Source: a virus
Reading direction: 5' to 3' (one strand)
Virus record (IMG/VR): IMGVR_UViG_3300049847_000437
Location: 1-43,218 of that record
DNA length: 43,218 nt
Part shown: positions 1 through 43,218 of the stretch, in pieces
Layout: each line of letters starts with the position of its first letter
Numbering within the stretch: position 1 is the stretch's first letter
Program-made: the position numbers and the translations under genes
The notes under the pieces: generated by a model
What the model was told of the DNA's origin: nothing
The model's input: only the letters and a program-made list of their open reading frames with translations
Databases searched by the model: none

Positions 1-127
1 AAACAGCGCCGACGGCCCAGGTACTGTAGTTCGTCGGTAGTTTTTTTAGGTTGTCTTTCATATCAGGGCTCATTCAGAGACTCCTTTCGAGAAATAGGTC
101 TTCGCAGAGATAAAAGGAATTTTCCAG
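1..127. repeat. Terminal direct repeat, left copy
   Basis: Bases 1-127 are identical to 43092-43218. The left copy carries the first 73 bases of the holin reading frame (minus strand) and the last part of the endolysin gene. Each gene is intact once the circle is closed: endolysin at 74-589 and holin at 42892-43164. The length of 127 matches a common maximum k-mer of short-read assemblers, so I read it as proof of circularity or circular permutation, not as a packaging repeat. Confidence 0.97.
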
Positions 128-589
128 AATTCGACTAGACCATCCCCGGCCGAAGGTGGGCCAGGTGGGAAGTTTTGCTAGAAACTGGTGGCGAGCACGG
201 AGGAAGCGGGTTGCAAGGTCGGAACTCCCCTTTCCTAAAACAGCATTGAGGGTTATGGGACCGAATTCTCCATCGGAAGGGACTCCTAAAAGGGATTGGA
301 GGATTTTGGTGGTTTGGACAGGCCCAGAGTTAATGCACATGTCGCATAACTGGAAGGCAAGGGAAAAAGGGAGGTCGTCCCCTCGGATAGGAAGCCAATA
401 TTCTTGATAGAAAATGTCGTTCGCAGTCTCTCGGGGGAGGAAACGCATGTCGCCTTTGTAGCCCCATTTTCTAGCCACACGCTCAGTAACGCCGAACATT
501 GTGGGGCCGCCGGGGTCACGGGGATTGTTGACATAGCCGCCTTCATGCTCTGCAATTCGGGGAAGTGCCTTTAGAAAAGAGGGGGTCAT
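74..589 (-). CDS. Endolysin, glycosyl hydrolase 108 family
   Basis: This 171-residue protein should cut the glycan strands of peptidoglycan at lysis. The N-terminus carries the family signature HEGGYVNNPRDPGGPT (from residue 15), whose glutamate (residue 16) is the expected catalytic acid. A C-terminal part with SDGEFGPITLNAV resembles the peptidoglycan-binding domain of this family. There is no signal peptide or SAR segment, so release should depend on the holin. The ATG overlaps the small-terminase stop (ATGA), and the stop codon abuts the holin ATG across the circle junction. Length is normal for single-domain GH108 endolysins. Confidence 0.9.
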   Translation of the reverse strand: MTPSFLKALPRIAEHEGGYVNNPRDPGGPTMFGVTERVARKWGYKGDMRFLPRETANDIFYQEYWLPIRGDDLPFSLAFQLCDMCINSGPVQTTKILQSLLGVPSDGEFGPITLNAVLGKGSSDLATRFLRARHQFLAKLPTWPTFGRGWSSRILENSFYLCEDLFLERSL

Positions 590-1053
590 GCTTCAGGATT
601 TGTATGGGAGATATCAACTGCGGAGGATTTTCCTGAAGATCGAAGCCAAGCCGCGGGGTCTGGGGCAGAAGGAGGAATCTGTAAGACATACATATTATTC
701 TGCTGGACCGAGGGCCGGGAGATTATGTCTCCGGCGCCTAGCTTCGCGGCAGAGATTAGTTCAGCATTAGAAAAAGGCTGTTGGGTGTCCAGCCTTTCTA
801 GAAGCTTGTCCAAAGACCTTTTAGCCAGGGCCTCAAGCCGGTCAGAAACCGAGGCCCTGATTTTTGGGTCTACGAGTTCCCCTTTTCTCTCGGCCAATCT
901 CTCTTGAAAAGCGTCGGAGTTGATGATAATACTCATCCAAGACTGAGTATATCCAAATCTGGACGCAAGTTCCCCTTGAGAGATTGCGGGAAACGCAATA
1001 ATCTCATCAATGATCCCATCGTGGGTGTAACGCACCGAGGCAATTTCAGGCAT
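586..1053 (-). CDS. terS: Probable terminase small subunit
   Basis: The protein is mostly helical, with a helix-turn-helix-like segment (ISQGELASRFGYTQSWMSII) followed by a long charged helical region, as in small terminases that bind pac DNA. Identification rests on this fold impression and on its place as first gene of the late arm; no exact family is claimed. The frame is open to a TTG at 1089, but that TTG is part of a TTGACA box and has no ribosome-binding site. I prefer ATG 1053, which lies 7 nt after a -10 box. It is separated from the large terminase by the lysis genes. An alternative role is a late-gene DNA-binding regulator. Confidence 0.65.
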   Translation of the reverse strand: MPEIASVRYTHDGIIDEIIAFPAISQGELASRFGYTQSWMSIIINSDAFQERLAERKGELVDPKIRASVSDRLEALAKRSLDKLLERLDTQQPFSNAELISAAKLGAGDIISRPSVQQNNMYVLQIPPSAPDPAAWLRSSGKSSAVDISHTNPEA

Positions 1054-1060
1054 GAGGTCG

Positions 1061-1089
1061 AGAATAGAAGATTCTTCTCCTCCTGTCAA
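1061..1089 (-). promoter_or_regulatory. Candidate sigma70 promoter of the late arm
   Basis: On the minus strand a perfect TTGACA (1089-1084) is followed after 17 nt by TATTCT (1066-1061, 4 of 6 matches to TATAAT). A transcript would begin close to ATG 1053, giving a leaderless or nearly leaderless mRNA for the small terminase. An SD-like GGAGG lies inside the spacer and would not be transcribed. Confidence 0.5.
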
Positions 1090-1111
1090 GATAAAGGGGG
1101 GTAATTTCCCT

Positions 1112-1162
1112 TCTAACTGTGTGCTGATGGACCATTTTCGAATCTAACTGTGTAACGATGGA
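1112..1162. repeat. Tandem pair of 20-bp direct repeats (operator-like)
   Basis: Bases 1112-1131 and 1143-1162 share TCTAACTGTGT, then 3 variable bases, then GATGGA. The copies start 31 bp apart, about three helical turns, and lie immediately upstream of the late-arm promoter. The spacing and position suggest binding sites for a regulator or initiator; no protein can be assigned. Confidence 0.7.
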
Positions 1163-1351
1163 ATGCCCGGCTAAACTCCCCCCTCCCATTCCCACGAATC
1201 CGGGATAGGGGGCGGGGGGCGAGACATAGGGCTAGAGGAATTTCCCTCAGAATAATAGTGTGTGCTCGCCCCTATTCTGGAGAGAGTGACCACTAACCTC
1301 AGGGGCCAGCCGGGATAAGGGCAGAATATGAGGGTTTTTGCTCAAATGTTT

Positions 1352-1521
1352 CCCCCATGTTCCCCCAGTTCCCCCGTTGAGGGTTTTGAGCGGCTGCGGG
1401 CTTGAAGCGGACTTATGTGAGTGAGTGCTTACTAACAATTTTTTTTTTTAGAAGAAGCCCCCCACACAAGGCGCGCGCAGCCACGAAAATCTCCAAAGGG
1501 GGAATTGGGGGAAACATGGGG
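1352..1521. repeat. Imperfect 24-bp inverted repeat of C/G runs
   Basis: Bases 1352-1375 (three CCCCC blocks separated by ATGTT and AGTT) recur in reverse complement at 1498-1521 with one substitution and a one-base length difference. The arms are separated by 122 bp that include the T9 tract. Such G-run DNA may form unusual structures or act as a pausing or origin element; no function is shown by the sequence. Confidence 0.6.
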
Positions 1522-1730
1522 CTTTTATGCGGCGATGGGGGGAACCTCGCGCCCCGCGCTCGATCACATGCGCATGCCTCAACCCCCCCCCTCTAGCGAT
1601 GCCCCGCGCAGCCCTGCAATCACCCCTAGGCGCTGCGCTCGCCCCATCAGGCTACCCTGCCCACTAGACAACAACACGCGCGCCCATGCACGCGCGAAGA
1701 GCAGTCTTCATGCCAACCACAAAACGTCAC

Positions 1731-1780
1731 TTGACCATTCCTGCCACCCAAAATCCCCAAAACCTGACCATTCTTGTCAC
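1731..1780. repeat. Pair of 17-bp repeats, TGACCATTCyTGyCAC, upstream of the early arm
   Basis: Copies at 1731-1747 and 1764-1780 start 33 bp apart. The second contains the dyad TGAC-N7-GTCA. An exact 15-base copy of this dyad (TGACCATTCTTGTCA) recurs at 7265-7279 inside a small early gene. Dyad symmetry plus three-turn spacing suggest operator sites controlling the early promoter. Confidence 0.6.
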
Positions 1781-1852
1781 TTTTCCCTTGTTTTCGGGGG
1801 TGGCCCATGGATTGCAAGCTTTTTAGGCATCATCCCTTTTTTTCCTTAAACC

Positions 1853-3298
1853 ATGTCCATCACCTTCAAACACTGGGTCGGCCCAAGGGACGAGCATCGG
1901 GTCTATGTCAATGGATTGACGGATGATGCCGCGCCTTTTTTTGTGCAAGGGCGCGGGTTTGTCATTCCGTCCTTCACACGGAATTCTGCCGCAGTACTAG
2001 AAGCCGCAAAGCGCTACGGCATTCGTGGTCTGACCTACGAACAAGCCTACAAACAAGCCCTCGTCCGCGCAGAGGGCGAACCTCTACCCCAAAATCCCCC
2101 CGTTCCACCCCAAGACAAAATGCCCACCTATCGCGCTGCGCTCGAACAGGTTCTGGTCGTTCATCTCTTCACCAGCGCACGGACGGTAGGACTGTCCTTC
2201 CGGAACGGGCTGACGAAGACTGAGCTGATCGACAGAATCTGCGACAGAGGAGAAGAAACCGCGCGTAAGGTTATAGAGATCGTGGCCCAGTTGAAAGCGG
2301 GGCATATTCCCCCGAAGCCACAATATGACTCGAAGGATTGGGAAGATTTTGTTGAGGCGCCGAAGGCGCAGTGCCCGACGCCAGTTGCCTCTATCGACCT
2401 TTCCGAATACGCAAAACGCACATGGGTCACTGAGGGTCTGCAACGCGAACAAGCGGGCCGGGCTGTTCTCGAACAAAATCTCCGGGCTGAACTCGAAGCC
2501 CTTCGCAACCTACGCCCTGTTGTCCTTCAATTCCCGGACAAGCCCGAGCCGGTCAAGATTGAAGGGACGATGCACCCCCAATTCCCGGACCTGATTCTCT
2601 CCCTTCGCGCTGGCCTGCATTGCATGTTGGTCGGCCCTGCGGGTTCGGGAAAAACCCATTCCGCAGAACAAGCCGCAAAAGCCCTTGACCGGGAATTCCA
2701 TCTCCAAGGCGCAATCTCCTACACTCACGAACTACTGGGCTACATCGACGCCCATTCTCGCTACGTTCGAACGCAGTTCCGTGATGCGTTCGAGAAAGGC
2801 GGGTTGATTCTTCTCGATGAATTCGACGCCAGCGCGGCAGAAGCGGCCCTAGTCCTTAATGCAGCCCTTGCGAATGGTTCCTGCGCCTTCCCTGATGGTC
2901 TAGTCCGCAAGCACGAACGCTTCATGTGCGTTGTGGGCGCGAACACTGACGGCTCAGGGGCCACAATGCAATACTCTGGCCGTGCACGTCTCGACGGTGC
3001 GTTTCTCGACCGCTTCGTGGTCTTTGATTGGCAGATTGACGCCAAGATCGAGGAAGCCCTCTCAAATGGGAATTCCCTTTGGCTCGCCGCAGTACGCGCT
3101 ATTCGGGACTACGCCCATAAGCAACAGATTCTGGACGTGATCGCAACCCCCCGCGCAACGGCTCGCGGCGCCCTTCTCTGCCAACAAGGCATGGCTCGGG
3201 GATTGATCCTTGAACGCACCTGCAAACGCGGCGCTCTCGTTTCCTCATGGGCCGATGTCCTGCGCCTTCCCGCGGTTGCCGCATTCCTGAAAGGTTGA
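1853..3298 (+). CDS. AAA+ ATPase, MoxR/CobS-like
   Basis: This 481-residue protein is the first gene of the early arm. The C-terminal half is a AAA+ module: Walker A GPAGSGKT (261-268), Walker B LILLDEFDA (about 318-326), a sensor-1 like GANT (about 363) and an arginine-finger-like ARLDGAFLDRF (about 378-388). This resembles the MoxR/CbbQ/CobS ATPases, which work as rings with a partner protein to remodel targets or insert metals. The N-terminal 240 residues are not recognised. ATG 1853 has no Shine-Dalgarno. The next gene starts 2 nt after the stop, so the two are probably a functional pair, like CobS/CobT. Confidence 0.8.
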   Translation: MSITFKHWVGPRDEHRVYVNGLTDDAAPFFVQGRGFVIPSFTRNSAAVLEAAKRYGIRGLTYEQAYKQALVRAEGEPLPQNPPVPPQDKMPTYRAALEQVLVVHLFTSARTVGLSFRNGLTKTELIDRICDRGEETARKVIEIVAQLKAGHIPPKPQYDSKDWEDFVEAPKAQCPTPVASIDLSEYAKRTWVTEGLQREQAGRAVLEQNLRAELEALRNLRPVVLQFPDKPEPVKIEGTMHPQFPDLILSLRAGLHCMLVGPAGSGKTHSAEQAAKALDREFHLQGAISYTHELLGYIDAHSRYVRTQFRDAFEKGGLILLDEFDASAAEAALVLNAALANGSCAFPDGLVRKHERFMCVVGANTDGSGATMQYSGRARLDGAFLDRFVVFDWQIDAKIEEALSNGNSLWLAAVRAIRDYAHKQQILDVIATPRATARGALLCQQGMARGLILERTCKRGALVSSWADVLRLPAVAAFLKG

Positions 3299-3300
3299 AA

Positions 3301-4131
3301 ATGGCCCGCTTCTCCCCCTCTGTCATGGCCCGCCTGTCGTCAATCGACGTTGACGTGCAAAGCCCTTATCACAAACACTTCAAAGGCACAAAGCGCTTCT
3401 TTCGCTTCCAAGGCACATGGTCTCAATGGCTTGACCTTATCCGTGAAGCGCAATCTACCCCCTCTCTTGCACAACAAGCTTTTCAGGACAACTTACAAAG
3501 AAAATTCCCCTCAACCTGGGCCGGGATCACTGACTCCCTCCCCACCATGCTTTCGACCGCCACCTATTCCGACGCCCTGCGTGAATTCAACCAGACAAAG
3601 GCCCGCCTTGAATCCTCACACTTCCAACTGGGCGCCCCTCGCCCCGCCGTTGCAGGAGGAGCATGGATTATTTCCCTCTGCCTCTCCTCCAATCCCCTTC
3701 CCGCACGTCTTCGCCCCAGGTCTAAACTTCCCCCCGTCAATCTCGAAGTCAGCCTGTCCGTCGTCAATTCCATTGCCTGGCAAGATATAACCCGGTCTAT
3801 TGCCACCCTCGCCCGTGCAATCTGGAACTACATCCAAGCCGGCGGCGCTGCAACCCTCACCGTCCACTACTGCGCGGGCTTTAACCTCACCCAGGATGGC
3901 CACCACGGTTTTATCTCCTCCCTCACCATCCCCACGTCCAATATCGCCGCCTTCGCATCTGCCGCAAGCGCACAGGAGTTCCGTGGCTTGTTCCTGTCCT
4001 TCGGCCTAGCCCTCTCAGGCCAGTCTAGGGACCGGGGCATCGTCACCGAATGGAAGAAGCCCGGTCTAGCCTACCTCTCAGGCAAGCCTGCTGACGATGC
4101 CAAAGTCTTGCAATCCCTTCGCATTCAATAG
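3301..4131 (+). CDS. Putative partner of the AAA+ ATPase (unknown family)
   Basis: The reading frame extends upstream inside the ATPase gene, but ATG 3301, just after its stop, gives the natural start (276 residues). There are no clear catalytic motifs. The C-terminal half (SLTIPTSNIAAF, FRGLFLSFGLALSG) has alternating hydrophobic strands that could form an alpha/beta domain. I recall phage proteins of this kind next to CobS-like ATPases in the role expected of a VWA-type substrate partner, but no MIDAS motif is evident. Function is inferred from adjacency only. Confidence 0.6.
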   Translation: MARFSPSVMARLSSIDVDVQSPYHKHFKGTKRFFRFQGTWSQWLDLIREAQSTPSLAQQAFQDNLQRKFPSTWAGITDSLPTMLSTATYSDALREFNQTKARLESSHFQLGAPRPAVAGGAWIISLCLSSNPLPARLRPRSKLPPVNLEVSLSVVNSIAWQDITRSIATLARAIWNYIQAGGAATLTVHYCAGFNLTQDGHHGFISSLTIPTSNIAAFASAASAQEFRGLFLSFGLALSGQSRDRGIVTEWKKPGLAYLSGKPADDAKVLQSLRIQ

Positions 4132-4140
4132 GCACCCATC

Positions 4141-4341
4141 ATGAAACCCTTCAGAACCCACCTAGAAACGTCTCAGGGCCTTTACTGGCTATCGTGTGAG
4201 GGTACCCCCCTCTGCACCCCCAGGCCACAGGCTATAGCCCTTCATTTAGCCCGCTACCTGCGCCTTCCCCTCGCCCCAGTCGTGCACGATCTAGATAGAG
4301 GCCGGTGGCTGTATTTGGCAAAACCTAGGGTTTATCCTTAG
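4141..4341 (+). CDS. Small hypothetical protein
   Basis: A 66-residue basic protein of unknown family. It starts MKPF, like the gene at 7877, and contains ARYLRLPLAPVVHDLDRGRWLYLAK. It follows the ATPase pair by 9 nt with no clear ribosome-binding site, so expression may depend on read-through from upstream translation. Codon use matches the neighbours, which supports coding. Confidence 0.55.
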   Translation: MKPFRTHLETSQGLYWLSCEGTPLCTPRPQAIALHLARYLRLPLAPVVHDLDRGRWLYLAKPRVYP

Positions 4342-4350
4342 TCCACCCCC

Positions 4351-4378
4351 TTGCTTTTCTTTCCACCCCTACTAGAAT
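4351..4378 (+). promoter_or_regulatory. Candidate promoter, possibly leaderless
   Basis: TTGCTT (4351-4356), a 16-nt spacer and TAGAAT (4373-4378, 5 of 6 to the -10 consensus) lie directly before ATG 4386. The gap from the -10 box to ATG is 7 nt and no Shine-Dalgarno is present, so the mRNA may begin at the start codon. Confidence 0.4.
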
Positions 4379-4385
4379 AATCAAC

Positions 4386-4616
4386 ATGAACACCGCAACC
4401 GCAGCCCTCTACCCATCAATCCCCGGTCTTACCATGTTCGAACACTACGTTATCGGCCCCCTGCGCGTCATCATCGACACTGCATCGGGCGAAGTCGTGG
4501 GCGTTCAAGATGCTCTGACCGGCTGCGCCGCATCCTTCCTCTACAGCCAGCGCTCAATCGCAGGCGCAGTGGCGCAAGCCCGCAACGCATTCCAATCCCT
4601 CTACGAACCGGCCTAA
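4386..4616 (+). CDS. Small hypothetical protein
   Basis: A 76-residue protein that I do not recognise. It has an N-terminal strand-rich part (EHYVIGPLRVIIDTASGEVVGVQDA), suggesting a small beta-sheet, followed by an alanine-rich helix (SIAGAVAQARNAFQSLYE). It is preceded by a candidate promoter rather than a ribosome-binding site and followed by a strong terminator hairpin, so it may be a monocistronic early gene. Confidence 0.6.
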   Translation: MNTATAALYPSIPGLTMFEHYVIGPLRVIIDTASGEVVGVQDALTGCAASFLYSQRSIAGAVAQARNAFQSLYEPA

Positions 4617-4627
4617 CCGCCAGCGCC

Positions 4628-4651
4628 AGGGCGACGCTTTCGCCCTCTTTT
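4628..4651 (+). terminator. Rho-independent terminator
   Basis: A 7-bp stem AGGGCGA/TCGCCCT with a 5-nt loop (4628-4646) is followed by CTTTT. It lies between the genes at 4386 and 4670. Since no promoter is obvious before 4670, it may act as a partial attenuator. Confidence 0.75.
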
Positions 4652-4669
4652 CCCTCTAGGAGAACCCTC

Positions 4670-5224
4670 ATGTCCGACGAAAAAGCCCCCAAGACCAAAA
4701 CCCGCCAAATGTCCTTCACCGTGCTAGAAGACAAGTCCGTTCGTGTTGACTTCGGCGAAGGGATCGACCCGATTACCTTCCAGCCTGCAAGCCTGCCCGA
4801 GACCTTGTTCCCGGATGCCGTTGCTAAGGGTGTGATCGCTCGCCTTCAGTCCTACAGTTCTTCCCTCCAAGGTGGCAGCCGCACCCCCGCTGCCCTGCGC
4901 GAGAAGACCTTGAAGGGCCTCGAAGATCTGCAAAAGGGAATCTGGGTTGCCGAGCGCGAAGTCTCTAGTCCCGAAGCTTCAATCGAAGCCGAAGCCGCCC
5001 ACATCTTCCGCCAGGAACGCGCCAAGGCCGAGGGCAAGGAATACACCCTCACCCTGGACGAAACCGCGGCCCTGTACGCGGCCCTGTCCGACGAACAAAA
5101 GGTCAAGCTCAAGGCAACGGCCCGCTTCCAAGCAGCCTACGCCAAAGTCAAAGCCGCCCGTCAAGCCGCTCGCGCCGAAAAGCTGTCGAAGAAAGCACAA
5201 GAAGACGACTCAGACATTTTCTAA
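4670..5224 (+). CDS. Hypothetical protein with charged helical C-terminus and acidic tail
   Basis: The protein has 184 residues. The N-terminal 40 residues look like a small beta domain (FTVLEDKSVRVDFGEGIDP). The remainder is strongly helical and rich in Ala, Lys and Glu (about 125-175), like several phage early proteins of unknown role. It ends EDDSDIF, an acidic tail closing in a hydrophobic pair, reminiscent of SSB tails. The ribosome-binding site is strong: TAGGAGAACCCTCATG, a 16-mer repeated exactly before the gene at 5832. It is followed by a terminator. Confidence 0.75.
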   Translation: MSDEKAPKTKTRQMSFTVLEDKSVRVDFGEGIDPITFQPASLPETLFPDAVAKGVIARLQSYSSSLQGGSRTPAALREKTLKGLEDLQKGIWVAEREVSSPEASIEAEAAHIFRQERAKAEGKEYTLTLDETAALYAALSDEQKVKLKATARFQAAYAKVKAARQAARAEKLSKKAQEDDSDIF

Positions 5225-5230
5225 TCCCCC

Positions 5231-5251
5231 GGGGCCATGTGGCCCCATTTT
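5231..5251 (+). terminator. Probable terminator hairpin
   Basis: The stem GGGGCC/GGCCCC with loop ATGT (5231-5246) is followed by ATTTT, 7 nt after the stop codon at 5222-5224. The last three stem bases and the T-run are shared with the first arm of the large inverted repeat at 5244-5383, so the two structures exclude each other. Confidence 0.65.
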
Positions 5252-5383
5252 AGTGCAGCGGCGTGGAAAGCAGACACGCGGCATCCAACAGTCAATCGAT
5301 TGTGCGATCTATCCTAGGGTATCGCACAATCGACACTTCGGACGCATACAGCCGGAGTAGCGCCCGGCCTGCACTAAAATGGG
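5244..5383 (+). ncRNA. 140-nt cloverleaf-like structured element (RNA or DNA)
   Basis: Four perfect stems nest without conflict. P1 is 15 bp (5244-5258 with 5369-5383, CCCATTTTAGTGCAG and its complement). P2 is 5 bp (5261-5265/5275-5279). P3 is 13 bp (5296-5308/5321-5333, TCGATTGTGCGAT, 12-nt loop). P4 is 5 bp (5351-5355/5364-5368), stacked directly on P1. The result is a closed four-way junction in a stretch with no gene. I do not recognise an RNA family. It could be a phage ncRNA, a processed leader of the 5425 gene, or a cruciform-forming DNA site such as an origin. Strand is assigned from the early transcription direction. Confidence 0.6.
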
Positions 5384-5424
5384 TCTTAGGGGGAGCCTCC
5401 CCCGCCCTTAATCGGAGTCCTGCA

Positions 5425-5616
5425 ATGGGAATCTGTATGTCCGAACCGGAGTTTCGCTCCCTTCCCCCAAGCTTCGAGACAGACGAAGCCTACACCGCGA
5501 ATGATGAATGGGAATATCCCTCAACCGCGCGCCAATACCCTCCTCCGCCGAAAACCCGAGAGCAGAACCCCTCCCTCTGGGTCCGTCTCTGGCGGGCAGT
5601 CTACCTTTGGTTTTAA
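5425..5616 (+). CDS. Small hypothetical protein with aromatic C-terminus
   Basis: The frame is open further upstream, but that part is the structured element. ATG 5425 has a GGAG seven nt before it and gives 63 residues. The protein is acidic and rich in Tyr, Pro and Ser in the middle and ends in a Trp/aromatic stretch (LWVRLWRAVYLWF) that could be a membrane-surface amphipathic helix. The family is unknown. Confidence 0.6.
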   Translation: MGICMSEPEFRSLPPSFETDEAYTANDEWEYPSTARQYPPPPKTREQNPSLWVRLWRAVYLWF

Positions 5617-5625
5617 GAGGCAATA

Positions 5626-5808
5626 GTGCGCAAGAGCGAAATTCGGGAACTGCGCAAAAGGTTAGAAGAAGCCAAGCGCAAAGCGGCTGAATGCGAACGC
5701 CGCGCAGAGGGTGTTGCAGCATCTATTCGAGACTACATACTGAAAGCCGCTGCCGAGCATCGCAAAACAGCGCACAGCTTGGCGCAGCGATTGGGAACAA
5801 GGGCCTAA
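5626..5808 (+). CDS. Small coiled-coil protein
   Basis: This 60-residue protein is almost entirely one charged helix (ELRKRLEEAKRKAAECERRAEG), predicted to be a coiled coil. It uses a GTG start with AAGAGG 5 nt upstream, and begins 9 nt after the previous stop. No function is recognised; small coiled-coil early proteins often bind host factors, but this is only inference. Confidence 0.6.
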   Translation: MRKSEIRELRKRLEEAKRKAAECERRAEGVAASIRDYILKAAAEHRKTAHSLAQRLGTRA

Positions 5809-5831
5809 TGTTAACGTTTAGGAGAACCCTC

Positions 5832-6209
5832 ATGCTCGAAACCCTTCTCGCCACTGGCCTGACCCTGGGCCTTCATATCGGCACATGGCATACTGACCCT
5901 GGGTTGAACAACACAAACCCCGGAATCTACGCCATCGCCCCCTCTGGCCTGACTGGGGGGATATACCGAAACTCCCTCTCCCGGCCATCGGTCTATGCGG
6001 GCTATTCCTTCCAATCCGAAGACCGCACCTTTGCCCTTTTGGTCGGTGGGGTAACGGGATATTCCCGTCCCCTCATGCCTATGGTGATCCCTTCCGCCCG
6101 AGTCGGGATGGGGCAGGGGTTTTATGGAAGGGTGAGCGCGCTGTCGAAGCCACCTGGGCAGAATTGGGGGTTAGCAGGCGTTCACTTCTCGGTTGAGAGG
6201 GATTGGTAA
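5832..6209 (+). CDS. Probable exported beta-rich protein
   Basis: ATG 5832 has the same TAGGAGAACCCTCATG start signal as the 4670 gene; longer upstream starts lack one. The 125 residues begin with a short hydrophobic stretch (LLATGLTLGLHIGTWH), which might be a weak signal or an anchor. The rest is glycine- and aromatic-rich strands (GIYRNSLSRPSVYAGYSF, ALLVGGVTGYSRP) that resemble membrane or lipocalin-like beta proteins seen in other phages. It may sit in the envelope, for example in superinfection exclusion; that role is a guess. Confidence 0.65.
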   Translation: MLETLLATGLTLGLHIGTWHTDPGLNNTNPGIYAIAPSGLTGGIYRNSLSRPSVYAGYSFQSEDRTFALLVGGVTGYSRPLMPMVIPSARVGMGQGFYGRVSALSKPPGQNWGLAGVHFSVERDW

Positions 6210-6223
6210 CGTCTAGTTACCAA
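6203..6223 (+). other. Perfect 8-bp hairpin over the stop codon of the 5832 gene
   Basis: TTGGTAAC (6203-6210) pairs with GTTACCAA (6216-6223) across a 5-nt loop. The stem contains the TAA stop (6207-6209). No T-run follows, so it is more likely an mRNA 3'-end stabiliser or a weak terminator than a canonical terminator. Confidence 0.5.
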
Positions 6224-6275
6224 ATTCATGGGGCCACCACGGGTACACCCTCTCTCCACGGGGCAACCCTTAACC

Positions 6276-6281
6276 TATACT
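6276..6281 (+). promoter_or_regulatory. Candidate -10 box, possibly leaderless start
   Basis: TATACT (5 of 6 to the consensus) lies 6 nt before ATG 6288, which has no Shine-Dalgarno. No good -35 box is seen at 16-18 nt, so this is weak evidence alone. It matches the arrangement at 4373 and, on the other strand, at 1061. Confidence 0.3.
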
Positions 6282-6287
6282 CCCTCC

Positions 6288-6602
6288 ATGCCTTCCCCTT
6301 CCACAACCTCTCGCTTCCCCCCTGAGTTCCTACAAGCCTTCCAAACGGCCCAGGCTCAGGGTTCTTTCCTCATCCCCACATCCCACCCTCACGCCCTGAA
6401 ATGCACCCTGTGGGCCTTCGCCCGAGCCCTGCGCCGTGAGGGAAATTCCCTTTTAGCCGACTCGATAAAAGTCGCCCCCAGACCCGAGGGCGTCCTTTTG
6501 TCCAGACGGTCCGAAGACCCTGCAGCGAAAGAAATTGCCGCCGCCCTTAAAGCCCTTCCCCTAAACGAGGAAGCCGAAGACCTCTTCAACAGACTGCCAT
6601 GA
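6288..6602 (+). CDS. Small hypothetical protein
   Basis: The ATG at 6288 gives 104 residues; an in-frame ATG at 6228 is possible but precedes the -10-like box. The protein is helical and includes HALKCTLWAFARALRREGNSLLADSIKV and a C-terminal helix ALKALPLNEEAEDLFNRLP. No family is recognised. It is translationally coupled to the next gene (ATGA). An AT-centred palindrome GGGAAATTCCC lies at 6440-6450. Confidence 0.65.
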   Translation: MPSPSTTSRFPPEFLQAFQTAQAQGSFLIPTSHPHALKCTLWAFARALRREGNSLLADSIKVAPRPEGVLLSRRSEDPAAKEIAAALKALPLNEEAEDLFNRLP

Positions 6603-6805
6603 ACTTCTATCATATTGCTTGTCGTCTCACCACAGAAAAAGGGCTTGTACACGTCACGTCAATGGACGAGTGGTTTGATTTGCAAGATATAAGGAATGCA
6701 ACAGAACAAAATATTCTAGATAGATCGTCTCTTCTGGTTGAACCAGAAGAGTCATTCATGCTTCTTTGCTTTCTAGCATTGTGTGAAGGGCAGGATCTAG
6801 AATGA
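6599..6805 (+). CDS. Small acidic hypothetical protein
   Basis: A 68-residue acidic protein (NFYHIACRLTTEKGLVHVTSMDEWFDL) coupled by ATGA overlaps at both ends. Its base composition is clearly more AT-rich than its neighbours, lacking their CCC/CTC-heavy codons. This suggests a separately acquired small gene. No function is recognised. Confidence 0.65.
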   Translation: MNFYHIACRLTTEKGLVHVTSMDEWFDLQDIRNATEQNILDRSSLLVEPEESFMLLCFLALCEGQDLE

Positions 6806-7158
6806 CCCCTGATCCCTTCCTCGCCGATATCGAAGCGGAATACCATTCCGATCTTCTGTCCCGTGGGAATTTCCCCCCTCAGAGAAAATCCTCCCTATGG
6901 ACCGGGGAAAACTCCTGGACCCACACGGGCTATGAGGCCCATGTTGAAGAACTTTTCTGCTCTCGCTGTGCTCACCAGAAATATTTTTTCAAAGGTCTAT
7001 TCTCCGTCGAAACCGCCCCCTCTGGCGCGCGAAGGTTTCAGGTCCTAGACCCTCTTAGAAACTCTGTTCCACTCTCTCACTCGGGCAAATGGCCCACCAA
7101 GTGCACAAGGCTCGAAGTCCCTTACTGCACTTCCTGCCTACCCCTAGACTTCTCTTGA
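6802..7158 (+). CDS. Small zinc-ribbon-like protein
   Basis: The 118-residue protein has a CSRC knuckle (about 53-56) and a C-terminal CTRLEVPYCTSC cluster (about 101-112) that together could bind one zinc ion. Zinc ribbons in phage early proteins often bind nucleic acid or host transcription factors, but no specific family is recognised. It starts by ATGA overlap. A GGGAATTTCCC palindrome lies 63 nt into the gene. Confidence 0.65.
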   Translation: MTPDPFLADIEAEYHSDLLSRGNFPPQRKSSLWTGENSWTHTGYEAHVEELFCSRCAHQKYFFKGLFSVETAPSGARRFQVLDPLRNSVPLSHSGKWPTKCTRLEVPYCTSCLPLDFS

Positions 7159-7167
7159 AAGCCCCTC

Positions 7168-7464
7168 ATGCACCAGGATGAAAACTCTCGCAGCTGTGAA
7201 ATGCTGGAAGCTGCCAACGCCAGACAAGATTACGATGCTGTGCGCGCTCTGCTTTGGTGTGTCATGACCATTCTTGTCAAAAAGGCCCCAGGTATGATCC
7301 GCAATGGGTCCGAAACCGAATGGCTTTCGATGGCTGACGAATGCCTGAAACAACTTTGCACCCAGGTTGAAACCGCGGAATTCATCCGCGGCCCCATGAC
7401 CGTCGCTGCGAAGGCAGTCTCTGCCGATCTCTCAGACCTCCACAATGGAACCCTCAAACCCTAA
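7168..7464 (+). CDS. Small hypothetical helical protein
   Basis: A 98-residue helical protein of unknown family (YDAVRALLWCVMTILVKKAPG, LSMADECLKQLCTQVETAEFI). It contains an exact copy (7265-7279) of the TGAC-N7-GTCA dyad found in the control region. Its 3' end overlaps the next gene by 20 nt. Confidence 0.6.
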   Translation: MHQDENSRSCEMLEAANARQDYDAVRALLWCVMTILVKKAPGMIRNGSETEWLSMADECLKQLCTQVETAEFIRGPMTVAAKAVSADLSDLHNGTLKP

Positions 7465-7657
7465 CCTTCTATCCAAGCTCGAAATTGCCTCCCTCCAGGC
7501 TCGCGCAGCCCGGGGGGAAATTCCCACTCTAGAAGAGGTCCGCCGCTATGTCGCATCAACCCGAGTCTCTTACCTCGCCGCCGAGTCCCGATCAAAACCC
7601 AAAGACCGAACCGCCAAGCCCGCAAAAGGCGACGACCGTCAGATCGACTTTTTCTGA
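7445..7657 (+). CDS. Small protein with SSB-like C-terminal tail (GDDRQIDFF)
   Basis: The 70 residues start with a helical part (LLSKLEIASLQARAARGEIPTLEEVRRYV), continue with a basic linker, and end in an acidic-hydrophobic tail GDDRQIDFF. The gene at 8504 has the same plan and ends EGEIDFF; the two look like divergent paralogues. Such tails resemble the DDDIPF tip of SSB, which recruits replication proteins, so the pair may dock on a shared partner. That role is inferred. A GGGAAATTCCC motif lies at 7515. Confidence 0.65.
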   Translation: MEPSNPNLLSKLEIASLQARAARGEIPTLEEVRRYVASTRVSYLAAESRSKPKDRTAKPAKGDDRQIDFF

Positions 7658-7880
7658 CGAAGAACTGTATGCCCTCCCCCTCGATGGAATCTGGGCTGTC
7701 GCAGAAACCTATGGTGAGATTCAGCTAGAAGGCCCCTTCAAACACGGCCCTCGCTACCGCGCCCGAATTGCAAAAGTCACCCCATTTGAATCCGGCTTCT
7801 GGGCCAGAGGCGCAAGCGACGTAATGGCCTACGCCATCATCCACGCCATTCAAGAAGCCCACAGGCTGTCCCGGCCATGA
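7548..7880 (+). CDS. Small hypothetical protein
   Basis: ATG 7548 gives 110 residues and overlaps the previous gene by 110 nt in another frame. No in-frame ATG lies closer to the core, and the first 30 residues are a Pro/Ser-rich tail as expected for overprinted sequence. The core (FSDEELYALPLDGIWAVAETYGEIQLEG) looks like a small alpha/beta domain. The true start may be a non-ATG codon further in. Function is unknown; the end overlaps the next start by ATGA. Confidence 0.6.
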   Translation: MSHQPESLTSPPSPDQNPKTEPPSPQKATTVRSTFSDEELYALPLDGIWAVAETYGEIQLEGPFKHGPRYRARIAKVTPFESGFWARGASDVMAYAIIHAIQEAHRLSRP

Positions 7881-8164
7881 AACCCTTCCAAGCCTACCGT
7901 CTGGACCGCATCCCAGAAAAGTCCAAACTCCCCGACGGAACCCCATTCGAGTTTACAAGAATCGAACCCGTCCCCCTACAAGCCATCTGGGCCATCTCCC
8001 CCGAAGAAGCCCTTAGAACCATTCAATCCGACCATCCCTTCCCTCACCGGCTCGCTGTCGAGCCCATTTCGGAGTCTAAAAATGCCTTCCTTCAAATCCC
8101 TCTCCTCAATTCCCCCCGTCTCCCTCAACCTAGGCCCCGCCCTTCCAAAAGAAGCCCAGCCTAA
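7877..8164 (+). CDS. Small hypothetical protein
   Basis: A 95-residue protein (MKPFQAYRLDRIPEKSKLPDG) with a helix IWAISPEEALRTIQ. The start overlaps the upstream stop (ATGA). The last 27 codons overlap the next gene and encode a low-complexity Pro/Arg/Ser end, so the conserved part is probably the first 68 residues. No family is recognised. Confidence 0.55.
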   Translation: MKPFQAYRLDRIPEKSKLPDGTPFEFTRIEPVPLQAIWAISPEEALRTIQSDHPFPHRLAVEPISESKNAFLQIPLLNSPRLPQPRPRPSKRSPA

Positions 8165-8507
8165 AAAAGATTATCGACCGCCCCTCCCCAAAGGGTTTTC
8201 CTACAATAGATTCGGGGGCCTGAGCTATTCCGAGCCCACCCCCAAAAGCCTGGAATGGGTGTGCTTCACTCATGACGAAATCTGCGATCATACACAATTC
8301 TCGGCTGATATTCCAATCAAAGATCAAATAGGTTGGCAACCACTCGAAACCTGCCCTAAAGATAAGACTACAACAGTAGATTTTCTATTCTACTCAGGAA
8401 AAAAACAAGTTGTGGCACGCTGTTGGACCACAATAAAAGAACTTCTTATAGAAGGGAGAATCAAAGGGCTGCCCAAACCTTCTCACTGGCGGCTGTCTAA
8501 AAAATGA
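8082..8507 (+). CDS. Hypothetical protein
   Basis: A 141-residue protein overlapping the previous gene by 83 nt. The first half has Pro-rich loops; the second (TVDFLFYSGKKQVVARCWTTIKELLIEGRIKGLPKPSHWRLSKK) is strand-helix-like. The base composition shifts from C-rich to AT-rich at about 8300, suggesting a mosaic junction. The stop overlaps the next ATG. Function is unknown. Confidence 0.6.
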   Translation: MPSFKSLSSIPPVSLNLGPALPKEAQPKKDYRPPLPKGFSYNRFGGLSYSEPTPKSLEWVCFTHDEICDHTQFSADIPIKDQIGWQPLETCPKDKTTTVDFLFYSGKKQVVARCWTTIKELLIEGRIKGLPKPSHWRLSKK

Positions 8508-8683
8508 ACCCCGCCCCTCTAACCCCCGTCCAAGAAGAAGCCCTTCTTCTCCGCTCCCGAATCGAATCCGGGGAAGAAGTCCCCCTTGAAGACCTCCAAA
8601 CCTTCATCCTCCGGGCGAACTCCAACCTAAAAACCCAACGCAAAGCCGATGACCGGAAAGAGGGCGAAATTGACTTCTTCTAA
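8504..8683 (+). CDS. Tiny protein with SSB-like tail (GEIDFF)
   Basis: This 59-residue gene runs MNPAPLTPVQEEALLLRSRI to EIDFF and starts by ATGA overlap. A helical N-terminus is followed by a short basic linker with ADDRK and the tail GEIDFF. Order, size and tail match the gene at 7445, so I treat them as paralogues. A partner recognised through an acidic, Phe-ending tail is likely, as with SSB, but unproven. Confidence 0.7.
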   Translation: MNPAPLTPVQEEALLLRSRIESGEEVPLEDLQTFILRANSNLKTQRKADDRKEGEIDFF

Positions 8684-8705
8684 ATCCGCCATCAGGAGAG
8701 CCTAA

Positions 8706-8918
8706 ATGCGATCTGAATTCAAAATTGAAAAAAATATCCCAATACCGCGCAGAAGAGGCGGGTTTTTGCAAACAATGCGAGAAATGGAAATTGGAGATTC
8801 TGTACTAATTCCCTTACAGGTAAGAAATTCAGTCTCCACTACCGCTAAGCGTTTGAATATTGAACTTACATCCAAAAAGATAAACGACAAAGAAGTAAGA
8901 GTGTGGAGAGTTAGATGA
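8706..8918 (+). CDS. Small basic hypothetical protein
   Basis: This 70-residue basic protein has a good AGGAG ribosome-binding site (from 8693). Its pattern (IPIPRRRGGFLQTMREMEIGDSVLIPLQVRNSVSTTAKRLNIELTSKK) resembles small phage DNA-binding or coat-like domains in which a strand pair precedes a helix with TAKR, but no family is certain. It is AT-rich relative to its neighbours and overlaps the nuclease gene by ATGA. Confidence 0.65.
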   Translation: MRSEFKIEKNIPIPRRRGGFLQTMREMEIGDSVLIPLQVRNSVSTTAKRLNIELTSKKINDKEVRVWRVR

Positions 8919-9859
8919 CCCGCCCCCCATTTCCCCTAGTCTGGGACAACACAATGCGCTCGTCCTTTGTCGAGTGCCCTAGAAGGTTCTCCTGGGAGTA
9001 CATGCGTCATTTTAAGCACACTTCTCCCTCCATCCATCTTCACGCGGGAAAAGCCTGGGCCGGAGCGCTAGAAGAAGCCCGCCTCGCCTTCTATAAAGAG
9101 GGAAAATCCCCCGAAGATGCCCAGGCCCTCGGGCTAAAGGAACTCATCCGCCTTTATGGCTCATTCGAAGTCCCCAAGCGCTACGAAAACAAAAGCCTTC
9201 CCCGGCTCATGGAAGCCTTTGCCTATTATTTCCACGCCTTCCCCCTTGAAACCGACCCCGTGCAGCCCTTCATGGGGCGCTCTGGCCCAATGGTCGAGTT
9301 TTCTTTCGCCCTCCCCCTAGACCCTGACCTCCTCCATCCCGAGACTGGGGAGCCCATCATCTATTCCGGCCGAGCCGACATGATCGCAACCTATGCCGGG
9401 GCGCTTTCGATCTATGATGATAAAACGACCTCTGCCCTTGGCGCCTCATGGGCTGAACAATGGGATAGGCGCAGTCAATTCTCTGGCTACACCTGGGCTG
9501 CCCGGGCCTATGGCATTCCCGTGACTCAAGTTGTTGTCCGGGGCATAGCCTTCCTAAAGACCCAAATCAACCACGCCCAAGCCCTCACCACTCGCACCGA
9601 CCACCATATTCAAGAATGGCACACTCAAGCCGTCCGCGATATCAAAAGGGCCATCGCCTGCTGGAAAGACGGTTATTGGGACGTAGCCCTCAACGAATCC
9701 TGCACCGCCTATGGCGGCTGCCTTTTCAAACAACCCTGCACATCCCCTAACCCCGAGCCCTGGCTCACCGGAGGAAACTATGCCGTTAGAATCTGGAACC
9801 CCGTTACCCGAGAAGAATCTGATGCTCCCCGCGAATCAGACTCCGCCCAGTCTCTCTAA
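8915..9859 (+). CDS. PD-(D/E)XK exonuclease, Cas4/RecB-like, with probable Fe-S cluster
   Basis: The 314-residue protein shows the PD-(D/E)XK superfamily order: H43, E128, GRAD with D155, YDDK with D169 and K170, then Q188-x3-Y192 as in RecB/Cas4 nucleases. One N-terminal cysteine (C21, in VECPRRF) and three C-terminal ones (C263, C269, C275) fit the 4Fe-4S clasp of Cas4/AddB. A 5'-3' ssDNA or dsDNA end-processing exonuclease working with the Sak4-like ATPase and the SSB candidate in recombination is the likely role. The C-terminus beyond residue 290 is overprinted by the next small gene. Confidence 0.85.
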   Translation: MTRPPFPLVWDNTMRSSFVECPRRFSWEYMRHFKHTSPSIHLHAGKAWAGALEEARLAFYKEGKSPEDAQALGLKELIRLYGSFEVPKRYENKSLPRLMEAFAYYFHAFPLETDPVQPFMGRSGPMVEFSFALPLDPDLLHPETGEPIIYSGRADMIATYAGALSIYDDKTTSALGASWAEQWDRRSQFSGYTWAARAYGIPVTQVVVRGIAFLKTQINHAQALTTRTDHHIQEWHTQAVRDIKRAIACWKDGYWDVALNESCTAYGGCLFKQPCTSPNPEPWLTGGNYAVRIWNPVTREESDAPRESDSAQSL

Positions 9860-9974
9860 CATCTTCACCCTGAAAGAACTCGACCTAATCTGGTCCACAG
9901 TTTTCACCTACCATCGAAACTTCCCCTCAACCCTAGCCCTATCCATCATGCAAAAACTTGAGGAATTTAGATGA
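9822..9974 (+). CDS. Tiny helical protein overlapping the nuclease gene
   Basis: ATG 9822, with an AGAAG-type site before it, gives 50 residues (MLPANQTPPSLSNIFTLKEL...). The body is a helix pair, LKELDLIWSTVF and TLALSIMQKLEEF. The first 12 codons overlap the nuclease end. The stop overlaps the MazG-like start (ATGA), so it sits in the translation chain. Function is unknown. Confidence 0.6.
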   Translation: MLPANQTPPSLSNIFTLKELDLIWSTVFTYHRNFPSTLALSIMQKLEEFR

Positions 9975-10495
9975 CTGATTATCCTTCTTTCGTCCAATCC
10001 CGCATCAAGTGGCTCTCGACTGATGCAGAAAACCTGCACCACGCCTCCACAGGCCTTATGGGTGAGGCCATCGAACTGACCTACGCCAATTCCCGAGAAA
10101 ACGCCCTCGAAGAACTTGGCGACCTCTGCTTCTACAAAGAACACTTCCGGCAAGCATGGATACGAGCACGAAACTTTCCCCCATTGTACGGTCTAGCCCC
10201 TCCCCTCTATAATGGGCACACGCACGCAGGATTCTCCACAATCCTACTTCTCCGTGACTGCGGCAGCCTTCTCGACCTCACGAAAAAAGCTTGGATTTAC
10301 AACAAACCCCTAAAAGGCCTTCAAGAAGATCTTGAAGAGAAAATAGACCATATTGAAGAAAGCCTCAATGCCAACGCAGCTCTTCTTGGAGTCACAACCT
10401 CCCAACTCCAAGTTTGGAATCAACAAAAACTCCAAAAGCGCTACCCCCTTGGCTATTCTGACCTAGCTGCACAAGAAAGGGCGGATAAAAAATGA
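9971..10495 (+). CDS. MazG-like nucleotide pyrophosphohydrolase
   Basis: The 174 residues show the all-alpha NTP-PPase signature: HHASTGLMGEAIEL (E32, E35) followed by ENALEELGD (E47, E48, D51), which coordinate Mg2+, and a C-terminal TSQLQVWNQQKLQKRYPLGYS typical of this family. It should hydrolyse (d)NTPs, or ppGpp as proposed for phage MazG proteins, to the monophosphate. The middle (about 65-110) is an insertion compared with short MazG proteins. The gene is coupled on both sides by ATGA. Confidence 0.85.
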   Translation: MTDYPSFVQSRIKWLSTDAENLHHASTGLMGEAIELTYANSRENALEELGDLCFYKEHFRQAWIRARNFPPLYGLAPPLYNGHTHAGFSTILLLRDCGSLLDLTKKAWIYNKPLKGLQEDLEEKIDHIEESLNANAALLGVTTSQLQVWNQQKLQKRYPLGYSDLAAQERADKK

Positions 10496-10935
10496 CCTCT
10501 CAATTTATCCGAAAGGTGACTTTTGATCCTGCTTACGACAAACGCCATCCTGACCCAAAAAAAAACTACGGAGTTCACGGCGTCCACATCCGTTTCACTA
10601 TCAAAAACACTGAAGAAGGGCAAGGGCTCTCTTTTTCTATAGGGACAAACTGGCATCTTTCTCATGTCCAAGAAGAGATTAATAGTCAACCTCTAGATAG
10701 CCGATTCCCCTTTCTATTCCACCACCCCCAAGCCTTTGGAGTCGATATCCACCAAAAAGCCCCTAACCACGAATCCCAACCTTCTAGAGAAAATTGTGAC
10801 CTAGTAGATGGCCCTTGTTTCTGTGATGGTTCGAGTTTTTTGGGAGAAAAGTTTCTTCAAACTCTCATAGAAAAAGGGGATGAAGGTCTTTTTACCCAAA
10901 TGGAAGAACAATATTTCCTGTGGAGTAGAAAATGA
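10492..10935 (+). CDS. Conserved phage protein of unknown function
   Basis: The 147-residue protein matches a family I have seen in many phages (FIRKVTFDPAYDKRHPDPKKNYGVHGVHIRF, then TNWHLSHVQEE, then GPCFCDGSSFLGEKF). It has a beta-rich first half, a cysteine cluster (C101, C108, C110) and a C-terminal helix. No activity is known to me. AT-rich composition resembles the two following small genes. Confidence 0.75.
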   Translation: MTSQFIRKVTFDPAYDKRHPDPKKNYGVHGVHIRFTIKNTEEGQGLSFSIGTNWHLSHVQEEINSQPLDSRFPFLFHHPQAFGVDIHQKAPNHESQPSRENCDLVDGPCFCDGSSFLGEKFLQTLIEKGDEGLFTQMEEQYFLWSRK

Positions 10936-11177
10936 CCTTACAAGAATTTGATGAACTTACCTTGCCACAGGTAAAAGAAGCCCATGACACCCTCTGCACG
11001 AATCTTACAAAAATCTGGGGGCATACAGTCCACGTAACTATAATGTGCATACCTCTTGAAAAAGACAGTTTCCCGGCTGGATTTATCATCACAGATTCTT
11101 TTGAGGCCGACCCAGAAAATCTAAAACAAGTTGGCTACGCATATCTTGAGATTGCTAGGGAGAGAAAACTGCAATGA
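10932..11177 (+). CDS. Small hypothetical protein
   Basis: An 81-residue alpha/beta protein of unknown family (LPQVKEAHDTLCTNLTKIWGHTVHVTIMCIP, then a C-terminal helix). Both ends are ATGA overlaps. No catalytic or metal motif is visible. Confidence 0.65.
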   Translation: MTLQEFDELTLPQVKEAHDTLCTNLTKIWGHTVHVTIMCIPLEKDSFPAGFIITDSFEADPENLKQVGYAYLEIARERKLQ

Positions 11178-11362
11178 CCCCCCTCAAAACCTACCACCTT
11201 TATTCCCGCTTCAAACGGACCTGCCAATCCCCGGCAGAATATGCCTCTCCGATTGAACGCCCCTTGAAGTCTCCATCCATCCTCCCCCTTTTGGGCCTAG
11301 TCTGTGTCCTAATCGTCACCGTCCTTGTCATCCCCTTCCTTCTAGGCTACTTCCGTGGTTAA
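11174..11362 (+). CDS. Small single-pass membrane protein
   Basis: The 62-residue protein has a basic N-terminus and one C-terminal hydrophobic segment (ILPLLGLVCVLIVTVLVIPF, from about residue 36), followed by LLGYFRG. It should span the inner membrane with the basic part in the cytoplasm. Role unknown; early single-pass proteins may modify host membrane processes. Confidence 0.65.
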   Translation: MTPLKTYHLYSRFKRTCQSPAEYASPIERPLKSPSILPLLGLVCVLIVTVLVIPFLLGYFRG

Positions 11363-11371
11363 AGGCCTTTC

Positions 11372-11809
11372 ATGGAACACTCTAGAAGAGAGCTATTCCT
11401 CCAACAACGCCTCGCTCTCTGCGCCACTCTCCTCTACGACGCCTCACAAATAGTCCGGGGAAAATCCCCCGCCAACATCCCCACCTTCCTAGTCGAATGC
11501 GAACTTTTTTTCTCCGAGACGAAATCCTTACTCGCTGCGGAACTAGCGCGGGGAGCGGCAAAGGCGGCATTGCCTATTTCTGCCCAACCTGCGGCCAGAC
11601 CTGGGGCCGTGTGGACCTCGCCTGGGTGGAATGGATGGCAGCCCGCGTCCCCTGCGATCTATGCGGCCCCATTGCAGGATACGGAGGCTGCCCCGGCTCC
11701 TTCCTCAAGCCCCTCTCCTGGTGGGACAAACCCAACGGAGAATCCCTCGCCGCTCAACTTCTCCATGCGGATAAAACTCTCCTTCTCTACGAAACCCAAA
11801 GGCATATAA
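11372..11809 (+). CDS. Hypothetical protein, C-terminal half overprinted
   Basis: The first 55 codons encode a convincing helical protein (LFLQQRLALCATLLYDASQIVRG, NIPTFLVECELFFSETKSLLAAEL). From 11497 the frame shares DNA with the zinc-ribbon gene, and its product becomes a low-complexity Ala/Pro/Ser tail. The total is 145 residues. Either the overlap is real overprinting or the natural stop was lost. A GGGAAAATCCC motif lies at 11458. Confidence 0.55.
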   Translation: MEHSRRELFLQQRLALCATLLYDASQIVRGKSPANIPTFLVECELFFSETKSLLAAELARGAAKAALPISAQPAARPGAVWTSPGWNGWQPASPAIYAAPLQDTEAAPAPSSSPSPGGTNPTENPSPLNFSMRIKLSFSTKPKGI

Positions 11810-11859
11810 AATGGCTTCTTCCCCCATCACCACCTACCCCGGCTTCAACGTCCTTCTAA
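11497..11859 (+). CDS. Zinc-ribbon protein
   Basis: The 120-residue product has a clear zinc ribbon: CPTCGQTWGR (from residue 29) and CDLCG about 20 residues later, then GGCPGSFL and LLHADKTLLLYE. I recall similar small phage proteins beside Sak-type ATPases, of unknown function. It overlaps the previous gene by 313 nt in another frame and the ATPase gene by 49 nt. Conserved cysteines make this the better supported frame in the shared stretch. Confidence 0.7.
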   Translation: MRTFFLRDEILTRCGTSAGSGKGGIAYFCPTCGQTWGRVDLAWVEWMAARVPCDLCGPIAGYGGCPGSFLKPLSWWDKPNGESLAAQLLHADKTLLLYETQRHIKWLLPPSPPTPASTSF

Positions 11860-12665
11860 TGGGCCCTTCCGGCACCGGAAAAACCTACTCCATCAAAACC
11901 CTGGTCTCGGCCGGGGTTGAAGTTTTCTGCCTTTTCCTCGAACCCGGGCTAGAGACTCTGATCGGCGCCTATTCCGACGAGGGAAAGCCTATCCCCGATA
12001 ACCTCCACTGGCATTACCTTCAACCCAAGAGTCAGGGCTTCGACCAACTTTTCCAATCCTCGGAAAACATCGGAAAGTTCGACCTCGCCGCCCTTCAAAA
12101 GATGAAGGATATAAAGCGCTCCCAGTCGAACCAAATGTCCGCCCTTCTAACCCAGTTGAATGACTTCACTGACCAAAAAACTGGCCAGAAATACGGCCCC
12201 GTAGACGGATGGGATAATTCCCGAGTCATTGTAATTGACTCCTTCTCCGCCCTGAACCGCATCGCTCTCGATACCGTGGTCGGAACAAAACCCATCAAAG
12301 ACATGGCCGAATGGGGCATTGCGCAATCCCTCGTCATGAACCTCCTGCACAAACTAACCTCCGGCTGCAACGCCCACTTCGTCCTCATCGCCCACGTCGA
12401 GCGCGAGATTGACCAAATCTCCGGGGGCCTAAAACTCATGGTGTCGGCCTTGGGCAAGGCCATCACTGCCCAGATTCCGAGCCTCTTCTCCGACGTAATC
12501 CTAACGGCCCGCGAAGGCTCCACCTTCCATTGGGACACGGCCAATTCTATGGCTGACGTTAAAACTCGAAACCTTCCGATTTCCTCTAAACTCCCTGCCG
12601 ACTTCGACCAAATCTTCCAAAAATGGGAAGATCGCCGAGCGCTGGCTACAAAAGGCATCAAGTAA
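11811..12665 (+). CDS. Sak4-like RecA-fold ATPase (AAA_24 type)
   Basis: The 284 residues start with GFNVLLMGPSGTGKTYS (Walker A GPSGTGKT, 18-25), continue with a Walker B-like SRVIVIDSFSAL near residue 140, and contain a sensor-like NAHFVLIAHVERE. This is the pattern of phage P-loop proteins grouped with Sak4, which promote single-strand annealing with a cognate SSB. Its neighbours, a PD-(D/E)XK exonuclease upstream and an SSB candidate downstream, support a role in phage recombination or replication. Confidence 0.8.
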   Translation: MASSPITTYPGFNVLLMGPSGTGKTYSIKTLVSAGVEVFCLFLEPGLETLIGAYSDEGKPIPDNLHWHYLQPKSQGFDQLFQSSENIGKFDLAALQKMKDIKRSQSNQMSALLTQLNDFTDQKTGQKYGPVDGWDNSRVIVIDSFSALNRIALDTVVGTKPIKDMAEWGIAQSLVMNLLHKLTSGCNAHFVLIAHVEREIDQISGGLKLMVSALGKAITAQIPSLFSDVILTAREGSTFHWDTANSMADVKTRNLPISSKLPADFDQIFQKWEDRRALATKGIK

Positions 12666-12680
12666 TCTTCCAAAAACCCC

Positions 12681-12709
12681 TTGACACCCTAGCCCATTCC
12701 CCCTACAAT
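12681..12709 (+). promoter_or_regulatory. Strong sigma70 promoter
   Basis: TTGACA (12681-12686), a 17-nt spacer and TACAAT (12704-12709, 5 of 6) make the best promoter in the window. Transcription would begin near 12716, at the base of a hairpin, and give a leader of about 65 nt before ATG 12782. Host RNA polymerase should therefore express the SSB candidate independently. Confidence 0.8.
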
Positions 12710-12717
12710 CACCCCAA

Positions 12718-12744
12718 CCTCTAGTGCCCTGGGGACGCTAGAGG
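12718..12744 (+). promoter_or_regulatory. Leader hairpin of the SSB-candidate mRNA
   Basis: CCTCTAG (12718-12724) pairs with CTAGAGG (12738-12744) over a 13-nt loop. It starts about 2 nt from the predicted transcription start. A 5'-terminal stem of this sort often protects mRNA from decay, or could be a translational operator. Confidence 0.55.
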
Positions 12745-12781
12745 GGATTTAACCCTCCCCAAACTGAAAAAGGAAACCTCT

Positions 12782-13264
12782 ATGTCCCGTCTTTTTGACC
12801 CCGTGGCTTTTATGAACGAAGCCGTTCCCGAGAATGCCACCCGACGCGATCCCCGTCCTGCGGGGGAAGCCCTGGGCCAAGTCATGAAAATCGAGCACAA
12901 AACTGGAACCATCAAAAAAGGTGATCGCACAGGCGAAGCCTGGAATCGGTTCGATGTGCAGATTGAAGTGACCGACCCCCAATACCTCGCAACCCGAGAA
13001 CACGGCACCGGATCGAAGGAAGTCTTTACCTATGGTCTGATGTACGACGCTGAGCCCTCTGGCCAGCCTAAAGTCGGCCCGAACGTGAATGTGAATCTGG
13101 GCCGCTTCCGTGAAGCCTGCGACGCCAACGGCAAGCCCTGGAACGCCTGCATTGGCAAATTCCTCCGAATTCAGATCGTCCAAAAGCCCCACCCCGAGGG
13201 CCTGACCAATTCGGATGGAAGTCCGGTTATTCTGGATGAGGTTAAAGCCGTCACGAAAGCCTAA
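12782..13264 (+). CDS. Probable ssDNA-binding protein
   Basis: The 160-residue protein has an OB-fold-like alternation of strands ([64 protein letters not shown]). I recognise it as the kind of phage protein placed next to Sak4-like ATPases and acting as SSB. It lacks an acidic C-terminal tail (ends VKAVTKA). Its own strong promoter, AAAGGA ribosome site and terminator indicate high, independent expression, as expected for a stoichiometric DNA-coating protein. Confidence 0.65.
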
Positions 13265-13271
13265 TCCCTCC

Positions 13272-13291
13272 AAGCCCCTTCGGGGGCTTTT
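13272..13291 (+). terminator. Rho-independent terminator
   Basis: The stem AAGCCCC/GGGGCTT closes a UUCG tetraloop (13272-13289) and runs into TTTT. It lies 7 nt after the SSB-candidate stop and directly before the next gene, so it limits read-through into the DHFR and polymerase genes. Confidence 0.85.
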
Positions 13292-13296
13292 CCAGT

Positions 13297-13464
13297 ATGA
13301 ACCCCACTCCACCCCCCATCCCTCCCTGTTCGAAATGCAGATTCCGTCACGTCTACGAAAACTCCGAAATCTGCAATCTAGAGCCAAAGTTCCCCGAGCC
13401 CATTTTCACCGCCGTCAGGTTTCGGGGGCCGGAGTTTATCTGTTTTCAGGAGAAAGAGAAATGA
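13297..13464 (+). CDS. Tiny cysteine-rich protein, possible zinc binder
   Basis: ATG 13297 lies 6 nt after the terminator and gives 55 residues. Cysteines at 11 and 14 (CSKC), 26 and 49 could form a small zinc site ([24 protein letters not shown]). The stop overlaps the DHFR ATG (ATGA). No family name; it resembles the short cysteine-knuckle proteins common in phages. Confidence 0.65.
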
Positions 13465-13676
13465 GACGTGGAGATTTAGTCCGAAAACGCAGCGGAGCCG
13501 CCTGGGAAGGCGTAATAGTTGGCGAATATAGCACAACTCTAACACCAGAAGGCTATGCTGTCGAATCCATTGCGCACCCTGGCTCAGTACAAATCTACCC
13601 AGTAGCTGCTCTTGAATTGTTAAAATCAACCCACACGCCAAAGGGGACTAACCCTTTCTTGGAGAAAAAGCCATAA
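13461..13676 (+). CDS. dfrB-like: Type II dihydrofolate reductase (R67/DfrB-like)
   Basis: The first 54 of 71 residues align closely with plasmid R67 [41 protein letters not shown]. Residues matching R67 K32, W38, H62, Q67, I68 and Y69 are present here as K9, W15, H39, Q44, I45 and Y46. R67 W45 is replaced by Glu22, and C47 by Ser. The disordered R67 N-terminus is absent and a 17-residue C-terminal extension is added. The family acts as an SH3-fold homotetramer reducing dihydrofolate with NADPH and is insensitive to trimethoprim. Upstream frame extensions are ignored because ATG 13461 overlaps the preceding stop. Its place before the polymerase suggests a role in nucleotide supply. Confidence 0.88.
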
Positions 13677-14101
13677 AACCCATCGGCCCAATCCCAGTCG
13701 AGCGCGCTAACGGCGTCTCTGTACGCGCACCAAGGATCGGGAAGAAGTGGCGCCGCATGGCCGAGCTATACAAGCGCTTTGCTTGCGACTACAAAGCCGC
13801 CGACTTCAGCGAGGCCGCAGCGCTTGCGATGTACCGGCATGAGTCAACCGGCTCAGCGCTCCCAGACCCGCGAACGAACGGCTATGCGCTCGGCAAGAAG
13901 TGGATGGACGTGACAGTCGCGGGATGGAAAGAGGAGATTCCTCAGATGGGCTTGCTTGTTTCTGAGCTTCAAGCGGATGGATACCCGGACTGGTTTCTTG
14001 AGCGCGTTGGCGTACTGCGCCTTGTTCCGACGAGGGCGGCGTGTGCATGGTGGCTTGAGACGCCCAACGACGGCGATGAGCAGCAGGAGCCCTCAAAATA
14101 A
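13673..14101 (+). CDS. Hypothetical protein inserted before the DNA polymerase; possible AUA start
   Basis: From ATA 13673 the frame encodes 142 residues; the first ATG is at 13757 (114 residues) but has no ribosome-binding site. ATA 13673 has GGAG 8 nt upstream and overlaps the DHFR stop as ATAA. Its first 23 bases match the polymerase start at 14098 with one difference. The rest ([40 protein letters not shown]) is not recognised. Codons are richer in GCG/CGC and poorer in CCC than the neighbours, suggesting recent acquisition together with duplication of the start site. Confidence 0.6.
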
Positions 14102-14120
14102 AACCCACCGGCCCAATCCC
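13673..14120 (+). repeat. Duplicated gene-start sequence, 23 bp with one mismatch
   Basis: Bases 13673-13695 and 14098-14120 differ at one position. Each begins ATAAAACCCA and follows a GGAG with 8 nt spacing. The copies lie 425 bp apart and bracket the inserted small gene. Removing one copy and the DNA between would join the DHFR stop to the polymerase start with the same ATAA overlap. Confidence 0.85.
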
Positions 14121-16545
14121 CGCCCGAATCGCCATCATCGGTGAAGCCCCAGGTCGAGAAGAAGAACTACAGGGCCTCCCCTTTGTAGGACCATCAGGTG
14201 CCCTTCTATCTTCCCTCCTCCAAAAAGCCGGGATTCTTCGAACCTCCTGCTTTATCACAAACGTCTGCAATCACCGCCCCCCAGACAATGACATGTCGGA
14301 ATGGCTTTCCGACCGAAAAACCCCTCCATCCCACGAATGGAAGCATATAAACGGGAAATGGGCTCACCCCCATGTTGTTGCCGGACTAGAGAAGCTCGAA
14401 AGAGAACTCGAAGAAGTCAAACCTGATATCATAATCGCCCTCGGAAATACCCCCCTCTGGGCCTTGACCGGGAACTCCGGTATTCAAAAGTGGCGCGGGT
14501 CCAGACTGCGGTGGAAGGACTCCATCCTAATCCCCTCCATCCATCCTGCTGCAGCTCTACGCGAACCCGCCCTCTCCCCCGTCCTCTTAATCGACTTCAA
14601 ACGCGCCCTAGCCCTTTTAGAAGGAAGACAGAAACCTCGTGAATACCAATTCTCCATCAATCCTTCGTTCTCAGAGGCATTGCAGTGGCTCACCGAGCTT
14701 CTTGATAAGGCAGAAAAAGCTACGGAAACCCTCATCTTGTCTGGCGACCTCGAAACCAGATTGGGACATATCGCCTGTATCGGCATCGCCGTATCCGAAA
14801 CCAGAGCTTTTTGCATCCCTTTCCTGGAACTCAACCGGAACAATCCTTTCTATTGGCCCGAAGCTCAAGAGTCTGTTCTCGTCCACTTGATAATCCGGCT
14901 CCTGACCCACCCCAACATAAACTGGATCGGCCAAAACTTCCTATACGATTGTCAATACTTTCACCGCTTCTGGGGCGTCTATCCTCGCCGGGTCTGGGAC
15001 ACGATGATCGGCCACCATTCCATCTACTCCAACATGCGGAAGGGCCTGGACTTCCTCTCCTCCATGTACGCCCACGATCATGTCTACTGGAAAGATGAAA
15101 TCAAAGAATGGGACCCTGCTGTCGGGGAGAAGCAGTTCTGGACCTACAATTGCAAGGATGCCTGCATCACCTTCGAAATCTGGGAACGGATTGTAGAAGA
15201 ACAACTCGCTCAAAACTCCTCCGAGCATTTCTACTTCCAACAGAGTCTATTCGGCCCCGTTCTCCGCATGATGAATCGAGGAATCCGCCTAGACACCCAA
15301 TCCCGCGGGACATGGAACCCCGTCCTAGAAACCGGAACCGGCCTAAAGGGCGAACTTATCACAGCTCAGATTCGCCTCCAGCAGAATCTTGACTTCATGG
15401 CCGGCCACCCACTAAACCCTCGCAGCCCGGCACAACTTCTAAAATTCTTTTATAACGACCTCGGAGTAAAGGCGATCCATTCTCTCGCCACCGATGCTGC
15501 CACCACAAATAGCCCCGCCCTACAAACTATTGCAAACCGAAATCCAGTCCTCCAACCCCTATGCCAAACCATCGCAGAGTTAAGGTCCGTCGGCGTTTTT
15601 CTAAATACTTTTATCGACGCCTCTCTAGACTCCGATGGGCGTATGCGGTGCTCTTTTTCGATTGCCGGGCCAACGACCTTTCGCTTTTCTTCTTCCGAAA
15701 ATGCGTTCGGATCGGGTATGAACTTACAAAATATTCCCACAGCAGAGAAAATCAAGGTAAAGGGAAAAGACAACCTCCACTTGCCCAACATCCGAAAACT
15801 TTTCATCCCCGATCCAGGCTATACCTTCTTCGATATGGACCTAGACCGGGCTGACCTCCAGGTCGTAGTCTGGGAGGCCGATGATTCCGACCTAAAACTC
15901 GCCCTCCGAAAGAACCTCGACCTACATTCCCTCAACGCCTGCGATATCTTCGACATAAAGGGAATCCCCTATGATGAACTTTCAGAAGATCACCCTAACT
16001 ATCACGACCATCGAAGACGTATCGGGGAATCTAATAGAGCAAAAGCAAAAATGGGAGTTCACGCCACAAACTATGGCGTGGGTGACTACAAACTCGCCCA
16101 AAGCCTGGGGATTAGTGTCCGGGAAGCTGCACTTTTCCGTTCCCGATGGTTTGGCGCTCATCCTGGAGTTAAGCAATGGCACCAGCGTACTGAAACTCAA
16201 GCCCAGACCCGAGGCTTCATCCAAAACCGTTTCGGAGCAAAGTTCAACATTCTCGGAAGATTCGATCTCCCGGAGTGCCTCGCATGGCTCCCCCAATCTA
16301 CCGTCGCCGGGGTCATTAACCGCGCTCTTATCCGAGTCGATTCGCTTGAACAAGCTCAAGAAACTTCCATCCAGCTCTTGATCCAGGTTCACGATTCCCT
16401 CGCAGGGCAGTTTCTGACCTCGCGTCGAGAACAGGAAATCACGACCCTGGAAAAATGCGGCCTAGTCTCCATTCCCTACGACGATCCCCTTATCATCCCT
16501 GTAGGGATAAACTGTTCCGAAAAATCTTGGGGGGATTGCAAATGA
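14098..16545 (+). CDS. Family A DNA polymerase with N-terminal UDG-like domain; apparent AUA start
   Basis: The first ATG (14293) would cut off conserved sequence. From ATA 14098 (GGAG 8 nt upstream, in-frame stop at 14077) the product has 815 residues. Residues 1-170 are a uracil-DNA-glycosylase-superfamily domain: IGEAPGREEE at 14-23, GLPFVGPSG, ITNVCNHRPP, and PSIHPAAAL near 146. A DnaQ-type 3'-5' exonuclease follows (DLE at 217-219, WIGQNFLYD, YNCKDA), then the Pol I palm and fingers: motif A DLDRADLQ from 581, motif B RAKAKMGVHATNYG near 647, motif C QVHDSL near 764. The E. coli Pol I residues E710 and E883 correspond to Asp and Ser. This is the replicative polymerase of the phage. Confidence 0.9.
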   Translation: MKPTGPIPARIAIIGEAPGREEELQGLPFVGPSGALLSSLLQKAGILRTSCFITNVCNHRPPDNDMSEWLSDRKTPPSHEWKHINGKWAHPHVVAGLEKLERELEEVKPDIIIALGNTPLWALTGNSGIQKWRGSRLRWKDSILIPSIHPAAALREPALSPVLLIDFKRALALLEGRQKPREYQFSINPSFSEALQWLTELLDKAEKATETLILSGDLETRLGHIACIGIAVSETRAFCIPFLELNRNNPFYWPEAQESVLVHLIIRLLTHPNINWIGQNFLYDCQYFHRFWGVYPRRVWDTMIGHHSIYSNMRKGLDFLSSMYAHDHVYWKDEIKEWDPAVGEKQFWTYNCKDACITFEIWERIVEEQLAQNSSEHFYFQQSLFGPVLRMMNRGIRLDTQSRGTWNPVLETGTGLKGELITAQIRLQQNLDFMAGHPLNPRSPAQLLKFFYNDLGVKAIHSLATDAATTNSPALQTIANRNPVLQPLCQTIAELRSVGVFLNTFIDASLDSDGRMRCSFSIAGPTTFRFSSSENAFGSGMNLQNIPTAEKIKVKGKDNLHLPNIRKLFIPDPGYTFFDMDLDRADLQVVVWEADDSDLKLALRKNLDLHSLNACDIFDIKGIPYDELSEDHPNYHDHRRRIGESNRAKAKMGVHATNYGVGDYKLAQSLGISVREAALFRSRWFGAHPGVKQWHQRTETQAQTRGFIQNRFGAKFNILGRFDLPECLAWLPQSTVAGVINRALIRVDSLEQAQETSIQLLIQVHDSLAGQFLTSRREQEITTLEKCGLVSIPYDDPLIIPVGINCSEKSWGDCK

Positions 16546-16748
16546 AGACCTACTGCATTCGCCGAACTATCAATGTAATTCGAGGTAGAGATATCGAAAA
16601 GCTAATGCGAGCAATACGTGAAGACATGGCGCAAGAGCTTAGTTACCATCTAACCCGCACAGACGACTTCTTCGTGGTAAAAGAGTCGCTTTTTTCCGGA
16701 GAAGTCATTCTCTACCTAACAGTCCATGTAGCTACTGATGCCAACTGA
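16542..16748 (+). CDS. Small hypothetical protein
   Basis: A 68-residue protein (KTYCIRRTINVIRGRDIEKLMRAIREDMAQEL, then strands FFVVKES and EVILYLTVHV) with a beta-alpha-beta look. It starts by ATGA overlap with the polymerase and overlaps the next gene by 11 nt. It is AT-rich relative to both neighbours. Function is unknown. Confidence 0.65.
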   Translation: MKTYCIRRTINVIRGRDIEKLMRAIREDMAQELSYHLTRTDDFFVVKESLFSGEVILYLTVHVATDAN

Positions 16749-17949
16749 TTCCAAAACCCCGCGTGAACTCCCAGACTGGCTCTCAGAATTCGTCGAGAAT
16801 ACAAAATGGGGGGAGGCTCCAGACTATTTTTACTTCTGGGTAGGAGTAGGAACAATCGCAGCCGCCCTCCGCCGCAGGGTCTGGCTCCCTATGGGCACCT
16901 TCCAATGGTTCCCGAACCTTTATATTCTTCTAGTCGCTCCTCCAGGCGTTATCCAAAAGTCCTCTACGGCCGACTTGGGCCTAGTCCAACTTCTGAAAAA
17001 TGTCCCTGGGATAAATTTCGGCCCCTCGACAGTCACATGGCAGGCCCTCTATGACGCCTTTGCCGGGGTCGGGGAAACCGTCGATATCGACAAAGATCTC
17101 CAGATAACTCAATCCGCCCTTGTCATAAACTCTTCCGAATTCGGCATCACCCTGAATCCAAAAGATACTGAAATGGTGGACCAACTCGTTCATATCTGGG
17201 ATGGGCGGGAAATGCGGAAAAGGACTCGGAAAGATGGGGAGCTAATAATCCCAACCCCTTGCCTTAATATGATAGCCTGCACCACCCCCGCGTGGATTGC
17301 AGAGAATATGCCCCGATATTTGATCGGAGGAGGTCTGACCTCCCGCATGCTTTTCGTCTATGGCGAGGAAAAGGCCCGTTATATCGCCTATCCCTGGATG
17401 CACCTTCCCGAGGGCTTTCCCGAACGTCAGGGAAAGCTCACCCGCGATCTTGAACGCATATCCCTCTTAAAGGGCCCGTTCAAAATGACCCCCGAAGCCC
17501 TAGAATGGGGGAAGAACTGGTACGAGAACTTCCACAAGGTCGAGAAGAAACAACTCGATCCCACCCTTATCGGGGGCTACATCGCCCGGAAGCAAACCCT
17601 CGTCCACAAGGTCGCAATGGTCATATCTGCATCCCAAAGCGATAGTCTGGAAATGACCCTATCCGACCTCCAACGGGCTGAAGCCATTATAACTTCCCTC
17701 GAAGTCCACATGCCCAAGGTCTATAGCCGGATTGGCATGACCAAGGAATCTAATGCAGGCGAGCAGATTATGGCCTACATGGTCCGCTCTGGGGGCGTCT
17801 GCGAGTGGCAGACCCTATACCAATACATGCACCGCACCTTTCCCAAGGTGGAGGAAGTAGAGGATATCCTGCGGGGGCTTATTGAGGCAGGTTATGTCAA
17901 TATTGACCGGGCAACCCGTTCGGTCCATCTTCTAAAGAGGCCAGAATGA
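16738..17949 (+). CDS. DUF3987-like P-loop protein, candidate replicative helicase
   Basis: The 403-residue protein follows the pattern of DUF3987/YfjI-type proteins: YFYFWVGVGTIAAALRRRVWLP, then FPNLYILLVAPPGVIQKSST at the place of the P-loop (67-76), and a VINSSEFG strand like a Walker B region near 130. The P-loop is degenerate (QKS in place of GKS). A C-terminal winged-helix-like tail (MAYMVRSGGVCEWQTLYQYM, VEDILRGLIEAGYVNID) follows. It is adjacent to the polymerase, and no other helicase is visible, so a role in unwinding or loading is likely but unproven. Confidence 0.65.
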   Translation: MPTDSKTPRELPDWLSEFVENTKWGEAPDYFYFWVGVGTIAAALRRRVWLPMGTFQWFPNLYILLVAPPGVIQKSSTADLGLVQLLKNVPGINFGPSTVTWQALYDAFAGVGETVDIDKDLQITQSALVINSSEFGITLNPKDTEMVDQLVHIWDGREMRKRTRKDGELIIPTPCLNMIACTTPAWIAENMPRYLIGGGLTSRMLFVYGEEKARYIAYPWMHLPEGFPERQGKLTRDLERISLLKGPFKMTPEALEWGKNWYENFHKVEKKQLDPTLIGGYIARKQTLVHKVAMVISASQSDSLEMTLSDLQRAEAIITSLEVHMPKVYSRIGMTKESNAGEQIMAYMVRSGGVCEWQTLYQYMHRTFPKVEEVEDILRGLIEAGYVNIDRATRSVHLLKRPE

Positions 17950-18140
17950 AAGTAACTTGGACAGAGCCTCTAGGCTCCGGAAAGTATGGCTACACTTGCA
18001 CTGCCGATGCAAAAGATATAATCGCATTCATGCAAGAAGAATACCAGACGCAATATAAGAATCACCCAGAGTACCCGTATAAAACAGACCAACAAGCCCT
18101 TGAAGACTTTTTAGCTATAAATTGGGCAACTTTGGAATGA
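17946..18140 (+). CDS. Small hypothetical protein
   Basis: A 64-residue acidic protein (VTWTEPLGSGKYGYTCTADAKDIIAFMQEEYQTQY) with a strand pair and two helices. It is coupled by ATGA to the gene upstream and overlaps the next start. It is AT-rich. No family is recognised. Confidence 0.6.
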   Translation: MKVTWTEPLGSGKYGYTCTADAKDIIAFMQEEYQTQYKNHPEYPYKTDQQALEDFLAINWATLE

Positions 18141-18448
18141 AGCAAAACCGCCCATTCCCCGCAATATTCCCTAAAGTCGCATCCGAAGGGTATTGCTGCC
18201 TCTACGGCTACATCGGCCTATGCCGGGCCAGGGGAGAGACCAAAGCCCAAATGGCTTCTTGGCTCAAAGTCGGTTTCTGGACCATGAAATACCATTTCCG
18301 CCTTTTCAACTCCGGGCGGCATCAGTGCCAAGGCTATTCCGACTGCCTGAAACCCATCATTCTTGATCTTCGGCCCGACTTCCGCCGAGATACCGTATTT
18401 CAAGCCAGTGCACTGTCCGAACCCCTCCCCAAGCCCCCAGACTTGTAA
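18137..18448 (+). CDS. Small HTH/cysteine-rich protein, last gene of the early arm
   Basis: ATG 18137 (ATGA overlap) gives 103 residues. A helix-turn-helix-like stretch (GETKAQMASWLKVGFWTMKYHFRLF) is followed by CQGYSDCLKPIILDL, a layout I recall from small phage proteins with a Cys pair. It may bind DNA. The last 92 bp lie opposite the end of the minus-strand holin-like gene, so the two arms overlap tail to tail. Confidence 0.6.
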   Translation: MKQNRPFPAIFPKVASEGYCCLYGYIGLCRARGETKAQMASWLKVGFWTMKYHFRLFNSGRHQCQGYSDCLKPIILDLRPDFRRDTVFQASALSEPLPKPPDL

Positions 18449-18668
18449 AAGCCGCCTGTGCAATATCCGGTATGGGAGTAATCTCCAAAAGCGCCCAAAC
18501 TAGCATCCCACCCATCACAGCCATAAAAGGATCGAAGAAAGCGTTAAACCACTTAAACCTCCGGCCCCTTTGAATCGTGTGCAGAAATTTCAAAACTCCA
18601 ATTGTGAATGAAACCACAATCGAAGCCCCGACCTCTCTCCAGTCGATAAGTTGAAAATCGCCTTTCAT
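18357..18668 (-). CDS. Second holin-like membrane protein
   Basis: ATG 18668 (a TTG one codon earlier also fits) gives 103 residues. Segments ASIVVSFTIGVLKFLHTI and FMAVMGGMLVWALLEITPI are membrane-like, and a third weak one is AAFTSLGAWGGVRTV. The pattern WREVGASIVVSF...RGRRFKWFNAFF...LGAWGGVRTVHWLE resembles LydA-type phage holins. It is the last gene of the late arm, far from the endolysin, and could be an antiholin or auxiliary holin. The start is coupled to the upstream gene as TGATG. Confidence 0.65.
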   Translation of the reverse strand: MKGDFQLIDWREVGASIVVSFTIGVLKFLHTIQRGRRFKWFNAFFDPFMAVMGGMLVWALLEITPIPDIAQAAFTSLGAWGGVRTVHWLEIRYLGGSRAEDQE

Positions 18669-19660
18669 CAAAGGACCAGATAAGTAAAATGGAACGAGCA
18701 GTCAAAACTAGAACCAACTCCAGTTGAACGATTGGTAAAAGTTGCCTCGTTATTTGTGGCGTCGGCTGAAATCGCCCAAGCTCTATCCACTAGTACAATA
18801 TTTGTGAAAGCAGACGCCGTTCCACCAGCGTTGGATGCCACAGTAAAATCTGATGGAATCGGTAAAGACATTCTAAAACTAACTGTGTTCCCTGCAGTAG
18901 TATTAAAAGCAGCAGTAAAAGTTCCCGACACAGTTACCACATTAGCGCTTCGTATCCATTGACACGAAGCGCTCGCAAGAGAAATCATTCCCGCAACGTT
19001 TGTTAGCGTCGGAGTATACGTTCCAGACATTCCAGTATATTGTACAGCCGTCCCCGAAGGGAGCTGCGCATTATTATGCAATGCAAATCCCCCCAGTCTG
19101 CCGAAAGAGTCTAGGCGTATTCTTTCCGATCCAGCAGTGGCCAGAGACAAAATATCCGCTGTAGCAGCGTACATGCCTGTGTTAGAATCTCCAATAAAAC
19201 TATGAGAAGGGCTACTTGCACTTCCGAGCGGAAATAGTGTTTGTGTAGAACTCCAGCGAGAAACATCTGTCCCTCCAAGAGTTAGTGAAACCTGATTCGC
19301 CCCTGGGCTCCAAAATCCAGTATCGGTATCTGCAGTAAAAGAATATGCAGGCAATGCTACCGTCCCTAGCGGAGCTATAATTGGATTAGTAGTTGTTAGA
19401 TCGCCTAAAACCGCACCTGTCTGCCCATAGACTAGATATTGTCCTGTAGCACTCGCCGCAGCCGCCGACGTATGCTTATTATTCCCCATTGGAAGATTAG
19501 CTGTAGGGGCATTTTCCCCATTCTTCGCCAACGCCGCAGTTATCCCCGATTGAACATCATTCGTCAATCCATTATATCTAGCCGCATCAATCGTCGTCCC
19601 ATTAACCTCTGGGCTAAAGGCAGGAGGAAGAGTATAACTTCCAGAACCATTCCAAGGCAT
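18668..19660 (-). CDS. Tail appendage / receptor-binding protein candidate
   Basis: The 330 residues begin with an N-terminal region typical of virion-anchored fibres (NGSGSYTLPPAFSPEVNGTTIDAARYN) and carry repeated strand motifs ALPAYSFTADTDTGFWSPGANQVSL and SPSHSFIGDSNTGMYAATADILSL. These PxxSFxxDxxTGxY/W repeats are common in podovirus tail fibres and needles. The C-terminal 120 residues are Thr/Ser/Ala-rich beta sequence and probably form the distal receptor-binding or trimerising head. Confidence 0.7.
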   Translation of the reverse strand: MPWNGSGSYTLPPAFSPEVNGTTIDAARYNGLTNDVQSGITAALAKNGENAPTANLPMGNNKHTSAAAASATGQYLVYGQTGAVLGDLTTTNPIIAPLGTVALPAYSFTADTDTGFWSPGANQVSLTLGGTDVSRWSSTQTLFPLGSASSPSHSFIGDSNTGMYAATADILSLATAGSERIRLDSFGRLGGFALHNNAQLPSGTAVQYTGMSGTYTPTLTNVAGMISLASASCQWIRSANVVTVSGTFTAAFNTTAGNTVSFRMSLPIPSDFTVASNAGGTASAFTNIVLVDRAWAISADATNNEATFTNRSTGVGSSFDCSFHFTYLVL

Positions 19661-19661
19661 T

Positions 19662-21410
19662 TTACTCTTCCTTTTTAAGTTTCTGGGAGAGGGCTCCCAA
19701 TAGGGCTGAGGTCACAACCGGCATCCCTGGGCTTTCCCCAGGTTTCAATTTTGAAAGCTGTTCCAAAAGCGCCATCTCCTGCGGGGTCGCAGTTTTCATC
19801 AATTCTTTCAATTGTGCGTCCCCTAGACGTGCTTCTGCATTTCGAGTCAAGAACGCTGGTGGACGGAAAAGGGCAGCAAGACGACCAACACCCCCCACAG
19901 GAACACTAGCCCGTCCGTATTCTGTCATGTCCTGCGGTTGGAATTTTGAAGCCCGGCCCAAAGTCTCGGCAAGGGCCAAAGGCTGACGTACAGCCTGAGG
20001 GTCAGCCCCTCCCGCTTTCAAAAGCGCAGTCATTCTCCCCTCTTCCGCCGAAGCCGGCGCTCCGAAAAGAGCTTTATCCGGCATCCCCCCACCACCTTCA
20101 AGTCTCTTCTGCACAATAGCCCTAGCAATATCCTGAGGATTCGCCCCTTGATTCTTGAGCAACTTCAAAAGGTCCGTAACCCCCTGCGGGTCCGTAGAAT
20201 TCACCGCAGTAGAAAGCCGCCCCACCGCAGTCGGATCAGACTTCAACGGATTGGAGTCTGCAAGACTTCCAATCGGGCTTTCTTTCAAAGGATTAACAAC
20301 CTGTTGATGGAACTGCGCTGTCTTTGTATCGGCCCGAGCCAGGGGGAAATACTGATTCCCCAAAAGCTCTTCCGCAGCCCTAGCCGCCCGGACCTCTGCG
20401 TCTGTTGCCGAGAATGCTGCATTCTGCGTAGGTTTAAATTGGCTATACTGCTTCAACGCCCTAGAAAGGGTTTCGGGATCGGTAATAGTCTTTACCTGCC
20501 CCCCACGTTTATCTAGAAGAAGTTCTGCAATCTTGTTATAGGCATTCGCTTCTGTCTCAACGGGGGTTGAAGAAGCCGCAGCTTTTAGTTGTTTATAGAC
20601 TCCTGCAACTGCAGTAGGGGGGATAGGAGGCGCACCTGCAAGCTCCCCTTTCCAAGTCTGGGAAGCCTGCTGGCCCAGATACTTTTCCAGCGCATTCGCT
20701 GCGGCGGAGGACTGATTTGCAACCGCCCCTGGGGAGACTTCTGGCCCCACTCTATCCGCCCCTAGGCGTGTCAAAAGTCCTTGGTCTGTCTGGAGATTCT
20801 TTAGTTCGGATTCTGGTGGGCGTTTGGCAGCGGCCGAAGCCATACCCATTGCAGTTCCGCCTAGAACCGATCCTGCAAGCTGCCCATAGGGGCGAAGGGT
20901 AGGAGATACCGCCGCCGCTGCATCTCCACCAGCAGCCCCGCTCATCCCCGACACAATCGAAGGAAGGATTGCAGCCCCCGCCTGCGGCCCGGCCAGAAGG
21001 GCTCCTGGCGCAGCCTCAAACCCCGCTTGCGAATACTGACGCAGTTTATCAATAACATTCGGATTCGCTGGGATTGGTAGTCCTGGGAAAGCCTTTTCAG
21101 CAGCCGGTCCTAAGCCTTCTGTCATAGTTGAAGGTGTCTCAACTCCTGTTAAAAGATTCCTAGTAGGCCCAGCCCCTAGTTTAATATCTTCTTCTGGAGG
21201 CACAGCAAAAGCTGCCGACTGCGCAAAACCTGCCAGCATATCCAGCAGCTTTCCACCGCCTTTAAGAACTGACTTTCCCCTATCAACCGTCTCATCCTTC
21301 AACGCGCGAAAAAGCTCTGCTGGATGATTGAAGTCACTAGGCGGAAGAGGCGCTTTAGGCCCATCTGGCAACTGGACCAAAGTTCCATCAGGAAGTTGAA
21401 CCAGCGGCAT
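19662..21410 (-). CDS. Internal virion / DNA-ejection protein candidate
   Basis: This 582-residue protein begins with a tandem motif LVQLPDGTLVQLPDG, common at the N-terminus of podovirus inner-capsid proteins. The body is long, Ala/Gly/Pro-rich and helical, with a membrane-active looking stretch AGPQAGAAILPSIVSGMSGAAGGDAAAA near residue 140. No transglycosylase motif is seen. It is one of three consecutive large helical proteins in the ejection-gene position downstream of the tail hub. Confidence 0.65.
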   Translation of the reverse strand: MPLVQLPDGTLVQLPDGPKAPLPPSDFNHPAELFRALKDETVDRGKSVLKGGGKLLDMLAGFAQSAAFAVPPEEDIKLGAGPTRNLLTGVETPSTMTEGLGPAAEKAFPGLPIPANPNVIDKLRQYSQAGFEAAPGALLAGPQAGAAILPSIVSGMSGAAGGDAAAAVSPTLRPYGQLAGSVLGGTAMGMASAAAKRPPESELKNLQTDQGLLTRLGADRVGPEVSPGAVANQSSAAANALEKYLGQQASQTWKGELAGAPPIPPTAVAGVYKQLKAAASSTPVETEANAYNKIAELLLDKRGGQVKTITDPETLSRALKQYSQFKPTQNAAFSATDAEVRAARAAEELLGNQYFPLARADTKTAQFHQQVVNPLKESPIGSLADSNPLKSDPTAVGRLSTAVNSTDPQGVTDLLKLLKNQGANPQDIARAIVQKRLEGGGGMPDKALFGAPASAEEGRMTALLKAGGADPQAVRQPLALAETLGRASKFQPQDMTEYGRASVPVGGVGRLAALFRPPAFLTRNAEARLGDAQLKELMKTATPQEMALLEQLSKLKPGESPGMPVVTSALLGALSQKLKKEE

Positions 21411-21411
21411 T

Positions 21412-22692
21412 TTACTGCCCTCCCAACAACTTCAAAAGTTGGGCCTTTTGCTCTGGAGAGAGTTGGTCTGGGGTCAGAATTTTCTGCTCTGGAGCTGGAC
21501 TGGCGGGAGCAGCTTGCGGCATTACAAGCGAGCCATTGTACTGCACTCTTCCCCGGGGAAGTTGGGTATAGGCGGATTCTGGCCCCGGAAGCTGGTGATT
21601 AACCGGAGGCATCGGCCACATTTGAGCGGCATTTTCTGCCCCTTTGACGCTAGCCCCACCTTGCCACTGCTCTCGGGCTGCCATCAACCTATTATGGTTA
21701 ACCGCCGCCGAGAGCGCTGCTAGATGCTGAATTGCAGCCGGGGTATAGGCAATCCGACCCGCCTTTGCTTCTTCCAAGAAGGGTTTTTCCTTATCCGAAA
21801 TCGCCCCCTTCAACTCTCCCGAGGCCGCAAGAGTCTGCGACGCAATCCCCGACAGAAGAGCTTGACTCTTAGCCACCCCTTCTTCCCCACCAAAGCCCAG
21901 TTTAGCAGCAAGAGCCTTTAGACCCAGGGCTTGATTCGCACCAAACCCCGTAGTGACTTCTGGGTCCGCCGCCAGTTTCGCTACCATAGAAGCATTCTGG
22001 AGCGCTTCTCCAGCCTGCATAATAGTGTGTCTAGCCCCTTCCACCACATCAGGAACCTTTGCCCCCACAGCCTTTTCCACAGCCCTCTCCCCCACCATAT
22101 CATTGGTGATCGAGATTCCGGCTGGGGCGAAGTGAAAGTCCCTCTTCCCATTCGGCTGTGGGACAATGGCGTAGGGTGCTTGCCCCTGCTGACCAAACTG
22201 CACCGGAGCCGGTTGCGGCGGGGTATAATCTGTCGGAATCCCGCTCTGCAAAGCCTTCATCGCCGCAGGCACATCCTCTGCCTTGCCTAAAATCTCGGCC
22301 CCGGCCTGATTTCTTTTCTGCTGCGCTTCCCACATAGCTTTTGCTAACTGTTGGGCCTGAGGGTAGGGACTAGAGCGCCCCGCAGGAATAGCAAGATCTT
22401 CTGGCAGACTCTGCACGCGATTAACCTCACCCCTAGCAGCCTCTTGATACTTTCCAAGTTGCTGCGCAATCCCAGTATCCGCTTGCGACCCCAATTTCTG
22501 CCCGAGATACCCCGATAGCACTTGCGCAATACCAGCCAAAGGAGAATTTTTAACCGCACGATTCCCAATAACCTGGGTCGGTTGTTGCTGCAATGCCTGC
22601 TGCTGGAGCATCATCGCCATCTGGCGCTTTCTCTCCAGATCACGAATCTGAGCCTGGTATTCTGGCGGGAGGTTAAGATATGGGTCTTCCAT
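21412..22692 (-). CDS. Internal virion protein candidate
   Basis: A 426-residue Gln/Ala-rich helical protein, with an N-terminal coiled region (RDLERKRQMAMMLQQQALQQQ) and a glycine-containing hydrophobic piece (SPLAGIAQVLSGYLGQKLG). It has no enzymatic motif. Composition, length and place between two other large helical proteins fit a DNA-ejection protein that leaves the capsid and helps form a trans-envelope channel. The C-terminus (LSPEQKAQLLKLLGG) is helical. Confidence 0.6.
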   Translation of the reverse strand: MEDPYLNLPPEYQAQIRDLERKRQMAMMLQQQALQQQPTQVIGNRAVKNSPLAGIAQVLSGYLGQKLGSQADTGIAQQLGKYQEAARGEVNRVQSLPEDLAIPAGRSSPYPQAQQLAKAMWEAQQKRNQAGAEILGKAEDVPAAMKALQSGIPTDYTPPQPAPVQFGQQGQAPYAIVPQPNGKRDFHFAPAGISITNDMVGERAVEKAVGAKVPDVVEGARHTIMQAGEALQNASMVAKLAADPEVTTGFGANQALGLKALAAKLGFGGEEGVAKSQALLSGIASQTLAASGELKGAISDKEKPFLEEAKAGRIAYTPAAIQHLAALSAAVNHNRLMAAREQWQGGASVKGAENAAQMWPMPPVNHQLPGPESAYTQLPRGRVQYNGSLVMPQAAPASPAPEQKILTPDQLSPEQKAQLLKLLGGQ

Positions 22693-23943
22693 TTAGCCCA
22701 CCTTTGAGTAATCGACCATGAGATAGCCCGAAGAATGGCGATGTACGGCTTCTGGGCAGATTTCCGCAGCTTCCTGTGCAATAACCCCACACAAGATTTC
22801 AGACCGCCCTTTATACCTAAACCGATACAAGGGAATCCCCTTTGAGGTCTGGCCCTCTCGCTCTAGAATATCCTTCAACCTACCATCCGACATGAACATT
22901 GCAGCCATTGCCGCAAGCTGGGCCAAAGTTCCTGTTGTTTGATTATTAGAGGCTACATTAGCACTATACTGTCCAAGCTGATTTTGGTAGTTTTGACCCA
23001 AGAGCCCTGCAATATCAACCCCTTGAAGGTTTGGCGTTGGAGAGCTTCCACCCGCTCCACCCGCAAACGGATTCTGGGGTTGACTTCCCGATCGTAGGGC
23101 GTTAAGCTCCGAAAGGGGTTGGAGCCTCTTCTGCAAAAGCTCAGCAATAGCCTGATTTCGAACAGAGTTCCCCTGTTGCTGAGAAGCGAGATTCTGCCCA
23201 AACATCGTCTGTCCCGCAGCATAGCCTCCAGTCACAGCCTTATCCCTTGCGTCCCCATAAGCCTGGTTTCGAGTCGAGCCAAAATCCTTCATGGCTTGGT
23301 CATAGCCCGGAGTGCCGGGGCTAAACCCTTGATCCGCAAGGCGAGATTCCAGCCCTTTTTGCTGGCTTTCAAACTGAGGGTCCAGATATCGAGTATTGAG
23401 GCTATAGATCGAATCCGCGGCGTCTTGCCGAATCCCCTCTGGGTTCAATTTCTCCGAAGACAGCGAGGGCAAATTCGCCCAATCCACTGGACTCGAAAGA
23501 CTCTGCCCCACACGTGACGTCGCATCTCCTAGAAGATTTGCTTGCCCAATCTGACTATGTGTATTCGCATCATAAAGCGCTTGCTGCTCGGGCGAGAGTT
23601 CATTTTTCAGAGTCCAGCTATTCGTCGTAAACTGGTCCTTGGACGGAGCTGCCCCTCTAGGCGCTGCAAGACCTGCAATAGGTCCGCCACCTTCGCCCCC
23701 AAATAAAAGTGGGGGGCTTCCAGCCGAAGCAGAACTCTGCGCATTCCAATCAGCCAGAGCTTTATTATATCCTGCCTCATCAAACGTTGGAACTCTGCTC
23801 CAAGTCGAGCTTCCGCCCGGACCCTGCGTATTGGTCCGCATTCCATTCAGTTGATAGTCGAACGTCCGTCGGTTCTCCTGCCCTTGAAGGGGGATCACCG
23901 TTGCAGGATCGGGACTCTGTGGTGCGGTTGTATCTTTGCCCAT
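22693..23943 (-). CDS. Internal virion protein with peptidase S74-like C-terminal domain
   Basis: The 416-residue protein has a disordered N-terminus, a Gln/Asn-rich helical middle (YLDPQFESQQKGLESRLADQGFS, TRNQAYGDARDKAV) like podovirus ejection proteins, and a distinct end: MSDGRLKDILEREG, YRFRYKG, GVIAQEAAEICPEAV, VDY. This is the pattern of the intramolecular-chaperone (S74) domain of endosialidase and other fibres, whose Ser in SDxRLK cleaves the domain off after folding. Here it is short (about 70 residues), so cleavage may not occur. Confidence 0.7.
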   Translation of the reverse strand: MGKDTTAPQSPDPATVIPLQGQENRRTFDYQLNGMRTNTQGPGGSSTWSRVPTFDEAGYNKALADWNAQSSASAGSPPLLFGGEGGGPIAGLAAPRGAAPSKDQFTTNSWTLKNELSPEQQALYDANTHSQIGQANLLGDATSRVGQSLSSPVDWANLPSLSSEKLNPEGIRQDAADSIYSLNTRYLDPQFESQQKGLESRLADQGFSPGTPGYDQAMKDFGSTRNQAYGDARDKAVTGGYAAGQTMFGQNLASQQQGNSVRNQAIAELLQKRLQPLSELNALRSGSQPQNPFAGGAGGSSPTPNLQGVDIAGLLGQNYQNQLGQYSANVASNNQTTGTLAQLAAMAAMFMSDGRLKDILEREGQTSKGIPLYRFRYKGRSEILCGVIAQEAAEICPEAVHRHSSGYLMVDYSKVG

Positions 23944-24352
23944 TTAGGCGACTCCATATTGCGCAATCTCTGGGAAACAGAGAGTAGATTAAAAGATCTT
24001 CCCCTTCAACCCCTGCTTCGTAAAGTGTCGCCTCACGTCTAGCCCCGAGACGGGTTACTAGATTCTGCGAACGTATATTACGTGCAGAGATGATGAAAGT
24101 CACCCTTCGCAGGGCAAGCTGATGGAAGACGTAGTACAGGCTGGCTTTTAGAAGAGAGGGGGGAAATCTAGAGTTTAGAAGGGCGATAGACACAAGACAA
24201 TGGGAGCCATTAGAGTCAGAAAAAGCCACTCCGCCCACAAGCTCCCCATTCTGGACATACCCTATCGCACTAAAAGTTCCAGGCTCAAGATTACCCCCGC
24301 CGTGGGCTCGAATCCAGCGCCCAATCTCGGCTGGATTCTTCCACACCAGCAT
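23780..24352 (-). CDS. GNAT-family acetyltransferase
   Basis: The first 135 residues show a GNAT fold: GYVQNGELVGGVAFSD, SHCLVSIALLNSRFPPSLL, RRVTFIISARNIRSQNLVTRLGARREATL. The motif-A Q/RxxGxG/A signature of the acetyl-CoA loop is weak. Small GNAT genes are frequent between podovirus tail genes, where they may acetylate a virion or host protein. The last 55 codons are overprinted on the next gene's start (164-nt overlap), and their product is a basic low-complexity tail, so an ancestral stop was probably lost. The start overlaps the tail-hub stop as TAATG. Confidence 0.7.
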   Translation of the reverse strand: MLVWKNPAEIGRWIRAHGGGNLEPGTFSAIGYVQNGELVGGVAFSDSNGSHCLVSIALLNSRFPPSLLKASLYYVFHQLALRRVTFIISARNIRSQNLVTRLGARREATLYEAGVEGEDLLIYSLFPRDCAIWSRLNGQRYNRTTESRSCNGDPPSRAGEPTDVRLSTEWNADQYAGSGRKLDLEQSSNV

Positions 24353-25893
24353 TAGAAGGCTCCGCTGGCGTTAGCCAAGATATCGGCCCCTAGGTATTGC
24401 ACAGTAGCGGTATTGGACGAAACCTGGATATAAAGGGCCTTCCAGACAGAGTGCACGTCCGGCACAGACCTCCACTGTCTTTCGATAAAGCTTGCATTCG
24501 TCCAAGTTGCTGCGCCCCAGACCGACGTGCCCCAGATTGCAGCCGAACCTGAAAGCCCCGAAGTCACGAAGTTTGTCTGGCCCAAAGGCTGAAAATCTGG
24601 CGCAACCCCAAGTTGATAGGAAAAGGGGCCGTTCGACTCAAAGATCGGGCGAATCTCCTCAATCTTCTTATTCCGACTCCCGCCTAGAGTGGTGTAGGCT
24701 TGAAGCATTGTAGCGGTGATATTCGCCCCAAAGTCCGAACCCCCTCCAACTCGCACAACCTTCGTCGCTGCGCCAAAGTACAGGGTTCCGCCTAGCCGAG
24801 CGAAGGTTAGAGCACTCCAACCAGAGAAGATGGTCCAAGCCCCTGTCCCCACATGCATGCAGAATTGATACCGCACTGGGGTTGCAGGCACGTTGACAAT
24901 AATCAAGGGGGTGTCTGGAAGGGCCATAATCTCCCACCCTTCATTCCCAAAAAACTGCATCCCTGCGTCGTTGAAGAGTTGGCCAATCTTTCGGGAGATG
25001 CTCTGCGTTCGGTCAATGGTCGCTACTAGAAGGGCTTTAGAGAGGGGAAAGAGCCCATTCTCGCACAGGAAGAGAAGGTCGCCCCCATATTTGAAAAGGG
25101 GACGAGGACCTAGAGGGCGGCCGATAAAGTACGTCCCTTTATAAACCCAAGTCGCAAGAGAACCTGGGTCCGACCCCGTGAAAACGGCAACCTCACCCTG
25201 ATTTGTGACAATCACTAAATGGTCATCAGGCCCCGTTCCCCCATCTATCGTCCAAGTTCCAAGGGCTACAAGATAACCCCCTCGGCGGAATACTGACCCA
25301 AGGTTATAATCCGTCACTGCGCCCGAAATAGAGTTCGGCCCCAGATAGGAAAGGGTCATGGAGTTCTTTGTTATAAGATAATACCGTTGGCGGTAGGTCT
25401 CGATATAGGAATAGTTCGAGGTCGCTGTAGCCCCGAAAGTTGCAATCGAAGTCCAGTTAGTCCCATCATACTGCTTTGCAGTATCAGTCCCATTGACGAT
25501 AGTTAGATAGTTTGAAGCTCCGGTTGAAAGAATAGAGCCAATCGTAGTCCCATTCGTTAGAGCAATAGCAGCCGCAGGCCAAGCCCCGGCCGCAGTGACA
25601 TTATACACCCCTGTATCAGTCGTAGCCCAGAGACTTTCAATCCCTGTAGGAGAGGTGTAGTTATAAAGTCTCTCAATCTGTTGACCAGAGCCAGTTTTAT
25701 GGTCTATCGCCCCCAATCTCATTTGAAGACGGTCGGGGTATGGAAGCCAGTTTTCCAAAACTACTGCGTCCTTCGGTGGCATGGCCATAACTGAGGCTAT
25801 AGCATTCAAACCTCCCACCGGGGCCGGAAGCTGAAGGGAAATATTCCTAACAACCCTGGCCTTCGACGCAATGGGATCAGATAAAAATCTCAT
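24352..25893 (-). CDS. Tail hub / stabilisation protein (P22 gp10-like)
   Basis: ATG 25893, overlapping the upstream stop (ATGA), gives 513 residues; the frame reaches a TTG at 25905. The start of the domain (LPAPVGGLNAIASVMAMPPKDAVVLENWLPYPDRLQMRLG) is characteristic of podovirus packaged-DNA stabilisation or hub proteins. The long middle of repeated short strands with Tyr/Trp/Gly (RQRYYLITKNSMTLSYLG, GGYLVALGTW) fits a beta-propeller-like fold. It should close the portal-adaptor tube and carry tail fibres or spikes. Confidence 0.75.
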   Translation of the reverse strand: MRFLSDPIASKARVVRNISLQLPAPVGGLNAIASVMAMPPKDAVVLENWLPYPDRLQMRLGAIDHKTGSGQQIERLYNYTSPTGIESLWATTDTGVYNVTAAGAWPAAAIALTNGTTIGSILSTGASNYLTIVNGTDTAKQYDGTNWTSIATFGATATSNYSYIETYRQRYYLITKNSMTLSYLGPNSISGAVTDYNLGSVFRRGGYLVALGTWTIDGGTGPDDHLVIVTNQGEVAVFTGSDPGSLATWVYKGTYFIGRPLGPRPLFKYGGDLLFLCENGLFPLSKALLVATIDRTQSISRKIGQLFNDAGMQFFGNEGWEIMALPDTPLIIVNVPATPVRYQFCMHVGTGAWTIFSGWSALTFARLGGTLYFGAATKVVRVGGGSDFGANITATMLQAYTTLGGSRNKKIEEIRPIFESNGPFSYQLGVAPDFQPLGQTNFVTSGLSGSAAIWGTSVWGAATWTNASFIERQWRSVPDVHSVWKALYIQVSSNTATVQYLGADILANASGAF

Positions 25894-26594
25894 ACTGTGT
25901 GCCAACTGCCCGCAGGCACCCAGATCCCAGGCTGGATATCAGTTGAAGGAGAGTCCATTGAAAGGACAGGCATCCCTTTATCAGCTAACTTCTTCGGAAG
26001 AAGCCCAAGGAAGTCATTATAGTCCGCTTCCCAAGGCTCGCCTTTTTGGCGCTTCCATCTATAATCCAGGGAGCGCGCAATCAGGAGGTCGGGAATCAGA
26101 AACGTATCATCGTCCGCAGTAATGCTTTCCTTCAACGTTCCGCCCGCGGACAGAATACTGTACTTCGAAGTATAAGAAAGCCGCAAACTATGCCCTGCGG
26201 ACATAATCGGGAAGATACGAAGCTGGTTCCCAATAATCCGCCAGTAGTTGATAGGCCCCGTGATGGGAATAGCTTTCATCGCCGCCCACTGGGTATCATT
26301 CACTGGCCCCGTAATGGGCCGAGCCTCATTCAAGTCCCAGAAGGTTTCAGGAATGATCGAGACAAAATCTGCTCCTAGAAGGGTCGTTACCGCCCCCTGA
26401 TTCTCTGCGGCGATAGAAGTAAAAGTCTTTTCCACCACCTGCTCTTGCCAAGAAAATTCCGCCAGTTCCCTCACCGCCTCGGCCAAGATATAGCGAATCT
26501 GTACAATTCCAGTATCAGTTGATCCGACCACCGCACCCGGAACCGGAAGGGTCTTCTTCCCGCAGAATTCTTGGACAAGAGCCAGAACGTTCAT
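25890..26594 (-). CDS. Head-tail adaptor protein (gp4/gp11-like)
   Basis: The 234-residue protein has helices at the N-terminus (MNVLALVQEFCGKKTLPVPG, IRYILAEAVRELAEFSW), a beta middle (INYWRIIGNQLRIFPIMSAGHSLRLSYTSKYSI) and a C-terminal helix RSLDYRWKRQKGEPWEADYNDFLGLL. This order matches podovirus adaptor proteins that dock under the portal ring and bind the tail hub, encoded next. Both neighbouring starts and stops overlap by ATGA. Confidence 0.75.
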   Translation of the reverse strand: MNVLALVQEFCGKKTLPVPGAVVGSTDTGIVQIRYILAEAVRELAEFSWQEQVVEKTFTSIAAENQGAVTTLLGADFVSIIPETFWDLNEARPITGPVNDTQWAAMKAIPITGPINYWRIIGNQLRIFPIMSAGHSLRLSYTSKYSILSAGGTLKESITADDDTFLIPDLLIARSLDYRWKRQKGEPWEADYNDFLGLLPKKLADKGMPVLSMDSPSTDIQPGIWVPAGSWHTV

Positions 26595-27187
26595 TTCTTG
26601 CTCTCAGGCTCGTACTTTGCTCGAAGGGCCTTTAGCTCAGCGGCCTGTCTCTCATTCGTTTCAGCCAAGGCCCTGGCCTGGACTTCAAGGGCGGAAAGAC
26701 GTTCAACCACCTTTCCCGGTCCAGAAGCCTCTTCCAGCCACAGGCGGGCCTTCTGGCGGAGTTCAACCGCCCCCATTCCAATCGACCCAACCTCTACATC
26801 CGGTGCGGCGGCTAGTTCCTCCACCGTGCGGAAGCCAGACTTAACAATCATATTCTGTGCTGCAGGAGACAAAAGCTGCCAACCCTTGATAGGAGTCCCC
26901 GAGGTCGGGAGTTCTTCCCCCTTCTTCCAAGCTTCGAACATATCCCGAAATCCGGTCGCCCACGATGGGGGGCAAAGATTCTGCCTAGCCTTTTCCGAAA
27001 GCTGCTTTAGCCAACTTTCGACCTCGACCTCAAGAGTGTCTCTCGATCCCGGCCGAGTCACTCGGGCAAAAGCCACATCCTTTGTACTATACTTCCCGGT
27101 CGCAATCGTCTGGTTCCGATCCTCGACTGGCCGATATTCAAAAGCCACATGTGGTGGCTTATCTTGCGCAAGCTGTTGTTGAGACAT
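26591..27187 (-). CDS. Conserved phage protein with helix-hairpin-helix-like segment
   Basis: The 198-residue protein has an unstructured N-terminus with Arg/Asp motifs (YRPVEDRNQTIATGKYSTKDVAFARVTRPGSRD), a middle domain with KSGFRTVEELAAAPDVEVGSIGMGAVELRQKARLWLEE resembling SAM/HhH folds, and a C-terminal coiled coil. I recall this family among podovirus structural genes, without known function. It is preceded by AGGAGA and by a terminator after the decoration gene, so it begins the tail section of the late arm. Confidence 0.65.
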   Translation of the reverse strand: MSQQQLAQDKPPHVAFEYRPVEDRNQTIATGKYSTKDVAFARVTRPGSRDTLEVEVESWLKQLSEKARQNLCPPSWATGFRDMFEAWKKGEELPTSGTPIKGWQLLSPAAQNMIVKSGFRTVEELAAAPDVEVGSIGMGAVELRQKARLWLEEASGPGKVVERLSALEVQARALAETNERQAAELKALRAKYEPESKK

Positions 27188-27201
27188 TTTTAGTTTCTCC
27201 T

Positions 27202-27272
27202 AAAAAGGGTGGGAGGGCAGCCCGGAGGCCCGAAGAGAGACGGGAGAACGGCGTCTCCCCTCTGCCCTCCCA
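27202..27272 (-). terminator. Large terminator-like hairpin after the decoration gene
   Basis: On the minus strand an 11-bp stem (27272-27262 with 27220-27210, TGGGAGGGCAG and complement) encloses a smaller hairpin (GGGAGA/TCTCCC, 27242-27259). It is followed by ACCC and TTTTT (27206-27202). It sits between the decoration-protein stop and the next gene's ribosome site, and probably lowers tail gene transcription relative to capsid genes. Confidence 0.65.
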
Positions 27273-27282
27273 TTTGTTGAGG

Positions 27283-28068
27283 TTAGGTGATCTGACCTTG
27301 CATAAAGGCGCGGTCCAGATGGACGATGCCGAAGCCCGTATGGGTAAAGGTGCCAGTCACAACACCCGTTGCGGTGGCGTTCACTGGAGTACCAACGGCC
27401 GAGCCAATTTGAATCGCCGTCCCTGACGGGTCAATGGCCGAAATAACCGACGAACCCGGAATACCTGTACCAGAGATTGCTTGACCCAGATACAGACCGT
27501 TGACCCGCGCAGTCTTGACCAAGGACGAACCGCTCTGGGTCACAATCTGCCGGGTGAAGGAACCCGCAGCCGCGATCAGAGTTGAAGCATTCAGAATCTG
27601 CCGACCAGCTGCCGCAGTCGGGGTAGCCTGACCTGCCGCACCACCGAAGACTGCACCAGTAGTCGCAGCAACGGAGAAGCTGACCGGGCAGATACCCGAA
27701 CGGAGAACCCAGCCCCCTTGACGAGTCACGTTACCCGCCGCAAAGCGGGTCAGCGCGACATAAAGGGGTCGCCCCGTATTCGCCGTCGCCGGAAGATCTG
27801 ACAGAACAAAGTTGGTATCGAGAACCACCAATCGACCCGGGTTAAAGGTCGAGGACGAGGTATTGACGCAATAGACCAGTTCGCAAAGGCCCCAGTTCGG
27901 GGTATTTGCCGTGGTGTCAATCCCCCCATCCGTAGGGGCGGCCTCCATAAACGTGCCCGGAGTCCACGAGCTTTGTTTCTGACCCTGCTGATTACCAGGG
28001 GCGTAATCAGCAGAGATCGAAAAGTCCAGGGCTTGCCCAGACAGACCAGTAATAGGTGCGAGACGCAT
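27283..28068 (-). CDS. Head decoration / capsid cement protein candidate
   Basis: The 261 residues are Gly/Thr/Ala-rich beta sequence with few charges (ITGLSGQALDFSISADYAPGNQQGQ, VVLDTNFVLSDLPATANTGRPLYVA) and a C-terminal HTGFGIVHLDRAFMQGQ. It lies directly downstream of the capsid gene with a strong AGGAAA ribosome site and is followed by a terminator, as expected of an abundant capsid-stabilising protein. The middle (150-240) looks like an inserted Ig-like or repeat domain. Confidence 0.65.
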   Translation of the reverse strand: MRLAPITGLSGQALDFSISADYAPGNQQGQKQSSWTPGTFMEAAPTDGGIDTTANTPNWGLCELVYCVNTSSSTFNPGRLVVLDTNFVLSDLPATANTGRPLYVALTRFAAGNVTRQGGWVLRSGICPVSFSVAATTGAVFGGAAGQATPTAAAGRQILNASTLIAAAGSFTRQIVTQSGSSLVKTARVNGLYLGQAISGTGIPGSSVISAIDPSGTAIQIGSAVGTPVNATATGVVTGTFTHTGFGIVHLDRAFMQGQIT

Positions 28069-28086
28069 TTCAATTTTCCTTTCGAG

Positions 28087-29064
28087 TTAGGCTTTAACGA
28101 TGCCTTGCAGCGACCGATTCGAGCAGACCATATTGCCCATCCAGAGAATCGGGACGACAACGCCATCCTGATTATAGGGCTTAGCCTCTTCCATCACGGT
28201 CAAGTTTGCGTCGCTGTGGACCACGAGTTCGAGGTATTGCGTGTTGAGGAAATACATCCGGCTCGGGGCCATACCAGAAACGCCATCGAAGAAGACTGGG
28301 ACGTTTTTATATTGCAGGGCCATAAAGCCGGCATTTGCCATATCCCCATCGACGTAGCGTTTCAGGGTGACTTGACCATTCTCGAAGAATTGGTAATAGT
28401 CATCCGAGGCCACGATCATATCGGGGGTATCGGCATTCCGGGTCAAGCGCATGAACAGGGGAAGCATCAAGCTTTCCATCACGCCAGTAACGGCTGATGG
28501 GGTAATAGCCGCGCCACCCTGCAACGGGGCTGCTGCACTCTGGACCACATTCTGCCAGAAGTTCCACACACTCGAATCAATACCACCCACTGTCCCGATA
28601 CCAGTATCCGACACCATTTTCTGGAGGCCGTCAATCTGGTTCGGGAGACTTCCATCGGAGTAAAGGTCCGAGGAGAAGTTATTAGCGAAGGTATGAATCG
28701 CATTCTGGATTCGGCTCTTGGCCAGATTAGCAATCCGCTGCGGACCAGCATTCATGCGGAGTTCATTCCCGGTCGAGACAACGTTCAGGGCGATGTTTCT
28801 CCAGTTGTACTCTGCCGCAGTGAACACGTCCGATTGCGAGACGTTAAGCGCCTCCATTCCGCTATAGCGCTGATACGTGGAATTAGCCGCGTATTCCAGA
28901 TTACAAACGATCGAAAAGCCACCAGATTCCGTTCGAGTCCGACCGCCCATCTTCATCTTTCGATAAAGGGCATTGTGCTTCGAGACGTTATCCGTCACTT
29001 TGCTCGAATGATTACGGAAAGTCGTCGTGACGATTTCCGTGAAAATTGCATTGGGGGAAACCAT
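28087..29064 (-). CDS. Major capsid protein (HK97-fold)
   Basis: The 325-residue protein has the long N-terminal helical arm with charged turns (TTTFRNHSSKVTDNVSKHNALYRKM), a beta E-loop-like region (TRTESGGFSIVCNLEYAANSTYQRYSG), spine helix (GPQRIANLAKSRIQNAIHTFANNFSSDLYSDGS) and a P-domain end (DDYYQFFENGQVTLKRYVDGD, GFMALQYKNVPVFFDGVSG). Length and place between scaffold and decoration genes fit the capsid protein of P22-like and related podoviruses. The ribosome site AAGGA lies before ATG 29064. Confidence 0.85.
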   Translation of the reverse strand: MVSPNAIFTEIVTTTFRNHSSKVTDNVSKHNALYRKMKMGGRTRTESGGFSIVCNLEYAANSTYQRYSGMEALNVSQSDVFTAAEYNWRNIALNVVSTGNELRMNAGPQRIANLAKSRIQNAIHTFANNFSSDLYSDGSLPNQIDGLQKMVSDTGIGTVGGIDSSVWNFWQNVVQSAAAPLQGGAAITPSAVTGVMESLMLPLFMRLTRNADTPDMIVASDDYYQFFENGQVTLKRYVDGDMANAGFMALQYKNVPVFFDGVSGMAPSRMYFLNTQYLELVVHSDANLTVMEEAKPYNQDGVVVPILWMGNMVCSNRSLQGIVKA

Positions 29065-29077
29065 TTCCTATATTCCT

Positions 29078-30004
29078 TTAGAGTGCGCCATTCGTGTATT
29101 TCGCCACGATTGACTGGATTGTGTCGTCGATAGTCTTGTCTTTCTTTTTCGAGAGGGTGCCCTCGCCAGAAGAGACAATGTTTGTAGAAGCTTTAGCCGG
29201 GGCTTTCGCGGCCTTGATCTGTTCATCAAGGAGTTTCTGCCGAACGACTGGATTGGCCCAAATGGCCATTTCGTATGCGCTTTCGAGTGAATCTGCGGCG
29301 CTAGTTTTCAGAAGGCGGAGAATGTCGTCCCCGACTTCTTCAAAATACTTGTGTTTTGGGTCAGCGGCAAAAGCTGCAATGACTTTTGATTGCTCTGCAA
29401 TTGCCTGCTGTTGCATAGATTGTTGGAGGGTTTGGAGATTTCGCTCCATTCCAGAAACTCGTCCCAGGGCCTGCTGAACCTCAGGGGGCAGAACTGGGGA
29501 AATAGGAGCAGAATTCTCCCCTCCCGCCTGCGGAATCTGAATCCCATAAGCCTGAAGCAGCTTTTGCGCCAGTCCCCATCTCTGTTCCGGCGTCGCTCGC
29601 ACAATAGCCAAATGATTATTCATCAAATTCTGCATAAGCTGCACAGGATCAACCTGCGGGCTTTCTTGCAGAAGGCTTTGATACGGCTCGATGAGCTTAG
29701 ACCAGTTTTTGTGACTTCCAGAGTATTGGTCCAGGCCCTTCACAATGTCAGTCTCTCGACTCTGGATATACTTTCGCGCCTCTGGGCTCAAAGTCGCCCA
29801 AACTGGCTCCATTTCCCGTTTCCAGGCTTTTGGAAGTGCGAGGTCTTCTACAGGCGAAGGGGGTGGGGCGGCAGCAGAAGGGGTCTCTACAACTGGGGTT
29901 TCCGGTTGAGGAGTAATAGCCGTGGATTCCACTTCTGGTGTACCTGCCACCCCGAAAATTTCCTGTCCAATCTGGTCCGAAAGTTCTTGCACATTAGGTT
30001 CCAT
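29078..30004 (-). CDS. Capsid scaffolding protein
   Basis: The 308 residues start with an acidic Pro/Glu/Thr-rich region, continue with a long helical middle (RVSGMERNLQTLQQSMQQQAIAEQSKVIAAFAADPKHKYFEEVGDDILRLL) and end in a basic helix (TLSKKKDKTIDDTIQSIVAKY). That is typical of scaffolds, in which the basic C-terminal helices bind the capsid shell. It lies just upstream of the capsid gene. Confidence 0.8.
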   Translation of the reverse strand: MEPNVQELSDQIGQEIFGVAGTPEVESTAITPQPETPVVETPSAAAPPPSPVEDLALPKAWKREMEPVWATLSPEARKYIQSRETDIVKGLDQYSGSHKNWSKLIEPYQSLLQESPQVDPVQLMQNLMNNHLAIVRATPEQRWGLAQKLLQAYGIQIPQAGGENSAPISPVLPPEVQQALGRVSGMERNLQTLQQSMQQQAIAEQSKVIAAFAADPKHKYFEEVGDDILRLLKTSAADSLESAYEMAIWANPVVRQKLLDEQIKAAKAPAKASTNIVSSGEGTLSKKKDKTIDDTIQSIVAKYTNGAL

Positions 30005-30369
30005 TATAGGTTCTCCAACCTTCCAGCGTTTACAAGATGCCGCACAGTATCATCAACCGCAGCAGCAATTGGTTTGAAAGACTCTTCAATATTCTCCTGC
30101 TTCCGGCGAGCAATGTCTTTGTCAATTCCTGGCTCCCATTCCAGGGCGTTAGCCCGTTGTAGGTCTTCTCGGCGCTCTTTTCTAGAGTTCACAATCGTTC
30201 CATTTGGGCTAACATAGGGCTCAATATCAGGACGAATCATGGGAGCGTCCAGAATACGAAAAGCCTGCTCCCCACAAGAGCACAGGGGGATAGAATCCCG
30301 TCCTGAGATTGGACGATAGATCGTATCCCGCTTTTGGCAGCGCGCACAGAAAGTGCTGTAGAGAGGCAT
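30004..30369 (-). CDS. Zinc-ribbon protein (FmdB-like)
   Basis: The first 35 residues form a zinc ribbon: MPLYSTFCARCQ (C8, C11) and LCSCG (C30, C32), like FmdB-type regulatory domains. The C-terminal half is charged helix (SRKERREDLQRANALEWEPG). I recall this type immediately before podovirus scaffold genes, where its role is unknown but might be in assembly. The stop overlaps the scaffold start as TAATG. Confidence 0.75.
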   Translation of the reverse strand: MPLYSTFCARCQKRDTIYRPISGRDSIPLCSCGEQAFRILDAPMIRPDIEPYVSPNGTIVNSRKERREDLQRANALEWEPGIDKDIARRKQENIEESFKPIAAAVDDTVRHLVNAGRLENL

Positions 30370-30419
30370 AGGCAGGATGGTAGGTTTTTAGAAAGAAAAG
30401 GGCAACTTTAGCGGGGTAA

Positions 30420-32498
30420 TCACAACATTCCCAGGAGGAGCAATGCGGGGATTATGTCGTCGTCTGAATTTGGTGGGAGGGTTAGATCGGGAATATCGAA
30501 AAGGGCAAGCTGGACCGGAGGAACCAGGACCGGATTCCAAAGGTCTTTAATCTCTTGTCGGGCCGATTTTCCCTTCGGAAGTCTAACATCCTCGATCTTT
30601 TTCTTTCGAATCGAGTCTCCGATACTTCCGTCTTGGAATATAACGGGGGGCGGGACAAAAGTCGGAGGAGGCTGATGTGAGAAGATTGGACTGCGCTGTT
30701 CAACACTCTGCAAGGGGGCAGAAACCCACGTTGCCCGCAGTGGGGGCGAAGTTGGCGCAATCGAGGGCGGGGTCTGCCGAGAGAAGTTCGGGCTTCTTTG
30801 CTCAATACCTTGAAGGGGGATCGAGCCAAAGATATTCGGCGGCAGGAAGCTAGGCGCTGGACTCTGCCTCTGGAACCAAGGCGAAGGTTGGTCGAGATTT
30901 CGAATCTGCCACGACACTTGAGCAGAAGATGGAACAATCGTCAGCGCAGGCGGCGGGGGGTAGTTGCTAGTCTTGAAAAACTGCGGAGAGGGTTGGGTCA
31001 GATTTCTGACCGCCCAGCTTATCGACGCAGGAACTGGGATAAAAGGAGAAGGCGCCGCAGATGGAAGAATCGCACGGGAGAAAGTGGGCTGTAGTGGATT
31101 CCCCTGCCGAGGCTGGACAGCAAGAGAAGGAATCGTCGGGACAAATGGGGACGCTGCGGCCGATGGGAGAATAGTCCGAAGGAAACTAGGTTGCTGGAAC
31201 TGCTGTGGCTGTTGCCAATTCGCATTCAGGGCAGCCGCGGGCAGAAGGGCCTCTGCGGGTGCCATTCTAGAGAAGAAGGGCTGCGCAGTGTTTTCTGGCC
31301 TGGGGCCAACCGAGAGAGATGGGGAAACAGGCTTAAACGCTGATGCAGCCGTGGAGGGAGGAGTCTGGCCCCAGATATGCGGCTGGAGAATCTCCCAAGG
31401 CTGGCCTGGAGCAAAATGGAACGAGGTCCCTAGAAGAGTCTGGGGCGCAGTTGATGGAAGAATCGCCTTTGAGAACCAGCCCTGGCCAGAAGCGGCCGTC
31501 TGATTACCGATCCCATAGAAGTCCGTCCCAGGGAGTTTTGGCTCAGGAAAGAAAACCCTCTGGATATCTGGCGCAGGTTGCTCTGGATTCTGTGGAGGGA
31601 TTGCTACAGATAAAGGTCGAAGCGCTGGAACCGGCGGAGTAATAGACGCAGGTGGGAATTTTGAAAAGCTGGGCGCAGGTTGGTCTAGATTCCGAGTCGA
31701 AACTCCATAAAGGGTCGAGACTGGAGCCGGAGGCGCAATAGAAGGTGGCGTTTGTCCATGCACCCAAGGCTGCAAAAGCTCTGGAGACTGCGCATTCGAG
31801 AATCTAAAACCGACCTGTGGGGACTCTAGATTAGCCCTAAAATACTCTGCAAACCAGACAGCAGGCTGATCTATGTCTTGTGGAAGATTAGTCCTAAAGG
31901 CTAATTTCGGAGATTCATAAAAAGTATCTAGACCAGGCTTAAAGAAAACTGGAGCTAGAGATTCGGCGGCTTGGAGAGCATTACCGCAAACTTGGTTTGG
32001 CCGAGGGCTTGTTGCAGAGGGCGGTACTTGCCCCTTCAGCACAGGCTGGACGATTTCAGGCGTCTGTACCGCTACAGTTTTGTAGCTGAAAGGAACCGTC
32101 GCTGAAGCTGGCGCAAAGGTAAAGGGTTTGCTGAAAAAAGCGGCGCCAGTTTGAACGGAAAATGAAGCAGGCTGGAAAAATCCGCGCCGAATACTGACTG
32201 ATGTTGGGGGCGGCCGGCGAGAAAAGTTCGGCTGTGGGTTTAGAGGTGCCTGCGGAGACGTTATAATCTGCCGACTTAGCCCAATCCGCTGAAAAGCTGT
32301 GGGCGCAATTTTAGAAAACTGCGGGGCTGGCTGCGCTAAGTTTCGAGTTGAAACTCCATATCCTGTCGCCTGGGCCTTAGGCTGGACAGGGGTTATCGCA
32401 GCAGAGCTAAAAAATACAGCCGCGCCAATAACCCCCACAAGGCTCGCAACTAGCCCAGGGGTTTGCCCATTGGCAAAAAATGGCGGCTGATTTAGCAC
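30420..32498 (-). CDS. Long proline-rich repeat protein of the virion module
   Basis: GTG 32498 gives 692 residues. An N-terminal hydrophobic stretch (GLVASLVGVIGAAVFF, about 15-30) precedes about 17-18 degenerate units of 33-36 residues with the pattern N/Q-x3-QPxPxFxK/R-x3-PPS-x-APxxP, many with a Trp/Phe before the next unit (for example SWAVRNLTQPSPQFFK and SWQIRNLDQPSPWFQR). A charged non-repetitive end (RKKKIEDVRLPKGKSARQ) leads to LLLLGML. No family is recognised. It could be a decoration, fibre or internal protein; the repeats suggest an extended rod. Its start follows the upstream stop by 6 nt. Confidence 0.75.
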   Translation of the reverse strand: MLNQPPFFANGQTPGLVASLVGVIGAAVFFSSAAITPVQPKAQATGYGVSTRNLAQPAPQFSKIAPTAFQRIGLSRQIITSPQAPLNPQPNFSRRPPPTSVSIRRGFFQPASFSVQTGAAFFSKPFTFAPASATVPFSYKTVAVQTPEIVQPVLKGQVPPSATSPRPNQVCGNALQAAESLAPVFFKPGLDTFYESPKLAFRTNLPQDIDQPAVWFAEYFRANLESPQVGFRFSNAQSPELLQPWVHGQTPPSIAPPAPVSTLYGVSTRNLDQPAPSFSKFPPASITPPVPALRPLSVAIPPQNPEQPAPDIQRVFFPEPKLPGTDFYGIGNQTAASGQGWFSKAILPSTAPQTLLGTSFHFAPGQPWEILQPHIWGQTPPSTAASAFKPVSPSLSVGPRPENTAQPFFSRMAPAEALLPAAALNANWQQPQQFQQPSFLRTILPSAAASPFVPTIPSLAVQPRQGNPLQPTFSRAILPSAAPSPFIPVPASISWAVRNLTQPSPQFFKTSNYPPPPALTIVPSSAQVSWQIRNLDQPSPWFQRQSPAPSFLPPNIFGSIPLQGIEQRSPNFSRQTPPSIAPTSPPLRATWVSAPLQSVEQRSPIFSHQPPPTFVPPPVIFQDGSIGDSIRKKKIEDVRLPKGKSARQEIKDLWNPVLVPPVQLALFDIPDLTLPPNSDDDIIPALLLLGML

Positions 32499-32504
32499 AG
32501 AGCT

Positions 32505-33176
32505 TTAACCGTTGATATAAAAACGTTGACCCATTAAAGCTGCGGGAGGCGGTCCTCCACTAGCAGGAATTAAGGCAAATGCTACTTCTGCATACGACGC
32601 AACCGGCGTTCCGAAACTAACCGCCGTGGACCCGCTAGCAGCAAGAGTACTCATCCCACCGGAAAATGTGGAACTAGCGACATTGTTCGTGCTGGTGTTT
32701 GTAGTAATCTCACTACCGCCCCAAGTCACAGTAGTGGTATCAACCTGCCCTGCATGAACAACAATATCTCCAGAAACTGCGTTTGATACTGTTATCCCAG
32801 GAGTAAGGCCATTGCTGTCATTCCGGATAAAAGAAGACCTCCAGCCTGTCGATGTATCCCCACCTGTGGTGGTGATGACATGAAAAGCGGAGCCCCCGCC
32901 AGGAGCCGCAGAATATGAAACGACCACATTTGCAGTCGCGATAGCAGGAGACAGAATCCCCCAAACTTGCACTTTTCTCTGATTGTTGGAGGTAGAGGCG
33001 TGTGAGACGATGGAAGTAAGAGCGGCGCCATTGAATGTAACTCCAGTAATGGTAGCTGTGCCTTCCCAAATAATCTCAACTATCATCGGGCTAGCAGCAG
33101 AATTTACGACGGATACTGTCTGCGATAGAGCAATATCTACCCCGCCGTTTACTCTTTGATCTATAGTTAATGGCAT
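32505..33176 (-). CDS. Beta-sandwich virion-surface protein, ending MGQRFYING
   Basis: The 223 residues are Thr/Ser/Gly-rich strands with few charges (SPMIVEIIWEGTATITGVTFNGAALT, KVQVWGILSPAIATANVVVSYS, AGGSAF-type loops), like a jelly-roll or carbohydrate-binding sandwich. The last residues, MGQRFYING, recur as MGQRIFVNG at the end of the protein at 35856, and the two share size and composition, so they are likely paralogues in two tail cassettes. A role in capsule or cell-surface binding is inferred. Confidence 0.65.
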   Translation of the reverse strand: MPLTIDQRVNGGVDIALSQTVSVVNSAASPMIVEIIWEGTATITGVTFNGAALTSIVSHASTSNNQRKVQVWGILSPAIATANVVVSYSAAPGGGSAFHVITTTGGDTSTGWRSSFIRNDSNGLTPGITVSNAVSGDIVVHAGQVDTTTVTWGGSEITTNTSTNNVASSTFSGGMSTLAASGSTAVSFGTPVASYAEVAFALIPASGGPPPAALMGQRFYING

Positions 33177-33177
33177 A

Positions 33178-34698
33178 TTAGTTCACCACAGGCGGAGTAG
33201 GTCCACCCTTAACCCTAAGAGGGTGTGGATATTTGTAGGGAGTATAATGCAACGTCCAAGTATTTGTAGCGGAACAGCGATATAAACGACCTTGAGATGT
33301 GCCTACCTTGCCATTCCAATTACCTTCATCTGTGGCCCAGTATCCTACTCCACCATTGCCAGCATCAGGGCCTGTATTACTGGTGCAGGTAGAAGGTCGT
33401 CTAGAAGCTATCCCAAATCCCATACCAGTCGTTCCATTGAAGGGAGCGCTAGTGCTCGTTTGCGGGGTTATCGACACGGCGTCGTAATAGTCTCTGTTTG
33501 CTACAACATGTGAGCCGCAAGTAGAAGGGGGTGGAGTCTCACTTGGGTGGTTTTCACAAGTTAAAGCAACAATAGCGCCGGTGTCTGACTTTTTATTGTT
33601 CCACGCATAGATAGGTTTCAGTTTTGCAGCAGGATCTCTTCCTGGCTGTCTTTTACAAGGGTAGCCAAACTCCCCGGAACGGTTTCCATCATTACTATCA
33701 GAACCGTTGCATTGCCCGGCCAGACCATACCCGGCTCCTGCCGGAGTAGCTGATCTATAGTGCATTACAGAAATAGTTCCATCCACAGCCCACGTAGCTG
33801 AGGCAGATTTAGTGAAAGTATTGTTAAAGGTCATCATCTCACCCGCACCTTGATGGTGGTATAGACGATAACCGTCGTCAAAACCCTGTGCAGCCGAGCC
33901 AGAGTTGACGATCATTGTATTGTTATAAACTTCACTATTGATCGTTCCCCAACCATGCGTAACGCCGTGAGAAGTCACAAGGCAGTTAGTAGTTGTATTG
34001 AATCTCCATACCCAAGCATGTGCGCCTTGCCAGTCTATACAGCCTTCACCCGCGTTAGTCATGGTAGTAACTGTGATAGTATTATCCTCAAAAAAGAGGT
34101 TATTTACAGTTCCCATACTATTAGTTCCCGGAGTGCAAGTCGTGGAAGAAAAGCCCTCAGCAATCTTTATTGTGTGAGAAGAGGTCAGAGTGTTGTTGTC
34201 AATAACACCATAAACGCTCATGCAAGAACTATTATCTCCTAGCCAGATAGCCGCGGGAGTGTCTGTTGCATTTGTAAAAGAGTTATTATCTATCCGAAGT
34301 TTTGACAGTGTATAGGTTCCTGACCCATAAAACCAAATCGGTTGAGAGTTTCCGCTGTAGCCATCAAAAACAAAACCAGAGATTCGATAGAGGTTATTAT
34401 TGATGCCTGACACAGTGCCGTACATCCCTAACTGCATTCCTGCTGCGCTGACAGCACAAGCACCTTTAGTTGCGCAGATTAGTGTAACCCCTTTTGCATT
34501 ATCTAGAGAAATTGCAGCGTTCCAGGTATAGGAACCAGCAGCAAATGTCAATGTAGCGCCAGTTGTAGCACTAGCGAGGGTAGTGTTAATCTGTGCGGGG
34601 GTGGTTCCTGCCGTGCAAGACCAGGTTACGCCGGAACCACTACAAGCCGCTTGCACGGAGTTACACAGAAAAAGCAAAACCAGTAAAAAGAACTTCAT
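33178..34698 (-). CDS. Right-handed beta-helix protein with Sec signal peptide
   Basis: ATG 34698 (ATGA overlap with the upstream stop) is preferred over an earlier in-frame start. The 506 residues begin MKFFLLVLLFLCNSVQAA, a textbook signal peptide with a cleavage site after VQA. The body repeats short parallel strands and Asn ladders (YRISGFVFDGYSGNSQPIWFYG, KLRIDNNSFTNATD, VYGVIDNNTLTSSHTIKI, NNLFFEDNTITV), as in pectate-lyase-like helices. It contains many cysteines. It may bind or cut host polysaccharide, but a signal peptide is unusual for a virion protein, so it could be exported from the infected cell. Confidence 0.75.
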   Translation of the reverse strand: MKFFLLVLLFLCNSVQAACSGSGVTWSCTAGTTPAQINTTLASATTGATLTFAAGSYTWNAAISLDNAKGVTLICATKGACAVSAAGMQLGMYGTVSGINNNLYRISGFVFDGYSGNSQPIWFYGSGTYTLSKLRIDNNSFTNATDTPAAIWLGDNSSCMSVYGVIDNNTLTSSHTIKIAEGFSSTTCTPGTNSMGTVNNLFFEDNTITVTTMTNAGEGCIDWQGAHAWVWRFNTTTNCLVTSHGVTHGWGTINSEVYNNTMIVNSGSAAQGFDDGYRLYHHQGAGEMMTFNNTFTKSASATWAVDGTISVMHYRSATPAGAGYGLAGQCNGSDSNDGNRSGEFGYPCKRQPGRDPAAKLKPIYAWNNKKSDTGAIVALTCENHPSETPPPSTCGSHVVANRDYYDAVSITPQTSTSAPFNGTTGMGFGIASRRPSTCTSNTGPDAGNGGVGYWATDEGNWNGKVGTSQGRLYRCSATNTWTLHYTPYKYPHPLRVKGGPTPPVVN

Positions 34699-34997
34699 GG
34701 TGACAAAGGCCCAGCTTCTATTGCACTCCAAGGGCCCAATTCGCCAGCTACAACGCTTCTCACACGAGCGTATACAGTTAAACCGGTGTTATTAGTCCAA
34801 GAAAGCGCAGTTCCGACACTTAAACGGTTTGGATAGAGGGTAGGGTCGTTTAAATCCCCGCCAGCTTGAGAGACTGTATCCCATCCAACATCATAGGAAT
34901 CCGCACCAGATGACGCCCAAGAGAAACTAGAGCCCCCTCCCCCTCCGATTGGAGGGAATAAGGGGGCTCCTCCTGAGTTTCGTACCCAGGTATTCAT
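34695..34997 (-). CDS. Small tail-cassette protein with RNSGGAPL motif
   Basis: The 100-residue product begins MNTWVRNSGGAPLF, nearly the same as MTWIRNSGGAPLI of the glycosidase-like protein at 36512. A poly-Gly linker then leads to a fibronectin-type-III-like sandwich (ADSYDVGWDTVSQAGG, GLTVYARVRSVVAGELGPWS). The shared head may be a virion-attachment peptide and the sandwich a spacer. It may be the severed N-terminus of a formerly longer fibre, now followed by the beta-helix gene. Confidence 0.65.
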   Translation of the reverse strand: MNTWVRNSGGAPLFPPIGGGGGSSFSWASSGADSYDVGWDTVSQAGGDLNDPTLYPNRLSVGTALSWTNNTGLTVYARVRSVVAGELGPWSAIEAGPLSP

Positions 34998-35003
34998 AGA
35001 AGA

Positions 35004-35474
35004 TTACTCTTCCCACTGAACCGTGTAGTTTGAAAGGTTCGCGTCTACACCAGCAACATTTCGGCAAGAGACAAGGCTCGTGCCGGCCGTGGCGCTATTG
35101 ACCACAAACCACTCACCACCAATCGGAAGGACAATTTCCCCACCGCCGCCTAGAACGTTCCAGTCGATTGCAAACAGATTACCGCCTGGATCGGTCGGAA
35201 GGGTGGCTTGGGTTGTAGCGTAAACCGAGTTCAACGCGCAGACTGGGGCCACTGCGGGAGAAGTACGGGCGACAGTAATCGCCGTGCCCGCGCCCGTGGG
35301 GTCGGTTGTGGGGCGAGCCCATCGGGTCCGGTAGCCGGTTGAAGTCGTACCTCGACCGCCCCAACCGAACATTTTAATCTTGCCCATCTCGCTCGCCGCA
35401 TCGGCGTGCAGGGTCCAGTTATCCGAAGTCGTCGAAGGAGTAAAGGCGCCATTACCGCCCGAGAATTGTGACAT
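35004..35474 (-). CDS. Beta-rich virion protein candidate
   Basis: The 156-residue beta-rich protein begins MSQFSGGNGAFTPSTTSDNWTLHADAAS and has GTAITVARTSPAVAP and ADANLSNYTVQWEE. This N-terminus resembles small head or tail surface proteins with a single sandwich domain. No enzyme motif is seen. It lies 3 nt downstream of the zinc-finger gene, inside the tail-fibre cassette. Confidence 0.6.
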   Translation of the reverse strand: MSQFSGGNGAFTPSTTSDNWTLHADAASEMGKIKMFGWGGRGTTSTGYRTRWARPTTDPTGAGTAITVARTSPAVAPVCALNSVYATTQATLPTDPGGNLFAIDWNVLGGGGEIVLPIGGEWFVVNSATAGTSLVSCRNVAGVDANLSNYTVQWEE

Positions 35475-35477
35475 GAT

Positions 35478-35852
35478 TTAGTCTCTTTCAGAAGTAATTA
35501 TGCCGGTGAAGAAACCTCTTGGGGGCTCCGGCTCAAGCCCTGAGAGTTTTAGATAAGTTTTTAGCTTGACAGTCATGTCAAGCGCCTTTTCCAACTTAGC
35601 AATGTACGGTAGGCAGCCCTCCGAGAGAAGTTTTGGGGTGCAATTTGTGCAGACAGGGGCGTTGCATCTAGAGCAAAAGCCGCCGTTGAGTTTTCCCTGC
35701 TCGATTTTACGCCATTGGCGCATTAGAATAACCGCTTGACAATGGGGGCAGGTGCGAACATCATCTTCTTGTAACGCTCCTCCAGAAACTCGATTGTCAT
35801 TTTTAAAGTAGCCCGCATTCCGGGCAAAGGGAGTGCCGATAGTAAAGGTCAT
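35478..35852 (-). CDS. Zinc-finger protein within the structural operon
   Basis: The 124 residues hold three Cys knuckles: CPHC (about 35-38), CSRC (about 60-63) and CTNC (about 68-71), enough for one or two zinc ions, followed by a helix (YIAKLEKALDMTVKLKTYLKL). The N-terminus (IGTPFARNAGYFKNDN) is loose. It is similar in style to phage proteins placed next to structural genes that may act in assembly or late regulation. No specific family is assigned. Confidence 0.65.
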   Translation of the reverse strand: MTFTIGTPFARNAGYFKNDNRVSGGALQEDDVRTCPHCQAVILMRQWRKIEQGKLNGGFCSRCNAPVCTNCTPKLLSEGCLPYIAKLEKALDMTVKLKTYLKLSGLEPEPPRGFFTGIITSERD

Positions 35853-35855
35853 GAT

Positions 35856-36512
35856 TTATCCATTCACAAAGATTCGCTGGCCCATTGGAATTGTCGCGCC
35901 GCCCCCGCTAGAATCTGCTAGAAGAATGCCAGAGGCAAGTTTCATGTTGAAGTTTGTGGCCGTACGACTCAAGGCGCCAGTCGCGCCAAGAGAAAGATTG
36001 TCTCGAATTGCTATAACAAAATGAATGGCTGTTGTGGCATCGTTTACAATATCGGTGTAGCCAGCGGGGGCAGAGCCAATAGAGGTTCCACTCTGCGTAT
36101 CCATCCAGGCCACAATAGCATCTTCCGCCCCTGCGGCTGTCATGGATGATGCAGCGATCGAAGTAGATGTAGATTCTACTGGAGTTCCAACTGTGACAAC
36201 TGGGGCCAGATTTCTTCCAGCAGAAGCGACTAGTGCCAGCTTTAGATCAGAGTTTGTTGCCCCAGGAGTTGTAAAGGTCAGACCTGCAACATCCCCTAAA
36301 GCCGTCCAAACCTGAATTTGAGCAGGGAAAGCCACTCCCTCAAGCTGGGAGCGCAGGGTCCAGCCTGCTGAAGCTGTGGAAAAGCCCGAAGTAACGTTTC
36401 CATTTCGGAGAAGCACCGCGGTTAGAATATGGGCCGCAGTCGCTCCAGCAGGTCTTGTGCCAACTACACTAAGTGAGTTTACAGCCGTTATGGTCGAGGA
36501 TAAATAGCTCAT
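35856..36512 (-). CDS. Beta-sandwich virion-surface protein, ending MGQRIFVNG
   Basis: A 218-residue Ser/Thr/Ala-rich beta protein (SVVGTRPAGATAAHILTAVLLRNGN, AQIQVWTALGDVAGLTFTTPG), with the final MGQRIFVNG shared with the protein at 32505. The start overlaps the stop of the glycosidase-like gene (TAATG), so it probably acts with it, for example as a carbohydrate-binding or trimerising partner. Confidence 0.65.
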   Translation of the reverse strand: MSYLSSTITAVNSLSVVGTRPAGATAAHILTAVLLRNGNVTSGFSTASAGWTLRSQLEGVAFPAQIQVWTALGDVAGLTFTTPGATNSDLKLALVASAGRNLAPVVTVGTPVESTSTSIAASSMTAAGAEDAIVAWMDTQSGTSIGSAPAGYTDIVNDATTAIHFVIAIRDNLSLGATGALSRTATNFNMKLASGILLADSSGGGATIPMGQRIFVNG

Positions 36513-38446
36513 TAAAGGCTCTTTAGGTAGGTTGTGCGGGGGTTATCCGCTTCCTGAACTCCAGGCTTGAGCCAGAATGGTTGGACGAATCTAGTCCCTG
36601 TGACATTTGCCCCTACATCTACGAACTGTGCGAAGGTGTCTAGATGGGGGACAGCTACAGTATTTATCGCGTACTGGAGAACATCCCTCCCGACTGTTCC
36701 ATTGTTCATGTTATAGATTTTGTCCGCAATTCGATTGTAGCGGGAGAAGTTTGTCGCATCCCATGTACCAGCGGTTAGGGTGATACTGTTGACTCCCGTA
36801 TTCCCTGCGTCGCTATCGTAGTTTGCCTGATTTGCATAAACTCGAAGCTCGTTCGTGCCGAATTTGCGAACGATAAGCTGTTGTCCGAAACCGATGCCTG
36901 GGCCTGCCGGGCCTTGAATTTTTAGAATATCGTTATTAACAATCCATCCCGTGCCATCCGCAGTGAACTGAAGAGTGTTGTTGGTTGTGTTGACTGTTGC
37001 AGTAAAATCACCATTATGGGAGTCTAGGAAAGTATTATCTCCGGCCTCGTAGGTTATGAAGGGGGCTGTGCAGCCCATCGCGGTTAGAGAAGCGCGAGTT
37101 GTATCATAATAGCCCTTGATAGTGTCGATACTGGCATTGTAGTTCGTAGTCCACCAAGAATCTGGTTCAGCCCCTCTATCATTCTGGATTAGACTCTTCT
37201 TTCCGTAGATGTTAAATGGGGAATAGTAGATTGTTTGATGCACACGACCTTTTCCATCGGGCGAGCCTCCATCCGTTGCATTCAAAAGGGCTTTCATAGT
37301 CTGCCCTCCGAATAGGGTATTGGTCGTATCGCGGAACTGGAAACCTCCTAGGAAGAATGCGGGGAAGTCTGTCTGCCCACCAAAAACGCGGATGATACGA
37401 TTTCGAGGGAAGACAGTTTCAAACGCAGTCCAAGCTCGCATGGCTCCGTAGGCCGAGGCACAGGCAGATTGGTCGCCAGAAGTAGAAGACGGATTTCCAT
37501 TCCCGTCTACAACCCCCGGCAGGGTCGAGCCAACACCTACAAGATAGGCCCAATGTAAGAAACCAAAGTTCCAGTTTTCATTCGAGTATTCGACATAAAC
37601 TTTCCACGTGCCAGTTGGGTCGGCATCGAACATGGCCTGTGCGATAGCTCGCATAGTGGCGTCTGTGGCCTTATAGGGCATACAAACCCAAACATCTTTT
37701 CCAGTCTTCTTTGCAAGACGACCAGCTATGCTCGGAGGAATTCCAATCTTTTCTGCAACTGCGCCAGAGCCTTCCCGACCCCAAGAGCGATGGGATTCGA
37801 CATTTAGATCAGAAGGATTGATGACTGTAGAGTTATTCGTCTGCATAATATCCATGCAGCGAAGGAACCTAAGATAGGGCCAGGACGCAATCCAGTTTAT
37901 ATAGGCGGGGTTAAAGACCTCACCAGCGTTCAATGCGCTCTCGTATTGTGTGTCAAAGACTTTGATGTTTGTACAGGTTTGAGTAACACCTGTTGGGTTG
38001 TCAATCTGGATATATAGAATATTCGAATTCGAAGGAAGGTTGAAGGTTGTGGTATTGCCAACAGTCACATTACTGTTGGCGTAGCCTCCTGTAGCTGTGC
38101 AGACACAAGGGCCGTCCCATGTAATCTTCCAGTTGCCAGTTCCTGGGACTAAGGGGCTGACTCTAATATTCTCTAGGCTGATGAAAACCAGCATGGCAGT
38201 ACTGTTGCCTGGGAGAATATTCGTAGGATAACCGTTCGAGTCTTCTGTAATTGGGGTTCCAGAAGGAAAGTTATTGTTCCAGGCTCTGGATGTGTGCTTT
38301 AGACGGTTGATGAAGAGTTCATTCCCGCTATAGTCTGTGATGCCACCGATGTTGATGGCAGCTTTTATGCCAGTTGGTGGAGGGGGTGGTGGAGGCGCAC
38401 TAACCCCAATAAGGGGGGCACCACCAGAATTTCTGATCCAGGTCAT
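36512..38446 (-). CDS. Tail-associated glycoside-hydrolase-like depolymerase candidate
   Basis: ATG 38446 overlaps the portal stop (ATGA) and gives 644 residues. The virion-attachment-like head MTWIRNSGGAPLI is followed by a poly-Pro hinge and a sandwich domain. A TIM-barrel-like part follows with WKVYVEYSNENWNFGFLHW (about 280-300) and ITYEAGDNTF (about 465), which fit the acid/base and nucleophile glutamates of clan GH-A enzymes. The C-terminus is beta-rich, then ends VQPFWLKPG. The likely role is degrading host capsule or exopolysaccharide on adsorption; no exact GH family is claimed. Confidence 0.7.
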   Translation of the reverse strand: MTWIRNSGGAPLIGVSAPPPPPPPTGIKAAINIGGITDYSGNELFINRLKHTSRAWNNNFPSGTPITEDSNGYPTNILPGNSTAMLVFISLENIRVSPLVPGTGNWKITWDGPCVCTATGGYANSNVTVGNTTTFNLPSNSNILYIQIDNPTGVTQTCTNIKVFDTQYESALNAGEVFNPAYINWIASWPYLRFLRCMDIMQTNNSTVINPSDLNVESHRSWGREGSGAVAEKIGIPPSIAGRLAKKTGKDVWVCMPYKATDATMRAIAQAMFDADPTGTWKVYVEYSNENWNFGFLHWAYLVGVGSTLPGVVDGNGNPSSTSGDQSACASAYGAMRAWTAFETVFPRNRIIRVFGGQTDFPAFFLGGFQFRDTTNTLFGGQTMKALLNATDGGSPDGKGRVHQTIYYSPFNIYGKKSLIQNDRGAEPDSWWTTNYNASIDTIKGYYDTTRASLTAMGCTAPFITYEAGDNTFLDSHNGDFTATVNTTNNTLQFTADGTGWIVNNDILKIQGPAGPGIGFGQQLIVRKFGTNELRVYANQANYDSDAGNTGVNSITLTAGTWDATNFSRYNRIADKIYNMNNGTVGRDVLQYAINTVAVPHLDTFAQFVDVGANVTGTRFVQPFWLKPGVQEADNPRTTYLKSL

Positions 38447-40647
38447 TGCATCGGACCTGAGGGGGCGAGGACAGAAGACCAAACTCCGGTCTGTTCATCT
38501 TTCTTCGCTATTCTGGGAGAAGCTAAAAGGGTCAAAGCTTTCTGCATTTCGGTAACGGCCTGGGCCATTGTTTGAATAGCGGCAGCGGACGCGTTATCCT
38601 GGGCCGGAGCAGCCTGCGGAGAACCCTTCCCAGAACTCGGCGCAGATCCCCGACTCGGGGCCGCGAGTTTTGAGGCAATAGTTTTAAGCTTGGCCTCGGT
38701 CTGGGCTGTTTTCGCATCTTGTTGGGCGGATTGGGCAGATTGCTCGGCGTTGGCGACCCGAAGTTCGGCCTGAAGCTCTTTCTGTGCAACTTCGATCCCT
38801 CTTTTTGCGTCTTCGAGTTGGGAGAGAAGGTCTTGCAAACCCTTTTCCTTTTGATCGACCTCGGCCTGACGGGAATCGAGTTCTTTTTGCAGCTTTTCCT
38901 GTTCGGGAGTCGGGCCTTGAGGAGCAGGTGGCGGAGGCTGAATAGCGCGAATAGCGTCTACAACAGCCAGGCCAAATTTGTAGCGGGAGCAGACTGCGAC
39001 CAGAATGGACTGCGCCGCCGCCATTCCTGAGGGGCCAAGGGCTGTAAAGCCCCCAAGGGCTGGAACAAGCTGCGCCATAGAACCCATGAACTCGGTAACC
39101 TCTTGTTTATCGGTCGCGGTATCGAGGTCTACGGTTGAGTCTGCCTGGACATTGATTGTGAAGGCGCGGTTAGCGTCAGACTTAATCTGGGCTAGAAGTT
39201 CTTCGATAGAAGGGGATTGGGCTGCTTGAATCAGTTTAGGGTCTGGAGGCTGCCCAGGCATAGACATTTGGCTGTATTGGAGTTGGGCAATAGCAGCCTC
39301 TTTTTCAGCCTGGAGAGGAAGAGGGGCTTGGGTTACCAGTTTCCACTGCTCTGCGGGAAGAACTTCGACAGCAGCATCTGTCGCAAGGCGGTAAAGGTCT
39401 CTGACATATCCTGCAACCGAGCGTTGCATATCCCGAAGACGAATTGAGCCCCATTTATTTTTGAGATTTTGGGCAGTTGCAGTTTCAGACGCGACAGAAG
39501 ATCCTCGAATAATATCGGAAAGACCTGTAATCTCATAGATAACCTGTTTAATCTGGGCGCGAGCATTATAAAGCTGCGTTGCGACCTCAACCAGTTTCTC
39601 AATGGGGAGAAGCCAGATATTCTTGTCAAATCCCCCAGATTGCATCATTAGACCCGCTTGTTGCGCGGGGACTAGAGCATTTTCTGTGTTTTCATCAGCA
39701 AGAATCTGTTTGAGTTCTTCGCCCAAAAGGGTATTGTAGGCCCCTCGAACTCGAATGGCGGAAAGGACTTTATTCAGACGATAGGAAACTCGATTCAGCT
39801 CTTCGGCTTGATGGCGATAGTATTGATAAAGCGGGGTTGGAATCATCCGCCCCGGCTTCTTAGTCATCATGAGAAGACCGGGAGTGGGATAGAAGCCCTG
39901 GAGTTTCAGGGTATCTTCTTCTTCCTTTATAAGAATCCCTTCCCAGTCTTCGCAGAGGTAGTGGATTTCTCTTGTGGCCTTATTCCAGACCTCGTAGACA
40001 ATGGTTGCAGACTTTTTGTCGGAAGAATCTTTATCCGCATCGGAGCCCTCGTCGGAGAACTTTAGATTCGGTTGCTCTTCCTTTGAAATTTGGAATTGGG
40101 CGAAAAGCTCCTGGCGGGTTAGTTCATGGCGGAAGGCGATCCAGGGGAGCTTCGTCCACTTGCGGCCAGCGGGCCAAATCAGCCCTTTGTAGTGACCAGA
40201 CTCGATGCAAAGGGGGAAGGCGTTCTCGGGGTAGGAGCGCAGGCGGATAAAGCCCAGGCCAGAAACTAGGGCCGAGGTAACACTTTCGGAGAGAGCAGTG
40301 TCGAAGGACTCTTCCCCAGGATTCGCAGGATCGGAGAAAATAACCAGAAATCTTTCAACCATTTTGGTCAGGGGCGAGACTGGATTCTCGACGAACCGGC
40401 CCCGGACATCGGGTTTTGGGGTGGCGCTATAGAGGCTCGGCTTTAGAACCTCGGTGTTGGAGTACAGAATATTGTAGGGATTCTGCGGGTCTTCCTTTTC
40501 GCAGTTGAAAAGGTTGACGGCAGTTTCCGCAGCCTTCCACCAGCCATCCTCGAAGATTTTCTCGCGGGCCTTGACCCGTTCAAGCATAGAACGGTGTTCG
40601 GCGTCCTCTGGAATCTCGACAGGAACGTCTTCGACAGTATTTTTCAT
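38443..40647 (-). CDS. Portal protein (P22-like)
   Basis: The 734 residues match the large podovirus portal: N-terminal helix with DGWWKAAETAVNLFNCEKEDPQNPYNILYSNTEVLKPSLY, wing domain FLVIFSDPANPGEESFDTALSESVTSALVSGLGFIRLR, stem and clip near YRHQAEELNRVSYRLNKVL and IKQVIYEITGLSDIIRG, and a coiled-coil barrel (EKLQKELDSRQAEVDQKEKGLQDLLSQLEDAKR) near the C-terminus, similar to the P22 barrel. It forms the dodecameric DNA gate. It is coupled to the large terminase by ATGA. Confidence 0.88.
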   Translation of the reverse strand: MKNTVEDVPVEIPEDAEHRSMLERVKAREKIFEDGWWKAAETAVNLFNCEKEDPQNPYNILYSNTEVLKPSLYSATPKPDVRGRFVENPVSPLTKMVERFLVIFSDPANPGEESFDTALSESVTSALVSGLGFIRLRSYPENAFPLCIESGHYKGLIWPAGRKWTKLPWIAFRHELTRQELFAQFQISKEEQPNLKFSDEGSDADKDSSDKKSATIVYEVWNKATREIHYLCEDWEGILIKEEEDTLKLQGFYPTPGLLMMTKKPGRMIPTPLYQYYRHQAEELNRVSYRLNKVLSAIRVRGAYNTLLGEELKQILADENTENALVPAQQAGLMMQSGGFDKNIWLLPIEKLVEVATQLYNARAQIKQVIYEITGLSDIIRGSSVASETATAQNLKNKWGSIRLRDMQRSVAGYVRDLYRLATDAAVEVLPAEQWKLVTQAPLPLQAEKEAAIAQLQYSQMSMPGQPPDPKLIQAAQSPSIEELLAQIKSDANRAFTINVQADSTVDLDTATDKQEVTEFMGSMAQLVPALGGFTALGPSGMAAAQSILVAVCSRYKFGLAVVDAIRAIQPPPPAPQGPTPEQEKLQKELDSRQAEVDQKEKGLQDLLSQLEDAKRGIEVAQKELQAELRVANAEQSAQSAQQDAKTAQTEAKLKTIASKLAAPSRGSAPSSGKGSPQAAPAQDNASAAAIQTMAQAVTEMQKALTLLASPRIAKKDEQTGVWSSVLAPSGPMQ

Positions 40648-42113
40648 AATGGGGTCGATGCTCGGAGATTTCGGGAACGTTGGCGGGCGATTAGCTCTGC
40701 GATTGTGGGCATAGAGCGGGCGTTAGTGAAGTCTAGAGGGGCAGGCTTAGGCTTTCCATCTTGAACCATCGGGCGGGACATAACGGCATAGCGGGTTTCA
40801 TCCGCGCAATGGTCCTCGGCGTCGGTATCTAGGTCTTCGGGGTTTTTTTCATCGTGTTGGAGATACGGCAGGGTCCGAATCGTATGTTCGCAGGAAGAAT
40901 GGAAGTACAAAAGGGGCGTAGGACCCGCCAATCTGCGCCTAACCTGAGCCCAGCCAGCTTCACGAGAATTATCAGCCTTGAAGAAAGAACAGCCTTCGAT
41001 TAGAAACTGTTCGGCGATAGGGGGCCCACCTTGGAAACTGAAGATTGAAGGATCAGCCACACCATAGGTGACCTTTAGCCCCATTTTAGCCTCTCGGGCC
41101 AGAATTCCCTGGGCGATAGAAGTGTTGGTCATCTTTAGACCGACATTGGGTTTCCCGCTCCATCCGTACCATTCTGCGATTTTGATAAGAGTTTCTCGGG
41201 GCATTTCCCGTCCGCAGATAGGGGTTCGACCATCAGAGACTGTGTACCATCCGACAGAAAAGGGAGAAGCTGAGCCCCAGTCCATTGCGCGAAAAATGGT
41301 CCAATGTGGGGGAATTTGAATCTGTCCATCCAGAATATGGACAAGAGGGTCAAATTCCGAAAAGAAGGTGCCATCAACCCCGTCCCAATTCCCTTCAAGC
41401 CAGGCTTTTACTAGAGTCTCTGAACCCGTTTCCCGGAGGCGCATGACATAGGTGGGATCGTTTTGTAGGAGACGAGGATTATCTGTGAGCTTGGATGGAA
41501 TAAAGACTCGATCCAGAGTAACGGTCTGGAGAGTCCCATCCGGGAGTTCGATAACCTCTTCTGCGGAGATTACTTTGTAGCCTGTGGGGCAGGGGGTGAC
41601 GTAGCGCTCTTTTACCCAGTGGTGTCCCGGACCCCCGGGGTTCCCTGTCAGGCGCATTCCGCATTTGACTCCGTGGGCCGAACGGATTGTTCCCAGGAGT
41701 TTCATTATAGGGTCGGGAAAGGGGAAGTTTGTAGCTTCTTCTACATAGACCCGAGTGTATTCGTGGCCCTGGTACTCCTCCGCGTCTACGTCCCGCTCAA
41801 GGTAGGCGAATTTCAGAACCGCGCCATTCGGCATGACAAGTTCTTTCTTCTGCTCGTACCATTTTGCGCCAATTTTGGACCCATAGCGCTTGAAGCGTTT
41901 TATTACGTCTACAAGTTGGGTTAACTTGCGTCGGATAAAAAGACCAGAGGCATGCTCTCCATAAGTTTGGGCGTGGGAGAACCAGTCCCCGATAGAGCCC
42001 TCAGTTTTTCCCCCTCCCCGAGCACCCCCGAAAAAAACCTCGAACACTGGGCAGGTGACAAGGTGGGTCTGGGGGCCGGGTTGGGGAGTCCAGATTACTT
42101 CTTGGTTAGCCAA
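40644..42113 (-). CDS. terL: Terminase large subunit
   Basis: I choose TTG 42113, which has GAGG 5 nt upstream and overlaps the previous stop by 8 nt, giving 489 residues; the frame reaches an earlier TTG at 42134. The ATPase shows Walker A GGARGGGKT (29-37) and a Walker B-like RVYVEEATNF. The nuclease half has acidic residues in FRAMDWGSASPFSVGWY, TYGVADPSIFS and HCADETRYAV, as in RNase-H-fold terminases. It packages DNA through the portal. Confidence 0.9.
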   Translation of the reverse strand: MANQEVIWTPQPGPQTHLVTCPVFEVFFGGARGGGKTEGSIGDWFSHAQTYGEHASGLFIRRKLTQLVDVIKRFKRYGSKIGAKWYEQKKELVMPNGAVLKFAYLERDVDAEEYQGHEYTRVYVEEATNFPFPDPIMKLLGTIRSAHGVKCGMRLTGNPGGPGHHWVKERYVTPCPTGYKVISAEEVIELPDGTLQTVTLDRVFIPSKLTDNPRLLQNDPTYVMRLRETGSETLVKAWLEGNWDGVDGTFFSEFDPLVHILDGQIQIPPHWTIFRAMDWGSASPFSVGWYTVSDGRTPICGREMPRETLIKIAEWYGWSGKPNVGLKMTNTSIAQGILAREAKMGLKVTYGVADPSIFSFQGGPPIAEQFLIEGCSFFKADNSREAGWAQVRRRLAGPTPLLYFHSSCEHTIRTLPYLQHDEKNPEDLDTDAEDHCADETRYAVMSRPMVQDGKPKPAPLDFTNARSMPTIAELIARQRSRNLRASTPL

Positions 42114-42270
42114 TCTTCCCTCGACTGTATACAAACCCGCAGAGATTAGCCAGTTCTTGGATAGACTTATGGGCTTTTACTGGAGGAAAGACTTCATAAC
42201 GGCGCTTTTCAGCCAGAATAGCTTTTTCTTTAGCATGGGCCTGGGTGAAAGACTGCCCCTTTTTAGGCAT
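42106..42270 (-). CDS. Tiny basic protein preceding the large terminase
   Basis: This 54-residue frame (MPKKGQSFTQAHAKEKAILAE, ending YSRGKIG) overlaps upstream and downstream genes by 8 nt each (ATGCCTAA and TTGGCTAA). It is basic and helical. Function is unknown; position and charge could suit a DNA-binding helper of packaging, but that is only a guess. Translational coupling supports it as real. Confidence 0.6.
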   Translation of the reverse strand: MPKKGQSFTQAHAKEKAILAEKRRYEVFPPVKAHKSIQELANLCGFVYSRGKIG

Positions 42271-42349
42271 AGAGGGTGAACCAAGTTAGAATGCTAAAAC
42301 CGACCAGAAGAAGAATGGCGTCGAAGATGAATGGGGGCACGTTCTTCAT
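42263..42349 (-). CDS. 28-residue single-pass membrane peptide
   Basis: The frame MKNVPPFIFDAILLLVGFSI... ends LTWFTLYA. It starts by ATGA overlap with the 42346 gene and ends inside the next start (ATGCCTAA). One hydrophobic segment of about 20 residues covers nearly the whole peptide. Its place in the lysis cluster suggests a holin modulator, but this is inference. Confidence 0.6.
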   Translation of the reverse strand: MKNVPPFIFDAILLLVGFSILTWFTLYA

Positions 42350-42558
42350 ACTTTGGGCTTTCTAGCGGCTTCTGTGGCAATAACTTGTTCTAGAATCTGA
42401 ATTTTTGAACCAAGGTCGCCGAGACTGGTAGAAAAGTCTTCCAGGGTCATTTCCTTCTGGCCGGTAGAGAGCATAGAATGCGCTACAGGGACCAGAGTGG
42501 AAATGGCCATAGAAAGATCGTTGACGGTGGTTAGGATAGCAAGGGCGGAAATGCTCAT
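42346..42558 (-). CDS. Small hypothetical helical protein in the lysis cluster
   Basis: A 70-residue amphipathic helical protein (SALAILTTVNDLSMAISTLVPVAHSM, DFSTSLGDLGSKIQILEQVIATEA). It is coupled on both ends by ATGA overlaps between the lipoprotein and the membrane peptide. No family is recognised; a soluble lysis regulator or structural accessory is possible. Confidence 0.6.
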   Translation of the reverse strand: MSISALAILTTVNDLSMAISTLVPVAHSMLSTGQKEMTLEDFSTSLGDLGSKIQILEQVIATEAARKPKV

Positions 42559-42899
42559 TTTGGAACTCCTTGCGCTTCCCGCATCTCGCGTTCAAGCTCG
42601 AACATGGTGGGTTGGAGGGATTTTAGAAGGGAATCATACTGGGCACAGGGGGCGGGGCAGCCTTTTAGAAGGGTTTCCGCAGTTTTAAGCTGAGTCTGGA
42701 CGTTTTTAGCCTTTTCCAGATTCTTTTGCGCGGTTTCCAGACTGATTCGGCCCCGCTGGAGGGAGGCCGTAGTCATTTCGACATAGGCCCCCGTGGTTTT
42801 AGCGATGGAATCGGCGATAGATAGAGGGGTCGGGGCAGATTGTAGCTGCGCAGCACAAGACGCCAGGAGAAGAGTCAGAATTAGAAAAATCTTACGCAC
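42555..42899 (-). CDS. Lipoprotein, putative spanin
   Basis: GTG 42899, with GGAG 7 nt upstream and an 8-nt overlap with the holin stop (GTGCGTAA), gives 114 residues; the frame extends to a GTG at 42956 without a ribosome site. The N-terminus MRKIFLILTLLLASC is a lipoprotein signal with lipobox LASC. The mature part is a long helix (ISLETAQKNLEKAKNVQTQLKTAETLL) that could cross the periplasm. Next to holin and endolysin, it is a good candidate for an outer-membrane or unimolecular-like spanin, though no separate i-spanin is seen. Confidence 0.7.
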   Translation of the reverse strand: MRKIFLILTLLLASCAAQLQSAPTPLSIADSIAKTTGAYVEMTTASLQRGRISLETAQKNLEKAKNVQTQLKTAETLLKGCPAPCAQYDSLLKSLQPTMFELEREMREAQGVPK

Positions 42900-43164
42900 T
42901 AGGAGGCTCCTTTGGGGGTTCGGGCGGATTATCCCGTCCGGGTTGTGGCAGGACACGGGCGACCAGAATAACGATCGCAGCAGAAATTGGCCCCATCCAA
43001 GCCTTAAGCCAGGGGAAGAGGGCTAGGAGATTATCGAGAATCTGTTTTTGATCGGCTTCGGGCATGGTGACCCAGACAGTAGCGGCGGTGGAAACAGCGC
43101 CGACGGCCCAGGTACTGTAGTTCGTCGGTAGTTTTTTTAGGTTGTCTTTCATATCAGGGCTCAT
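42892..43164 (-). CDS. Holin
   Basis: The 90-residue protein has two membrane segments (YSTWAVGAVSTAATVWVTM and MGPISAAIVILVARVL), a short charged link and a Pro-rich charged tail, as in class II-like holins. ATG 43164 directly follows the endolysin stop across the circle junction. It should form the membrane lesion that frees the endolysin. The first 73 bp are repeated at 1-73 by the assembly overlap. Confidence 0.8.
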   Translation of the reverse strand: MSPDMKDNLKKLPTNYSTWAVGAVSTAATVWVTMPEADQKQILDNLLALFPWLKAWMGPISAAIVILVARVLPQPGRDNPPEPPKEPPSA

Positions 43165-43218
43165 TCAGAGACTCCTTTCGAGAAATAGGTCTTCGCAGAG
43201 ATAAAAGGAATTTTCCAG
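43092..43218. repeat. Terminal direct repeat, right copy
   Basis: Identical to bases 1-127. It holds the start of the holin gene (to 43164) and the last 54 bases of the endolysin gene (43165-43218), which is complete at 74-589. See the left copy for interpretation. Confidence 0.97.

Follow-up and report, generated by a model that had tools for sequence, protein, structure and literature searches.

An environmental phage genome from IMG/VR carries a gene for a bare, tail-less DfrB-type (R67-like) dihydrofolate reductase (DHFR) domain, located as an accessory gene within the replication module. DfrB is the textbook trimethoprim-resistance enzyme, with few characterised relatives. The window analysed here, i.e. 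the whole stretch of 43,218 nt, is the entire virus record IMGVR_UViG_3300049847_000437. Family membership, intact key residues, predicted fold and accessory status are established for the gene, and we consider it likely that it serves as an accessory, antifolate-insensitive DHFR, a tail-less DfrB protomer that would add tetrahydrofolate (THF) regeneration during infection. Copies of the family are common in viruses, where they come and go in replication modules; they show purifying selection and no link to thymidylate synthesis.

The DfrB gene and its product

13461..13676, + strand: dfrB-like gene, 71 aa; R67-type SH3-like DHFR domain without N-terminal tail; Shine-Dalgarno (SD) sequence AGGAG upstream

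The gene runs from an ATG at 13461 to a TAA stop at 13674–13676 (+ strand). An alternative in-frame start at 13215 is less likely, because the SD sequence (AGGAG) and the overlap with the upstream stop favour 13461. The 71-aa product matched the Pfam family PF06442 (DHFR_2) with E=2.3e-26 and 91.9 bits (curated cut-off 25) and R67 PDB chains with E=3e-22 (phmmer, residues 3–54), values that rule out a chance similarity to DfrB; identity to R67 was ∼74% over 52–55 residues. An earlier note on this DNA, made from the sequence alone, had called a DfrB/R67-like ORF at this position, and the call is confirmed for an intact ORF. Against NCBIfam NF000331, which represents the DfrB resistance alleles, the protein scored 102 bits, below the cut-off of 137, placing it as a homologue outside the catalogued 78-aa resistance alleles.

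Using R67 numbering (R67 position = window position + 23), the protein starts at R67 residue 24 and lacks the ∼23-residue N-terminal tail. Active-site residues K32 (K9), S65 (S42) and VQIY 66–69 (43–46) are present, as are the interface residues W38 (W15), S59 (S36) and H62 (H39). Thus all of the equivalents previously listed as conserved (K32, W38, H62, Q67, I68 and Y69) were found, and S59, S65 and V66 too. W45, a monomer-monomer interface residue kept in classical DfrBs, is Glu here (E22). The substitution pointed out in the earlier note is therefore real but unremarkable, because W45 varies among viral relatives and is unconserved and substitutable among DfrB homologues (PMC9835603); as the site is variable in relatives and dispensable according to the same study, W45E was dropped as an argument for loss of function. 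R67 position 24 is the initiator Met in the window protein and F in 126/140 relatives.

An AlphaFold2 monomer model, built from an input alignment of 62 window/locus sequences, had a pLDDT of 87 (>90 in the barrel). Compared with R67 crystals (2gqv/6nxz/1vie) using Foldseek, the model gave an rmsd of 0.6–0.8 Å over 54–55 residues (E ∼5e-8), and the next-best PDB match (E=0.04) was more than five orders of magnitude weaker in E-value than R67. The expected compatibility with the R67 fold was thus borne out for the monomer. The protein would be expected to form a homotetramer, and its pore and interface residues are present. Weak structural matches to the window model within BFVD were to DUF2158 and T4 gp30.5-like phage SH3 proteins, which are possible distant kin of DfrB.

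Genome and gene neighbourhood

The first 128 bases of the window recur at its end, and because of this terminal repeat it is probably a complete phage genome of ∼43.1 kb. Other genes include those for terminase, portal, capsid, endolysin, Sak4, primase, a MazG-like protein and an exonuclease. Among named phages, a Manatee Spring metagenome phage is closest (62% for the capsid and 44% for the polymerase). The features surrounding dfrB are as follows:

9971..10495, + strand: MazG-like pyrophosphatase (phrog_229, E=4.9e-16)
11811..12665, + strand: Sak4-like ATPase (phrog_124, E=1.2e-20)
12782..13264, + strand: 160-aa replication-module protein, "SSB-like" by position only; no Pfam match, conserved in relatives
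13297..13464, + strand: Cys-rich mini-protein (from the ORF list); stop overlaps the dfrB start (ATGA)
13673..14101, + strand: 142-aa ORF (ORF2) between dfrB and polymerase; ATA start after an SD sequence, no Pfam match
13673..13695, + strand: 23-nt direct repeat, copy 1, at the ORF2 start; overlaps the dfrB stop as ATAA
14098..14120, + strand: 23-nt direct repeat, copy 2, at the polymerase gene start
14098..16545, + strand: UDG – 3'-5' exonuclease – family A DNA polymerase fusion (PF03167, E=2.7e-27; PF01612; PF00476, E=3e-39)
16738..17949, + strand: DNA primase (phrog_14296, E=8e-72)

The earlier placement of the gene in a phage replication region, outside an integron, was upheld: the neighbours of dfrB are phage replication genes, not integrase or resistance cassettes. 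Its placement between the Cys-rich mini-protein and the polymerase was correct on the Cys side only, as the 142-aa ORF2 intervenes on the other. GC3 was 0.41 for dfrB versus 0.57–0.68 for its neighbours (0.68 for ORF2). Elsewhere in the window, an AAA+ ATPase (1853–3298) matched phrog_249, a porphyrin-biosynthesis (CobS-like) family, with E=1.7e-48, and is followed by a 294-aa ORF.

The first 23 nt of ORF2 and of the polymerase gene are near-identical (ATAAAACCCAYCGGCCCAATCCC). The body of ORF2 had 71–80% identity to ORFs in other phage contigs, whose own start differs; in those contigs a polymerase-like start was absent and genes of the window module were not found nearby, and ORF2 is taken as a later insertion. 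On the simplest reading of these sequences, ORF2 would have been inserted with duplication of the polymerase start, and dfrB would formerly have abutted the polymerase gene, its TAA overlapping the ATA start. The polymerase fusion probably starts at this ATA (14098), which takes in the N-terminal UDG domain, upstream of the first ATG at 14293. Both apparent ATA starts (ORF2, 13673; polymerase, 14098) have an SD sequence ∼8 nt upstream, and the polymerase of the closest relative (L131) starts with ATG; AUA initiation of an essential gene, the polymerase, is possible.

An optional insert in a conserved replication module

We compared 16 relatives of the window polymerase, several of them on contigs that are fragments. 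In L131, the closest of them (72% identity), the genes are arranged as Sak4 – SSB-like – Cys mini-protein – polymerase (ATG) – primase, without dfrB, and its Cys mini-protein homologue (50% identity) lies directly 5' of the polymerase. The 160-aa SSB-like protein is conserved upstream of the polymerase in L131, L133, L134, L136, L138, L140, L141 and L144. A DHFR_2 match anywhere on the contig was found in 0/16 polymerase relatives, by the same profile search that did recover the window record. Based on sequence reading and annotation, in other relatives the slot equivalent to that of dfrB is occupied by a MazG-like, ParB-like or methylase-like ORF. The dfrB gene is therefore an accessory gene in a variable slot of a conserved replication module. 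A conserved dfrB-polymerase operon was rejected, and adjacency to the polymerase is no evidence for one, because the relatives lack dfrB.

Among other phages, the DfrB gene overlaps the polymerase gene in the podovirus MW202697. In L013 it lies between the primase gene and a MazG-like gene, and in a Rhizobium schitovirus it comes after genes for primase, helicase, SSB and RusA. DfrB next to a polymerase gene was thus found in MW202697 but in none of the 16 polymerase relatives of the window phage.

DfrB relatives in viruses

A profile-guided scan identified relatives in at least 221 viral contigs, and the 80 best of these were retained. Further relatives were found at 45 loci in 84,980 genome species, in 98 plasmid records and in 26 phage records, several of which carry the annotation R67 DHFR. 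Among the best 80 of 221 contigs, no viral copy was more than ∼78% identical to the window protein, while in core identity viral copies reached 83%; a DNA-level search of phage records with the window gene gave no homologous match.

Phage DfrB homologues have been published before. Lemay-St-Denis et al. (2023) described homologues from a Pseudomonas phage (DfrB-H3) and a Vibrio phage (DfrB-H4), and four of the five homologues that they tested, DfrB-H4 and three others, conferred trimethoprim resistance (PMC9835603). Further reports of dfrB-like genes concern freshwater viral contigs (PMC7265639), a phage MAG from wastewater (PMC10580818) and eight lytic phages (PMC12466917). Because of these reports the window gene is not a new kind; it belongs to a family already known from phages, and the novelty that the earlier note saw in its phage location falls away, with relatives also present in the 26 phage records.

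Invariant columns among 62 aligned relatives include the pore and interface positions K32, W38, S59 and V66–Y69. Conservation of the VQIYP and TPEGYAVE stretches is partly a selection artefact because the scan patterns favour one or the other, but S59, G40, G44, Y46 and G54 were not selected for. Kept across hits were K32, W38, S59, Y46, G40, G44 and VQIY, and departures were rare among 145 hits: PS-1 has an altered end, a Skermania phage has VQVY, two others carry insertions and one copy is partial. Position 45 was T (47), W (9), F (6), E (6), H (2), S (1) or I (1) among distinct viral sequences, and W (24), F (6), T (4), Y (3), H (1) or K (1) among genome copies; position 62 was H or E in relatives. 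Low pN/pS ratios, namely 0.065 for a stand-alone viral cluster, 0.155 for a fused viral cluster and 0.069 for Burkholderiales copies, indicate that DfrB genes are under purifying selection.

Two further arrangements were observed. A viral cluster with stand-alone dfrB (L044, L047, L048, L060, L067, L070, L071, L073, L078 and L081) has cytidylyltransferase-, NAD-sugar-epimerase- and glycosyltransferase-like and radical-SAM/QueE-like ORFs as dfrB neighbours, according to sequence reading. A Polynucleobacter MAG contig (L120) carries two different DfrB genes on opposite strands, ∼7.7 kb apart.

Proposed function

By analogy with the family, four 71-aa protomers would assemble into an R67-type tetramer with one central pore, which would hold NADPH and dihydrofolate via K32 and V66-Q67-I68-Y69; hydride transfer would be promoted by proximity and would be insensitive to trimethoprim. 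The dfrB gene would have entered the variable slot upstream of the UDG-exo-PolA gene by recombination, in a conserved phage replication module, and would supply additional THF regeneration while phage DNA is synthesised in the infected cell by means of the host thymidylate synthase. We judge DHFR activity of the product very probable, and the chances that folate is its purpose to be about even. The accessory DHFR reading is favoured by the family match, the kept key residues, the R67-like predicted fold and purifying selection on phage relatives, as well as by the trimethoprim resistance that Vibrio phage DfrB-H4 and bacterial homologues conferred despite an unconserved W45 (PMC9835603). Against it, F24 is swapped for the initiator Met in the window protein, and the metabolic gain is not obvious, since the turnover of R67-type enzymes is low (kcat of only 0.2–0.4 per s; PMC9774602). 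Many phage relatives are, moreover, domains of larger mosaic proteins, some with a Lar domain, which a plain DHFR role leaves unexplained.

The coupling to phage nucleotide metabolism proposed earlier was not supported when 45 DfrB-bearing viral contigs (each ≥20 kb) were compared with 45 random viral contigs. ThyX was not enriched (3/45 versus 3/45); ThyA in 2/45 and FolA in 0/46 (window included) were counted on the DfrB-bearing set only. ThyA, ThyX and FolA were also looked for in the window genome, and none was found. The lack of co-occurrence with thymidylate synthases, and of such a gene in the window phage, counts against an accessory DHFR; with ThyX not enriched, ThyA rare and FolA absent, genomic evidence for a folate role is limited to the enzyme itself. 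PolA was found in 6 and integrases in 14 of the 45 DfrB-bearing contigs.

The absent thymidylate-synthase coupling would fit a different account, which we consider doubtful: that the DfrB-type SH3 domain is natively non-folate in phages, binding protein or nucleic acid and perhaps acting in counter-defence, with DHFR activity a by-product of the tetramer pore. Long extra segments at one or both ends were found in 37/84 viral copies, an upper estimate because each frame was taken to begin at the first Met following a stop; a form common in temperate phages ends '...APIAQTAPQG-KFRMGDLVRK...'. Single frames combine DHFR_2 with a Lar restriction-alleviation domain in L057 (7113–8183) and L111 (7644–8204), and in L122 (7395–8168) with Lar below the cut-off; Lar is fused to, or within ∼0.6 kb of, the DfrB domain in L057, L033, L059 and L069. 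Published DfrB homologues also lie near DNA methyltransferases (PMC9835603). Lar scored over the cut-off on 7/45 DfrB-bearing versus 0/45 random contigs (Fisher p=0.012), but this enrichment is only suggestive because the Lar-bearing contigs are related temperate phages, not independent, and the random control was unmatched. Furthermore, K32 and VQIY are invariant even in fused copies, which binding alone would not require and which argues for retained catalysis or ligand binding, and resistance to trimethoprim was seen with the fused homologues DfrB-H4, H5 and H6 (PMC9835603). The accessory DHFR remains our preferred reading, and the Lar fusions provide a testable hint on native DfrB function.

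Origin of the phage and integron genes

An N-terminal tail (..PVAGQFALP..ATFGLG) was present in 5/6 plasmid, 14/44 genome and 0/84 viral copies, and is absent from the window protein. Plasmid DfrB1, B2, B3, B6 and B10 have it in common with the 14 genome copies, mostly Burkholderiales. Because of this shared tail and its absence from viral copies, the classical integron DfrBs appear to derive not directly from phages like the window phage but from a lineage of soil and water Burkholderiales, and the tail provides an easy marker by which the Burkholderiales/integron lineage can be told from phage copies. Burkholderiales were also inferred to be the original dfrB hosts in a published analysis (PMC11662351), with which our data agree; the earlier suggestion that phages were the source of plasmid dfrB is therefore not supported.

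That phages were nonetheless the original source of the whole family, plasmid genes included, we regard as unlikely. Relatives are numerous in viruses (at least 221 contigs versus 45 loci in 84,980 genome species, although collections and patterns differ), and viral cores are diverse (mean identity 0.74 for 65 distinct cores), whereas the Burkholderiales/integron cluster is tight (0.92). However, genome copies overall are as diverse as viral ones (0.70), some being possibly prophage-borne, and both the match of the integron tail to Burkholderiales chromosomes and the published host inference (PMC11662351) point the other way. The tree can be neither rooted nor resolved: no claim was placed on it because it rests on 57 columns, has 4/116 inner branches well supported and puts the window on a long branch. 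A tail-less plasmid copy would also suit a phage source: in the resistance region of P. aeruginosa plasmid p1160-VIM (L159, 2995–3165), DfrB WP_257792703, which neighbours aadA1 and IS110-family elements, has no integron tail and finds its closest matches among phage copies (81% core identity); it may represent a separate recruitment.

A scenario joining both ideas is quite improbable in our estimation: the DfrB fold would be of phage origin and would have diversified there as an exchangeable early-gene domain, partly Lar-fused, with a non-folate native role and a pore that incidentally reduces dihydrofolate, Burkholderiales and then integrons would have recruited the fold, and the bare domain of the window would be one free-standing form. 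Passive capture of a Burkholderiales-like chromosomal dfrB, with no selected use in the phage, is quite improbable as well: the top core identities are to Burkholderiales (85%; Ramlibacter, Undibacterium), dfrB occurs sporadically and its GC3 is low (0.41), but viral copies are nearly as close (83%), the ORF is intact with an SD sequence and start/stop overlaps, the Burkholderiales tail is absent, and synonymous sites are near saturation against the closest relatives (pS 0.65–0.86), which also rules out a recent transfer from Burkholderiales.

Comparison with known systems

Compared with previous reports, the present analysis adds a complete-genome context, the empty site in a relative, the scale of viral occurrence, a negative test for a thymidylate link, the association with Lar and the tail as a marker. 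The window protein has in common with plasmid and integron DfrB1/R67 the SH3-like fold and K32, W38, S59, H62, S65 and VQIY; it differs in its missing N-terminal tail, F24 to Met, W45 to Glu, a C-terminal extension (17 letters) and its phage location. Burkholderiales chromosomal dfrB (PMC11662351), which has the highest core identity to the window protein (85%), differs in its integron-type N-terminal tail, W45 and chromosomal location.

DfrB-H4 (Vibrio phage 1.030.O) and DfrB-H3 (Pseudomonas phage PS-1) are phage-encoded and carry VQIY, K32 and W38 like the window protein, but form part of larger proteins (annotated at 219 and 168 codons), and the PS-1 domain diverges from the family after QIYPAK; the window protein is a bare domain. 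The R67 DHFR gene of podovirus ctOsX528 (MW202697) is, like that of the window, a small stand-alone dfrB, and it overlaps a DNA polymerase gene; it belongs to another phage lineage and encodes E at 62 and T at 45. Beside these systems, the window supplies a minimal stand-alone phage copy of DfrB in a complete genome.
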